Virus record (IMG/VR): IMGVR_UViG_3300037245_001139
Span: 1-45,612 of that record
Reading direction: 5' to 3' (one strand)
DNA: 45,612 bases
Origin: a virus
Shown here: positions 1 to 45,612 of the stretch, in pieces
Numbering within the stretch: position 1 is the stretch's first letter
Layout of the letters: the number at the start of each line of letters is the position of its first letter
Position numbers and translations under genes: made by a program
The notes under the pieces: model-generated
The model's input: only the letters and a program-made list of their open reading frames with translations
What the model was told of the DNA's origin: nothing
The model's database searches: none

Positions 1-1458
1 CCCATTAAAAATATTTATTTTAAAACCTAGTTTTTCTAAACGTTCTGCTCGTTTAACATTATCAACGCTTGATAAACCTCTAATTTTAGCTTCTTCGTCA
101 GTATAACCAAATTTACTCTTAACAAAGTTTTCATAATTAACTTTACCGTTATATAAAGCTTCGTTCTTAGTCTTAGCTTCATTTTCAGCTTCTCTATCTC
201 TTTGAATAGCATTGTTATAATCAGTTTCAAGTCTTGTATACTTATCGAACAAGTCTTTAGAGCTATTTTCCAACACTGCTTTTCTAAAGATAGGATTGTT
301 CATTGCTGACATAACATCTTCAGGATCTTTAAGGTTTATGTTATAGTTTTCTACAAGCTCTTGTAAACCAGGAATTTCTTTAAAGTTTTGAATAAGTAAG
401 TTAGTTTCTTTAACCATAGCATCTTTAGTAGATTCTATATGCTCATTCATTTTTTTAACATCTGTAGTTTTCTGAATTCCTGTAGGCTCACTTTCGTGTG
501 CTACTGAATAGTTTATAATAGGTTTTTTAGCACGTTCTTCTGCTCCAGCAAAATCAGGAGTTTTATGAACACTTGCTTTACTGTCTCCAACAGAATGTGT
601 GATAGAAGTTACACCTGGCTTAGCCATTTCTAAAATCTCAGCTTTAATTTCATCTTTACTTACATTATCGTAGTAAAGACTAGGACTATCTCCACCATGT
701 CTAACTGCAGCTCTAATACGAGCTTCTTCAACTACATCACTATCTTGATAAAGACCTCCTACAATAGCTTTTTGAGCCTTTGATAATTCAATACCTTTAT
801 AGTTTGTATCTAAGAAAGTTTGATATTCTCCCCACTTACCTGAATTGAAAAAAGGGTTGTCTCTTATTGTATCTTCAGTTACATCTTTACCTAAGTCACT
901 TACAAGTTTGTTTATGTTAGGAGAACCTCTATGAGTTTTAGTTAATACATTTTTATCAAAGTCACCTTCATAACCTGCTGTATTCCAACGTTTATGGTAA
1001 TCAGATAACAAAGTCCCTCTTTCAGCTGACCAAGCGCCTTCTCCTAATTTTTTAGTTTCAGCTTCTTTCTTAGCAGCAAAGTATTCTTTTTCTGCTGTTC
1101 CACTTGCTACATATTTACCAAGAGCTCCTGATCTGTAGTTCTTACCAAGATGTTGGCCTAATTGTCTAACTTGATCTTCTGCAAACCTAAGATCACCACT
1201 TTGCATAATTTTATCAAGTTCCTTTTGGTAAACATCTTGTAATGCTTCAAGGTCTCTTGTATCAGTACCTGAATGAGAACTAAGCTTTCCTAAGAAAGCT
1301 CTTTGTTGTTCCATATTTGCAGATACAGCATCATAATGAGCTTGAGCGTTATCAGCTGCCCTTTGCATAAGTTCAAAAGGTTTTGGTACGTATTGTGATA
1401 CATACGTCTGCATGTATTGAGCCTTTGCAGGCTCCATAAATCTATTTGCTCCAGCCAT
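1..1458 (-). CDS. Cargo-like virion protein, partial (C-terminus outside window)
   Basis: An open frame of 486 codons starts with ATG at 1458 and runs off the left edge without a stop. It begins two bases after the stop of the 677-residue gene, so the two are probably co-transcribed. The protein is highly charged, helical and rich in Gln, Glu, Lys and Ala (for example MQRAADNAQAHYDAVSANME near the N-terminus). It has long predicted coiled-coil stretches and no signal peptide. In crAss-like phages the genes just after the muzzle gene encode large cargo proteins carried in the virion and ejected with the DNA, and position and composition fit that role. No catalytic motif is visible. Assignment is by context only. 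Confidence 0.6.
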   Translation of the reverse strand, partial: MAGANRFMEPAKAQYMQTYVSQYVPKPFELMQRAADNAQAHYDAVSANMEQQRAFLGKLSSHSGTDTRDLEALQDVYQKELDKIMQSGDLRFAEDQVRQLGQHLGKNYRSGALGKYVASGTAEKEYFAAKKEAETKKLGEGAWSAERGTLLSDYHKRWNTAGYEGDFDKNVLTKTHRGSPNINKLVSDLGKDVTEDTIRDNPFFNSGKWGEYQTFLDTNYKGIELSKAQKAIVGGLYQDSDVVEEARIRAAVRHGGDSPSLYYDNVSKDEIKAEILEMAKPGVTSITHSVGDSKASVHKTPDFAGAEERAKKPIINYSVAHESEPTGIQKTTDVKKMNEHIESTKDAMVKETNLLIQNFKEIPGLQELVENYNINLKDPEDVMSAMNNPIFRKAVLENSSKDLFDKYTRLETDYNNAIQRDREAENEAKTKNEALYNGKVNYENFVKSKFGYTDEEAKIRGLSSVDNVKRAERLEKLGFKINIFNG

Positions 1459-1460
1459 GA

Positions 1461-3494
1461 TTAGTTTGTTTTAGTTGAAGTTTTCTCTTTCTTAACACTT
1501 CCATCAGGGTTAAGATTTAACTCTGTGTTAAAGTCATAAGAGTTTTCCTTAACTCTATTAGCAGAATTAGGACCGCTGTATCTACGATTACCATATTTGT
1601 CATATCCAAAATACTTAGAACCTATGTATTTCATACTTTCTTTATCTTGAGCTAACTTCTTAGAATCTAAATCCATCATATATTTACGTTGTTCATTAAA
1701 TTGAGCTAATGTACTTGTTTCAGCAGCAGCTTGAGATAAGAACTTCTGTCTTGCAGCACGGTTTTGAGCATCCAATTCATCATATCTATCGGCCATTTGT
1801 AAGTTAGTTTGTTTCGCTTGATTACGAAGTCCTAAGTTACCCATCTCTGTTTGATACTGTCTACCTGCTTCACGTTCATTTATCTCTTGGGCTTGTCTCA
1901 TATACTGAGCATTAACTTGAGCATTTGTACCTAATGAAGCACCACGGCTTGTTTGACTGTTAAGTCTTCTTGTTTGAAAGTTACGATTCTCAATGTTAGC
2001 TTGTCGAGCGTTATCCGACAAATCTCTATATTTACCTTCCTCTGGAATAAAGTTACGTCTTGTTACTTTCTCAGCAGGACCTGTCCCCATAGCTAAATTT
2101 GCAAAGATGTTAGCTCTTTTAAGAGCATTGTTGTATTCACTAGAACCATCTGTGTTTTGAAATCTATCTTTAACTTTGTCTTTAAACTCAGACAATTTTG
2201 AATCAGTTTTTGGTTCTTCAGCTGAAGTATCAATTGTGTTAATCCTCATAGGAGTTTCACTGTCAAATAAGGCAGATGTATCAGCATCCGTTTGATTAAG
2301 GATTGCGGAAGGGTCAAGTCCTGTTCCCTTAAATCCAGTTGGTTCTTCCTCATCTAAAGGTGGTTTCTTAGGAACTGTATCAGGACTACTAAACCTATCA
2401 AATGGACCAGCTGTTGATTCAGATGCAATCTCATCTCCTTTTTCATACATGTCAACAAGCTTAGCTGTAGCTTCACCTACTTTAGGACCTATTCCAGGTG
2501 AACCTGTTATGTTATTTCCTCCTCCAACTGTTTTATCTAAATGGTCTTGAAATTGCTCTGGGTCTATATCATAAGCTTTAAGTCTTGTTTTTAACTTTTT
2601 ATAGTTGCCTTTATTGTTGACTTCTCTGATTAAGTTTTTGTTATCATCAATGAACTCTTTAACCTTATCTGAGTCAAGCCCGCCTTCTTTAGCTTGTGCT
2701 TCTAGTTTAAGGTTTGGGTTTAATGGACTTTGCTCGCTATAAGTTTCAGGGTCAAATGAACCCTTGTTACGAGATTGGTCTGCATATGGAATAAACGGAT
2801 TAGGTTCATTCTCATTATACTCAAATTCTTGAGGGTCTACATCAAAAGCTGACTTACCTTGGGTGTTTACAACTCCTCCTCCTTCAAATTCATAATCGCC
2901 ATCTTTAGGTAGACTGTCTCTTCTAGCACGTAATCTCTTACCGGCTTTATCGTCTCCCATCTTATAACGTTTTATATCACGCATTACTTTAGAGTATTCT
3001 GACTTATTACCTTGAGTAGGAAATATAATGTCATCTTCTTTAACTCCAACTGTAACACCTCCTTGTTCATGCTTAGGACTGTTGTTTGCAACATTCTTTA
3101 TGTTGAAGTTTTTATCAGTGTGAATTTCTCCAACTTTACCTGGTCCAGCTCCTTCTATTTCAGCCATTTGATATTTACTTGACTTCATACCTTTTCTTGC
3201 TTGAACTCCTACTTGTCGTTGACTTCTGGGAGCTCTTCCGCTTAAACCTGAGACAAAATTGTTATAGTTTTGTTCACCTTTAAGTCTTTGCTTTTCTTCT
3301 TTTTTAGCTTGATTATTTGCATACAAGCCTATACCAGTTCCAACAAGTGCTCCTGCAGCTGCTCCATAAGGTCCGAATTGAGCACCCATTTGAGCACCTT
3401 GTGCTGCAGCACCTGTGGTGGACAAAGCAATCTCTCGATTACTTCGTACATCACTTTCCTCTACTTTTTGTATTCCGTATATATTACTTCTCAT
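1461..3494 (-). CDS. Cargo-like virion protein, 677 aa
   Basis: The start codon shares one base with the stop of the upstream muzzle gene (TAATG), which suggests translational coupling. Residues about 25-60 are Gly/Ala-rich and hydrophobic (GPYGAAAGALVGTGIGLYAN), resembling a glycine-zipper membrane segment as found in phage ejection proteins. Residues about 115-165 contain a GEIHTDKNFN...SPKHEQGGV...EDDIIFPTQ block, a pattern I recall from structural proteins of Bacteroidota phages. The C-terminal third is Gln/Asn/Arg-rich and probably coiled coil. The likely role is an internal cargo or ejection protein that is released into the host envelope. No enzyme motif is seen. The function is inferred from gene order and composition. 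Confidence 0.6.
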   Translation of the reverse strand: MRSNIYGIQKVEESDVRSNREIALSTTGAAAQGAQMGAQFGPYGAAAGALVGTGIGLYANNQAKKEEKQRLKGEQNYNNFVSGLSGRAPRSQRQVGVQARKGMKSSKYQMAEIEGAGPGKVGEIHTDKNFNIKNVANNSPKHEQGGVTVGVKEDDIIFPTQGNKSEYSKVMRDIKRYKMGDDKAGKRLRARRDSLPKDGDYEFEGGGVVNTQGKSAFDVDPQEFEYNENEPNPFIPYADQSRNKGSFDPETYSEQSPLNPNLKLEAQAKEGGLDSDKVKEFIDDNKNLIREVNNKGNYKKLKTRLKAYDIDPEQFQDHLDKTVGGGNNITGSPGIGPKVGEATAKLVDMYEKGDEIASESTAGPFDRFSSPDTVPKKPPLDEEEPTGFKGTGLDPSAILNQTDADTSALFDSETPMRINTIDTSAEEPKTDSKLSEFKDKVKDRFQNTDGSSEYNNALKRANIFANLAMGTGPAEKVTRRNFIPEEGKYRDLSDNARQANIENRNFQTRRLNSQTSRGASLGTNAQVNAQYMRQAQEINEREAGRQYQTEMGNLGLRNQAKQTNLQMADRYDELDAQNRAARQKFLSQAAAETSTLAQFNEQRKYMMDLDSKKLAQDKESMKYIGSKYFGYDKYGNRRYSGPNSANRVKENSYDFNTELNLNPDGSVKKEKTSTKTN

Positions 3495-6400
3495 TATCGT
3501 ATGTTGTTTTCAAATATAGTTGAAATTCCTCTCAAAACAAATTCGTTACCTTCATTTGTATAAGAGAGTTTAAATATCAAATAGTCACCTTTCATTCGTT
3601 CTCTAAAAGCATAATCAGAGTCAATAGGTACTGTTCCGCCTTCAGGTTGATAGATGTTATCTAAGTCAAAGATTTCATCACCATTATCTTTAACAGAGTC
3701 TCTTGGTATTGCAATTCTATACTCATCGTTTTTAAACTTATAGAGTATTGAACCGGGCAGTTTAGTAGGATTAAAAACATTACCATTTTGAAATGTTAAT
3801 ACTCCTGTATTTTGTCGGTCTGTATATGCTTGGAAAGTTGTCCAAAAATCATCTTTAACTTTTTTACTATTTCCAAGTATATCGATATCATGTACTTGAT
3901 TATTAAACACAGCTGCATTTTCTACAGGCACAACAAAGGTTAATTCACTTGGGTATGTAGTTCCAAAGAAATTACATTTCTCACCAACATTCATCTCCCA
4001 TAATTCAGAACCACTATTCAGGTTATGAGATATGAGCATCACCCTATTATCAAAAGGTATGATGACTCTAGGCATGTAGCTATGGAAGAATCCCCAACTC
4101 TGCATTAATACATCATAACTCAATGTAAACTCACCAACTTTAGCAATCCAAGCTCTTTTAAGTTTAAAATCATAACCACCTATGTAACCAATTCCATTAA
4201 AAGGATTGTCAATCAGATTGGCATTCTCAGTACTAACATTAATAAAGTCTATATCTCCATTTATACGAGTCAATCCTACATCCATGTTTTTATGCAAGAA
4301 TGTATACAACCCTTCCATACTTAAATCTTTCAAAAAAGGTCCTTCTTTACTAACAGATAGTGCAAAGACTTTACCTTGAAGTACGTCTGGAAATATATAA
4401 CCCATTTGAGTATGACTACCACCAAACTGACTAATACTTCCTCCATAACCACCAGAAGTAGTTAACATCTGAACACTTGGTCTACTAAAAAGAGCTCCAG
4501 TACCTAATACAACATCGCTTATGTTACCACCACTTAATGTAGCAGCAGGTTCCGCAAACGTTCTCCATAATGACTTTGGTGTATGTAAATACAAATTATT
4601 AGCATGTATAAAAGAATCCCATATAGGTCCTGTTTCAGCAGGCAAGTCATAATAGTTATTAACTAAGAAACTACGATAGTTATCTATAACACTATCTGTT
4701 TTAGCTTTTTCACTATATATAGTTCTTGTTTCAAAAGAACTAACTATTGTTTGAGTACTACCTTTAACAAAATATTGAAGTAATGTATTCTCATAACTGT
4801 AAAGTCCATTATAAGCTCTTATATTACCAAGGTAAGCAAAGAACGAATTTAAGTTAGTTCTAGGATCAGGTTCGTTAGGAAAGTAGTTTTGAACTTCTTC
4901 ATCTTCAGGTCTATGTCTATAGTAAGTATTTATATCACTCTCTACAAAATAATAATGACATGTTCTAAAATCATATCCATCTGCTTTAAATCCGCTATCA
5001 CTATTTGTCTCTGGACCAGTCTCTATATGAAAATAATCTCTTCTACTATTTGAACGAAAAGGTCTGTTAATACTAGCTGAACCATCTCTCTTATAAGGAT
5101 AATACCAAACAATCCCTCCTGTGTTAAAACTAAACTTAGTAATAAATGTATCTCCACCAAAGCATGTATAACTGGTACTTTGTTTAAATCTACCAATCGG
5201 TATAAATGAAGCAGTACTTAATTCTCCATACTGAGCTATATTTTCATATTCAGCGTTGTATAAATGGTTTTGTATTTCAAATATATCAGATTGATTAGTA
5301 TCAACTCCATCAACTTGAACAGAACCAACTTCTATTTCGTTATCACAATTACTAAAACAAAGACTTGGTTTATTAAATACTTTTACATCATGATTTATTT
5401 TTAACTTAGGGCCCCCTTGGTCTATAAACTCATGTTCAGCCTCATAAGGTTCGTTTGGTTGCAAACTACTTGGATTAGATACTTTAACTTCCCATCCTCC
5501 TTGAGTCCATCTTGTAGTAACATCATTAGGAAAGTTTAAGTCTGGCTCTAATCCACTATTACGTCTTTGTCCAGAAGGTCTTTTTTCAACATCTTCAATT
5601 TTTCTATTGTTTGAATCAGTATTTGTATACGTTTCATCATAATCATCATATGAACCATGTAAATCTTGATAAGCCCAATTCTCCAACCAGTCTTCCCCAC
5701 TTTCTCCTTTAAACTTATTTTTAGAAGCTGCTGTGACTGAAACTTTAGCTTTCAATAATAAACTTGGTTTTAAAAAAGAGTTATTTATTTCATTTGAATC
5801 TACATTACTACTAAGTATACTTTCAGGACAATGAAAGAACGCTCTGTTTCCTCGAATTTTAGTAGCTAATTTTCTACCATCAAAGAAAGTACCTCCACCC
5901 AATGTAAATTGAGCACCAGTTGCTCCCGGATAACAAACACCTCTTCTACTGCTACCACTACTTACTTCAATGTTATCTCCAACAACATCCATTGTTTCTA
6001 AGTTGTTAAAGAATGGCATTTCTTGTAAACAATAACTACTTCTAACATTATTTATAACAGTGCCATCTATGACTCCTGAATTATTACAATGATCAGCAGT
6101 TTCAACAAGTCTGTTAATTAAACCTTGAGCAACTATACTTTTATTAAGTCTACTATTACGTCTTTCTCTAACAAAGATAACACTTTGTATATTTGACTTT
6201 ATGTCATCAGGAATTTGAAAAGCAGGGTCAAGTGTAAACTTAACTCCCATAGATCTAACTAAAGTTGTAGATGAACTTTTTCTAAAGTGAGGTTCTTGTT
6301 GTAAACTTGGAAATACATGATGTCTTACATTACGAACTGTGCTAATAAGCTCATCTCCAGGTTCATTACCAGGATAGTTTTGATTAAGAGGATAGTTTAC

Positions 6401-8479
6401 ATTAGAAATATACGTACCAAGTTCTCCTGTAGTATTACCAGTTCTGTAATCACTAACTGTTGGAAATGTTTTACCTAAGTTTGTAATTGTTTTATCATTT
6501 CCAGGGATATGATATGTAAAACTTGTAGAACCATCTTTAAACAAGAATACTACACCAAAAGAATATACCTCACTTCTTCTATAAGAACGATAATCATATC
6601 CTATTTTTTCATCTAAAAAGTCAGTAAACCCCGCTGCAGAAACCTCACCACCTGAGTCTGAACCATTTGAAACAGAAGTTTCTGGAGATTGATTAATACT
6701 AGTTCCATCTGAATCAATACTTATTATATTATTAGAGTTTATTATATCAGCGGTACTTATTTGAGAAACTCCATCAAATGTATAGAGTAATGTATTAGAA
6801 CTTGTTAATTCTAAAGCTGTTGCACTAACTGTAGTGACAACTGTAGTTTCACCTGTAAGAGCAGCACTACCTGTAATACCACCTGTATAAGACATAGGTA
6901 CATTTTCTCCACCGGTACCATCCCATATAACAAATGTTTTAAATACTCCTCCATCATCTTTAACATTAGCATTATAAGATCTTGTTATATTGTTTATAGC
7001 ACTTGCTAAATTAGCAGCCATGGCTGTTACATTTCCATCAAAAAGAAATTCAATACTTTCATTACCCGGAGTTATAGTTGAAACACAAGTATAAACATCG
7101 CCATCTATAGTTACAGTATCTGTTACAACTGCCGCTGTTAAATCAACTAAACCTGTAGCAGGTTCTCCATTCTTAGTTAATATATGACTAAAACCTCCAT
7201 ATAAACCTTGACCTCCTGGTACATTACTTGAAGCTGGATTAAATGCTACAAACTTAACATCTTTAGAAAACTGTATTTGTATTTGATTATCTCCAACTAT
7301 TAAAACTGAAGTAGGTGAAAACCCATCTGAAGATTGACTAACTCCTGTACCTTCTCTTCCACTATATACTAACTCTTTGATTACATAATCTGTAGTTATA
7401 TGATTTGCAACTTGTTGTAACGCTGCATCATCGAGTAAATCATCAGTTAAGTTAGACAAGAAAAGAGTATTATCTTTTTGAGTTATAGTTTTAGCTCTTG
7501 TATAAGATATTGGAACTTGTCTAAGTTCTTCAAGAGTTAACGAAACACCTTCACTTAAATCTCCTGTAAAAGTGTAAGTTTGAGTAGATCCTGTTATAGG
7601 AAGTTTTGCTACTGAAGTAGCACCAAAAACACCACTTTCATTATAATAAGTAGCTATGATTTCAACTTCTGTAAAGTTTGAATCTAAATCTGAAATATCA
7701 ATGATTATGTTTTTATTAACTTCTTCATTCCAAAATTCACCACTATACTTATCAACACCATTATCTTTACTGTTAGGTGTAACTGAAATAGGATTTGTAG
7801 GTATACCAAAAGTTGTAGAACCTCCATTATTAGTTATATATCTTGGTATAAATTGATATATACCACACTTTAAAGAACCAACAACGTTCTCTTGAAGTTT
7901 GACAAAATCTAAGAATGGCATGTTTTGTTCAAACACAAGTCTGCTTTGTTGTATAACATTGTTTACCTCAGGTCCTTTTTCAAGTTCAACCCTTCCAAAA
8001 GGCATATTGTTATCTGTAAAATACAAAACTCTACTAGTGTCTATTAACTTTCTACTAACACAATCTATAGGATAATCAACACTAAATCCAAACTCAGTGT
8101 TATCTTCTGGATAACGAAGTCTTGGTTGAGACTCATCAAAGTTAGGGTCAACTGGAGCTACAGGATGATAATATCCATAATCAGGGTCTAAGTTAGATGA
8201 ATCTTCTCTTATATAACCTATTTGAGATGTACCATCATCACCTACTAAAATAACTATAATGTCGTAGCTTAAGACACTATAACCCATAACTTGTTTGTTA
8301 GGAGGAAAGGTTACGTTCATTAAAGTTGTACCATCTTCGTTTATTACACTATACTTGTTTCCATCTTTAGACAAATGTACGAAGTTTAGACCATCTCTAT
8401 AAGTATGAGGTAATTGCTCACCTGGGTGAGCATCTGAATCCATACCTTTTACAAACTTGTTATTATTAATGTCTGCCAT
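3494..8479 (-). CDS. Muzzle / tail stabilisation-like protein, 1661 aa
   Basis: This is the largest gene in the window. The protein is almost entirely beta-rich and rich in Asn, Ser, Thr, Tyr and aromatic residues, as expected for the nozzle (muzzle, 'stabilisation protein') at the tip of a short crAss-like tail, the counterpart of P22 gp10 / T7 gp12. Its place directly after the ring-protein genes and before the cargo genes matches that role. Residues about 372-615 look like an inserted module with a VTIDGDVYTC...NVTAMAANLASAIN repeat-domain signature and a Ser/Thr-rich linker. Either side of it reads like continuous nozzle sequence. The start at 8479 overlaps the end of the upstream gene by 14 bases. 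Confidence 0.7.
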   Translation of the reverse strand: MADINNNKFVKGMDSDAHPGEQLPHTYRDGLNFVHLSKDGNKYSVINEDGTTLMNVTFPPNKQVMGYSVLSYDIIVILVGDDGTSQIGYIREDSSNLDPDYGYYHPVAPVDPNFDESQPRLRYPEDNTEFGFSVDYPIDCVSRKLIDTSRVLYFTDNNMPFGRVELEKGPEVNNVIQQSRLVFEQNMPFLDFVKLQENVVGSLKCGIYQFIPRYITNNGGSTTFGIPTNPISVTPNSKDNGVDKYSGEFWNEEVNKNIIIDISDLDSNFTEVEIIATYYNESGVFGATSVAKLPITGSTQTYTFTGDLSEGVSLTLEELRQVPISYTRAKTITQKDNTLFLSNLTDDLLDDAALQQVANHITTDYVIKELVYSGREGTGVSQSSDGFSPTSVLIVGDNQIQIQFSKDVKFVAFNPASSNVPGGQGLYGGFSHILTKNGEPATGLVDLTAAVVTDTVTIDGDVYTCVSTITPGNESIEFLFDGNVTAMAANLASAINNITRSYNANVKDDGGVFKTFVIWDGTGGENVPMSYTGGITGSAALTGETTVVTTVSATALELTSSNTLLYTFDGVSQISTADIINSNNIISIDSDGTSINQSPETSVSNGSDSGGEVSAAGFTDFLDEKIGYDYRSYRRSEVYSFGVVFLFKDGSTSFTYHIPGNDKTITNLGKTFPTVSDYRTGNTTGELGTYISNVNYPLNQNYPGNEPGDELISTVRNVRHHVFPSLQQEPHFRKSSSTTLVRSMGVKFTLDPAFQIPDDIKSNIQSVIFVRERRNSRLNKSIVAQGLINRLVETADHCNNSGVIDGTVINNVRSSYCLQEMPFFNNLETMDVVGDNIEVSSGSSRRGVCYPGATGAQFTLGGGTFFDGRKLATKIRGNRAFFHCPESILSSNVDSNEINNSFLKPSLLLKAKVSVTAASKNKFKGESGEDWLENWAYQDLHGSYDDYDETYTNTDSNNRKIEDVEKRPSGQRRNSGLEPDLNFPNDVTTRWTQGGWEVKVSNPSSLQPNEPYEAEHEFIDQGGPKLKINHDVKVFNKPSLCFSNCDNEIEVGSVQVDGVDTNQSDIFEIQNHLYNAEYENIAQYGELSTASFIPIGRFKQSTSYTCFGGDTFITKFSFNTGGIVWYYPYKRDGSASINRPFRSNSRRDYFHIETGPETNSDSGFKADGYDFRTCHYYFVESDINTYYRHRPEDEEVQNYFPNEPDPRTNLNSFFAYLGNIRAYNGLYSYENTLLQYFVKGSTQTIVSSFETRTIYSEKAKTDSVIDNYRSFLVNNYYDLPAETGPIWDSFIHANNLYLHTPKSLWRTFAEPAATLSGGNISDVVLGTGALFSRPSVQMLTTSGGYGGSISQFGGSHTQMGYIFPDVLQGKVFALSVSKEGPFLKDLSMEGLYTFLHKNMDVGLTRINGDIDFINVSTENANLIDNPFNGIGYIGGYDFKLKRAWIAKVGEFTLSYDVLMQSWGFFHSYMPRVIIPFDNRVMLISHNLNSGSELWEMNVGEKCNFFGTTYPSELTFVVPVENAAVFNNQVHDIDILGNSKKVKDDFWTTFQAYTDRQNTGVLTFQNGNVFNPTKLPGSILYKFKNDEYRIAIPRDSVKDNGDEIFDLDNIYQPEGGTVPIDSDYAFRERMKGDYLIFKLSYTNEGNEFVLRGISTIFENNIR

Positions 8480-9311
8480 TTAAGTTAATGTTTTGAGGTT
8501 TACCAAGAGCTCTATAATCATTTCTTTCCATGTTATAATTTGGAACAAGTGATAACCATTGGTTTTTAAGTCTTTCTAATGTAGCTAAGTCTGGCATATT
8601 TGATTCAGCTCTTGCTTGAACACACGTTCTGTTCCATTGAGACCTACAATATTCCATATCTTGCATACGTTGATTACGAAGTTTACTTGGATCTCTCATA
8701 CTCATATGATAAGCAACTTTCCAAAACAAAGCATCTCTAAAAGACACATTGTCAGGCACCATAGGCCAACCACGGTCATCTACAGGCATAGCTAAGTATT
8801 GTATTGTTATATAACCATATCTAAAAGCTGTAGTTATCTTATCAAAGTTGATATTGAAATCACTATTTGTATGTGCGTTTTTAGGTCCTATTAAGTTACC
8901 GTTGTAATGCAGTTTATTATTGTTTTGTGGATGTTGGTTTTCAACTTTACTTATACCTTCAACAGGCAAGATTCCATATCTTACGTAAGGACTGAAAGTA
9001 TTGATGTCTATTCCAGCTTCTATAAGTTCGGCTGTCAAAGTACCTTGATAAAATCCACCTTCAGCAGGTTGCATTTCAACTTTCTTTTTCATTCTTATCA
9101 TCTTATGAAGATCACATGGTAACAAACCTTCGTAGTCTTCTATAATGATAGAACATTCTTTTTCAGTATACTGAAGGTAAGAACCTATGTGTTGTAATCC
9201 ATCTGCTATCCATTCTACAAAATCAGCATATGGTATATCATCGTAACCTAAACCTAAGTCACGACATATTTTATCAATAACCCTATCTAAAGGTTCTATG
9301 TTATATATCAT
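8466..9311 (-). CDS. Ring / tail adaptor protein, 281 aa (P22 gp4-like position)
   Basis: The N-terminus is helical (DRVIDKICRDLGLGYDDIPYADFVEWIADGLQHIG) and is followed by beta-rich sequence. This layout is common in head-tail adaptor and tail tubular proteins of the gp4/gp11 type. The gene sits between a small basic protein gene and the muzzle gene, overlapping both (4 and 14 bases). In crAss-like phages this stretch encodes the stacked rings that join portal and muzzle. I see no enzymatic motif. The ring-protein call is inferred from order and fold-like composition; which ring it forms cannot be told. Confidence 0.55.
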   Translation of the reverse strand: MIYNIEPLDRVIDKICRDLGLGYDDIPYADFVEWIADGLQHIGSYLQYTEKECSIIIEDYEGLLPCDLHKMIRMKKKVEMQPAEGGFYQGTLTAELIEAGIDINTFSPYVRYGILPVEGISKVENQHPQNNNKLHYNGNLIGPKNAHTNSDFNINFDKITTAFRYGYITIQYLAMPVDDRGWPMVPDNVSFRDALFWKVAYHMSMRDPSKLRNQRMQDMEYCRSQWNRTCVQARAESNMPDLATLERLKNQWLSLVPNYNMERNDYRALGKPQNINLNGRH

Positions 9312-9730
9312 GAGAAATATCTTTTATGTCCATTTTCTTCTTTCATAATCTTAGCGACAGCTCTCTTATTATCCCTAGACGCTTGAAATGAATAGTAAAC
9401 TAAGTTTTTCATTAAGTTATTACGCTTAGACCAAACCCATCTTCCCATATGACCGTCACTGTGAAGGTTTAAATGATAAATAGTCTTACCTGACTTCTTA
9501 GTCTCATTTAAGTCAACCTTGGGATTCTCATAGTTAGTTTGATATAGTTTAATCCATAAAGAACCACATGCGTGTGGGAGTTTAACAACTTTACCTAAGA
9601 GTGCTTGTGATGCTATTTCCTTGTTGTAAGCTAAAACTATCTTTTTATATGTTTGTTTAAGAATGGTCCCTCCATTCTTTTTATATAAACGATATGAATC
9701 ATCTATAGTTAACCCTTCTTTATTTCGCAT
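9308..9730 (-). CDS. Small basic HU-like fold protein in the neck module, 140 aa
   Basis: Residues about 25-62 (YKKIVLAYNKEIASQ...GKVVKLPHACGSLWIKL) follow the HU/IHF layout of a helix, a short turn and a first strand ending in 'LP..xGSL', where HU has 'V.L.GFGTF.V'. A basic stretch with GRWVWSKRNNLMKN follows. I recall similar small proteins between adaptor genes in many Bacteroidota phages, and crAss-like phages are known for IHF-like subunits in this module. It may bind DNA near the portal channel or simply be a structural neck protein. It overlaps both neighbours by 4-11 bases. The fold is a suggestion from pattern reading only. Confidence 0.45.
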   Translation of the reverse strand: MRNKEGLTIDDSYRLYKKNGGTILKQTYKKIVLAYNKEIASQALLGKVVKLPHACGSLWIKLYQTNYENPKVDLNETKKSGKTIYHLNLHSDGHMGRWVWSKRNNLMKNLVYYSFQASRDNKRAVAKIMKEENGHKRYFS

Positions 9731-10409
9731 TTGTTGCTTTATTTAGTTGACTCATACTATCATTCGTTAAATCTTGAGGTAATCCTGTTAAGATTGTCAT
9801 TTCAGTTTGAGCAACTAATTTAACAATAAGGTCTACATAATGAAGAGGCATTTTATAGTCAAAGTCTAAACTACCACAATCGACAGGTTGTTCTTGACAA
9901 CTACATTCTGTTTGTGCTGCATAAAGTGGATCTTCAAAAATACCTTGTATGTTAATATTGGTAATCATACCAGGAGCATTAATTATATAGATGTAACCAT
10001 TTTGATAATACCATTTAGGTTCTTTTCCTGTATACTTAGCATGCTTATTCCAATATAAGACATTATGTGTTCTTTGGTCAAAAGGTCTACCGTCAATCGT
10101 TCCTACAAATGTTATGTTTAAACTATCAAAGGTTTCAAGTGGAGTTGGTATAGCAAATTTAGTTCGTAAAATACAAGATGTTATATCACAACATTCATTC
10201 TTATCCGCTTGAATTAAAGGTAGTTTCCCTAAGTTTTGAATAAAAAGTTGTTTGTTTAAACGGCCTTTTTGTTGATCTTGGCGAATTAATTTAGCTCTAT
10301 AATAACCAACTATAAAACCAAGCTGTGTATCACTTAATGGATTATCATCGCTTTGAACCCCTCCTGCCATAAGGTTCTTTATATTATAAACTATTTCAGA
10401 TAGTAACAT
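9720..10409 (-). CDS. Ring / head-tail connector protein, 229 aa
   Basis: The N-terminal helical segment (MLLSEIVYNIKNLMAGG) is followed by beta-rich sequence, with a C-terminal helix after DYKMPLHYVDLIVKLVAQTEM. This resembles other short-tail connector proteins, in which a helical bundle flanks a beta domain. Six Cys lie in two clusters (ECCDITSC; ECSCQEQPVDC), unusual for a cytoplasmic virion protein and possibly metal-binding. It is the first gene after a strong terminator and an 90-base gap, so it probably has its own promoter. Ring or connector identity is inferred from its place between capsid and muzzle genes. Confidence 0.5.
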   Translation of the reverse strand: MLLSEIVYNIKNLMAGGVQSDDNPLSDTQLGFIVGYYRAKLIRQDQQKGRLNKQLFIQNLGKLPLIQADKNECCDITSCILRTKFAIPTPLETFDSLNITFVGTIDGRPFDQRTHNVLYWNKHAKYTGKEPKWYYQNGYIYIINAPGMITNINIQGIFEDPLYAAQTECSCQEQPVDCGSLDFDYKMPLHYVDLIVKLVAQTEMTILTGLPQDLTNDSMSQLNKATNAK

Positions 10410-10455
10410 GTGTTTATATTTGTGTTTATGTTTACAAGTTAGTTAAAAATAGAGC

Positions 10456-10480
10456 AAAAAAAAAGGAGCGTTAGCTCCTC
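10456..10480 (-). terminator. Rho-independent terminator after the 419-aa structural gene
   Basis: On the minus strand a perfect 6-bp stem (AGGAGC / GCTCCT) with a 4-base loop is followed by nine T. It lies 20 bases downstream of the 419-residue gene's stop and upstream of the next neck gene, so it should end or reduce the capsid transcript here. Confidence 0.85.
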
Positions 10481-10499
10481 TTTTAAGTATGGGTTGGTT

Positions 10500-11759
10500 T
10501 TATAAAACAATAGCTGTTTGACCAATCTTAACCATAAACCCATTTAAAATGTGTAAGAATTCATCTCCACTGTTCAATCCTTGGTCTCCTCCATTTGGGA
10601 TATAAATCTCAGTTGCAAGAGGTGCATTGTACAAACCTTGGAAATCTCCACGTGATGTTTCAGAGTGAGTGATGACAATTGTATCATATCCAACTGTTGG
10701 GTCAACAACACTGTCAATACGAGTATCATCAAAACGTCTCTTACTTGTGTCACCTAAGTAACCTTTAGCATCTTCTTCACGTTGTGCAACTTGTCTCCAG
10801 AATCCATTTCCAGGATTAACAGATTGAACTGTTTTATATGTAGCAGCACTATCATAAGAACGTCCATCAGCTTCACTGAAGTAAGCTTCAAATAAAATCC
10901 ACTCATATTGATCATAAGGTTCGTTAGCAGAACGACTTAACATAGGGTCTTGTGGTAAACCTGTAAGTTTGAAACCAAACTCAGTTTGAACTGACATGAT
11001 ACCTACGTTAGCTGCTAATACTGTAGCTGTTGTGTCTTGGTAAGGAATATCTAAAGTAAATGTGTTAACATCTACTACAGATTTAACTTTATAGATAGCA
11101 AACTCATCAGTTGCTCCTCCAATACGAACATAAGACCCAACTGTTACTCCGTGTCCTGCTGATACTACTGTATCACTTCCTTTAATTACAGTTGCGTCTG
11201 CAGCTAAAGCTGTAAAAGTTCCATCAGATACACGCTCTAATAAAATTTTATCACTTAATTCGTTATGACCATAGTCTTTTTGAATAAAGTAACATAAGAT
11301 TGTGTCAATAGCTCCTTCAGCAGTTGCAGTTGACCCTCCGTCATAATTATAGTCTTGTAATGTTTGACGTTGACCTACTACAGGTTGATCTTCTTGAATA
11401 CTGATTCGTAAACGATATTCATTAGATGCAGAAATGTCCAATCCTGTTCCTACAATTCCATTATAACCAATGAAAGAGATCTGCTCTTGAGGGGCTACGA
11501 AAGGTTTCCCCTCATATTTAGAGACAGACTTTCCTTGGATAGGGGAAGACAGAAGAGCTTGACCTGGACCGATACCACTAGCAATAGTAATACTATCTCC
11601 AGCTGATAGTGCGTTTGCAGCAGTGTTTGTTGTGATAGGTGTACCTGCGCTAGACAAGACAACTAAATCACCTTTTTGTATTGTTGGTAAAGCAGCGATA
11701 ACCCCACTGTTTGCACCATCACCGATTAATACTCGGTTTACATAGTTGTAATTCGACAT
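10500..11759 (-). CDS. Virion structural protein, 419 aa
   Basis: The protein is beta-rich and rich in Gly, Ala, Ser and Thr. The N-terminus (YVNRVLIGDGANSGVIAALPTIQKGDLVVLS) resembles phage surface, tail-tube or decoration proteins. Codons are clean, and the gene is followed directly by one of the strongest terminators in the window; the only comparable feature in this block follows the major capsid gene. That suggests a protein made in many copies, such as an auxiliary capsid, head-fibre or collar protein, but this is an inference. Residues about 185-245 form a small repeated beta motif (VIKGSDTVVSAGHGVTVGSYVRIGG). I do not recognise a named family. Confidence 0.55.
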   Translation of the reverse strand: MSNYNYVNRVLIGDGANSGVIAALPTIQKGDLVVLSSAGTPITTNTAANALSAGDSITIASGIGPGQALLSSPIQGKSVSKYEGKPFVAPQEQISFIGYNGIVGTGLDISASNEYRLRISIQEDQPVVGQRQTLQDYNYDGGSTATAEGAIDTILCYFIQKDYGHNELSDKILLERVSDGTFTALAADATVIKGSDTVVSAGHGVTVGSYVRIGGATDEFAIYKVKSVVDVNTFTLDIPYQDTTATVLAANVGIMSVQTEFGFKLTGLPQDPMLSRSANEPYDQYEWILFEAYFSEADGRSYDSAATYKTVQSVNPGNGFWRQVAQREEDAKGYLGDTSKRRFDDTRIDSVVDPTVGYDTIVITHSETSRGDFQGLYNAPLATEIYIPNGGDQGLNSGDEFLHILNGFMVKIGQTAIVL

Positions 11760-11762
11760 GTT

Positions 11763-12479
11763 CTATTCGTTAGTTTGAATGTTAATCGCTTGGGTTTGAA
11801 CCCTTGGCGACTGTATGTTTTCAAGAGCTATTTGTATAGCTAGTTGTAATATTTCTTTATGTAGATGATTAGATAACTCACACTCTTGTTTTGGTTTACC
11901 ATAAGTACCTATATTCATAGGAATTGGTTCTTTTAAGAATGTAAGTGCCACTACATCAGCTGTTTGAGAAGAGTCTAACCAATATGATAATTGATTGTCT
12001 TCTATAGTCAATAAAGGCTTAGATGGTCTAGGTTTATTAAAAGGGTCTGATAGAAGTGAGTATACGTCATCTTGTTGAGTTAACTTAGGACTTACCCATT
12101 GTTCACAGAATGTTGTAGTGTGAATGGTCGACTTTAAGTAGAATTGATACTTATCTTCGCTTAGTGTACTTAACTCTTTGTCTTCATAGATTACGTCTAA
12201 GGGAGTGGTGTATACATTACCTATACCTTGATAAGTAGTAGATTCTTGAACTTCGCAGAATTTAGTTTTAACTAAATTCTTCAAGTCGTCAATTCTCTTT
12301 TGACTTTCTTCAAACCCTGTTTGGTAAGTATTATTTTTACCATATCTTAATTTGACAGTTCTATCTTGAGCTTCGTTTAAATAGATGTCTATTTCACCAT
12401 CTAAAAACTCAGGATAAGCTAACGAATCAGCTTTGTCAAAAAAGATTTTAAAATCTCTATGAAACTCTTCAATACTCAT
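11763..12479 (-). CDS. Ring / connector protein, 238 aa
   Basis: The helical N-terminus (MSIEEFHRDFKIFFDKADSLAYPEFLDGEIDIYLNEAQDR) is followed by a beta middle and a C-terminal amphipathic helix (LSNHLHKEILQLAIQIALENIQSPR). The helix, beta, helix plan and the LHKEILQLAIQIALENI ending are typical of adaptor proteins that I recall from Bacteroidota podophages. It starts on the last base of the 268-residue gene and ends 3 bases before the 419-residue gene, so the three form one tight unit. The likely role is a portal-proximal ring of the neck, by inference. Confidence 0.5.
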   Translation of the reverse strand: MSIEEFHRDFKIFFDKADSLAYPEFLDGEIDIYLNEAQDRTVKLRYGKNNTYQTGFEESQKRIDDLKNLVKTKFCEVQESTTYQGIGNVYTTPLDVIYEDKELSTLSEDKYQFYLKSTIHTTTFCEQWVSPKLTQQDDVYSLLSDPFNKPRPSKPLLTIEDNQLSYWLDSSQTADVVALTFLKEPIPMNIGTYGKPKQECELSNHLHKEILQLAIQIALENIQSPRVQTQAINIQTNE

Positions 12480-13285
12480 TACTTCTTGCTATCAAATTCT
12501 TTTTTAATTCCTAAGAAGATGTTTTGATTTTCTTTATCCTTGATAAAAGCAATAGATTGCTCTAAACCAGTTCCTAATAAAATATCTTGATAATACAATG
12601 GCATTTCAGTTCCTACTCCAACACCATGCTTTTTAACAATGTTTAGCTTAATAAGTTGCATCATCCAAACTTTATCTTTGAATAACTTATCTCCAACAAT
12701 GCTTAAAAACTTACCAGGATTACTTTCTACAAGATCACCTAATCTATCTTTAGCAATCTCAGGTTCCATACGAGATGCATCTTTACCAAACATAAATAAA
12801 GCATTAACCATTTCAACAGAACTCATAGTTACAAACTTAGCATAAGCTTTGGCAATTACATCACGTTTAACGTTAGAAACTTTAGCTTCTTCACTTTGAG
12901 ATGTTATAACATATTTTGCTGTAGGATGTGTTTTTAAAGTAGTCATGCCGTTTGCAACCTCAGGGTCTGCTAGCAACACTTTGTACTTTAATAAATCAGC
13001 ATCGTTGTTTGTATTTAAAGTAGCCCCTCCTTCTGGTATAGTAATAAAGAATGAGTTCCAATACGGAGACTTTGAAAGCAATTCTCCTGGCTCTAACTCT
13101 AAATCAAGTTCAAGTTTAATTCTGTCTTCATCAGTTAAACCTGTTCTAAGCTTACCTGTGTTAACATCTAACGCAGGAACAAACTTATCTACGCAATTAT
13201 CATATGTATCTTTAACCTTGTTAGTCTTAGTATCAAGAGCTCCCCAAGATTGGTTTCTATTAACTTTATCAATTTTAACAATCAT
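12479..13285 (-). CDS. Uncharacterised conserved structural-module protein, 268 aa
   Basis: I do not recognise a named family. The first 90 residues contain WGALDTKTNKVKDTYDNCVDKFVP and a strand-rich segment with SPYWNSFFITIPEGGATLN. Residues 90-268 are mainly helical with many Lys/Glu pairs. The gene follows the major capsid terminator and leads a tight three-gene group with a connector and the 419-residue protein, so a head-completion or head-tail joining role is plausible. No signal peptide, membrane segment or catalytic motif is visible. Confidence 0.45.
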   Translation of the reverse strand: MIVKIDKVNRNQSWGALDTKTNKVKDTYDNCVDKFVPALDVNTGKLRTGLTDEDRIKLELDLELEPGELLSKSPYWNSFFITIPEGGATLNTNNDADLLKYKVLLADPEVANGMTTLKTHPTAKYVITSQSEEAKVSNVKRDVIAKAYAKFVTMSSVEMVNALFMFGKDASRMEPEIAKDRLGDLVESNPGKFLSIVGDKLFKDKVWMMQLIKLNIVKKHGVGVGTEMPLYYQDILLGTGLEQSIAFIKDKENQNIFLGIKKEFDSKK

Positions 13286-13296
13286 CTGTCTTCTTG

Positions 13297-13326
13297 TTTA
13301 AAACTCCCCATGTCCCCACAGGGAGT
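13297..13326 (-). terminator. Terminator after the major capsid gene
   Basis: A 6-bp perfect stem (ACTCCC / GGGAGT) with a 12-base loop that can extend the pairing is followed on the minus strand by a short T-rich run. It lies 16 bases after the capsid stop, a position where highly expressed capsid transcripts are often ended. Confidence 0.65.
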
Positions 13327-13341
13327 AGTTATTTATTTATT

Positions 13342-14808
13342 TTAACAAACACGTAAGATTAACTCTCCACAAGATGTTGGGTCTTGTACCATAATACCAC
13401 ATTGTGATAAGAAATGTACATCATAACCATCAATACCTGAAGATCTTTGTGTGCTAATTGAGTTAGCAACCCCACCGTAAGGATCAGTAGAACCACATAC
13501 ATGCCACATAGCCATCTCAGAGTTTTTCAACGCTACTTTACGAATGTTAGCTTCACCTTGTTTTCTACCAAAGTTCATAATAGTAAATCTATAAGATTCA
13601 ATAGGCTTACCTGTCAATGGATGTTTATCACGATTTCTTACGATATCATCATAAGGACTGAATTCTTTAACTGTTAACTCAATACCATTCATGAACTTAA
13701 CAGTTCTAAAGTATCCATCGATAGTTAATTCAGCACCTTTACCTGTAATGAATGTACCATGGTCAGTGATAGTGATGTTATTACCTTTGTTGTAATCTTT
13801 CATCGCTCTATCGAACTCACGCATACCCATCTTACCTGTTAATGCAACGAACTTGTGATCTCCACCCCACTTCTTAGCAGCATAGCTTAAGTCTAATAAA
13901 AACTCATCTAAAATCTCATAAGTAAGTTTTGTGTAATAACGCTTATTAGCTGGGCTAATTTGCTCACGTAATCCAGCTCCATGATAAATAGGACGCTTAT
14001 TTTCTCCTTGTAATGTAACTTGACCTTTTGAGTTTTTGTTATATGTAGAATAAATTAAGTGACGGTCCATTTCTCTGTACCAGTTAGCCATAGCAGTCCA
14101 CTCAGCTAATTTAGTCCATAACTTAGTTGGTTTTGCAGGATCAGCAGGATTATATAATTCAATAACCATAACAGCCATAGCTGCATCACGAGTAACTTTA
14201 TAAGTCTTACGTAACGTAGACAATTGATTACGCATTTTATATGGTGTGCTGTATCCGTGTCCACCACCTTTGTTAGAGTACTCTTCAACAGAACTCCATT
14301 CTTTAGACCATCTTGCTCCTAATTGTAAATACTTAGGATTACAGAATGAGTCATAGTTAGGATTTGTCAACTGTACTGTATAAGACCATCCACTACCAAT
14401 TTGGTAAGGCTCAGCCATAACGTGTACTTGAGTTTGTCCATCATCTGCAATTAAGTTGTCAGATACTTCAAACCATTTCTCAGCTAAAACTAATTGAAAA
14501 GGTTGTTGAGCATAACCAGGTGTTAAGTTACCACCATCACTGTTTGATTGAACTTCAATAGCTCTTTCGCTTTGAGAGTGTAACTCCCATTCAAATTCTC
14601 TGTTTGTTACAGATAAGGTATTACCAATACCACCAGTTAACAAAGTAATCACGTTATCTTCTTGAATACCAAAAGCATAAGCCAATACAGATCCTACTTT
14701 TTCAGGCTCTGTTAAGTATGCATTAGATAAGTGAGTTGACTCTGTTAAGCCTGTAAAATCTTTACTAGGATATACCTGTAAAGGGGATACTTTTCCAGTA
14801 CTTGCCAT
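13342..14808 (-). CDS. Major capsid protein, 488 aa
   Basis: Length (about 490 residues) and several blocks match my memory of crAss-like major capsid proteins of the HK97 fold: VYPSKDFTGLTESTHLSNAY at the N-terminus, then EKVGSVLAYAFGI...VITLLTGGIGNT and REFEWELHSQSERAIEV. The C-terminus ends in DPTSCGELILRVC. It lies between the scaffold-like gene and a terminator, the usual place. It has no long Glu-rich N-terminal delta domain of its own, in keeping with a separate scaffold gene upstream. Start ATG at 14808 follows the scaffold stop by 13 bases. Identification by memory of family motifs, length and synteny; high confidence. Confidence 0.88.
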   Translation of the reverse strand: MASTGKVSPLQVYPSKDFTGLTESTHLSNAYLTEPEKVGSVLAYAFGIQEDNVITLLTGGIGNTLSVTNREFEWELHSQSERAIEVQSNSDGGNLTPGYAQQPFQLVLAEKWFEVSDNLIADDGQTQVHVMAEPYQIGSGWSYTVQLTNPNYDSFCNPKYLQLGARWSKEWSSVEEYSNKGGGHGYSTPYKMRNQLSTLRKTYKVTRDAAMAVMVIELYNPADPAKPTKLWTKLAEWTAMANWYREMDRHLIYSTYNKNSKGQVTLQGENKRPIYHGAGLREQISPANKRYYTKLTYEILDEFLLDLSYAAKKWGGDHKFVALTGKMGMREFDRAMKDYNKGNNITITDHGTFITGKGAELTIDGYFRTVKFMNGIELTVKEFSPYDDIVRNRDKHPLTGKPIESYRFTIMNFGRKQGEANIRKVALKNSEMAMWHVCGSTDPYGGVANSISTQRSSGIDGYDVHFLSQCGIMVQDPTSCGELILRVC

Positions 14809-14821
14809 AATTTATTTTAGT

Positions 14822-15895
14822 TTACATGTTCCAAGGTATATCAAGAGAACTATCAGTTCTTCTTGATTGTTGAGTACTACGTTTAGGACTTGTATTTGTG
14901 TCCGTATACTGACTCAATTTCTTTTTAATAGTTCTAGTTTGTTTTGTAGCGATTTCTCGACTAAGCTTCTCTTTGTTAAATCCTTCCATTGCAAAGTATG
15001 CATATAAAAGTTGATTGTCAACAGTATCGGCTTTTTGAAATCCAGTCTTACCTTCTTTATCAGGTTTAGTTATAAAGTCATATAGTTGAGCAGCCTTTTG
15101 TTTACTAACTTTAAATCCTGAAATTTCATTAGTGTTAACAACTTTATCTCTGAACTCTTCAGCAGCTTGAGTTTGTTGTTGTTGTTGCTCAATTTTAACT
15201 TTTTCTTTTTCAGCAATTAAAGATTCATTTTTATCTTTTTGCCAAGCAGTAAGCTTTCTTTGAGCTAACTCAGCTTGTTTACGAAGCATTTTATCTCCTG
15301 CTTCTAAATAATCGTTAACTGTTTCATCTATCTCATCATCGGTATAACCTGATATAGATAACCAGTCTTCAATTAACGCTTGTTGATTTTTAATTATACC
15401 TTTCCCGTTTTGTTCTAATGGAACTTTAGAAAAATCAATTTCTTCTTCCATGTTTAAAAAGTCATCTACTTCACCACCTTTTTCAATGATTTCTAATAAA
15501 GCTTGACCTTTTTCTCCAAGAGATTCTTTGTATGTATTGATAGCTTCTTTTTGTTTCTTTTCAACAGTTTTATTAACCATTTCTTTGAAGCCTTCTTGAG
15601 TAAATTCAGCTTCCACTTCATCTCCTTCAATATCAAATACACCTTCATCTAAATAACTTTGCATTAAGTCTTCATAATAAGACTCATCTTCAGTTAAAGT
15701 TTCTGTAGGTTCTTCTACAGCATCTTCAACAGGTGCTTCGTCAACAACTTCTTCTACTTTTTCTGTCGGTTCTTCCACAACCTCAACAGGAACTTCAACA
15801 ACATCTTCTGTAGATGCTGCTGGTGTTTCTGATACTTTTTCTTCGTTAAATGTTTGACCTAATTCAAACACATCTACAAATTCTGTCCCATCCAT
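14822..15895 (-). CDS. Scaffold-like acidic protein, 357 aa
   Basis: The first 90 residues are extremely acidic and repetitive (Val/Glu/Pro-rich, for example EVPVEVVEEPTEKVEEVV), followed by a long charged helical region with a QQQQQ run at about residue 236. The C-terminus is basic (SPKRSTQQSRRTDSSLDIPW). An acidic coiled-coil protein with a basic end, encoded just before the major capsid gene, is the common plan of phage scaffolding proteins: the basic end binds capsid subunits and the acidic helical core drives assembly. No protease motif is seen. The role is inferred from composition and position. Confidence 0.65.
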   Translation of the reverse strand: MDGTEFVDVFELGQTFNEEKVSETPAASTEDVVEVPVEVVEEPTEKVEEVVDEAPVEDAVEEPTETLTEDESYYEDLMQSYLDEGVFDIEGDEVEAEFTQEGFKEMVNKTVEKKQKEAINTYKESLGEKGQALLEIIEKGGEVDDFLNMEEEIDFSKVPLEQNGKGIIKNQQALIEDWLSISGYTDDEIDETVNDYLEAGDKMLRKQAELAQRKLTAWQKDKNESLIAEKEKVKIEQQQQQTQAAEEFRDKVVNTNEISGFKVSKQKAAQLYDFITKPDKEGKTGFQKADTVDNQLLYAYFAMEGFNKEKLSREIATKQTRTIKKKLSQYTDTNTSPKRSTQQSRRTDSSLDIPWNM

Positions 15896-15973
15896 GGCTT
15901 AAATATAATTTAGTTTAACTCAATATCCATAACTCTTATGTACTTTTTTCATAAAAACTAGTTGTTCACGGCT

Positions 15974-16357
15974 TTAACAAGCAGCTTTACCTTTACCTTT
16001 TCTATACATTTTCTTTTTAACAACCATGCCTTTTTTAGCTTTAGGTTTCTTAGCAGTAGCTATAGACATTCCTGTGCTTTCTAAGTTGTTAACAATTCCT
16101 GCTACTTCAGCAGCTTTCCTACCTTGGTCTCCACCCCTGATTCCAGCATAAGTGCCAATCAAATCTGATATCATACCTGTTTTAAATCCTGGTGTAGTGT
16201 TAGACGGGGCTTCTTCTATGCCCTCTACCATACCTTTTTTTGATCCTTCTAACATACCTTTACCAAGGCTTTTAGCAGCCATGTTTTTACCAGCTCCACT
16301 CATCATTCCTGCAGCAACTCCCGCTGTACCAAATGCGTATTTACGTTTCTTTCTCAT
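15974..16357 (-). CDS. Gly/Lys-rich small protein between portal and scaffold, 127 aa
   Basis: The N-terminal half is Gly/Met/Ala-rich (FGTAGVAAGMMSGAGKNMAA) and weakly hydrophobic. The C-terminal 30 residues are dense in Lys (KKPKAKKGMVVKKKMYRKG) and the chain ends with a lone Cys. Such a basic tail suggests DNA or capsid binding. It starts 4 bases after the portal stop, so it is probably a virion or packaging accessory protein, and it is separated from the scaffold gene by a 78-base gap. I do not recognise the family. Confidence 0.5.
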   Translation of the reverse strand: MRKKRKYAFGTAGVAAGMMSGAGKNMAAKSLGKGMLEGSKKGMVEGIEEAPSNTTPGFKTGMISDLIGTYAGIRGGDQGRKAAEVAGIVNNLESTGMSIATAKKPKAKKGMVVKKKMYRKGKGKAAC

Positions 16358-16361
16358 AATC

Positions 16362-18803
16362 TTATTTTTCTCCTGCTACTTTATTCTTAAGTGCTGTTTC
16401 AGCTTTTAACTTCTCAATACGTTCTTTAGACTTAATTTCTTCTCTCTTAAGAGATCTGTCTTTCTCTTTATCAGATGAGTTTGATTTAATCTCATATTGT
16501 TTCATGGCAATATCATTAGTCACTTTAGTTTGCTCTAACATGATTTTAGCTTGACCGATAACATCAATTTGATCATTGTCTGCGGTATCAGTGTCATAAC
16601 CCATTGTTTTAAGAGCTTCAACTTGAAGTTTGTTTTGTCTATCCAAATAGTTTTGTTCAGCTTCAAACATTCTTGCAGCTTCAGTTTCAAGACGTTGTGC
16701 TTCAATTTGTTGTTGTTGCATTTCTTGTTGTTGTTGAGCAGCTTGCTGTTCTTGTTCTTGTTTCTTACGTTCGCTTTCTTTAATATTATTACCAAGCTCA
16801 CTAATAGATGTGCTTTTAAACATACTAATAATGTCGCTAAATGATGCGGCATTTGCCCCAATTAACATCTCAGAAAGTTGTTCTAGTTTTTGGAAGATTG
16901 CATTGTCTTCACTTGAATCGGTTACAAATACTCCATAATCACTATCTGCAAACTTCTCCATATCAATTTCCATGAAGATTCTTTCAACATCATTTAACAT
17001 GTAGTTAAGTTTCTTCTTATCAGGATATGCAAACTTTGATGTCTCAATAATAGCTGTAAGAACACGTTTCTTAACCTCATTGTGCATATAGAACCAAGGC
17101 TCTGTAATGTTAACTGAGTTATTAATAGCTGCTCTAGTACCTGTTGCAGTTTCATTAGCGCTAGTAGAACCTTCTCTTTGTGGAGTAATGCCTATAATCT
17201 TATCTACTAACTGTTCAATCTTGTTAAGTATACCAATATACTGAGCAACAGATTGAGATAATGTCATATCTAAAGCTTGAAACTGATTAAACTGAGAAAC
17301 CTGTCCTTGAAATTTATCTTTACCTTCTTCAAAAGAATTAATAAAAGCAATACCAACGTTGTCAAAGAAATACATCCATTTGTCTAAGTCAATACCTTCA
17401 CTCTTTGGTATCTGAGCCATATCCATGACCATCTTCTTACCTTTAGCTTTAGCTATTTCAGCTTCAAGTCTATACCATACTATATTATAAAGGTATTGAT
17501 GAGGTTTAAGTAAATCAACTAAGCTGGTTTGTACAGAATTTGTACTATTGTAGACACGTCCTATGTAAGGTAGTTTTACTTCACCAGGGTTATCCATAGA
17601 ACGACTTTGGTTAGGCATAGGGTTAATATCAACATAAAAATCATCTCCAATCTTAGTACCTGTCCAAATTTCACTAATCCATCTCCATTCTAAGACATAC
17701 CCTATCTCTTTCATCTCTGGAGTTAATTTAAAAGTACCATCTACGATACCTTCCTGCATCTCACCTGTTTCATCAGGATATGATACAAAACCAACTCTCT
17801 TCATACTTTTCCAACAAACTTCAGTTACTAAGTATTGGTTGGAGTTATTTTTATTTGTTGCTGAATTACCTCTACTGTGAAAGTCTAAGCTATCGTCTGT
17901 ATAAGCAAACCCAGGATACATTTGATTAGATGCACTTTGTCTAAAGTCACCTTTGTCTAAAATAGCTATTTGTTTTTCACTTAGTTTATCATTGTATTGA
18001 TCTAAGATTTGACCAGCAGTCATCCATCTATCTTCCTTAAACCAATCACCGTCTTCTATAGTTGGATTATCAGGGTTTCTATCATACTCGCAATTAAGTG
18101 GGTTACACACACGAATTTTAACTTCACCATTGTAAATACCTACATAATAAATCTCTTCAGCTACAATAAGTGAATGTTCCCAACCTTCGTTGAACTTTAG
18201 TTTTAAGTTTTCACTATGTTTAATATACTCGAGTATATGAGACCCATATTGTTCTCTAACGTCTTTAACACTTGTGTTAGCAAATTTCTGTATTTGCTCA
18301 AAAGGAGGTGGTTCTTCAATTTCACCTGTTTCAGGGTTAGTTTGAGCCATATCAGGTATACCACTTTCTTTAGCCAAAATCTTTTGAGCTGCTTCGAGTA
18401 ACATCTTTTTAAGTTGATCCTCTTTAAAAGTAACAGCTTCACCGTTAACAGCCATGACATGAAAGTTAAAAGGACGAGACATTTCTTCACCTTTAAGTAA
18501 ATTTATCTTATTTACTATGATGTTCATATCTCTCATTTGAGCAGGAGCACCTCCAATTTGATCTTTTCCTAAACCATAAGGGTCTAAGACATAAGTCATA
18601 TCATCAGTTCTCTGTATTGAGTTTATTAAGTCGTAGTTTATTTGCTTTCTTTCCCAACTAGTCTTACCGTTTAAATGACGAGTATTACTCATACCTGCTA
18701 CAGCATCAACGCAAGCCTCTCTCCAAGCTTTGTCTTTCTTAGACATTGGTAGCTTTTGAGGTGGCATTACAGCATTTAATTGGTTAGTATAAAATGCATC
18801 CAT
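16362..18803 (-). CDS. Portal protein, 813 aa
   Basis: It lies directly after the large terminase gene (3-base gap) and before the head genes, as portals do. The core contains long helices and the segment NRKSMKRVGFVSYPDETGE-like beta region, and the crAss-type block IGITPQREGSTSANETATGTRAAINNS at about residues 540-566, which I recall from portals of this group. The last 150 residues are a Gln-rich coiled coil (KKQEQEQQAAQQQQEMQQQQ) ending in an Arg/Lys/Glu helix, which would extend the barrel or contact packaged cargo. The portal forms the ring through which DNA enters and leaves the head. At 813 residues it is long but within the usual range for the group. Confidence 0.82.
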   Translation of the reverse strand: MDAFYTNQLNAVMPPQKLPMSKKDKAWREACVDAVAGMSNTRHLNGKTSWERKQINYDLINSIQRTDDMTYVLDPYGLGKDQIGGAPAQMRDMNIIVNKINLLKGEEMSRPFNFHVMAVNGEAVTFKEDQLKKMLLEAAQKILAKESGIPDMAQTNPETGEIEEPPPFEQIQKFANTSVKDVREQYGSHILEYIKHSENLKLKFNEGWEHSLIVAEEIYYVGIYNGEVKIRVCNPLNCEYDRNPDNPTIEDGDWFKEDRWMTAGQILDQYNDKLSEKQIAILDKGDFRQSASNQMYPGFAYTDDSLDFHSRGNSATNKNNSNQYLVTEVCWKSMKRVGFVSYPDETGEMQEGIVDGTFKLTPEMKEIGYVLEWRWISEIWTGTKIGDDFYVDINPMPNQSRSMDNPGEVKLPYIGRVYNSTNSVQTSLVDLLKPHQYLYNIVWYRLEAEIAKAKGKKMVMDMAQIPKSEGIDLDKWMYFFDNVGIAFINSFEEGKDKFQGQVSQFNQFQALDMTLSQSVAQYIGILNKIEQLVDKIIGITPQREGSTSANETATGTRAAINNSVNITEPWFYMHNEVKKRVLTAIIETSKFAYPDKKKLNYMLNDVERIFMEIDMEKFADSDYGVFVTDSSEDNAIFQKLEQLSEMLIGANAASFSDIISMFKSTSISELGNNIKESERKKQEQEQQAAQQQQEMQQQQIEAQRLETEAARMFEAEQNYLDRQNKLQVEALKTMGYDTDTADNDQIDVIGQAKIMLEQTKVTNDIAMKQYEIKSNSSDKEKDRSLKREEIKSKERIEKLKAETALKNKVAGEK

Positions 18804-18806
18804 ATA

Positions 18807-20996
18807 TTATTGTTGTTTAAAGAACCTTCCGTGTGTAGCTCTACTTATAAAGCTATCTAAAACTGTTTCTTTTGTAACCTCCTCTACTTTAATCTTAAAG
18901 TTTTGGTTCTTATGTAACAAAGTTAAACAAATAGATATAAAACGGTCAAAGTTATCAGTATCATTATAGTTAATAAGTTCATCTAAAAGAGGTATAGAAT
19001 CAATACTATGTAGGTTTAATGTACCATCTTCCCTTTCTTCTAATAACCAATCTCTTAGCATTAACATAAGCTCTTTCTTAATGGCAGTTGTCATATGAAT
19101 ACCATACTGACGATTTACCTTAGACTTTTCAGTTGCTTTAAGAATATCAGGAGTCTTACTTAACAAATGTAATGAATTTTTTTGTTCAAAGTACATTTTC
19201 ATTCCATTTCTTTCATTTTCATACATATCCTTACATCCATAATATATAAGAAGTTTACGTACGTTCTCATAATACATCTTAGCTAACTTAGGTCTAGCTG
19301 TATACTCAGCTACTATTTTATTAGTAAGAGTGTTTAAGATAAATGTTGAGCCAAGTGAACTACTTGATGAAGCTTCATCTTGGTCATAAGGGTCAGTACC
19401 TGCTACGTATAGACCATATGGTATCGCACCTGCTTGTTGTTGTGGGTGTTGCCATATCTCAATGCACCCTGTTGTGTCATCATCATTCTTAATGCCATAG
19501 TGACAAGGAACAAATGTATTATTAGAATTCCAAGATAGTGCAGAACCTTTTTCTTTTGATACCCAAGTAAGTTCACCACATTGGCTAGTGGAACTTGTTT
19601 TAGAACGTAATTGATTTCGATGAAGTTTAAGTTCAGCTGTAGGAAGTATACTGTTAGAACTGATTAGAAATGCCTCGCTAGGTGCTATAGGATTGTTTTG
19701 CATTTCATCAAACATTGCTTTTTTATTCTTAGAGTTAGCAATGTTTTCTCTTTTCTTTAAAATGTCTACCATAGCAGCTTCTTGATCTATTATACCATTG
19801 CCATCTCTGTATTCATCAAGTCTCATTTGATAAGGTACAAAATAACCTATGCTAGAACTTTCTTCCCATATATCATCAAAAGATAAACAATCAAATGCAT
19901 CAGGGTTAAAAAATACCTCTTTAGCTTCAGATATAGCAGCTGCATCTCCTTGTCCACCAGTACCAGTCATCCATATAACTCCAAATTTATCAGCTCCTTC
20001 ATAGGTTGCATCTTTCATAGCACCTAAGATTGCAATAAGATTGTTTATAAAACCCATCTCCTCTAATACTACTAAGTTAGGTCCTGTACCATTACCTGCA
20101 AGAGGGTTATCAGCAAATGATCTATTGTGTATCTTAGAGCGACTACCTCTAGTTACCCAACCACCATTAAGTTTAATATCATATGCTGCTTCAACATATT
20201 TACCTGCTGCAAAAGTACCCCTGTATTGCTTACTTAATGGACTAGGATAATATATCCCATTAATAACAACAGAGCCTGGAAGATTGTCTAATCCAAGTTG
20301 AGATTTAGATAGTAAATCTTTAGTATATTTAGCATCAATGGCTCCTACTAAAGTTTCACTTGATAATGGTTGTTTATCTTTAATAGCTTGTAAGTATACA
20401 TCATAATCAGTAGCTGCATCAAATAAAAAGTTATGATTAATCATACCATTGCTAGCAAACATAGATTTACCAATACGACGTGTTTCTAAATCACATACAT
20501 TTGATGCTGTGTTCTTAAATAAAGCTTTACCTAAGTTTTTAGAATGTTCTTTACGAATATAAGCTCTTAAAGGGGTGTACTTCTTTAAAGTTTTCATGTC
20601 CCCATTAACAAACTCAGTCTTAGTTATCTTTTTACGTTTTATAAAACTTGATAAAAGAGAATTATCTTCTTCTACCATCTTAACCCATCTAGAACAAGTG
20701 TATTCATTATCTAACTCAAATCCTGAAAAACCTTTTGCTTCCATATATACATAAGCTTTTTCCCACTCTACGTCTCTAAGATGAGGTCTACCTACAGATT
20801 TAGTTTTAGCACCATTAACATGCATTAATATACGACCTGCATTAATATAAAAATATAGTGGTCCAGGCATCCATTTACCTTCAAACCAATAACCTTCAAT
20901 ACAGCGTCTTTTAATCTTTTTCCAATAATCTTTATATTTTATTGATAAAGGATGATGTTCTTCAATGTCGTGTATAAAGTTTTTAATGTTTACCAT
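18807..20996 (-). CDS. terL: Terminase large subunit (TerL), 729 aa
   Basis: The ATPase motor part shows a Walker A-like ETRRIGKS (residues about 171-178), a Walker B with catalytic Glu in VVLEE (309-313) and a coupling motif in MTGTGG (about 344). The nuclease part begins with GTDPYD (533-538), whose Asp would bind metal in the RNase H-like fold, and further Asp residues occur near SIDSIPLLDEL. TerL pumps DNA into the head and cuts concatemers. I chose ATG 20996 rather than TTG 21059 because the longer form would read 77 bases into the upstream HU-like gene; with the ATG the overlap is 14 bases. The length fits crAss-like TerL. Confidence 0.88.
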   Translation of the reverse strand: MVNIKNFIHDIEEHHPLSIKYKDYWKKIKRRCIEGYWFEGKWMPGPLYFYINAGRILMHVNGAKTKSVGRPHLRDVEWEKAYVYMEAKGFSGFELDNEYTCSRWVKMVEEDNSLLSSFIKRKKITKTEFVNGDMKTLKKYTPLRAYIRKEHSKNLGKALFKNTASNVCDLETRRIGKSMFASNGMINHNFLFDAATDYDVYLQAIKDKQPLSSETLVGAIDAKYTKDLLSKSQLGLDNLPGSVVINGIYYPSPLSKQYRGTFAAGKYVEAAYDIKLNGGWVTRGSRSKIHNRSFADNPLAGNGTGPNLVVLEEMGFINNLIAILGAMKDATYEGADKFGVIWMTGTGGQGDAAAISEAKEVFFNPDAFDCLSFDDIWEESSSIGYFVPYQMRLDEYRDGNGIIDQEAAMVDILKKRENIANSKNKKAMFDEMQNNPIAPSEAFLISSNSILPTAELKLHRNQLRSKTSSTSQCGELTWVSKEKGSALSWNSNNTFVPCHYGIKNDDDTTGCIEIWQHPQQQAGAIPYGLYVAGTDPYDQDEASSSSSLGSTFILNTLTNKIVAEYTARPKLAKMYYENVRKLLIYYGCKDMYENERNGMKMYFEQKNSLHLLSKTPDILKATEKSKVNRQYGIHMTTAIKKELMLMLRDWLLEEREDGTLNLHSIDSIPLLDELINYNDTDNFDRFISICLTLLHKNQNFKIKVEEVTKETVLDSFISRATHGRFFKQQ

Positions 20997-21180
20997 TCTT
21001 AACTCTTTTTTTAGTACTCTCTCTAACTTGGAAAGATCCAAGGTATTGCAATCTAACAAATTCTTCGTCGCCTTTCTCTATAATAGAACGTAAAAACTTA
21101 AACTCTGACTCACACACCTTACGAACTTCATCTTGACTTAACTCATGCTGTTCAGCCATTTGTTTATAAAACTTTTTCAT
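20983..21180 (-). CDS. Truncated HU/IHF-like protein, 65 aa
   Basis: The helix-turn-helix-strand order (LSQDEVRKVCESEFKFLRSIIEKGDEEFVRLQYLGSFQVRESTKKRV) matches the first half of HU/IHF, with the hallmark LGSFQVRE where HU has GFGTFEVRE. The DNA-clamping beta arm and last helix are missing, since HU is about 90 residues. crAss-like phages are known to encode IHF-like subunits. The gene overlaps terL, so it may be coupled to packaging. It could bind DNA as a minimal dimer or act as a packaging accessory. Moderate confidence in the fold, low in the role. Confidence 0.55.
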   Translation of the reverse strand: MKKFYKQMAEQHELSQDEVRKVCESEFKFLRSIIEKGDEEFVRLQYLGSFQVRESTKKRVKNGKH

Positions 21181-21255
21181 AACTTCTATTCAATGGATGT
21201 AATATGTCATACACCATACACCATACTAATACACCACACCTGTCTACCTAGCTCT
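21181..21255. repeat. AC-rich short repeats in intergenic gap
   Basis: The 75-base gap upstream of the HU-like gene contains several imperfect copies of a heptamer of the form ACACCAT (about 21210-21240). It could be a binding or packaging recognition site next to terL, but nothing else supports that. Confidence 0.4.
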
Positions 21256-21807
21256 CTATATATCTCCTCTATCACTTAGTGAGTCTTTAATATCTCCTTT
21301 GTTAGAACTTTGGTCCTCCTGATCAACTAACACTCTAGCCTTGTTATAAAGCTCATACAGTTTATATGTATTAGCCATCATCTTATCTAAAGTATCTACT
21401 GTACCGCCTACATAACCACGTTCAGTAAGCTCTCCAAGCTCATAAGGTGTACGCTTAATAAACCTATCTCTTTCTATCAGTTTCTCTTCAATTCCAGTAA
21501 GAGTTCTCTTAGCTGCTGTAGTATTAGTTTTAATATAGAATTCAGTAAGTTCAGTTATAAGTGATTCATGTGTTTCATGATATGGTGACCCCATAACATC
21601 ATTAAAGATTAAGTTAATCTTTTCATCTTCCTCTAAGTTAAAGTATTCGCTTGAACGATCCCATATAAGTCTAATACACCATGCAATCTTACTTGAGTTA
21701 GATTTACCTCTTGTCTTATCTGAAGTGTATAGTTTTTTATACGGACCAGCTGCTTTAGCTTGAGGGTATACCTCCCAATAATTGTTATCTATATCTTCAA
21801 GTGTCAT
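21256..21807 (-). CDS. Possible small terminase or packaging accessory, 183 aa
   Basis: A soluble, mainly helical protein with acidic and basic patches. It contains DKTRGKSNSSKIAWCIRLIWD near the N-terminus and TNTTAAKRTLTGIEEKLIERDRFIKR in the middle. It lies two genes upstream of terL, where small terminase subunits are commonly encoded, and its length fits. I see no clear helix-turn-helix. The C-terminus is hydrophilic (DQEDQSSNKGDIKDSLSDRGDI). I do not recognise the family, so the small-terminase idea rests on position alone. Confidence 0.4.
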   Translation of the reverse strand: MTLEDIDNNYWEVYPQAKAAGPYKKLYTSDKTRGKSNSSKIAWCIRLIWDRSSEYFNLEEDEKINLIFNDVMGSPYHETHESLITELTEFYIKTNTTAAKRTLTGIEEKLIERDRFIKRTPYELGELTERGYVGGTVDTLDKMMANTYKLYELYNKARVLVDQEDQSSNKGDIKDSLSDRGDI

Positions 21808-21810
21808 TAT

Positions 21811-21960
21811 CTACCATTTATTAGTTGGACATGTTGAACTACTAAAACTTGCTTTAATTTTCATAAAGCAACCACAACCTCCTTTAGAACTATCACATCG
21901 TCCTGTAGAAGCCTTGTATATAGGACAACTTTTACATATAGCAAGACGTTTATCTAACAT
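21811..21960 (-). CDS. Cys-rich mini-protein, 49 aa
   Basis: The frame reads MLDKRLAICKSCPIY at the start, then CDSSKGGCGCF in the middle and STCPTNKW at the end. Six Cys and the CxxC plus CxC spacing suggest one or two zinc sites. I recall small 'CxxCP...CGCF..K...CP..KW' proteins as frequent in Bacteroidota phages. The start at 21960 overlaps the end of the upstream coiled-coil gene by 11 bases and the stop lies 3 bases before the 183-residue gene, which fits an operon. Confidence 0.65.
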   Translation of the reverse strand: MLDKRLAICKSCPIYKASTGRCDSSKGGCGCFMKIKASFSSSTCPTNKW

Positions 21961-22159
21961 TTCCGATCGTTCCTTCCAATTCATATATCTTTTTAATTAA
22001 GTTAGCTCTTCGTACAGTCCATTGTCTTATTTGAGCTTGACGTGTTTCCATATCTCCTTCTAAATCAACTTTAGGTGGTGTATGAGATTTTAATTCTTGT
22101 TGAAAGAACTTTAACTTTGAAGTTAACTCTTTCTTATCTCTTCTATCTTTCCTATTCAT
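21950..22159 (-). CDS. Small basic coiled-coil protein, 69 aa
   Basis: The N-terminus is strongly basic (MNRKDRRDKKELTSKLKFF). It is followed by heptad-like helices broken near the middle by THTPP-type residues, then RRANLIKKIYELEGTIGNVR. No Cys, signal or membrane segment is present. It overlaps both neighbours by 8-11 bases, so it is translated within the leading part of the minus-strand operon. Function unknown; it might form a dimer that binds nucleic acid or serve as an adaptor. Confidence 0.55.
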   Translation of the reverse strand: MNRKDRRDKKELTSKLKFFQQELKSHTPPKVDLEGDMETRQAQIRQWTVRRANLIKKIYELEGTIGNVR

Positions 22160-22493
22160 AATTAAACTTAAAGGTTAATGAACTCTGAGGTATGAGTTTA
22201 GGATTGATTGTATTGTTTACTATAACTTTCTTTGCAATAAGACTTTTCTTATAGTTGTTCATACCTTGTTTAGTTAAACCAAGTTTGTTTCGTATCTCTA
22301 TTAAACTTTTAGAACTTAAAACAAGTTCAGATATATAAGGTTCTTTAACTCCTGCAGTTTGCATATTCATAGCCTTATTTAATATAGCGCTGGTTAACTC
22401 AATCTCTTTATCGGTTAACTTTAAACCTCCATTCCAAGCTATAAGCCATAGTTTTATATGAGATTCTTTATTTACTCGTGCTGTTAATTCCAT
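22152..22493 (-). CDS. Winged-helix-like DNA-binding protein, 113 aa
   Basis: Residues about 55-95 (LSSKSLIEIRNKLGLTKQGMNNYKKSLIAKKVI) read as a helix-turn-helix followed by a wing (NNTINPKLIP), as in MarR/RepA-like winged helices. The N-terminal part (LTDKEIELTSAILNKAMNM) is a preceding helix pair. The next gene upstream has the same plan (STKRKEHLVELGITQQAYTNSITRLKQHGIL), so the two may be paralogues. The likely role is a transcription or replication regulator acting at the divergent control region; which genes it controls is unknown. Confidence 0.6.
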   Translation of the reverse strand: MELTARVNKESHIKLWLIAWNGGLKLTDKEIELTSAILNKAMNMQTAGVKEPYISELVLSSKSLIEIRNKLGLTKQGMNNYKKSLIAKKVIVNNTINPKLIPQSSLTFKFNYE

Positions 22494-22758
22494 GTATTTC
22501 TATGTTTATGTCTTCGTGTTTAGTGTTGATAAACACTCCTAAGTTAATAATATATATACCCCTTTGTGCTGATGTAAGAATTCCATGTTGTTTAAGTCTT
22601 GTTATACTATTAGTATAAGCTTGTTGAGTTATGCCAAGTTCCACCAAGTGCTCTTTACGTTTGGTGGAACTTAGGTAGACTTTGGTGCCAAGTTTAAAAA
22701 GCAGGTTTAAGACTTTAAGATCTGTGGGCCTACATAGATTCTTTACAGCATTAAGCAT
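22468..22758 (-). CDS. Winged-helix-like DNA-binding protein, 96 aa
   Basis: Start chosen at ATG 22758. A longer frame to 22887 would overlap the co-chaperonin gene by over 100 bases and adds a non-conserved, hydrophobic stretch. The protein contains a helix-turn-helix (KEHLVELGITQQAYTNSITRLKQHGILT) and a wing that ends in GIYIINLGVF, resembling the C-terminal winged helix of plasmid or phage replication and transcription regulators. It overlaps the next gene by 26 bases. It may be a regulator of this block together with its neighbour. Its target is not identifiable from the sequence. Confidence 0.6.
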   Translation of the reverse strand: MLNAVKNLCRPTDLKVLNLLFKLGTKVYLSSTKRKEHLVELGITQQAYTNSITRLKQHGILTSAQRGIYIINLGVFINTKHEDINIEIHGINSTSK

Positions 22759-22777
22759 GGGGATAATATGTTGCTTA

Positions 22778-23068
22778 TCAACGAACAAACTTTCCTGTGA
22801 TTTCAGATTCACGAATGATATAATAAGGAGTTGGAGTATCCAAGTCAACAATGATGTAACCTCTACTATTAGCAAGGATTGAATCACCTGGAGATGTAAA
22901 CCTTACTTGGTCTCCAACAGCTACAACTGTAAGAGGTTTGCCTGCTTCTAACCAGTCTTTACGTTTTTGTTCTTTAGCCCCATCTGGTAAGATGATGTCT
23001 GATTTGTAAGCTTCTTCTGGAACTTCGATTAATACGAAAGTACCTTGTGGTACGAATTTCTTTTTCAT
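22778..23068 (-). CDS. GroES-like co-chaperonin, 96 aa
   Basis: Length and plan match Cpn10/GroES: an N-terminal strand with FVPQGTFVLIEVPEE, a mobile-loop region with KSDIILPDGA (GroES has a similar K.GGIVLT loop), a central VVAVGDQVRF (GroES: VGDIVIF) and a C-terminal YYIIRESEI (GroES: LIMSESDI). Phage co-chaperonins such as T4 gp31 replace or modify host GroES so that GroEL can fold the capsid protein. This is the first gene of the minus-strand late block, directly beside the divergent promoter region, as expected for a helper of capsid folding. An insertion at KEQKRKDWLEAGKP is unusual. Confidence 0.7.
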   Translation of the reverse strand: MKKKFVPQGTFVLIEVPEEAYKSDIILPDGAKEQKRKDWLEAGKPLTVVAVGDQVRFTSPGDSILANSRGYIIVDLDTPTPYYIIRESEITGKFVR

Positions 23069-23262
23069 GTTAGTTATTGTTTAGTGCAAGATAGGATATT
23101 TTTATACACTTTCATAGTGTACTTAGAAACTTGTATATTTTTTTATGAAAAAAAAATGTGAGAGATATATTTCGTTGGGCACCTATACTCTTACTCCTCC
23201 TAAGTTTTAGCATGTTCGGGGTGTCCCGTATAATCCATGTATAACAGTTAAATACTATCATT
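23069..23262. promoter_or_regulatory. Divergent promoter and control region
   Basis: The 194-base gap separates the minus block (starting with the GroES-like gene) from the plus block, so both must start here. On the plus strand there is a perfect TATAAT at 23229-23234 with a weak TTTAGC 17 bases before it. The spacer holds the palindrome CGGG-GTGT-CCCG (23217-23228), a possible operator. A second hairpin, TACACT/AGTGTA, lies at about 23113-23129. A run of A/T precedes the GroES gene. Whether host sigma factors or a phage polymerase read these is unknown, and Bacteroidota hosts usually prefer a different -10 form (TAnnTTTG). Confidence 0.5.
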
Positions 23263-23661
23263 ATGGCTATTTTATTCAAAGTTGAACGTGTAAACTTGTG
23301 TACAGCAAAAGATGCGAAGAATCACGCTATCTGTACTTATAGTAACCTGTCGAAAGTTAAACAACCTATCTTAGATGGTTCAGGTAAACCTACTGGTAAG
23401 TTTCGTCTTGTCGAAAAGACAAACTACTTTAGTACTGGGATTGATAAGGCAACTTATACGATGTATAATGAAGCTTTAGAAGCTGATGAAGTTCTTGTCG
23501 AAAAAGGTGAAGAACCAATTGGTCTATCTGAACAGTTTGATATGTTTCATGCAACTCATAACCCGAAAGGTAATTGGATTGTCATCGTGCTTGAGAACAA
23601 CTACGTCAATAAAGATGGAGAAGAAGTTGTTGGTCGTACCAATTGGTTGACATTAAAATAA
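23263..23661 (+). CDS. Unknown protein at head of early block, 132 aa
   Basis: The first gene of the plus block. It is soluble with alternating strands: MAILFKVERVNLCTAKDAKNHAICTY at the start, KFRLVEKTNYFSTGIDKATYTMYNEALEADEVLVEKGEEP in the middle and NWIVIVLENNYVNKDGEEVVGRTNWLTLK at the end. I do not recognise the family. It is followed at once by a strong terminator, so it may be a small separate transcript made early at high level. Possible roles include a host-takeover or regulatory protein, without direct support. Confidence 0.55.
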   Translation: MAILFKVERVNLCTAKDAKNHAICTYSNLSKVKQPILDGSGKPTGKFRLVEKTNYFSTGIDKATYTMYNEALEADEVLVEKGEEPIGLSEQFDMFHATHNPKGNWIVIVLENNYVNKDGEEVVGRTNWLTLK

Positions 23662-23665
23662 CGTT

Positions 23666-23695
23666 ATAGAAGGGGTAACCCTTCTATTTCGTTTT
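23666..23695 (+). terminator. Rho-independent terminator
   Basis: A perfect stem of 9 bp (ATAGAAGGG/CCCTTCTAT) with a GTAA loop starts 5 bases after the stop of the first plus gene and is followed by a T-rich run (TTCGTTTT). It should end the first early transcript, which isolates the 132-residue gene. Confidence 0.85.
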
Positions 23696-23952
23696 GTCTG
23701 TTCTGACTAACAGCGGACCGAGGTGTTATGTGCTGTGTTACGTCGTGTGTTACGTCGGGAATAAGACTCCAAGACTTAGGTTTCGATTTGTGTGAAGATA
23801 TAGGTGTTGGGCACTCAAAACCAAACCCTTAGACTTAGTTTTTAAAACTTAGTGGAACTTGAGTAGTAATAATATATGGCTTTCTTAGACTTCATTAGTC
23901 TAAGCAACCTTACTTTTAAAAACAATCAATCAACCTTTAATCATAAAACTAT
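23696..23952. other. Intergenic region with 12-bp tandem repeat and hairpins
   Basis: About 260 bases without a coding frame I would call a gene. The left part (23701-23760) is more G+C-rich than its surroundings and holds a perfect tandem repeat. Further on lies a perfect 7-bp hairpin CTTAGAC/GTCTAAG at about 23885-23905, and three more copies of the short word ACTTAG. It may contain a promoter for the lipoprotein gene or a phage origin. Confidence 0.5.
23734..23757 (+). repeat. Perfect 12-bp tandem repeat
   Basis: Two adjacent copies of TGTGTTACGTCG, with a degenerate third copy just upstream (GTGTTATGTGC, about 23723-23733). Such iteron-like repeats between early genes often serve as binding sites of initiator or repressor proteins. 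No direct evidence of function is present. Confidence 0.85.
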
Positions 23953-24228
23953 ATGAAGTATTTATACAACAATACGTCAAAAAAAGCGGTCGTTATCGCT
24001 TTGTACACTGTATTATTTGGCTTACTATTAGTAGGTCAAATGAGTTGCACAGCTCCTTCTAAAACAAAGCTTGAAACAGGAGAGAACTCTCTCTTCCTGT
24101 GCAAGTTTGTTGACTCAACAGGAGTAACAACAAATACAACTGTCTTCCAAAGAGACAGCTTGTACAAGGCTGGCGATACACTAACGAATTCCAAGTATGG
24201 TACTTGGATAGTGATGAGAAAGAGATGA
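23953..24228 (+). CDS. Putative lipoprotein, 91 aa
   Basis: The N-terminus has a Lys-containing n-region (NNTSKK) and a hydrophobic core (AVVIALYTVLFGLLLVGQM), followed by SC at residues 31-32, which would be the lipidated Cys of a signal peptidase II site. The -3 residue (Gln) is not ideal. The mature part is Thr/Lys-rich and ends in KYGTWIVMRKR. Phage-encoded small lipoproteins such as T5 Llp block receptors against superinfection, so this could be a superinfection exclusion factor, but no family is recognised. It is followed by the folded region at 24229-24527. Confidence 0.55.
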   Translation: MKYLYNNTSKKAVVIALYTVLFGLLLVGQMSCTAPSKTKLETGENSLFLCKFVDSTGVTTNTTVFQRDSLYKAGDTLTNSKYGTWIVMRKR

Positions 24229-24478
24229 CAAGTCTCAACAAAGTTCTACCAGAGTATCGGTTCGATTCCATTCTCTGGTACAATCACCTGCAAGTGTATA
24301 AACTGCAACTTAATGCAGAGGGAACAAATCCAGACAGGTGTCTGGTAGTTGATTGACTTTTCAATCACATGAATGTTTTACAGAATAAGCATTGTTCATA
24401 AGCTAGAACATATGAGACTTAAAGGAGAGGGTAGCGCCTCATACAACGGTACACATCCACCATAAGTGATGTACACCT
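24229..24478 (+). ncRNA. Candidate structured non-coding RNA
   Basis: No coding frame covers this stretch. It holds a dense series of inverted repeats. An 8-bp perfect stem TACCAGAG/CTCTGGTA (24247-24254 with 24273-24280) encloses GGTTCGATTCC (24259-24269), a match to the tRNA T-arm consensus. CACCTG pairs with CAGGTG around a CTGCA/TGCAG hairpin. Then come TGATTG/CAATCA, TATGAG/CTCATA and a bulged GTAC...GTAC hairpin. A terminator ends the region. The order of stems suggests a transcript of about 250 nt with a tRNA-like element, but no known RNA family is recognised. Confidence 0.45.
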
Positions 24479-24505
24479 AGACAAGTGTTTAAACTGTCTG
24501 TTTTT
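24479..24505 (+). terminator. Terminator closing the structured region
   Basis: Stem AGAC-AGT/ACT-GTCT with one bulged A and a 6-base loop, followed by GTTTTT. It fits a weak to moderate rho-independent terminator before the 86-residue gene. Confidence 0.65.
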
Positions 24506-24527
24506 ATAAACTTAAAAGAATACAAAG

Positions 24528-24788
24528 ATGAAAGATTTAAAAGATAAATTATTAAACCTTTATAGTCAAGCTATTGATAGTGGATTAAAAGAGTTTGAAT
24601 TAGAATACAATCAATTATTAGCAAAGACTATTAAAGATTGTATTAAGGATGGAAATGATTCTGTTTTCTTAGACATTGCTTTAGAAACTGAATATGAAAC
24701 GCAGTTTAACGCAATGGTGAGAATAAGAAAACAATACTTCGATTACGAAGAACATCAAAAGAGTATAATAGCTCTATGTTTGAACTAA
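24528..24788 (+). CDS. Unknown helical protein, 86 aa
   Basis: A soluble, mostly helical and acidic protein (MKDLKDKLLNLYSQAIDSGLKEFELEYNQ). It has no signal, membrane or metal motif, and I do not recognise a family. Its stop codon overlaps the first stem of the hammerhead-like element that follows, so the element lies in the mRNA between this gene and the next. Confidence 0.55.
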   Translation: MKDLKDKLLNLYSQAIDSGLKEFELEYNQLLAKTIKDCIKDGNDSVFLDIALETEYETQFNAMVRIRKQYFDYEEHQKSIIALCLN

Positions 24789-24821
24789 CCTCCAAAGAGT
24801 CGAAATGTTAGGTGTCAGGTT
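24787..24821 (+). ncRNA. Decayed or variant hammerhead-like element
   Basis: Stem I pairs AACCT (24787-24791) with AGGTT (24817-24821). The core reads CCAAAGA where the canonical element has CTGATGA, so two invariant positions (U4 to C, G5 to A) are changed. Stem II is reduced to GTC. GAA plus the 15.1 A follow at 24802-24805. Stem III keeps four (mostly G-U) pairs with a 3-base loop, and GTGT on its 3' side is the same as in the intact copy. The cleavage triplet is the classical GUC, with the cut before A24817. The following 16 bases are identical to those after the intact ribozyme, and the distance to the ATG is the same. Activity is doubtful. Confidence 0.5.
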
Positions 24822-24839
24822 TAATTTAAAGAGAAAGAA

Positions 24840-25040
24840 ATGGAGAAGTTAATAAAAAAGTACTTCCTTAATGAAGGAAGCAAGTTGGTGAAAGTTGGCC
24901 CTATTAATAACGGACAATGTGATGCTTGGTTTGAAGACGAAGCAGAAAACGTTCAGCACAGATGTGTTGAGCATAAAGACATTATAAGATATGAGATCAT
25001 CAATCTCACATCTGAACAACTTCAAAACTACAACTTTTAA
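24840..25040 (+). CDS. Small acidic paralogue A, 66 aa
   Basis: Starts 23 nt after the predicted cleavage position of the hammerhead-like element. Residues 3-49 (KLIKKYFLNEGSKLVKVGPINNG...AWFEDEAENVQHRCVEHKDII) align with the next gene's KLIKKYSLNKGSILIQLIPN...VWFRSGIDVQHRRIKFKDLI. The two are therefore tandem paralogues of unknown function. No membrane or metal motif is seen. It ends 3 bases before its paralogue. Confidence 0.6.
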   Translation: MEKLIKKYFLNEGSKLVKVGPINNGQCDAWFEDEAENVQHRCVEHKDIIRYEIINLTSEQLQNYNF

Positions 25041-25043
25041 GAG

Positions 25044-25271
25044 ATGGATATGGATATTATAGGAAGAATTCCAGCACAGGAAGTAAAGATAAAAATTAAA
25101 CGTAAACTTATAAAGAAATACTCCCTAAACAAAGGGAGTATTTTAATTCAACTTATACCAAATCAAGTTGAAAAAAGAAATAAAGTTTTAAACGTTTGGT
25201 TTAGAAGCGGAATAGACGTCCAACATAGAAGGATTAAGTTTAAAGACTTAATCGATTCAATCATAGACTAA
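25044..25271 (+). CDS. Small basic paralogue B, 75 aa
   Basis: Shares the plan of the preceding gene (LIKKY.LN.GS, then a strand, then W F and VQHR plus KD(I/L)I). It carries about 18 extra residues at the N-terminus (MDMDIIGRIPAQEVKIKIKR) and is more basic, whereas paralogue A is acidic. It probably arose by tandem duplication and then diverged in charge. Function unknown. Translation is probably coupled to A. Confidence 0.6.
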   Translation: MDMDIIGRIPAQEVKIKIKRKLIKKYSLNKGSILIQLIPNQVEKRNKVLNVWFRSGIDVQHRRIKFKDLIDSIID

Positions 25272-25284
25272 AAAAGATAAGATT

Positions 25285-25443
25285 ATGTATAGTATGTTAA
25301 GTAATAAGTCAGATGGACATCGTGTTGTAAAACATGATATGGGCAGTGTACTTGTTTATTGTCCAAAAGTAAAGGACAATGTAAGAGGAAACATAACATC
25401 AATTGGTGTAAAATGCACCTGTGGAAAACATGTAAAACATTAA
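25285..25443 (+). CDS. Small Cys/His protein, 52 aa
   Basis: Reads MYSMLSNKSDGHRVVKHDMG, later VYCPKVKD and near the end GVKCTCGKHVKH. Three Cys plus nearby His could hold one zinc ion (C...CxC..H). No family recognised. It lies between paralogue B and the strong hairpin that precedes the hammerhead, and its stop is at 25441-25443. Confidence 0.55.
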   Translation: MYSMLSNKSDGHRVVKHDMGSVLVYCPKVKDNVRGNITSIGVKCTCGKHVKH

Positions 25444-25446
25444 TTA

Positions 25447-25481
25447 AACCTCGCTGAAAACTACGGTTAGTAAGCGAGGTT
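25447..25481 (+). promoter_or_regulatory. Strong hairpin just upstream of the hammerhead
   Basis: A perfect 9-bp stem, AACCTCGCT/AGCGAGGTT, with a 17-base loop starts 3 bases after the stop codon of the 52-residue gene and ends 3 bases before stem I of the hammerhead. It has no T run. After self-cleavage it would lie close to the new 3' end of the upstream mRNA and could protect it from exonucleases. Confidence 0.7.
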
Positions 25482-25484
25482 ATA

Positions 25485-25536
25485 AAACCTCTGATGAGTA
25501 ACACTGAAAGGTGACGAAACACAATGTGTAAGGTTT
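25485..25536 (+). ncRNA. Type I hammerhead ribozyme
   Basis: All invariant positions are present. Stem I is AAACCT (25485-25490) with AGGTTT (25531-25536), 6 bp perfect. The core CTGATGA is at 25491-25497. Stem II starts with the standard G-C pair (25498/25515) and U-A, then CAC/GTG, with an AA bulge and a 6-base loop. GAA at 25516-25518 is followed by the 15.1-16.1 A-U pair. Stem III is ACAC/GTGT with a 3-base loop. The cleavage triplet is GUA, an accepted NUH site, so the cut falls between 25530 and 25531. With both ends in stem I it is type I. The predicted product starts 23 nt before the next ATG. Confidence 0.85.
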
Positions 25537-25553
25537 AATTTAAAGATAATAAG

Positions 25554-25958
25554 ATGAAAAAGTTATTAGTAGCAATAAACAACAATTACGGTGGCTTTCC
25601 TTTTGAGTTGAAGAGAGAATACTCTTCAGTTAAAGAGTTTCAGAAAGACTGCAAAATTGCAGGTGACGATGCAAAAGCAGTTCAATTATTGGCTATCGAG
25701 TTAGCCGATAATGAGTACTATGTTATTAGCGAGTATGATGGATGGGAGAACATTCATTTCAAGAAAAAAGAAGGTTGTTCTTCTAGAATTCTAGCTGTGA
25801 AGTCAGCTGAAATACCAGAAAACACATACAAGGTGTATGTACACAACAAACTTATTCAAACATTCTCTTGTAAAGAAAAGTACTTAGACATAGCTCTTGA
25901 AGACATAGCTCTTCAAACTAATACGTCTGTATTTAACTTAAAAAGAGAGTTAATATGA
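25554..25958 (+). CDS. Unknown protein downstream of the hammerhead, 134 aa
   Basis: A soluble mixed alpha/beta protein: MKKLLVAINNNYGGFPFELKREYSSVKEFQKDCK at the start, then YYVISEYDGWENIHFKKKEGC and a C-terminal helix SCKEKYLDIALEDIALQTNTS. No family recognised. Its ATG lies 23 nt after the predicted ribozyme cleavage point, so its mRNA would carry a processed 5' end with a 5' hydroxyl. It overlaps the following membrane-protein gene by the ATGA form. Confidence 0.55.
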   Translation: MKKLLVAINNNYGGFPFELKREYSSVKEFQKDCKIAGDDAKAVQLLAIELADNEYYVISEYDGWENIHFKKKEGCSSRILAVKSAEIPENTYKVYVHNKLIQTFSCKEKYLDIALEDIALQTNTSVFNLKRELI

Positions 25959-26119
25959 GAGGGGTCGTATCAGTAATGGCATTCATAGGATTTTGGATGC
26001 CATTCTTATTACCAACATACTTTATGTTGGCTGGACATTTATTCTCCGTTCTATGGAGTATAATGTGTCTTATTGCAATGTGTGCAGTAGCAGGAGGAGA
26101 GTATAAAGAAAATAAATAA
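25955..26119 (+). CDS. Small membrane protein, 54 aa
   Basis: The start overlaps the previous stop (ATGA). The frame reads MRGVVSVMAFIGFWMPFLLP, then TYFMLAGHLFSVLWSIMCLIAMCAVAGG and a charged tail EYKENK. Two hydrophobic helices with a short turn fit a two-pass inner-membrane peptide. Function unknown; lysis-associated or superinfection roles are possible but unsupported. Confidence 0.6.
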   Translation: MRGVVSVMAFIGFWMPFLLPTYFMLAGHLFSVLWSIMCLIAMCAVAGGEYKENK

Positions 26120-26123
26120 AGAT

Positions 26124-26399
26124 ATGTATTTAAAAGGAGAGATAATAAATGAGAGATTAATTTACTCTCAAGCCTTAAGAGAGGCTAAGAAAGAAGGTCT
26201 TAACTTCGTAATTAATTACGAAAAAATAGGTGTGATAAGAAAAAAAGGAGATGATAGAATTTTTGCTTCTATGATTCTTCCTTCAATCTTTATGAGAATG
26301 TTAAAGAAAGAAGGATTAACCAATCCAAGATGGGTTAATGGAAAGAAAATACAGTTTACTCATGTTGTTAACAATAAAAGAGAAACTGTCACAATATAA
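26124..26399 (+). CDS. Unknown basic protein, 91 aa
   Basis: Reads MYLKGEIINERLIYSQALREAKKEGLNFVINYEKIGVIRKK at the start, then RIFASMILPSIFMRMLKKEG and KIQFTHVVNNKRETVTI at the end. A soluble, mostly basic protein with one short hydrophobic stretch. It starts 4 bases after the membrane peptide gene and is followed by a long hairpin. No family recognised. Confidence 0.5.
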   Translation: MYLKGEIINERLIYSQALREAKKEGLNFVINYEKIGVIRKKGDDRIFASMILPSIFMRMLKKEGLTNPRWVNGKKIQFTHVVNNKRETVTI

Positions 26400-26404
26400 C
26401 ATTA

Positions 26405-26435
26405 AGAATAGCATTCATCCTATGGGTGCTATTCT
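26405..26435 (+). terminator. Hairpin terminator
   Basis: A 9-bp stem AGAATAGCA/TGCTATTCT (loop of 13 bases that can pair further as CATCC/GGGTG) is followed by CTATTTAAA. It lies 6 bases after the stop codon of the 91-residue gene. Confidence 0.65.
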
Positions 26436-26471
26436 CTATTTAAAATAAAAGAAAACAAACTTAGATTTATT

Positions 26472-26741
26472 ATGAGCAGATACACAAAGCAGATAAATAG
26501 AAATGAATCAAATGAGACTACGGTCTTGTTTGATACTACTATCACGTATGGTTTCGACCACGTGACAGGCTACTTCTTTGAGGTCTTTCAAGGAGAGACC
26601 AAGGATGGTGAAGATGTGCTAGCTATAGAAGAGTGTTCAACATTCACTGGAATGAGTAACGGAAGAATGATAGAGCTTATGGAGAAGTACAGAGTTGACG
26701 AAGAACACATAAAAGGTGTAGCCTTAGATTTACCGATATGA
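26472..26741 (+). CDS. Unknown acidic protein, 89 aa
   Basis: A soluble protein with strand-like segments (TTVLFDTTITYGFDHVTGYFFEVFQGETKDGEDVLAIEECSTFTGMSNGRMIELMEKYRV). The C-terminus ends in VDEEHIKGVALDLPI. The pattern resembles small phage proteins of unknown role. It starts after a terminator, so it may begin a new transcript that continues through the overlapping genes to 28120. Confidence 0.5.
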   Translation: MSRYTKQINRNESNETTVLFDTTITYGFDHVTGYFFEVFQGETKDGEDVLAIEECSTFTGMSNGRMIELMEKYRVDEEHIKGVALDLPI

Positions 26742-26766
26742 CTATTAAAGAAGAGGATGTAAGCTT

Positions 26767-27204
26767 ATGTATAGTTATAAAGTCAAAGTAGACAGAACTA
26801 TTTATCCTTTATTTGTTTGGTTAGGGTCTTTCTTAGTAGGAGATTTAATCTTATGGGGATTGTTTGAGCTTTTAGCTTTAACAGAGATAGGTGGTGTACA
26901 TTTTTTGTTATTTCTTTTAATGTGTTTAACTGTAGCAGTCTTTATTGTAATGACAATTGGGTTACTTGAAGGACTTTGGGGAGCAATTGAGTACGTAGGC
27001 GAGACAACCTGTAAACTATACTTAATACAAGAGAGAGGCTCTTTCGTTATAGAGAAACATATAGAAGGTGAGATAGAAGTTCTTAAAAGGTTTGAGTATA
27101 ACTGGAGAGATACAGATGTAAAAAAGAGTGATGTAGAAGCTAAAGCACGTGTGTGGATTAGAGACTATTATGAAGATAACTTAACTGAAAGAAAGATATT
27201 ATGA
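26767..27204 (+). CDS. Membrane protein, 145 aa
   Basis: Two to three hydrophobic helices lie in the N-terminal half (LFVWLGSFLVGDLILWGLFELL; FLLFLLMCLTVAVFIVMTIGLLEGLW). They are followed by a charged soluble C-terminal domain (KHIEGEIEVLKRFEYNW...VRIRDYYED-type). The start is at ATG 26767. A short upstream frame of 17 codons at 26738 overlaps it and is ignored. The next gene overlaps by 4 bases (ATGA). Probably in the inner membrane; function unknown. Confidence 0.6.
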   Translation: MYSYKVKVDRTIYPLFVWLGSFLVGDLILWGLFELLALTEIGGVHFLLFLLMCLTVAVFIVMTIGLLEGLWGAIEYVGETTCKLYLIQERGSFVIEKHIEGEIEVLKRFEYNWRDTDVKKSDVEAKARVWIRDYYEDNLTERKIL

Positions 27205-27419
27205 ACAGAGCATATAATATGGTAGGTGCTGACTTAGGTTTTAATGTACCTGTTATGAGAGTTGGAGAGAGTATACACATAGATAATAAACCTGATGCAT
27301 TTAGAAAAGGTGAGGTGATAGTCTTTAAGGGTAAACTTAAGAAGATTATACATACTTTAGTTGATGGTCAACATGAAGTAGAATATTGGTTTAAAGTGAA
27401 AGAATGGAAGAAAGCATGA
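27201..27419 (+). CDS. Small beta-rich protein, 72 aa
   Basis: Starts inside the ATGA overlap with the membrane protein gene. It reads MNRAYNMVGADLGFNVPVMRVGESIHIDNKPDAFRKGEVIVFKG and later HTLVDGQHEVEYWFKVKEW. The RKGEVIVFKG stretch resembles an SH3-like or KOW-type strand-turn. No catalytic residues recognised. Confidence 0.5.
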   Translation: MNRAYNMVGADLGFNVPVMRVGESIHIDNKPDAFRKGEVIVFKGKLKKIIHTLVDGQHEVEYWFKVKEWKKA

Positions 27420-27514
27420 AAGATTGGGCATCACGACACACTGTGTCGGTGAAGCTTGTTAAAGTTGACGGAGTTATTGTTAAAGATATTAAATTTGAGT
27501 TTTATGAAGTATGA
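27416..27514 (+). CDS. Tiny protein, 32 aa
   Basis: Begins with ATG overlapping the previous stop (ATGA) and reads MKDWASRHTVSVKLVKVDG...EFYEV before TGA at 27512-27514. The next gene's ATG at 27504 lies inside it in another frame. The chain of ATGA-type overlaps makes it more likely to be translated, or at least to act as a coupling leader. Function unknown. Confidence 0.4.
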   Translation: MKDWASRHTVSVKLVKVDGVIVKDIKFEFYEV

Positions 27515-27965
27515 AAGAGCCGGTCGTGGTAGCGAGGTAAGTCTTAGTGTTAAAAAGGCAGGAGACATTTATACAGTTAATGGTACATTTAAGACAAAAA
27601 GAGCTTTGTCTGAAGTATCATTTATCTGGGACAATGGAATTAAAGCGTTGTTGATGCAAGATGTTGACGAAGGAGGTAGTTTGGTGAGTGAATATAGACA
27701 GAGTGTGTTCATAAGTAATATGTTGAGCAACAAGAGACATTTTTTAGAGTTTCTTGGTGAAGTTGACAAGTCTAATGTGAAACCTGAATCAGCACCTAGT
27801 CTAATAACCATATCGGTTAATATTGGTAAACTAAAGTATACTAGAAGTGTACATGATGGTACAGTTAAATGGCTTAGAGCGAGTGGGAATGAGTATGTAA
27901 GAGTTGAAAATGACGAAACACTTATTGTATTGGAAGAGTTGTATAATCTAAATGGAGGAGAATGA
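27504..27965 (+). CDS. Unknown protein, 153 aa
   Basis: Start chosen at ATG 27504 (MKYERAGRGSEVSLSVKKAG), not at the upstream TTG 27456, because the latter would overlap the 32-residue gene more and lacks a good site. The protein has repeated strands (EVSFIWDNGIKALLMQDVDEGGSLVSEY; LITISVNIGKLKYTRSVHDGTVKWLRASGNEYVRV), suggesting a beta-sandwich or Ig-like fold. No signal peptide. It overlaps the next gene by 4 bases. Confidence 0.5.
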   Translation: MKYERAGRGSEVSLSVKKAGDIYTVNGTFKTKRALSEVSFIWDNGIKALLMQDVDEGGSLVSEYRQSVFISNMLSNKRHFLEFLGEVDKSNVKPESAPSLITISVNIGKLKYTRSVHDGTVKWLRASGNEYVRVENDETLIVLEELYNLNGGE

Positions 27966-28120
27966 TGGTATTGAGAATTATAATACTTGCTTGTTTATAT
28001 ATGATAGTATTAGCTGCCTATACTGATGGAGTCATAGATACAGGTGTGTTTTTAAGTTTCACTGTAGACATGATTATAGCTTGGTTACTTGTTGAAGTTG
28101 TTATTGAGTTAAAGAAGTAA
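27962..28120 (+). CDS. Small two-helix membrane protein, 52 aa
   Basis: Starts at ATG 27962, overlapping the previous stop. It reads MMVLRIIILACLYMIVLAAY, a short turn (TDGVIDTG) and then VFLSFTVDMIIAWLLVEVVIELKK. This is the plan of a two-helix inner-membrane peptide. The charge pattern suggests the N-terminus and C-terminus both lie on the cytoplasmic side. Confidence 0.6.
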   Translation: MMVLRIIILACLYMIVLAAYTDGVIDTGVFLSFTVDMIIAWLLVEVVIELKK

Positions 28121-28193
28121 GGTATACTTAGGTTTAGTTAGGGTTACTTGAGGGTTACCTGTATCATATCACATGACTAGAAGTTAGAATAAA

Positions 28194-28508
28194 ATGATAA
28201 AGTTTTTAAGAAGTGTAGGAGAGATTGTGTCGGAGAACACACACCTACTTTTAGAATCATTCAAAGTTATAGATGGAGTCTTAGTAGGACATTCTATAGT
28301 AGAAGATGATTACAGTGAGGGTACTACAATAGGTACAGATGTTTACCCTTTAAATGATGAGTTGTCAGCAGGTTTCTTATCATTGTTCATAGAACCTGCT
28401 ACATATACTATACATGAGAATGTATTGTATAAAAATAACATACCACATAAAGATGATAATATCATTTTACTTATGTCTAAAACAAATTGCACAACTATAA
28501 CTATTTAA
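28194..28508 (+). CDS. Unknown protein, 104 aa
   Basis: Follows a 73-base gap with GGTT/AACC-like repeats. The protein begins MIKFLRSVGEIVSENTHLLLESFKVIDGVLVGHSIVEDD and is acidic in the middle, with a hydrophobic segment (LSAGFLSLFIEPATYTI). A Cys/Thr-rich end (SKTNCTTITI) closes it. No family recognised. Confidence 0.45.
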   Translation: MIKFLRSVGEIVSENTHLLLESFKVIDGVLVGHSIVEDDYSEGTTIGTDVYPLNDELSAGFLSLFIEPATYTIHENVLYKNNIPHKDDNIILLMSKTNCTTITI

Positions 28509-28512
28509 AAAG

Positions 28513-28602
28513 ATGGCTGAAAACTTAGTAAAATTGATTGAAGAAGGTACAGATGGTACAAGTGTAACAATGTCAGACTTGATTGCTTTAAGTAATCGTT
28601 AA
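28513..28602 (+). CDS. Tiny acidic protein, 29 aa
   Basis: ATG 28513 follows the previous stop by 4 bases and the stop at 28600-28602 lies 1 base before the next ATG. It reads MAENLVKLIEEGTDGTSVTM, then SDLIALSNR. The tight packing on both sides supports translation. The segment LVKLIEEGTDGTSVTMSDLI could be an amphipathic helix-strand unit. Function unknown. Confidence 0.5.
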   Translation: MAENLVKLIEEGTDGTSVTMSDLIALSNR

Positions 28603-28603
28603 T

Positions 28604-28846
28604 ATGGGAGAGGATTTCATATTAAAACAACACGAAAGAAGATACAAGAGATACTCTGAGTATTGCTTAGTTATACAACTTTTTACCGTGTGTCTGATGC
28701 CATTGTTTGATAAACACCTGTATAAACAGATTACATTTGGGGTATCTTGTATCCCTTTTGTTTTATTCTTTGTATACAGACGTAAAGCAAGCAAATACCG
28801 AAGTAAAAGTGCTCTTGAAGTACAAAAACAAATGTTAAACAAGTAG
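28604..28846 (+). CDS. Small membrane protein with basic ends, 80 aa
   Basis: Two hydrophobic helices (CLVIQLFTVCLMPLF; FGVSCIPFVLFFVYRRK) are flanked by Arg/Lys-rich ends (KQHERRYKRYS; YRRKASKYRSK). The positive-inside rule predicts both ends in the cytoplasm. It ends with TAG inside the following hairpin. A role in the host membrane is likely; nothing more can be said. Confidence 0.55.
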   Translation: MGEDFILKQHERRYKRYSEYCLVIQLFTVCLMPLFDKHLYKQITFGVSCIPFVLFFVYRRKASKYRSKSALEVQKQMLNK

Positions 28847-28862
28847 AGGGTAATGCCTCTAC
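28843..28862 (+). promoter_or_regulatory. Intergenic hairpin at lipoprotein gene
   Basis: A perfect 7-bp stem GTAGAGG/CCTCTAC with a 6-base loop includes the stop codon of the preceding gene and an ATG at 28853 in its loop region. A start there would be buried in the stem, so the next ATG at 28871 is preferred for the lipoprotein. Confidence 0.7.
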
Positions 28863-28870
28863 ATAAATTT

Positions 28871-29227
28871 ATGCTTATGAGGCTATTACCGTTACTAGTT
28901 ATTTTTGCGATGTTCTCTTGTGATACAAGTGAAGATCCAATTCCAGTGGCAAGTTCCACTAAAACTTATAAACAACCTTTAAATAGAAAAGCTAGACTTA
29001 TCTATACAGGTGTAAAAAGTGGTTCTGAATTCAACACATTCAATACTATAACTGATTGGAATAAGAAGAACCTTAAAACCTTTAAGTTTACTAAAGGTGA
29101 CACTTTGATAATCGATTATTTAATAGGAGACGCTGAGTTTAGAGATATGTATATTCAAAGATTTGAATATGGACAAAAAGGAAGAATTGAATTTCGTTTG
29201 TATGCAGATTCAACAGTATATTATTAA
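28871..29227 (+). CDS. Putative lipoprotein, 118 aa
   Basis: Start set at ATG 28871 because the upstream ATG at 28853 lies in a hairpin and would add a hydrophilic leader. The N-terminus then reads MLMRLLPLLVIFAMFSC, a short classical lipoprotein signal with the lipidated Cys at position 17, followed by an acidic DTSEDP spacer as often seen in surface-exposed lipoproteins of Bacteroidota. The mature part is beta-rich (ARLIYTGVKSGSEFNTFNTI; KGRIEFRLYADSTVYY). Superinfection exclusion is a plausible role, by analogy with phage lipoproteins such as T5 Llp. Confidence 0.65.
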   Translation: MLMRLLPLLVIFAMFSCDTSEDPIPVASSTKTYKQPLNRKARLIYTGVKSGSEFNTFNTITDWNKKNLKTFKFTKGDTLIIDYLIGDAEFRDMYIQRFEYGQKGRIEFRLYADSTVYY

Positions 29228-29246
29228 CAAATAAAAGACAAAAGTT

Positions 29247-29387
29247 ATGTTTAACAAGAACAGTAAATTAACAAAGAAAGAAGTAAGTCAATCTAAAGCG
29301 TTATGGAATAAATTACCTAAAGAAAGACCAAGTACTGTTGATAAAACTGCAGCGTTTATCATCTTAGGTGGTAACAAGAAGTCATGA
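29247..29387 (+). CDS. Small basic protein, 46 aa
   Basis: Reads MFNKNSKLTKKEVSQSKALW, then NKLPKERPSTVDKTAAFI and ends ILGGNKKS. A basic peptide, predicted helical at the start. Its stop overlaps the next ATG (ATGA). Function unknown. Confidence 0.5.
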   Translation: MFNKNSKLTKKEVSQSKALWNKLPKERPSTVDKTAAFIILGGNKKS

Positions 29388-30514
29388 AAGTAGGAGATGT
29401 AGTAAGGTTTGAGTCAAAAATCTGTGAAGTAAGAGCAATTAACACTAAGTCAGCAGAACTGTATAATGACTACGATAATTTCTTTGTTGAGCATTACAAT
29501 TCAGAAAGCTTTGAGTTGTTAAAAGGTAATCCAGATAAGTACGAGTTACCTAAAAATTTTAAAGGAAGCATAAAAGTTGAATCAGACCAAGAATGGTATG
29601 ATTTAATAGACCTTTTGTATAAGAACGGCTTTAAGTGGTGTAACGAATGCTTCTCTAATGGTTATCATTATTACCGTAGTATTGGTGAATCTATAATGAT
29701 GACCGAAGGAGATAAAAGGTTTTCCGTTGGTCATAAGGATAAAGGAACAAACCTAAAAGAGTTCCTTAAGAAGGATGTAGTACTACATGACGAAGACAAG
29801 TTTAAAGTTGGAGACAAAGTAAAGTTTGCAAGGAATTTTCCTAAGGAATATGTGGAGCAAGAAGATTTGACTGATTATGGTTATGCCAATAGCTACACAG
29901 AAGAAATGCAAGACTTCTGTAATAGAAACTTAGGTTATGTTTTCACTGTACATTCTTCGAGAATTGGTGGTATTTACTTAGATGAAGAATATCATATTTG
30001 GCCTTCTTACGTATTTGAGTTAGCAGAAGAGAAACCAAGCTTTCTATCTTTAGTAAAGAATAGGGAAAAGGTTGTAGTTAATGTATCACAAGTGTCAAGT
30101 AGGATAGAAAGATTATTTGAGTTAGGTGAAAAAGAGGGTTATGAACATTTTTTACATACTGTAGCAAAAGAAACTATGGAATACGTATCTTTTAACACAT
30201 TATGTAACAATACAATAGCTTTTTCTTCATCAACAGATGTCTCAGAAGTTTATGAAGACGTGTCTATCTTTGATTACGAAGACATAGAGGAAGAGATTTT
30301 AAGTGAGTATACTATAATAAATGCAAGACTTGATGTCACGTTAGTAGAAACATTAGCAGAAATAAATAAAGGCGTAAGTTCTCAGCCTATAACAGAGGAC
30401 ACAGTTATTAACAAAGAAAAAAAAGAGTATCATGGACAAGTTTGTAAAGTTTTCAGAAAGAGTTTTAGCATCACAATCGGAAAAAGACCAGTTGGAACTG
30501 GAGTATCAAATTGA
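29384..30514 (+). CDS. SH3/KOW-like protein with overprinted tail, 376 aa
   Basis: The N-terminus (MKVGDVVRFESKICEVRAINTKSAELY) and a second segment (KFKVGDKVKFARNFPKEY, about residue 140) look like two SH3/KOW-like barrels, here perhaps for protein or nucleic acid contacts. A Trp/Cys/His-rich stretch (EWYDLIDLLYKNGFKWCNECFSNGYHYY) lies between. The C-terminal part is acidic. The last 27 codons overlap the 91-residue coiled-coil gene in another frame and encode a basic tail (KVFRKSFSITIGKRPVGTG) unlike the rest. Family unknown. Confidence 0.5.
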   Translation: MKVGDVVRFESKICEVRAINTKSAELYNDYDNFFVEHYNSESFELLKGNPDKYELPKNFKGSIKVESDQEWYDLIDLLYKNGFKWCNECFSNGYHYYRSIGESIMMTEGDKRFSVGHKDKGTNLKEFLKKDVVLHDEDKFKVGDKVKFARNFPKEYVEQEDLTDYGYANSYTEEMQDFCNRNLGYVFTVHSSRIGGIYLDEEYHIWPSYVFELAEEKPSFLSLVKNREKVVVNVSQVSSRIERLFELGEKEGYEHFLHTVAKETMEYVSFNTLCNNTIAFSSSTDVSEVYEDVSIFDYEDIEEEILSEYTIINARLDVTLVETLAEINKGVSSQPITEDTVINKEKKEYHGQVCKVFRKSFSITIGKRPVGTGVSN

Positions 30515-30707
30515 AGATGCAGAAGACCAACTAAAGTCGGACATTAAAGCTACTGAAAGAGCTCTAACTAAAGCTAAAAGAGAGTTGGAGAAATCTTATG
30601 GTACTTTACCATTCTATACTCAAAACATCTTAAATGCCGAGTCTAATGTTGATAGCTTAACTGAAGGTTTAGCTAAATCTAAGGCGTTGTTAAAGAAATT
30701 GTTCTAA
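30432..30707 (+). CDS. Coiled-coil paralogue A, 91 aa
   Basis: A long charged helix (KFSERVLASQSEKDQLELEYQIEDAEDQLKSDIKATERALTKAKRELEK), a break with TLPFYTQN, then a second helix ending ALLKKLF. Its first 83 bases overlap the 376-residue gene in another frame. It aligns without gaps over 86 residues with the 94-residue gene at 31332, so the two are paralogues. A helical hairpin is likely. Function unknown. Confidence 0.6.
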   Translation: MDKFVKFSERVLASQSEKDQLELEYQIEDAEDQLKSDIKATERALTKAKRELEKSYGTLPFYTQNILNAESNVDSLTEGLAKSKALLKKLF

Positions 30708-30870
30708 GTTCTTGTTTAGTACATAATATTGCATTACTTTTGAACTATACAAGTCGTTACTTTGTAACCTACCTGTATGAAGAGTTAGATCTGATCGTCA
30801 CTACTCTTCGAAACCAAGGAGAAATCACTACCTATAAGTGTGATGTAATCTAAGGTATAACAATTATTTT
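30708..30870 (+). other. Folded intergenic region
   Basis: No coding frame. It contains GTTAC/GTAAC (30755-30767), a perfect 6-bp hairpin GAAGAG/CTCTTC around about 30779-30809, and an ATCAC/GTGAT hairpin around 30824-30844. TTAGAT in the loop of the GAAGAG hairpin is complementary to ATCTAA at about 30848-30853, and TACCT (30770-30774) to AGGTA (30853-30857), giving a possible pseudoknot closed by an outer stem. No known RNA class recognised. Confidence 0.45.
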
Positions 30871-30896
30871 AGAGAGGTGAAAGCCTCTCTTTTAAA
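30871..30896 (+). terminator. Hairpin terminator before the 200-aa gene
   Basis: A perfect 7-bp stem AGAGAGG/CCTCTCT with a 6-base loop is followed by TTTAAAA. It closes the folded region and lies 15 bases before the next ATG, so it probably attenuates read-through. Confidence 0.65.
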
Positions 30897-30904
30897 ACAA
30901 GAGT

Positions 30905-31507
30905 ATGAATATAAGAGAAGTCAGCGAAGGAGATGTATATTATATAGGTGATTATTATTATATAAGTGCTATTCATGATATCATTTGTTTTATAAATGAT
31001 GCTCGTGGTAAGAGGAAGAGTTTGAGTATAACACATGAAGCTTTTGGTGAAATGGTTGTAAATGGTGATATAAAATTCATTTGTAACAGACCTTGTCGTG
31101 CTGACGTTCTTGACCACATCCTTGAGTATGGAAATTACCCAATGTGTAATGTTAAAGACTTTGTATCAGCAGGTAAGATAGAAGGTGTTATAAAAACCAT
31201 TTTACCAGGTGGTTATCACGTTGAAGGAACTTGTCAACACAATGGCAAAAGACTACGTGGTACATATTATGTCCCTTGGACATTAACAACAGGAGAGAAG
31301 GTTGAACCTTCTCATATAAGTAACGTTTTATTTGAAAATGAAAGAACAAGCAATGAAGTACAGCGAGAGACTAACAAAGTCGAAAGATCAGAAGAAATTG
31401 GAAAACCAATCAATGTGCGTAAAAAAAGCACAACACGGATTGGAAAGTACAGCTCTGGGAACAGAGGAGAAGTTAATTGCAGCAAAAGAAGCGTTAGAAT
31501 TAGCTAA
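30905..31507 (+). CDS. Unknown protein with overprinted tail, 200 aa
   Basis: Residues 1-140 look like a folded domain: MNIREVSEGDVYYIGDYYYISAIHDIICFIND, then a Cys-containing part (FICNRPCRADVLDHIL) and a strand-rich part (VEGTCQHNGKRLRGTYYVPWTLTTGEK). The last 58 codons, which overlap the 94-residue coiled-coil gene in another frame, encode a basic, low-complexity tail (NVRKKSTTRIGKYSSGNRG). The real stop may therefore be reached only by an overprinted extension. Function unknown. Confidence 0.5.
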   Translation: MNIREVSEGDVYYIGDYYYISAIHDIICFINDARGKRKSLSITHEAFGEMVVNGDIKFICNRPCRADVLDHILEYGNYPMCNVKDFVSAGKIEGVIKTILPGGYHVEGTCQHNGKRLRGTYYVPWTLTTGEKVEPSHISNVLFENERTSNEVQRETNKVERSEEIGKPINVRKKSTTRIGKYSSGNRGEVNCSKRSVRIS

Positions 31508-31616
31508 AGACCGATTCCCGTTGGATGTCCAAAAGATATTTGACTTAGAGGATGAGGTCATTGGTTTAGAAGAGGCGTTGTTACGCATTGAGAAGTTAAA
31601 GAAAGAGTTATTTTAA
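31332..31616 (+). CDS. Coiled-coil paralogue B, 94 aa
   Basis: The first 176 bases overlap the 200-residue gene in another frame. From residue 9 it aligns without gaps with paralogue A (KYSERL/KFSERV at the start; KLKKELF/LLKKLF at the end; the two helices and the PL/LP break match). The first Met is at 31332, but an internal Met (MKYSERL) matches the start region of paralogue A better. It ends in a strong terminator. Function unknown. Confidence 0.6.
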   Translation: MKMKEQAMKYSERLTKSKDQKKLENQSMCVKKAQHGLESTALGTEEKLIAAKEALELAKDRFPLDVQKIFDLEDEVIGLEEALLRIEKLKKELF

Positions 31617-31621
31617 AGAAG

Positions 31622-31645
31622 AGCGAGGGAGACCTCGCTTTTTTG
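31622..31645 (+). terminator. Rho-independent terminator
   Basis: Stem AGCGAGG/CCTCGCT with a GAGA loop followed by TTTTT. Begins 5 bases after the stop of coiled-coil paralogue B. One of the clearest terminators on the plus strand. Confidence 0.85.
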
Positions 31646-31662
31646 CGTTTAAAAAGAAATAT

Positions 31663-32076
31663 ATGATTATAAAGAACAGAGATGCTGACACCTTAGGTGA
31701 GGCATGTGGTTTAACAATTGAAGAGTTGAAGTTTGTTAATAACTTAGTGCACGATTACGCTGAAGCTTTATTAACACGTCTTAAAAAGCAGTTTAATGAC
31801 TTTAGTAAATCTGAACTTATTAAAGACAAAGACATTGCAGTTGATATAATATCAGATGCTACTGAGTTTGTCAGACCAACTAACACCATTGATGATATAG
31901 CTTTGATGGTTAAACAGATATGTGACTCTGAGATAGTATGTTATATGATAGCTGTTGAAATGAGTAACAATTTACATAATCAGATGTGTGACTTTATTAT
32001 GAAAATGACTATTAAACTTCTTGCAGATGATTTAGACACTGGTTTTGAAAGTTATATTGAAGGTTTAATGAATTAA
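31663..32076 (+). CDS. Unknown helical protein, 137 aa
   Basis: Mostly helical and acidic (GLTIEELKFVNNLVHDYAEALLTRLKKQFNDFSKSELIKDKD; then IDDIALMVKQICDSEIVCYMIAVEMSNNLHNQMCDFIMKM). No signal, membrane or metal motif. It follows a terminator and precedes the core replication genes. No family recognised. Confidence 0.45.
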   Translation: MIIKNRDADTLGEACGLTIEELKFVNNLVHDYAEALLTRLKKQFNDFSKSELIKDKDIAVDIISDATEFVRPTNTIDDIALMVKQICDSEIVCYMIAVEMSNNLHNQMCDFIMKMTIKLLADDLDTGFESYIEGLMN

Positions 32077-32096
32077 TACCTACTTGTCTTAGTCCT

Positions 32097-32573
32097 ATGG
32101 ATAAAGATAAAAGTGCTAGAATAATAGCGAGTAAAGCGGTAATAGAACGGGAGGGTTTTTACCGTGTTAAAGTTTCAAGTACTTGCAATTACAGTAAAGT
32201 AAGAGCAGGAGGGGCTAAGCAAATAGGTATAGTTAATTTTGCAGCTAGAAGCATATTCCAAGATAAAGAAATGAATTCTTTATATAGACAAGGTATGTAT
32301 GCAGAAGCTTCATATGTAGGTTTATCAGCAAGTATATTAGAACATCAATTCTTTCCTACGGCTGGAACAATGGTTGATATAACCGTTGAATTAATAACTA
32401 CTAAGAATAAAGTAACAGGTTTGTTTGTAACAGGTATAACTAAAGCTATTCCTACAATTCCTAAGAAACGAAGTTTGGTAGATTATTTATTTGATACAGA
32501 GTTATACGACAAAGGAGTTGATGTTTTAGAAGTTTTAGAAATAAAAGAAGTTACTGATGAGACTAGTGTATGA
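32097..32573 (+). CDS. Unknown protein before DNA polymerase, 158 aa
   Basis: Beta-rich, with MDKDKSARIIASKAVIEREGFYRVKVSSTCNYSKVRAGGAKQ at the start and MVDITVELITTKNKVTGLFVTGITKAIPTIPKKRS near the end. The strand pattern could fit an OB-like domain, which would suit a replication accessory, but I see no specific match. The last 17 bases overlap the polymerase gene, which suggests translational coupling. Confidence 0.5.
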   Translation: MDKDKSARIIASKAVIEREGFYRVKVSSTCNYSKVRAGGAKQIGIVNFAARSIFQDKEMNSLYRQGMYAEASYVGLSASILEHQFFPTAGTMVDITVELITTKNKVTGLFVTGITKAIPTIPKKRSLVDYLFDTELYDKGVDVLEVLEIKEVTDETSV

Positions 32574-34356
32574 TATTGAAATATATAAGAATTATTTTTG
32601 TGTTGGTTTTCAAGAGTTTAAAGGAAATGGTTCTTGGCAATTTGAAATAAGTCATAGAAAGAATGATTATATAGAGATGATTCGTTTTATAAGAAAGGCT
32701 ACTTATTTAATAGGTTATAACAATTCTTACTATGATGATGTTGTCATTATGGAATTGTTGAAATCACCTTTAAATAATAGTGATTTATATGAGCTTTCTC
32801 AAAATATCATAAACGGAGTGGTAAACGGTTATGTAAAAACTCCGTTTAGAAGCATTGATCTCATGACTCTTCATGCAAGCACTATGGGTAGAATAAGTCT
32901 TAAAGAAATGGAAGTACTTATGTGTTGGCATAAAGTACAAGATTTACCTTACCCGTTTGATGAAGATTTAACTGAAATAGCAATGGATGAAGTGGCAATC
33001 TATAACTTTAATGATATAGGTGCCACTAATCAACTTGCTGTTTTAAAGGGGAATGATATTGATTTAAGGTTAGGTATTGAAAAGAAATTTCAATTATCTT
33101 GTTTAAGCAAAGACTCTGTTAATACAGGAGTTAGCTTGTTTGCTAAGATGTATGCTGAGAAAGTTGGAGGTCGTGAGTTTATGAATAAAAGAACATTTAG
33201 ACCTTCAATTAACTTAGGAGAATGTATACTTGACAATGTAGTATTTAAGAGTGATGAGTTTAATAACTTGCTGAATACCCTTAAAAGTAAAACTATAACT
33301 GAGACCAAAGGTTCATTAAAGCACAGTGTTATATATGGTGGAGTTAAACATGTATATGGTACTGGTGGTATTCACAGTAAAGATCGACCTGGTAAAGTTA
33401 AACCTAAACCTGATTGGGTATACATGGATGCTGACGTTAGTTCGCTTTATCCAAGTTTATGGATTCAGTATGGTTGGTGTCCTGCTCATCTTAATTCTAA
33501 TGTGTTTTTACCTTTATATAAACAGATTAGAGATGATAGGGTTAATAAGTTTAAACCTTTAGCTAAGAAAGATAAGGAGATGGCATTGATGTCTGATACT
33601 TACAAGCTTATGTTAAATGGTTCTTATGGAAAACTAATTAGTGAATACAGTTGGTTGTATGATCCTATGGTTGCTATGTGTATCACTTTAAATGGACAGT
33701 TGTTTTTATCTATGTTAAGCGAACGATTGACTGACGCTGGTTTTAAAGTTGATTCATTGAATACTGATGGGATAACATGTATGATACCTAAAGATGAATT
33801 AGACGAGTATTATGCAATATGTGCTCAATGGGAGAAAGAAACTCTTCTTGAATTAGAATACACTGAGTACGAACGTGTTATAAGACGTGATGTAAATTCA
33901 TACTTAGCTGTATATAAAGGAGGAGGAGTAAAAGAAAAAGGTTTCTTTATAAGAGACATCTTTCTAGAAAAAGGGTATGATAAACCTATAGTTAAGAAAG
34001 CTCTTTATGAGTATTTCATAAATGGTTCTAATATTAGAGAGTTTATAACAAACCATGAAAACATACATGACTTTTGCATGATGCAAAAAATGGGTGGTAA
34101 GTTTAAAGCTTTTTGGATGGATAAATATCAACAAAAAACTAATCGATTTTACGCATGTAAAAAAGGTGGTTATTTTTATAAGATAAACACTGAAACTGGT
34201 AAGAGAGGTCACATTCTCAAAGATTCAGGTGTTATGCTTATGAATGATTATGTTGAATGTCCTATATTAGAACGTGATATTGATTATGAGTACTACATAA
34301 GAGAAACTATGAAGATTGTCAGATTAATAGAACCTGAACAATTAAGTTTATTTTAA
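32557..34356 (+). CDS. Family B DNA polymerase, 599 aa
   Basis: The N-terminal 3'-5' exonuclease is present: ExoI DIE (residues 6-8), ExoII GYNNSYYD (53-60) and ExoIII YNFND (149-153). A YGTGG-type site at about 267 links the domains. The polymerase palm has motif A DADVSSLYPS (291-300), motif B K-LMLNGSYG (350-358) and motif C NTDG (402-405), where the usual first Asp of DTD is Asn. At 599 residues it is short for family B, as often in phages. It copies the phage genome with proofreading. The neighbours are helicase, primase and SSB-like genes. Confidence 0.88.
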   Translation: MRLVYDIEIYKNYFCVGFQEFKGNGSWQFEISHRKNDYIEMIRFIRKATYLIGYNNSYYDDVVIMELLKSPLNNSDLYELSQNIINGVVNGYVKTPFRSIDLMTLHASTMGRISLKEMEVLMCWHKVQDLPYPFDEDLTEIAMDEVAIYNFNDIGATNQLAVLKGNDIDLRLGIEKKFQLSCLSKDSVNTGVSLFAKMYAEKVGGREFMNKRTFRPSINLGECILDNVVFKSDEFNNLLNTLKSKTITETKGSLKHSVIYGGVKHVYGTGGIHSKDRPGKVKPKPDWVYMDADVSSLYPSLWIQYGWCPAHLNSNVFLPLYKQIRDDRVNKFKPLAKKDKEMALMSDTYKLMLNGSYGKLISEYSWLYDPMVAMCITLNGQLFLSMLSERLTDAGFKVDSLNTDGITCMIPKDELDEYYAICAQWEKETLLELEYTEYERVIRRDVNSYLAVYKGGGVKEKGFFIRDIFLEKGYDKPIVKKALYEYFINGSNIREFITNHENIHDFCMMQKMGGKFKAFWMDKYQQKTNRFYACKKGGYFYKINTETGKRGHILKDSGVMLMNDYVECPILERDIDYEYYIRETMKIVRLIEPEQLSLF

Positions 34357-34357
34357 T

Positions 34358-34663
34358 ATGGTAGAAAAGTATGGAACTTCTAAAGGAACTCGAATAAAAA
34401 TAGATAAAAAACATGTTAAGAGTATTATTCCTTATTTGAAACAAAGGTATCTTTTAAAAAAACTTAGAAATATATCAAATCCTTTCTTAAAAGAAGAGCT
34501 GATTAGTTTTGTATTAGACTTACCAGAATCTGAATTTAATAACGTATATGATAATGTTAAAGAAAAAGGTTTAACCAAAGGCTTAGAGGGAACTGTTTCT
34601 TTAAGTCTTTTAAAACAATTAAAAGATGACTACATTACTAGGAATACCGAAGGAGAAGATTGA
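34358..34663 (+). CDS. Unknown small basic protein, 101 aa
   Basis: Starts 1 base after the polymerase stop. It is helical and basic (VEKYGTSKGTRIKIDKKHVKSIIPYLKQRYLLKKLRNIS), with an acidic end (ITRNTEGED) that overlaps the helicase start by 38 bases. Because it lies between polymerase and helicase, it may be a replication accessory. No family recognised. Confidence 0.5.
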   Translation: MVEKYGTSKGTRIKIDKKHVKSIIPYLKQRYLLKKLRNISNPFLKEELISFVLDLPESEFNNVYDNVKEKGLTKGLEGTVSLSLLKQLKDDYITRNTEGED

Positions 34664-36056
34664 TAAAAGTAAGTATATCAAACAGTTAAGAAGTGTTGTA
34701 ACTTGGATTAAAAACAATGGTCGTGGTACAATGGAGTGTGCTACAGGTTTTGGTAAAAGTATTATAGCATGTCTTGCTATAAAGAAGATGATTAAGAAGA
34801 ATATTAATAGACGCTTTATAGTAGTTGTTCCAACTCGTCCTTTAAAAGAGCAGTGGGAGTCTGTTTTAACAAACTTTGGCTTAATTAACTATGGTAAAGT
34901 TTATGTTATTAATACAATCGCTTTAAAAGTAGACGTCTATAAGACTGATTTGTTAATTATTGACGAGATGCATTTAATGGCTGCTCAGCAGTTTAGTAAT
35001 GTATTTAAGAGAGTTAACTATAATTGGATTATGGGTTTAACTGCTACTTTAAAGAGACTTGATGGTCGTGAAAATATATTGAACTATTATGCACCTGTAG
35101 TTGTTACCATTGGCCAAAAAGAAGCAATTTCTAATGGTTGGATTAATGATTTTGTTGAAATCAATGTTCCTGTTTACTTATCAAGAGATGAGACACAACA
35201 ACTAACAAACCTCTCTAAACAAATTAGGTCATATACAGCTAAGTTTGGTGATTTCGATACTATGAGATCGTGTATGAATTTGGAAAGCGCACGTGAACAT
35301 GCTCGTTTGTTCTATCCCGAAGCCGAGTTAAACTCTAAAACAACAGACATTATACGAGATGCCGTACAAGGTCAAAGATGTGTTAAACTTCGCCAAGAGA
35401 TATTATACAACAATGAGTGTAAGGTAGCTGCGACAGTTGAATTAATTAACCAATTCAACCTCAAGACTATCACGTTTTCCCAATCAACTAAGTTTGTAGA
35501 TAGAGTACATGAATCAGTTCCATCAGTGGCTTATCATAGTTATTTAGAGCCAGAAGAGCGTGTATTTGAAAAGAAACGTTTATACAAAACTTTAAGTGGT
35601 GCTGAACGAGCAGTTAGAGCGGATCCTTCTAAGAAATATAGAACTGTTGAAAATGGTTTTGAAGTGTATTGGAATATTCTTAAGAAAGTTGGTACTGCCA
35701 CTTTAAAGAAAGAAGCTTTGTCCCTCTTTGAGTCTAATGCTGTAAAAACTATTTGTACAGCTAAGGCTTTAGACCAAGGGTTTGATGTACCAGATATTAT
35801 ATTTGGTATAGATGCAAGTCGTACAAGTAATCCTACTCAACATACTCAGCGTACTGGTCGAATAGCTAGGAATTACACATTTTCTGATGGAAGTAGTAAA
35901 CGAGGTTTGTTTGTAAATCTGTATGTACCTAATACACAAGATGAGAAATGGTTAACGAATTGCCAGTCATCAGCTATTTGGGCAGATGATTTAGAAGATG
36001 CAATTGAGATAATCAAGGGGTTGTTTAAACACGACCACAATGTTATTCACAGTTGA
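34626..36056 (+). CDS. SF2 helicase / DEAD-like, 476 aa
   Basis: Motif I ATGFGKS (residues 39-45), motif II DEMH (113-116, a DExH-type box), motif III TAT (139-141) and motif VI QRTGRIAR (408-415) are all present. The plan matches UvsW/RecG-like or XPB-like SF2 helicases of phages. It probably remodels branched DNA or unwinds the origin, using ATP. A long insert (residues about 190-340) between the two RecA-like lobes contains an Arg/Glu-rich region. It overlaps the 196-residue gene by 17 bases. Confidence 0.85.
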   Translation: MTTLLGIPKEKIDKSKYIKQLRSVVTWIKNNGRGTMECATGFGKSIIACLAIKKMIKKNINRRFIVVVPTRPLKEQWESVLTNFGLINYGKVYVINTIALKVDVYKTDLLIIDEMHLMAAQQFSNVFKRVNYNWIMGLTATLKRLDGRENILNYYAPVVVTIGQKEAISNGWINDFVEINVPVYLSRDETQQLTNLSKQIRSYTAKFGDFDTMRSCMNLESAREHARLFYPEAELNSKTTDIIRDAVQGQRCVKLRQEILYNNECKVAATVELINQFNLKTITFSQSTKFVDRVHESVPSVAYHSYLEPEERVFEKKRLYKTLSGAERAVRADPSKKYRTVENGFEVYWNILKKVGTATLKKEALSLFESNAVKTICTAKALDQGFDVPDIIFGIDASRTSNPTQHTQRTGRIARNYTFSDGSSKRGLFVNLYVPNTQDEKWLTNCQSSAIWADDLEDAIEIIKGLFKHDHNVIHS

Positions 36057-36630
36057 AGATGATTTACGTTTATTAAAAGAGTTAAAGTTAACAGCAAATC
36101 AGTTATTGTTTGTAAAAATGTTAGCACCTGATCCTACTTTTGATGGAGCAGATTGGAAGAAGCAGTCCTACAAAATGGCCTTAGAGTTTCAAAACACTAC
36201 AAAAGGTTTGACTCCTAATGAGCTTGCTGACTTAATAGCTCGTGATGTTATCATAGATTTAAACGACAATGGCAAGTCTTTCTATGATTATTACGAGTTA
36301 AGTCCCAAGTTCCTTAGGTATTTTAGCCTTAAGGTTTATCCTATGCCAACTCAACTAATGGATGCTTATCCAACTCGTTTCAAAGGTAGTGACGGTAGAT
36401 TTTTCTTAGGTATTACAGCGTCTGCTGAAGAGATAGCTAAGGATTATCTTCGTTTTATAAATAATGACGTTGAAGAGCACGGACGTGTTCTTGATGACAT
36501 AGCCTGGGGTATTAAGAATGATGCTATTAAACTAGGTTTAAAGAAGTTTGTTCTTACAAAGTACTGGCTTGTTATACGTGAAGTACGACTTAAGAAACAA
36601 AACATATCTAACGATGTCAAAATCATTTAA
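36040..36630 (+). CDS. Unknown conserved-position replication protein, 196 aa
   Basis: Helical N-terminal part (LLKELKLTANQLLFVKMLAPDP), then LTPNELADLIARDVIIDLND and a Tyr/Phe-rich middle (SFYDYYELSPKFLRYFSLKVYPMP), ending with a basic helix (KLGLKKFVLTKYWLVIREVRLKKQ). It lies directly before the DnaB-like helicase and overlaps it, so it could be a helicase loader or partner. I do not recognise the family. Confidence 0.45.
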   Translation: MLFTVEDDLRLLKELKLTANQLLFVKMLAPDPTFDGADWKKQSYKMALEFQNTTKGLTPNELADLIARDVIIDLNDNGKSFYDYYELSPKFLRYFSLKVYPMPTQLMDAYPTRFKGSDGRFFLGITASAEEIAKDYLRFINNDVEEHGRVLDDIAWGIKNDAIKLGLKKFVLTKYWLVIREVRLKKQNISNDVKII

Positions 36631-37669
36631 AATAATGAATAAGTTGAGCTCAACAGAAGTTGTGGCTCAAAACAAAGAGTATGTAGAAGCAAGAAGAAAA
36701 GGTTTAATAACTTCAATACGTACTAAGTTTCCTAAATTAAACAAAAACTTAATGGGAGGTATCGAAAACGATACTATTACTACTATCAGTGCTCTTTCGG
36801 GCGCTGGTAAAAGTACCATTAGTAAATGTTTTAGAGATTCTTTTGTTACGTTTAACAAAAAGATGAAGTTTAAGCAGTATGTGTTTAATTTTGAGATGAT
36901 TAGTCATCAACAAATTGGACGTAGTATAGTAACTGAATCTCGGGTAGGTTTGAAAGATTTGTATTCAGTTGAGGAACCACTTACTGATGAGCAATATAAA
37001 ATGCTTGAATCTTATTGGGATACTTTAGCTTCTCGTGATATTGACTTTATTGATGTTCCAGATACTCCAGATAACATTGTAAACTCTATTGTACACTACT
37101 GGGAGAAGGAGTGTAAAATAAATGATAAAACTATTGTTTATGAAATAGATCATGCTTTACTTTGTAAAGGAAAGGAAGGACAGAAAGAGAAAGATAGAAT
37201 TGACGACCTTATGTATGGCTTGGTTGATGCTAAGAAATACATACAATCAAAAGGTGGTCATTCTGTAGGATTGGTACTAAGTCAAATGAATCGAGATATA
37301 AGACAAGTCGAACGAATAAGAAACAATGAATCACACAGACCTGACACAAGTTGCCTTTTTGGGGCTAGCAGCATTGAACAATGCAGCGACTATATTATTT
37401 TTTCACACATACCTGCGAAACTTGGCATCCAAAGTTATACGCCTAATCAATTACCTACTAAAATTCAAGTTGGAGAAGACTTAATTCAGATGGTTTATTT
37501 CGAGTTAGTTAAGAATCGTTCGGGAGTGGCCGATCTTACTATACCTATGTGGAATAAACTAGCTTATTTTGACTTTGATGAAATGGAGTATGCTATTTTT
37601 AATGAGTTACATTCGTCTTTTAAGGATACGGGAGCTATTCCTGTAGTAAGTGCTCAATTGAAGCTTTAG
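36614..37669 (+). CDS. DnaB-like replicative helicase, 351 aa
   Basis: Start set to ATG 36614; the longer form from TTG 36548 would overlap the upstream gene by 83 bases. The RecA-type core shows Walker A SGAGKST (residues 62-68), FNFEM (91-95; DnaB has SLEM), Walker B-like IVYEIDH (174-180), SQMNRDIR (223-230) and GASSIEQCSDYIIF (DnaB: GSIEQDAD). The protein lacks the DnaB N-terminal domain, as in many phage helicases. It unwinds DNA at the fork, probably with the downstream primase. It ends with TAG and is followed by a hairpin. Confidence 0.85.
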   Translation: MSKSFKIMNKLSSTEVVAQNKEYVEARRKGLITSIRTKFPKLNKNLMGGIENDTITTISALSGAGKSTISKCFRDSFVTFNKKMKFKQYVFNFEMISHQQIGRSIVTESRVGLKDLYSVEEPLTDEQYKMLESYWDTLASRDIDFIDVPDTPDNIVNSIVHYWEKECKINDKTIVYEIDHALLCKGKEGQKEKDRIDDLMYGLVDAKKYIQSKGGHSVGLVLSQMNRDIRQVERIRNNESHRPDTSCLFGASSIEQCSDYIIFSHIPAKLGIQSYTPNQLPTKIQVGEDLIQMVYFELVKNRSGVADLTIPMWNKLAYFDFDEMEYAIFNELHSSFKDTGAIPVVSAQLKL

Positions 37670-37671
37670 TA

Positions 37672-37695
37672 TTGCCCGAGGTTCGCCTCAGGTAA
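37672..37695 (+). promoter_or_regulatory. Intergenic hairpin after helicase
   Basis: GAGG/CCTC with a TTCG tetraloop, extended past one mismatch by TTGCC/GGTAA. No T run follows, so it may be a processing or stability element rather than a terminator. Confidence 0.6.
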
Positions 37696-37714
37696 TAAAT
37701 TAAAATAGACGATT

Positions 37715-38395
37715 ATGGCAGAATTAGTAGCAGTAGTAGGAAGAAGTAGCACAGGTAAAACACGAAGTGTTATTGGGTTAGATAGCTCAGAAACTCTTAT
37801 TGTATCAGTTAGTGGTAAAGCAATTCCTATGAAAGGGTTTAAGAAACTTTACACACCTCTTAGTGCAGATGGTTCAACAGGAAACTATATTAAAACTAGT
37901 GATTCTAATAAGCTTCAACAGTTATTAAGTTTAGTAGATAAGAAAAGACATGACATTAAAGTAGTTGTGTTTGATGATTATCAATATCTTATGGCTTTTG
38001 AGTTCTTTCAAAGAGCTGATGAAACAGGTTTTAGTAAGTTTGCTACCATTGGTAAGAATGGTGCAGCACCTTTAATCAAAGCAACAACATTACGTGAAGA
38101 CTTGATTATTTATGTGTTAAACCACGAAGAAGAGGTTAGTGAAAACTTTAAACCACTTCGTCAAATTAAAACTATTGGTAAGATGGTGTCAGAAAAGCTT
38201 ACTATGGAAGGTTTATTTACTGTAGTGTTATTTAGTGAAATCAGAGTCATCGAAGATGAGCGTACTTATGGTTTTGTAACTAACAGTGATGGAACAACTA
38301 CAGCTAAGTCTCCTGAAGGTATGTTTGATGCAGATTTCATAGAGAATGACTTAGGAAAGGTTACAACTGCAATTAGAGAGTATTATGGAGAGTAA
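37715..38395 (+). CDS. RecA-fold ATPase, Sak4-like, 226 aa
   Basis: Walker A GRSSTGKT (residues 9-16), Walker B VVVFDD (83-88) and a following FFQRADETGFSKFATIGKN. Size and order match the short RecA-like Sak4 annealing ATPases of phages, which help single-strand annealing or recombination. AAA-type loader activity is an alternative. It lies between the replicative helicase and SSB-like gene. Confidence 0.65.
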   Translation: MAELVAVVGRSSTGKTRSVIGLDSSETLIVSVSGKAIPMKGFKKLYTPLSADGSTGNYIKTSDSNKLQQLLSLVDKKRHDIKVVVFDDYQYLMAFEFFQRADETGFSKFATIGKNGAAPLIKATTLREDLIIYVLNHEEEVSENFKPLRQIKTIGKMVSEKLTMEGLFTVVLFSEIRVIEDERTYGFVTNSDGTTTAKSPEGMFDADFIENDLGKVTTAIREYYGE

Positions 38396-38410
38396 GGGGT
38401 TTCCCCTTAC
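38392..38410 (+). promoter_or_regulatory. Hairpin at the ATPase gene end
   Basis: A perfect 8-bp stem GTAAGGGG/CCCCTTAC with a 3-base loop that includes the stop codon. No T run follows. It resembles the hairpin after the helicase in position. Confidence 0.7.
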
Positions 38411-38458
38411 TAACCAACTAAAATTATTTATTAACAACAACATTTTAAAAAGAAAGAC

Positions 38459-38983
38459 ATGTTTAATTTCGAGACAGCAGAAAACTTAACAAACAAAAAA
38501 GGATTACAGTTAGCAGAGTTAAAAGTATTCGCAGGAAACAAGATTCGTTTAAGCGAAGATGCTTTAACTAAGTTAGCGTATGATGACAACAGTCGTATTC
38601 ACATTTTACAAGATATGAGTGGAGCTTTAGCTATTGGTACTGTACCAAGTATTATTGATGGAGAACCTAATAAAGAAGGTCGTCCTCTTAACTCATCTCG
38701 TGAATTTAGTCATCAATTAATTGCCCATAAGTTGGGCGGTGCTTGTTCTGAGTGGAAGCTTACTGGAGAAGCAATAACAAATCCTAATACAAATCGTGTT
38801 TGGTTTGTTTTATCTGAAACTCTTAATGGTGCGTCTGAACGTGCTCGTATTGAAGAGTTAAAGCAAAAGACTGACGTTAAAGATGTAGATAATTCTACTG
38901 AAACTATTTACGATACAGTAGAAAATGTTCAACCTCCTCATTACGAAACTGAAAGTGAGTCTGGAGTTAGTTTTAATTCATAG
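38459..38983 (+). CDS. Unknown protein of replication block, 174 aa
   Basis: MFNFETAENLTNKKGLQLAELKVFAGNKIRLSEDALTKLAYDD at the start, then RIHILQDMSGALAIGTVPSIIDG and an acidic tail (KQKTDVKDVDNSTETIYDTVENVQPPHYETESESG). The acidic, disordered C-terminus could bind partner proteins, as in DNA-binding phage proteins. No family recognised. It is flanked by hairpins, so its transcript may be separated. Confidence 0.5.
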   Translation: MFNFETAENLTNKKGLQLAELKVFAGNKIRLSEDALTKLAYDDNSRIHILQDMSGALAIGTVPSIIDGEPNKEGRPLNSSREFSHQLIAHKLGGACSEWKLTGEAITNPNTNRVWFVLSETLNGASERARIEELKQKTDVKDVDNSTETIYDTVENVQPPHYETESESGVSFNS

Positions 38984-38990
38984 TTAGAGT

Positions 38991-39013
38991 GGTGGGCTTA
39001 ACCCACCTTTTTA
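38991..39013 (+). terminator. Rho-independent terminator
   Basis: Perfect 6-bp stem GGTGGG/CCCACC with a 5-base loop, followed by TTTTTAT. It lies 7 bases after the stop of the 174-residue gene and 47 bases before the SSB-like gene. Confidence 0.85.
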
Positions 39014-39060
39014 TATATTTAATTTATTTAACAAACAAAACAAAAAAAAAGTAAAAAGTC

Positions 39061-39654
39061 ATGGTAGGATTTAACGATGTAGCAAGCGAAAAAGGTAGTT
39101 CTTTATTAAAGCCAGGTATTGTATCTGTAAAATTATCTAAGTTAGAAATCACAGAAGGTGGTGATTTAGATGTAACATTTGTCGGAACTGAAGAAGGAAA
39201 TGTAGGTTCATTTAAACCAAGATTTTGGTTAAACAATCAAGATACATCTAATGCTAAGTATAACGAAACTAAAGCAAAGCGTGCTATGGCTCAGTTAAAG
39301 CAAATTTTAGAAGCTTATATTAAGCCTGAAGAAATTGCAGCAATGAAAGCTAATAATCATGCTGAATTATTTGGTCAAGTTGCAGCTAATTTATCTTCTT
39401 GTATTGGAGGAGCCGCTCAAATGAAAGTTGTTTATAAGAAAGGTAGTGATTCATTATGTGAATTACCGTTCTTTGGTGAGTTTATTAATACTGAGTTAAA
39501 GAAACGTTCTTTAAGTATTAGTGACAAGTTGGATAAAGAAGGTATTCCTTACGATAGAGTTAAAAGTATGAGTAACTATGGTGTAGTTGCTGATGCAGGA
39601 GCTCCTTCGTTTAGTAATGGATTTGGTGAAGAAGAAGTACCTTTCGGATCTTAA
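39061..39654 (+). CDS. SSB-like protein, 197 aa
   Basis: The chain is beta-rich in the first two thirds (SVKLSKLEITEGGDLDVTFVGTEEGN; QMKVVYKKGSDSLCELPFFGEF), fitting an OB-type ssDNA binder. It ends in GFGEEEVPFGS (residues 187-197), which resembles the acidic DDDIPF tail that SSB uses to recruit partners. It lies directly before the primase gene, with which it shares one base, and after the Sak4-like gene. An SSB role is likely by ending and context, but no specific SSB match is claimed. Confidence 0.6.
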   Translation: MVGFNDVASEKGSSLLKPGIVSVKLSKLEITEGGDLDVTFVGTEEGNVGSFKPRFWLNNQDTSNAKYNETKAKRAMAQLKQILEAYIKPEEIAAMKANNHAELFGQVAANLSSCIGGAAQMKVVYKKGSDSLCELPFFGEFINTELKKRSLSISDKLDKEGIPYDRVKSMSNYGVVADAGAPSFSNGFGEEEVPFGS

Positions 39655-40631
39655 TGTCTTTTTTACTTAATGTTGAAATCAACAAAGAGTTTGTATTAAA
39701 TCAAGTATCTCAAGAAGAAATCTTTGAGAGATACTTGATGTCAGTTACGTATGAGGGGAGAGTTTGCTCCCCTTTACGTTCTGATAATACACCCACTTGT
39801 GGATTTAAAAGATTAGAAAATGGAGTTATTTTATTCAAAGACTTTTCAGGTCACTTTAGTGGCGACTGTTTCAATGTTGTACAGCATATTTATGGTTGTA
39901 ACTTTTATGAAGCACTTAAAATAATAGCAGGTGACTTTGGATTAAGTCCTAAAGTTGAAAGAAAACCAGTTGAGATAACTGAAGTTAATCAACATCGTTT
40001 GTCATCAATTATAGCTGTTAAATGGAGAGCTTATAACAAGAATGATGCATTATATTGGCAGTCTTATGGAATATGTCGTTCTACACTTGTTTATTATAAT
40101 GTAGGAGCTGTTAAGTTTGCTTGGGTAAATGATAAAGTTGTATACCATAATAATGATAAAGACCCGTGTTATGGATATTGGTTTGATGGTAAGTATAAGT
40201 TATACATGCCTAAGCGAATTGAATATCGTTTTATAAACAACTACCTTGGTTTACAAGGGGAGGTTCAATTACCTTCTAATGGAGATTTGTTAGTAATAAC
40301 AAAAAGTATGAAAGATGTCATGTATCTATACCAATTAGGTATAGCTTCGATTGCCACAAGTAGTGAGACAGTGATCATATCACATGACAAGATGTTAGAG
40401 TTAAAAAGCCGTTTTGATAACATAGTTATCATGTTCGATTTTGACTTAACTGGTATTCGTTCAACTAACATAATGAGAAAGTTGTATAATATACCTTACT
40501 TCTTTATAACTAACGGTAGATTTGGTACTGTAGATTATGGAGGTAAAGATATCACAGATGTTCATAAAAATGATGAAAAGAATGTTAAACTTATTAAAGA
40601 TGAGTTATGCTCGGTATTGAACAAGAAATAG
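39654..40631 (+). CDS. DnaG-like primase, 325 aa
   Basis: The N-terminal part has SPLRSDNTPTCGFKRLENGVILFKDFSGHFSGDCFNVVQ (residues about 39-77), in the place of the DnaG zinc-ribbon motif, though the zinc Cys are largely lost. The TOPRIM fold has DLLVITKSMKD (211-221) where the usual Glu is replaced by Lys, DFD (262-264) as the DxD motif and GGKDITD near 300. It makes RNA primers for the family B polymerase, with the DnaB-like helicase. It overlaps the next gene by 25 bases. Confidence 0.78.
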   Translation: MSFLLNVEINKEFVLNQVSQEEIFERYLMSVTYEGRVCSPLRSDNTPTCGFKRLENGVILFKDFSGHFSGDCFNVVQHIYGCNFYEALKIIAGDFGLSPKVERKPVEITEVNQHRLSSIIAVKWRAYNKNDALYWQSYGICRSTLVYYNVGAVKFAWVNDKVVYHNNDKDPCYGYWFDGKYKLYMPKRIEYRFINNYLGLQGEVQLPSNGDLLVITKSMKDVMYLYQLGIASIATSSETVIISHDKMLELKSRFDNIVIMFDFDLTGIRSTNIMRKLYNIPYFFITNGRFGTVDYGGKDITDVHKNDEKNVKLIKDELCSVLNKK

Positions 40632-40843
40632 CCAAGTTTAAAGATATAAATGGTGATTCTTTATATTTAGGTGCTGAAATATACATAGGTGGTTATGATA
40701 GAAAAGTAGACAGAGGAGTTTATATTGTTGGTTTCAAAGACAATCATGTTTACATAAGTTATAGTAAACTACAATTTAAATACGCCGGTAGCTTTCGTTT
40801 AGATTTTACACCTTTATTAGTAAACCCAAATCCAAAAAAATGA
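40607..40843 (+). CDS. Unknown SH3-like protein, 78 aa
   Basis: MLGIEQEIAKFKDINGDSLYLGAEIYIGGYDRKVDRGVYIVGFKDNHVYISY reads like a small beta barrel (SH3/KOW style). It overlaps the primase end by 25 bases and its stop overlaps the start of the rIIA-like gene by ATGA. No function assigned. Confidence 0.5.
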   Translation: MLGIEQEIAKFKDINGDSLYLGAEIYIGGYDRKVDRGVYIVGFKDNHVYISYSKLQFKYAGSFRLDFTPLLVNPNPKK

Positions 40844-43425
40844 TACAAGAAGTAGAAAAGAAAGAAGCCGTTGGTACAGTCGGCATGTCACGTACTATCA
40901 ATAAAGCTGCTGAGGGCATGGTTATGGATATTGTTCAAGCTCAACAATATACAAAACCGGTTCCTTCCACTGTAAGAGAGCTTACCGCAAATGCGGTAGA
41001 TTCACAAAGTGAAAAGGAACGTGCGTTAGATATACTCTCCGGAAAAGCTAAAGTTGAAGATTATTTTATTAAACGTGAAGGTGCGTTATATAGTGATTCT
41101 GCTTGGGATCCTACTTACTACGATACAAAGTGGTTAAACAAATCTAAAACTAACATTGAGTTAAACTACATTCAAGGAGAAGGAAGTGGTCGTTGTGATA
41201 CATTCGAAGTAGTTGACCACGGAGTTGGTATTGGTTTAGGTAGACTTGAAGGAATTCTTCAAATTGGATATAGTACTAAAAGAAACCGTAAAGATGCTCT
41301 CGGAGCGTTTGGGTTAGGTGCTAAGGTAGGTTTGTCTACTGGTGCTGATTTTTATACAATTGAGACTGCTTATAATGGAGTGCTTTATGTTCTTAAAGTG
41401 TTTAATCGTAAAGTCAGTAGTATGATTGGTTCTTTAAACTTAAATACAGGTTTACCTAACAAAGCTTACACATTCAGTGATGGTTATGTTATCTATGGAG
41501 AGGAAACAACATCTTTAAATTACACAAAGATAAGTGTTCCAGCTTTAAAACATCATAAAAACGATTACATAACGGCAGTTAAGACACAGTTATTATATTT
41601 TAATAATGTTGACTTCAATGTTCGTGGTGTAGATGGTTCTTATACAATTGACTTTAGAGCAGATGTTCTTTATAACTCTGAGAACTTAATCATATCTAAA
41701 AGAACTTCTTATAGCAAGCCACATGTGGTTATTATAAAAGGTGGAGATGATATAGATAAGCAAACTGGAGTTTGTTATGGTCACATTGACTTTGAAGAGT
41801 TGGAACTTGAGGATATGAGAGGTGACATTGGTATCAAATGTCCTATTAGACAAGTTATTGAAGATGAAGATGGCAATGAAGTAGTTATCAATGAAGGTGT
41901 TGAAGTTGTTCCATCACGAGAAACAGTTCGATGGACACCTAAGACACGTGAGTTTATTAAGTCTCGTTTTCAAGCAGCTCAAGAAGAGGCAAGTAAGCTT
42001 ATCGAAAAAGAGCTTAAACATGACAGTTTACATGATTGGTTAAAAGCCTGTGTTAATATAAACTCCTATTCAAATGGTGATAGCAACATCTTATCTAGGA
42101 TAAGTCGTATCGTTGACTTAAAAGAAGCTAAGCCAACTCATAAACGAACCGGAGCCAAGTTCCACCCGATTGTAGAATTCTTCTTCAACGGTTACACACT
42201 CACAAAGTGTGAGAAAGTGTTAGATAGGTCTACTAAGAAGTACATTGTCAAAGAAGACAAAGCCTCTTGGAGTGATGTAGTAAACTATGCTCTTTATCAT
42301 AAACCTGAGTCAGTTAGAAGTAACAGATACACAGATTGTTATATATATGACGTATTGTGTTCTGGTTCACCTTTTATTAAGGTTTCCTATGATGAAACAG
42401 CTAAATCACATAAGCTACCACTATTGTTCTTAAATAAGACTCCTGCTGAAAACAGAACGTTTCTTAAAGACAACTTATCTTTTGATAAGTATGATTTAGT
42501 TAATGCGCCTGATACTTACAGAGTTAGTTTAGATAAAGTAGAGTCTGATATAGAAGAAGATGTTGTTGAACCAACACCGGCTGAGTTACGTAAGTTGCAA
42601 GCTCGCATGGTCTATAAAACGTTTTCAACTAGATTTCTAGCTCGTAATGATACAGGAGAGGAAACCTATAAAAGAGTTAAAGTTGAACCAAGAGTTGTTG
42701 ATATACAATCAAGTACAGTTCCTACTTTCTATGGTTTTCAAGCAGATGAACCTATGTTACAGTATGCTTGTCATATTTTAGATCAACCTCTATCTAGGTT
42801 TGCTAGTCACGAAAGGTTTGATAACTCTGTTATTAGAATTGCCAGTGTGGCAATGAATGCTAAGAAACATTTTAAAAGACATAGGCCTATAGCTGATTTC
42901 TTTGGTTATTTGGAAGGAGAAGAATATATTATGAATGAACATGTAGTTAAGTGGAATACAGCAAGAAAGATCGGTGATTTAATGTTGGAGATGGAGTTTA
43001 TGCGTGGTTTTGAAAACATAAACGAAGATGCACATGCTGATTGGAAGACTTTAATGAAATACTATAAAGACAACCACACTAATTTAGACAATTACATGAA
43101 TCGCTCGGGAGTCAGAGAGTTTCATAAGAACTTTGTTGACTTCTTAGATAAGTCTGAGAAACTACAAGTTCTTAATGAAGCAAACGCAAGCTCACAAGAG
43201 ATTGGTGATTTGGTTAAAGAGTTAACTCTACCTGCCTCTAAGACACTTGTTGTAGACAGAGAGATGATGAACATCTTGGAAAGCTTAAACAACTATGCAG
43301 CTAATTTACAGTTGTTAAACAGTGTTGAGTTCTTATATAGAACGCCTACATTAGAACAAAGTATGATGATTGAAGAGTATGTTGAATTAAAGAAAGTTAA
43401 GTATGAGCGTATTAAAGAAGAGTAG
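40840..43425 (+). CDS. rIIA-like GHKL ATPase, 861 aa
   Basis: The N-terminal GHKL (Bergerat) ATP-binding fold is shown by the N-box ELTANAVDS (residues 47-55), the DHGVGIG motif (126-132) and GAFGLGAKVG (155-164). The following part resembles T4 rIIA in size and order. The downstream gene pair encodes an rIIB-like protein. In T4, rIIA and rIIB act at the membrane and against prophage-encoded exclusion. crAss-like phages carry related genes. The start overlaps the preceding stop. Confidence 0.8.
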   Translation: MIQEVEKKEAVGTVGMSRTINKAAEGMVMDIVQAQQYTKPVPSTVRELTANAVDSQSEKERALDILSGKAKVEDYFIKREGALYSDSAWDPTYYDTKWLNKSKTNIELNYIQGEGSGRCDTFEVVDHGVGIGLGRLEGILQIGYSTKRNRKDALGAFGLGAKVGLSTGADFYTIETAYNGVLYVLKVFNRKVSSMIGSLNLNTGLPNKAYTFSDGYVIYGEETTSLNYTKISVPALKHHKNDYITAVKTQLLYFNNVDFNVRGVDGSYTIDFRADVLYNSENLIISKRTSYSKPHVVIIKGGDDIDKQTGVCYGHIDFEELELEDMRGDIGIKCPIRQVIEDEDGNEVVINEGVEVVPSRETVRWTPKTREFIKSRFQAAQEEASKLIEKELKHDSLHDWLKACVNINSYSNGDSNILSRISRIVDLKEAKPTHKRTGAKFHPIVEFFFNGYTLTKCEKVLDRSTKKYIVKEDKASWSDVVNYALYHKPESVRSNRYTDCYIYDVLCSGSPFIKVSYDETAKSHKLPLLFLNKTPAENRTFLKDNLSFDKYDLVNAPDTYRVSLDKVESDIEEDVVEPTPAELRKLQARMVYKTFSTRFLARNDTGEETYKRVKVEPRVVDIQSSTVPTFYGFQADEPMLQYACHILDQPLSRFASHERFDNSVIRIASVAMNAKKHFKRHRPIADFFGYLEGEEYIMNEHVVKWNTARKIGDLMLEMEFMRGFENINEDAHADWKTLMKYYKDNHTNLDNYMNRSGVREFHKNFVDFLDKSEKLQVLNEANASSQEIGDLVKELTLPASKTLVVDREMMNILESLNNYAANLQLLNSVEFLYRTPTLEQSMMIEEYVELKKVKYERIKEE

Positions 43426-43861
43426 AAAGTTAACAACTCTTGAAATGTCAAGTTTACTTAACATTAAGCATCAACTCCAAGACATGTATGTAGATGATCC
43501 TATATATGAGAGTGAACCTGAGTTTGCAGTAACAAGTAAGCTCAAGTTTTTACCTGAGAATAGGGTTGCTTTATTTAAAACTTCTTATTCATCATACCTA
43601 TCTAAGTTTTCTTATATTAATACTACACGTAATAAGAAACCACCTAAGATACTTACTTTACCAGAGTATCTACCTTGGTATAGAAATGGTATAGCTAGAG
43701 CTATTCGTAAAAAAGCCCAAAATTTAACAAACTTTGGTGAATCAAGACTTCTTACTAAAGAAGAGCAAGATAAGATTAGTGAAGCTGCTCAGATTCTGAG
43801 TAGCATCATTGACAAAGAGAATTATGTTAAAAACACAAACTATTTAAAAACAAAGTTATGA
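43403..43861 (+). CDS. Unknown protein between rIIA- and rIIB-like genes, 152 aa
   Basis: MSVLKKSRKLTTLEMSSLLNIKHQLQDMYVDDPIY, then a basic stretch (TTRNKKPPKILTLPEYLPWYRNGIARAIRKKAQNL) and an acidic C-terminal helix. It overlaps both neighbours (23 and 4 bases), so the three are probably made together. No family recognised. It may be a partner of the rII-like pair. Confidence 0.5.
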   Translation: MSVLKKSRKLTTLEMSSLLNIKHQLQDMYVDDPIYESEPEFAVTSKLKFLPENRVALFKTSYSSYLSKFSYINTTRNKKPPKILTLPEYLPWYRNGIARAIRKKAQNLTNFGESRLLTKEEQDKISEAAQILSSIIDKENYVKNTNYLKTKL

Positions 43862-45018
43862 TTATTGTAAACAGAATTGGAGAAAACATTACAGTATCTT
43901 GTAGAGATAAAGAGTTTAATGTAATGTATAGTGTCGATAAGTTCGAGCAATTGATGAAGATTAGTGAGTCTTCTAACACAGTCAAAACACTTGATGAATT
44001 GAACGTTCTATTGGAGTCAGTAGAGGGCATTTGTAAGAATGACTATAAAGAGAAGATTGAAGCTTTTCATCCCGAACTGTATGTACAACCTGCTACAAAA
44101 CAATTCTACCTTAAGATAGGACAAGCTATTAGCAGCATCGCTATTCCAGAACCTTTAGTTAGACGTTTAGAAGAGAGTGTTGATAAAGGTATTGACATCA
44201 GCCCTATTGTTAAATGTTGGAAGAGATTCTTACGTAACAAAAAGGCAAATCAACCTGCCTTTGCTACTCGTTTTGCTAGTTACATTAACATGACTTATAT
44301 TAATCCTGCTATTGTAACAGAGAAGATGGAGGCTGGGTTAAGTGAAGAGTTAGCACGTGAAGCAGCTTTAACTTATGAAGTTAAGATTACGCAAGAAGGT
44401 TTAATAGCTTGTTATAAAACAAGTAACGAATTAGAAGTTAAGTTTGTTGGAGACGAATACGGAGAACTTAAGCAAGTGTCTCGTTTTACTAAACGTTTTA
44501 ATGAAGACACTGGTGAGGTTGAAGGAGATAACAGAGATGACATTGATGCTGAAGCTCGTACATTCGTTCCTTATATGATGGGGACAAGTGGAGACGCTTT
44601 CTACTGTGAAGGTCCTCTTGTTAACAAGTTAGGTCATATCATCAAGATTGGCCATGTTCATCGTTTGGAAGATTGGTCTCAAGTAAATTGTAATGACGAT
44701 GCATCTTGTGTTAAAGGTCTTCATTTAGGTGGATTAAGCTACATTGCTTCTTGGAATGGTGCTGACATTCATACTTGTTTTGTAGATCCAATGCATATTG
44801 GAGCTATTCCTGACTATTCTGGAGACAAAGCTATTCGTGTTATTCAATACTTTGTATATGGTTCTTTGGTTGCATTAAACCATGGTATTTATCATAGTAG
44901 CAGTTATGCAGCTAAGACTGATGAAGAGTGGGATAAAATCAATGCTCATATAATTAAATCTCATGGTGAACTTGTTGAGTCTATTCAACAAGCATCTACC
45001 GAAACTATATCTTTATAA
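43858..45018 (+). CDS. rIIB-like protein, 386 aa
   Basis: The C-terminal two thirds match the conserved rIIB-type domain: DISPIVKCWKRFLRNKKANQPAFATRFASYIN, ITQEGLIACYKTS and the ending block ASCVKGLHLGGLSYIASWNG, which I recall from T4 rIIB relatives. The N-terminus (EFNVMYSVDKFEQLMKI) is also typical. It lies next to the rIIA-like gene. The pair is probably involved in membrane integrity during infection or exclusion of competing phages. Followed by a strong hairpin. Confidence 0.78.
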   Translation: MIIVNRIGENITVSCRDKEFNVMYSVDKFEQLMKISESSNTVKTLDELNVLLESVEGICKNDYKEKIEAFHPELYVQPATKQFYLKIGQAISSIAIPEPLVRRLEESVDKGIDISPIVKCWKRFLRNKKANQPAFATRFASYINMTYINPAIVTEKMEAGLSEELAREAALTYEVKITQEGLIACYKTSNELEVKFVGDEYGELKQVSRFTKRFNEDTGEVEGDNRDDIDAEARTFVPYMMGTSGDAFYCEGPLVNKLGHIIKIGHVHRLEDWSQVNCNDDASCVKGLHLGGLSYIASWNGADIHTCFVDPMHIGAIPDYSGDKAIRVIQYFVYGSLVALNHGIYHSSSYAAKTDEEWDKINAHIIKSHGELVESIQQASTETISL

Positions 45019-45036
45019 AATAAAACTAACATAACA

Positions 45037-45057
45037 AAGAGGGGGTTTCCCCCTCTT
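45037..45057 (+). terminator. Hairpin after rIIB-like gene
   Basis: A perfect 9-bp stem AAGAGGGGG/CCCCCTCTT with a 3-base loop, 18 bases after the stop. No long T run follows (TCATTATAAA), so it may act as a processing or weak termination site. Confidence 0.7.
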
Positions 45058-45074
45058 CATTATAAACTAACTAT

Positions 45075-45612
45075 ATGATATTACAAACAATCGAAATTCC
45101 GCTATATATAAGAAAAGTTAAACTTAGCAACAGTCGTAAAAAAAAGTATTACAAAAAGGGAGGTCCTGCTCCTAAAGCTAAGAAATATGCTAGTTTACCA
45201 TATCAATGGGTAAACATGTTAGGAGGGACGTTTTTATGCGATGGAGAAGGAGAGCGAGTTATTGCAAATCCTCGTGCTGAAGGTACAGCAAGATATATGG
45301 CGATTAATGGACAAAAGATTTACAATGGTGAATGTAGTCCGCACGTAAGAAATAAAGTGTTGAGCACGATAAAAGAGAGTTTTCAACCTTATGTTAATCA
45401 AATGAATGACATAATTGAATATCCTATATCTATAGTGCTTGAAATGCATGATACAATTAGAGAAGGTGGTAGTGGTAGCTTATGGGATGCTGATAATAGA
45501 GCATGGCCGTATGTTAAAGCATTTCAAGACTGTTTGACTGGTAATAAAGATAAAACAGGAAAACCTAGATGTAAACAAGTGATACCAGATGATAATATAT
45601 TATTTATACCTG
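45075..45612 (+). CDS. RusA-like Holliday junction resolvase, partial
   Basis: The open frame of 179 codons starts with ATG 45075 and runs off the right edge. The part with WDADNRAWPYVKAFQDCL (residues 137-154) and the later PDDNILFI (171-178) matches the RusA pattern DxDN...x...DD..I, with Asp 138, Asp 140 and Asp 172 or 173 as likely metal ligands. RusA usually has Lys four residues after the second Asp, here Pro, although Lys 148 follows nearby. RusA resolves Holliday junctions and would clear branches before packaging. The C-terminus is unseen. Confidence 0.6.
   Translation, partial: MILQTIEIPLYIRKVKLSNSRKKKYYKKGGPAPKAKKYASLPYQWVNMLGGTFLCDGEGERVIANPRAEGTARYMAINGQKIYNGECSPHVRNKVLSTIKESFQPYVNQMNDIIEYPISIVLEMHDTIREGGSGSLWDADNRAWPYVKAFQDCLTGNKDKTGKPRCKQVIPDDNILFIP

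Follow-up and report, generated by a model that had tools for sequence, protein, structure and literature searches.

Hammerhead ribozymes in phage genomes have been described before. In the sections on prophages in Perreault et al. 2011 (PMC3088659), clustered hammerheads flank single genes or gene blocks, as do the phage elements described below. Tandem prophage hammerheads cleave in vitro, a set from Agrobacterium tumefaciens cleaves when transcribed in Escherichia coli, and processing of long phage transcripts was proposed; both tandem phage hammerheads and phage transcript processing are thus ideas already put forward in 2011. The same article's account of HHphage, from haloviruses HF1/HF2, places a hammerhead 13 nucleotides upstream of an early gene's start codon, an arrangement much like the one reported here; the HHphage core is altered by inserted bases, whereas the core of our copy is the consensus.

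Three other families provide points of comparison. The Rfam family Hammerhead_1 (RF00163) shares with our copy the core, the NUH triplet and the three-helix permutation in which stem I is open and stems II and III are closed. Our copy differs in scoring below the gathering threshold, in its phage-type UGAAA-like loop II, and in the AA-rich 5' flank of its short stem I. RAGATH-1 (RF03152), which also occurs in crAss-like phages, similarly has a hammerhead core that follows a hairpin and an AUAAA linker, but its stem II is minimal, and here complementary to the upstream hairpin loop, whereas our copy has a real stem II. Theta ribozymes of gut phages (PMC10879173) are likewise small self-cleaving phage ribozymes with a positional association; however, they have an HDV-like fold and lie at tRNAs, and are not hammerheads at protein-gene junctions. 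Within the open-access literature that was searched, no paper joining hammerheads and crAss-like phages was found.

A predicted type I hammerhead between two early genes

The window analysed here is the whole 45,612-nucleotide stretch of IMG/VR virus record IMGVR_UViG_3300037245_001139. An earlier note on this DNA had assigned it to a crAss-like phage, and the assignment is upheld by a TerL that is 33% identical to that of Cellulophaga phi14:2 (Crassvirales), the best named TerL match. The window encodes Crassvirales-type TerL, portal and major head protein (phrog_6681, phrog_6547 and phrog_11589).

A complete type I hammerhead can be read from the plus strand at 25485-25536, at the junction between two early genes (Table 1). 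The note had recognized an invariant core and three stems here, and we found every one of these elements: CUGAUGA, GAA and the A15.1-U16.1 pair are all present, an NUH triplet (GUA) occupies 25528-25530, and the helix topology is that of type I, in which loops cap stems II and III and stem I stays open. Stem II is formed by pairs 25498-25515, 25499-25514, and 25502-25513 to 25504-25511, with an AA bulge at 25500-25501. The predicted cut between 25530 and 25531, 23 nucleotides upstream of the ATG at 25554, follows from this structure and agrees with the position proposed earlier.

Table 1. Predicted features at the early gene junction and at a related upstream site (window positions)
Feature	Coordinates	Strand	Remarks
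Degenerate junction copy	24780..24828	+	23 nt to ATG 24840, as in intact copy; repeat D1
Upstream ORF, 52 aa	25285..25443	+	Stop TAA 25441-25443
Hairpin, 9 bp AACCUCGCU/AGCGAGGUU, inner AAC[UACG]GUU	25447..25481	+	Between upstream stop codon and stem I
Stem I, 5' strand AAACCU	25485..25490	+	Pairs with 25531-25536, 6 bp AAACCU/AGGUUU
Catalytic core CUGAUGA	25491..25497	+	Sequence; R1/R2 model alignment
Stem II GU-[AA bulge]-CAC-UGAAAG-GUG-AC	25498..25515	+	Loop UGAAAG; model alignment and folding
Core GAA	25516..25518	+	Sequence
Stem III ACAC-AAU-GUGU	25519..25529	+	Outer pair is A15.1-U16.1, 25519-25529
Predicted cleavage site	25530..25531	+	After A17 (25530) of triplet GUA (25528-25530); placed by structure
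Stem I, 3' strand AGGUUU	25531..25536	+	First bases of predicted downstream product
Remaining A-rich leader, predicted cut to start codon	25537..25553	+	Leader total 23 nt
Downstream gene, 134 aa	25554..25958	+	ORF list

The window copy departs from the common form in three respects: its triplet is GUA where GUC is usual, two bases bulge out of stem II, and a 35-nucleotide hairpin lies between the upstream stop codon and stem I. GUA is a rare triplet, present in 5 of 130 unique hammerhead matches among the matches listed, while stem II bulges are also found in the hammerheads of L018, L020, L025 and L163. The earlier description of the ribozyme as apparently intact therefore holds for the core positions and the six-base-pair stem I, and needs qualification for the bulged stem II, the GUA triplet and a slightly more stable competing fold. 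The UGAAA-like loop II and the AA located 5' of stem I might point to a tertiary contact between stems I and II.

The 134-residue downstream protein has no convincing PHROG or Pfam match. No homologues of this protein, or of a 376-residue early protein, were found in viral_contigs, and region 24800-26800 has no DNA relatives among annotated phages. A search for Bacteroidota-type promoters gave matches no commoner than chance.

Support from covariance models and behaviour of Rfam

A strict type I descriptor matches only 25485-25536 when both strands of the whole window are searched. The same descriptor gave six matches in 300 Markov surrogates of the window, a chance rate of about 0.02 per window, and found nothing in 1.9 Mb of control sequence that had been reversed or complemented. 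We also built two covariance models from which the window was left out. Model R1, made from 11 phage hammerheads whose long stem III loops were shortened for alignment, scores the window hammerhead at 51.8 bits (E 9.7e-12), and model R2, made from 21 full-length matches, scores it at 46.4 bits (E 3.1e-10); the E-values are rough owing to short calibrations, which do not affect the bit scores.

The note had suggested a scan with RF00163, and this check did not turn out as hoped: the gathering threshold of 34 bits is not reached and the window contains no RF00163 match. At gathering thresholds Rfam returns no match anywhere in the window. The sole weak match at the site is to the type III family Hammerhead_3 (RF00008), at 20.3 bits against a gathering threshold of 48.5, in the wrong register and with its outer stem pairs broken, and a type III assignment was rejected. 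Membership of RAGATH-1 was rejected as well (12.7 bits versus a gathering threshold of 56.3), as was a RAGATH-1-like loop contact between GUUA (25466-25469) and UAAC (25499-25502), which at four nucleotides is at chance level. We ascribe the RF00163 miss to model sensitivity, because Rfam also fails on nearly every clear relative tested and on most of the related phage hammerheads checked. Among 14 loci with known phage hammerheads, one matches RF00163, with 34.2 bits against the cutoff of 34.

Related hammerheads in other phages

Three scans of IMG/VR yielded over 100 further type I hammerheads. The first, with the pattern ACCTCTGATGAGN{8,30}CGAAAC, returned 47 loci. About half are clearly hammerheads of type I located between phage genes; the remainder, mostly inside coding sequence (e.g. 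L010, L011 and L012), look like chance matches. The second, with core and stem III fixed, returned 65 loci, and the third, with core and stem II fixed, at least 120 matches. Of 117 unique matches among those listed for the core and stem II pattern, 103 also form both stem III and stem I properly and have an NUH site, where 0.6 would be expected to close stems III and I in shuffled downstream sequence. Each of the stem I pairs 1.1-1.4 is represented in the phage set by four or five different standard pair types (among the matches listed). We take such variation with pairing retained as strong compensatory evidence, applying to the phage family rather than to orthologues of this particular copy. 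Conservation of loop II and the core is partly imposed by the search patterns and was not counted as evidence.

Several contigs carry more than one element. Three to four type I hammerheads lie at successive gene junctions in L165, L237, L039 and L163, the maximum being four flanking successive genes in L237 and L039. Nearly identical hammerhead sequences surround different genes in L237. The pattern fixing core and stem II was also matched by 21 contigs from bacterial genome collections; almost all are MAGs, and many come from gut Bacillota.

A crAss-type portal was found in 14 of 29 contigs tested, nearly all of which bear hammerheads, and the MCP family in 6 of 25. Several of those portals have in-frame TAG codons, suggesting TAG recoding. 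One hammerhead-bearing contig whose portal has in-frame TAG (L048) encodes a tRNA with a CTA anticodon at 5174-5249, consistent with such recoding. Named crAssphages with hammerheads are the Oafivirinae members cr131_1, cr272_1 and cr273_1. Seven other Crassvirales records (phi14:2, crAss001, cr55_1, cr116_1, cr52_1, cr10_1 and cr113_1) gave no match to R2.

The closest relative found, contig L006, has a DNA polymerase 62% identical to that of the window. It carries a hammerhead in the corresponding early region (4275-4314) whose stem II is minimal; stem I reads UCAUA/UAUGA and stem III ACAC-UAU-GUGU. The two strands of its stem I differ entirely from those in the window and are still paired, and the two hammerheads precede different downstream genes. 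In L006 the loop of an upstream hairpin, UCUUGC, is fully complementary to loop II, GCAAGA, and Rfam scores the region (4250-4314) as RAGATH-1-like at 39.0 bits, below gathering. The L006 cut would fall 1 or 10 nucleotides before the next in-frame ATGs, leaving the message nearly leaderless. The same contig also has a tmRNA gene at 7348-7872 (ARAGORN; Rfam RF00023, 76 bits). No hammerhead was found in relatives L003, L004, L007 or L008, and a match in L005 (21-22 bits) has broken stems and was not counted.

Proper RAGATH-1 hammerheads are present in other crAss-like phages, namely L058 (cr272_1) and L201. As judged by these folds, at least two types of hammerhead occur in this phage group. Complementarity between the upstream loop and loop II is seen in RAGATH-1-type elements of L201, L277, L278, L280, L281, L282, L058 and L276, involving several different sequences at a constant position of -22 to -24 from the core. 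The cr272_1 hammerhead (L058, 1498-1640) is followed about 60 nucleotides later by a hairpin resembling an intrinsic terminator, with no ORF directly after, possibly a 3'-end or small-RNA arrangement.

Placement at gene junctions

The phage hammerheads lie in the sense direction between phage genes. For counting, matches were clustered into 98 groups, among the matches listed, and these groups include the TTT match of L027, which looks like a descriptor false positive. The start codon of an ORF of at least 40 amino acids lies 18-36 nucleotides past the cut in 50 of 98 clusters, compared with 8.8% for random positions in the same loci, and the most frequent spacing from cut to ATG is 27 nucleotides (both among the matches listed). 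On the other side, 53 of 96 clusters (among the matches listed) have the stop codon of a same-strand upstream ORF within -3 to +1 nucleotides of stem I. Crassvirales, the abutting stop codon and the modal 27-nucleotide leader are features of the present set that the portions of PMC3088659 on phage hammerheads do not describe.

Among the 43 groups that have no adjoining stop (among the matches listed), A occupies the two positions 5' of stem I in 36 and 33 groups, respectively, against an overall A content of 31%. Because A is enriched even in these groups, the AA probably belongs to the ribozyme itself and would be exploited by TAA stop codons.

The proteins encoded downstream include helicases, ATPases, a primase, a methyltransferase and endonuclease VII, and 70 of them form 59 clusters (among the matches listed), which favours RNA processing over a gene-specific switch; with downstream proteins so diverse, a gene-specific role is unsupported. 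On comparative grounds, the window hammerhead is one instance of a putative phage gene-junction element that precedes many unrelated genes.

The upstream hairpin and a competing fold

The hairpin at 25447-25481 has a minimum free energy of -13.7, compared with a shuffle mean of -4.7 (standard deviation 2.1). It has a UACG tetraloop and a GAA/AGUA internal loop resembling the loop E motif. The sequence AAACCTC occurs at both 25446-25452 and 25485-25491 and flanks most of the hairpin, which suggests that a ribozyme originally adjacent to the stop codon acquired the hairpin through an insertion or duplication.

The hairpin can alternatively pair with both strands of stem I. As a consequence of the AAACCTC duplication, a 10-base-pair helix (25442-25451/25531-25540) competes with stem I, and the full ribozyme fold therefore receives a minority share of the ViennaRNA ensemble, its probability ranging from about 0.6 to 5% with the choice of flanks, in an energy model without tertiary contacts. 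In silico, the alternative pairing with the upstream hairpin comes out slightly ahead of the ribozyme fold in stability, and the two lie within about 1-3 kcal/mol of each other.

It is conceivable, though we think it unlikely, that the hammerhead is real and regulated, the RNA switching between an active form with hairpin and ribozyme and an inactive form with the 10-base-pair helix, in a balance set by a ligand, a protein or the ribosome. Such a switch would fit the paired repeats (AACCUC at 25447-25452 and 25486-25491; GAGGUU/AGGUU at 25476-25481 and 25531-25535), the small energy difference between the two folds, and a hairpin far more stable than shuffles. A hairpin also precedes the ribozyme in the published RAGATH-1 type, and L006, cr131_1 and others show pairing of the hairpin loop with loop II. 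However, no relative with the same repeat pair was found in which covariation could bear on the alternative pairing. The hairpin is also transcribed first and should form first, favouring the active fold, and the energies that bring the two states so close omit tertiary contacts.

A core-less copy of the junction

About 700 nucleotides upstream of the intact hammerhead, a second copy of the junction (24780-24828) keeps the stem I strands, CGAAA and the GGTTTAATTTAAAGA leader, and has lost CUGAUGA and stem II. It scores 19.7 bits with R1 (E 0.009) and 13.4 bits with R2 (E 0.55), and should not cleave. A TAA stop codon (24786-24788) overlaps its former stem I, and similarity to the intact junction extends into the first codons past ATG 24840.

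The presence of this degenerate copy raises the question of whether the element at 25485-25536 is itself a relic in decay that has lost efficient cleavage, a reading to which we give little credence. The GUA triplet, the bulged stem II and the competing fold would all be compatible with decay. Against it, all core positions and the six base pairs of stem I are intact, a bulged stem II is shared with four other loci, and decay would be expected to remove the core, as it has in the upstream copy.

We regard it as very improbable that the motif is part of a mobile element or circular RNA instead of processing mRNA. Hammerheads do occur in retrozymes and viroid-like circular RNAs, according to the passages on these elements in PMC4918200 and PMC7761336, and similar motifs recur before unrelated genes in our set. 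The matches, however, are single motifs fitted between stop and start codons, and the window has no second intact ribozyme that would bound an RNA-sized unit and no long flanking repeats. A chance match to the consensus is scarcely credible: the descriptor by itself would match by chance 0.02 times per window, but models trained on other phages give E of 1e-10 to 1e-11 with matching flanks included, and position and orientation fit the family pattern.

Proposed role in transcript processing

We favour, with a probability of roughly 0.7, a cis-cleaving type I hammerhead at an early-operon junction of a crAss-like phage that would cut the polycistronic RNA, a reading against which the GUA triplet, the bulged stem II and the competing 10-base-pair helix must be counted. 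The ribozyme would fold as RNA polymerase passes and cut the early polycistronic RNA after A25530. The ribozyme body would stay on the upstream cistron, forming a 3' end that carries a 2',3'-cyclic phosphate, and the downstream cistron would begin with a 5'-hydroxyl and a 23-nucleotide A-rich leader just sufficient for ribosome binding. The separated mRNAs of the two genes could then be translated and decay independently. In the infected cell, we infer that cleavage would be largely constitutive and co-transcriptional, with a benefit for mRNA stability or translation. An effect on stability is plausible because 5'-hydroxyl ends are poor substrates for decay pathways that require a 5'-monophosphate. 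The earlier note had envisaged that cleavage gives the downstream gene a defined 5' end and separates the two halves of the transcript; this functional proposal gains strength from the wider set, whose members sit at junctions with an ATG typically 20-40 nucleotides past the cut.

More speculatively, these hammerheads may form a stereotyped junction module in many phages, crAss-like phages prominent among them, in which the upstream stop codon runs into stem I. A terminating ribosome might then cover and unfold the ribozyme, so that cleavage and separation of the mRNAs would depend on the level of upstream translation, and the module in the window would be a version modified by the inserted hairpin. 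We consider this unlikely.

The apparent novelty lies in how extensive the phage hammerhead set is, how poorly Rfam covers it and how regularly its members are spaced. Hammerheads are recurrent in the genomes of crAss-like and other phages, where standard Rfam annotation largely misses them. Being so regularly placed, they open the long-standing question of the function of genomic hammerheads to direct test.
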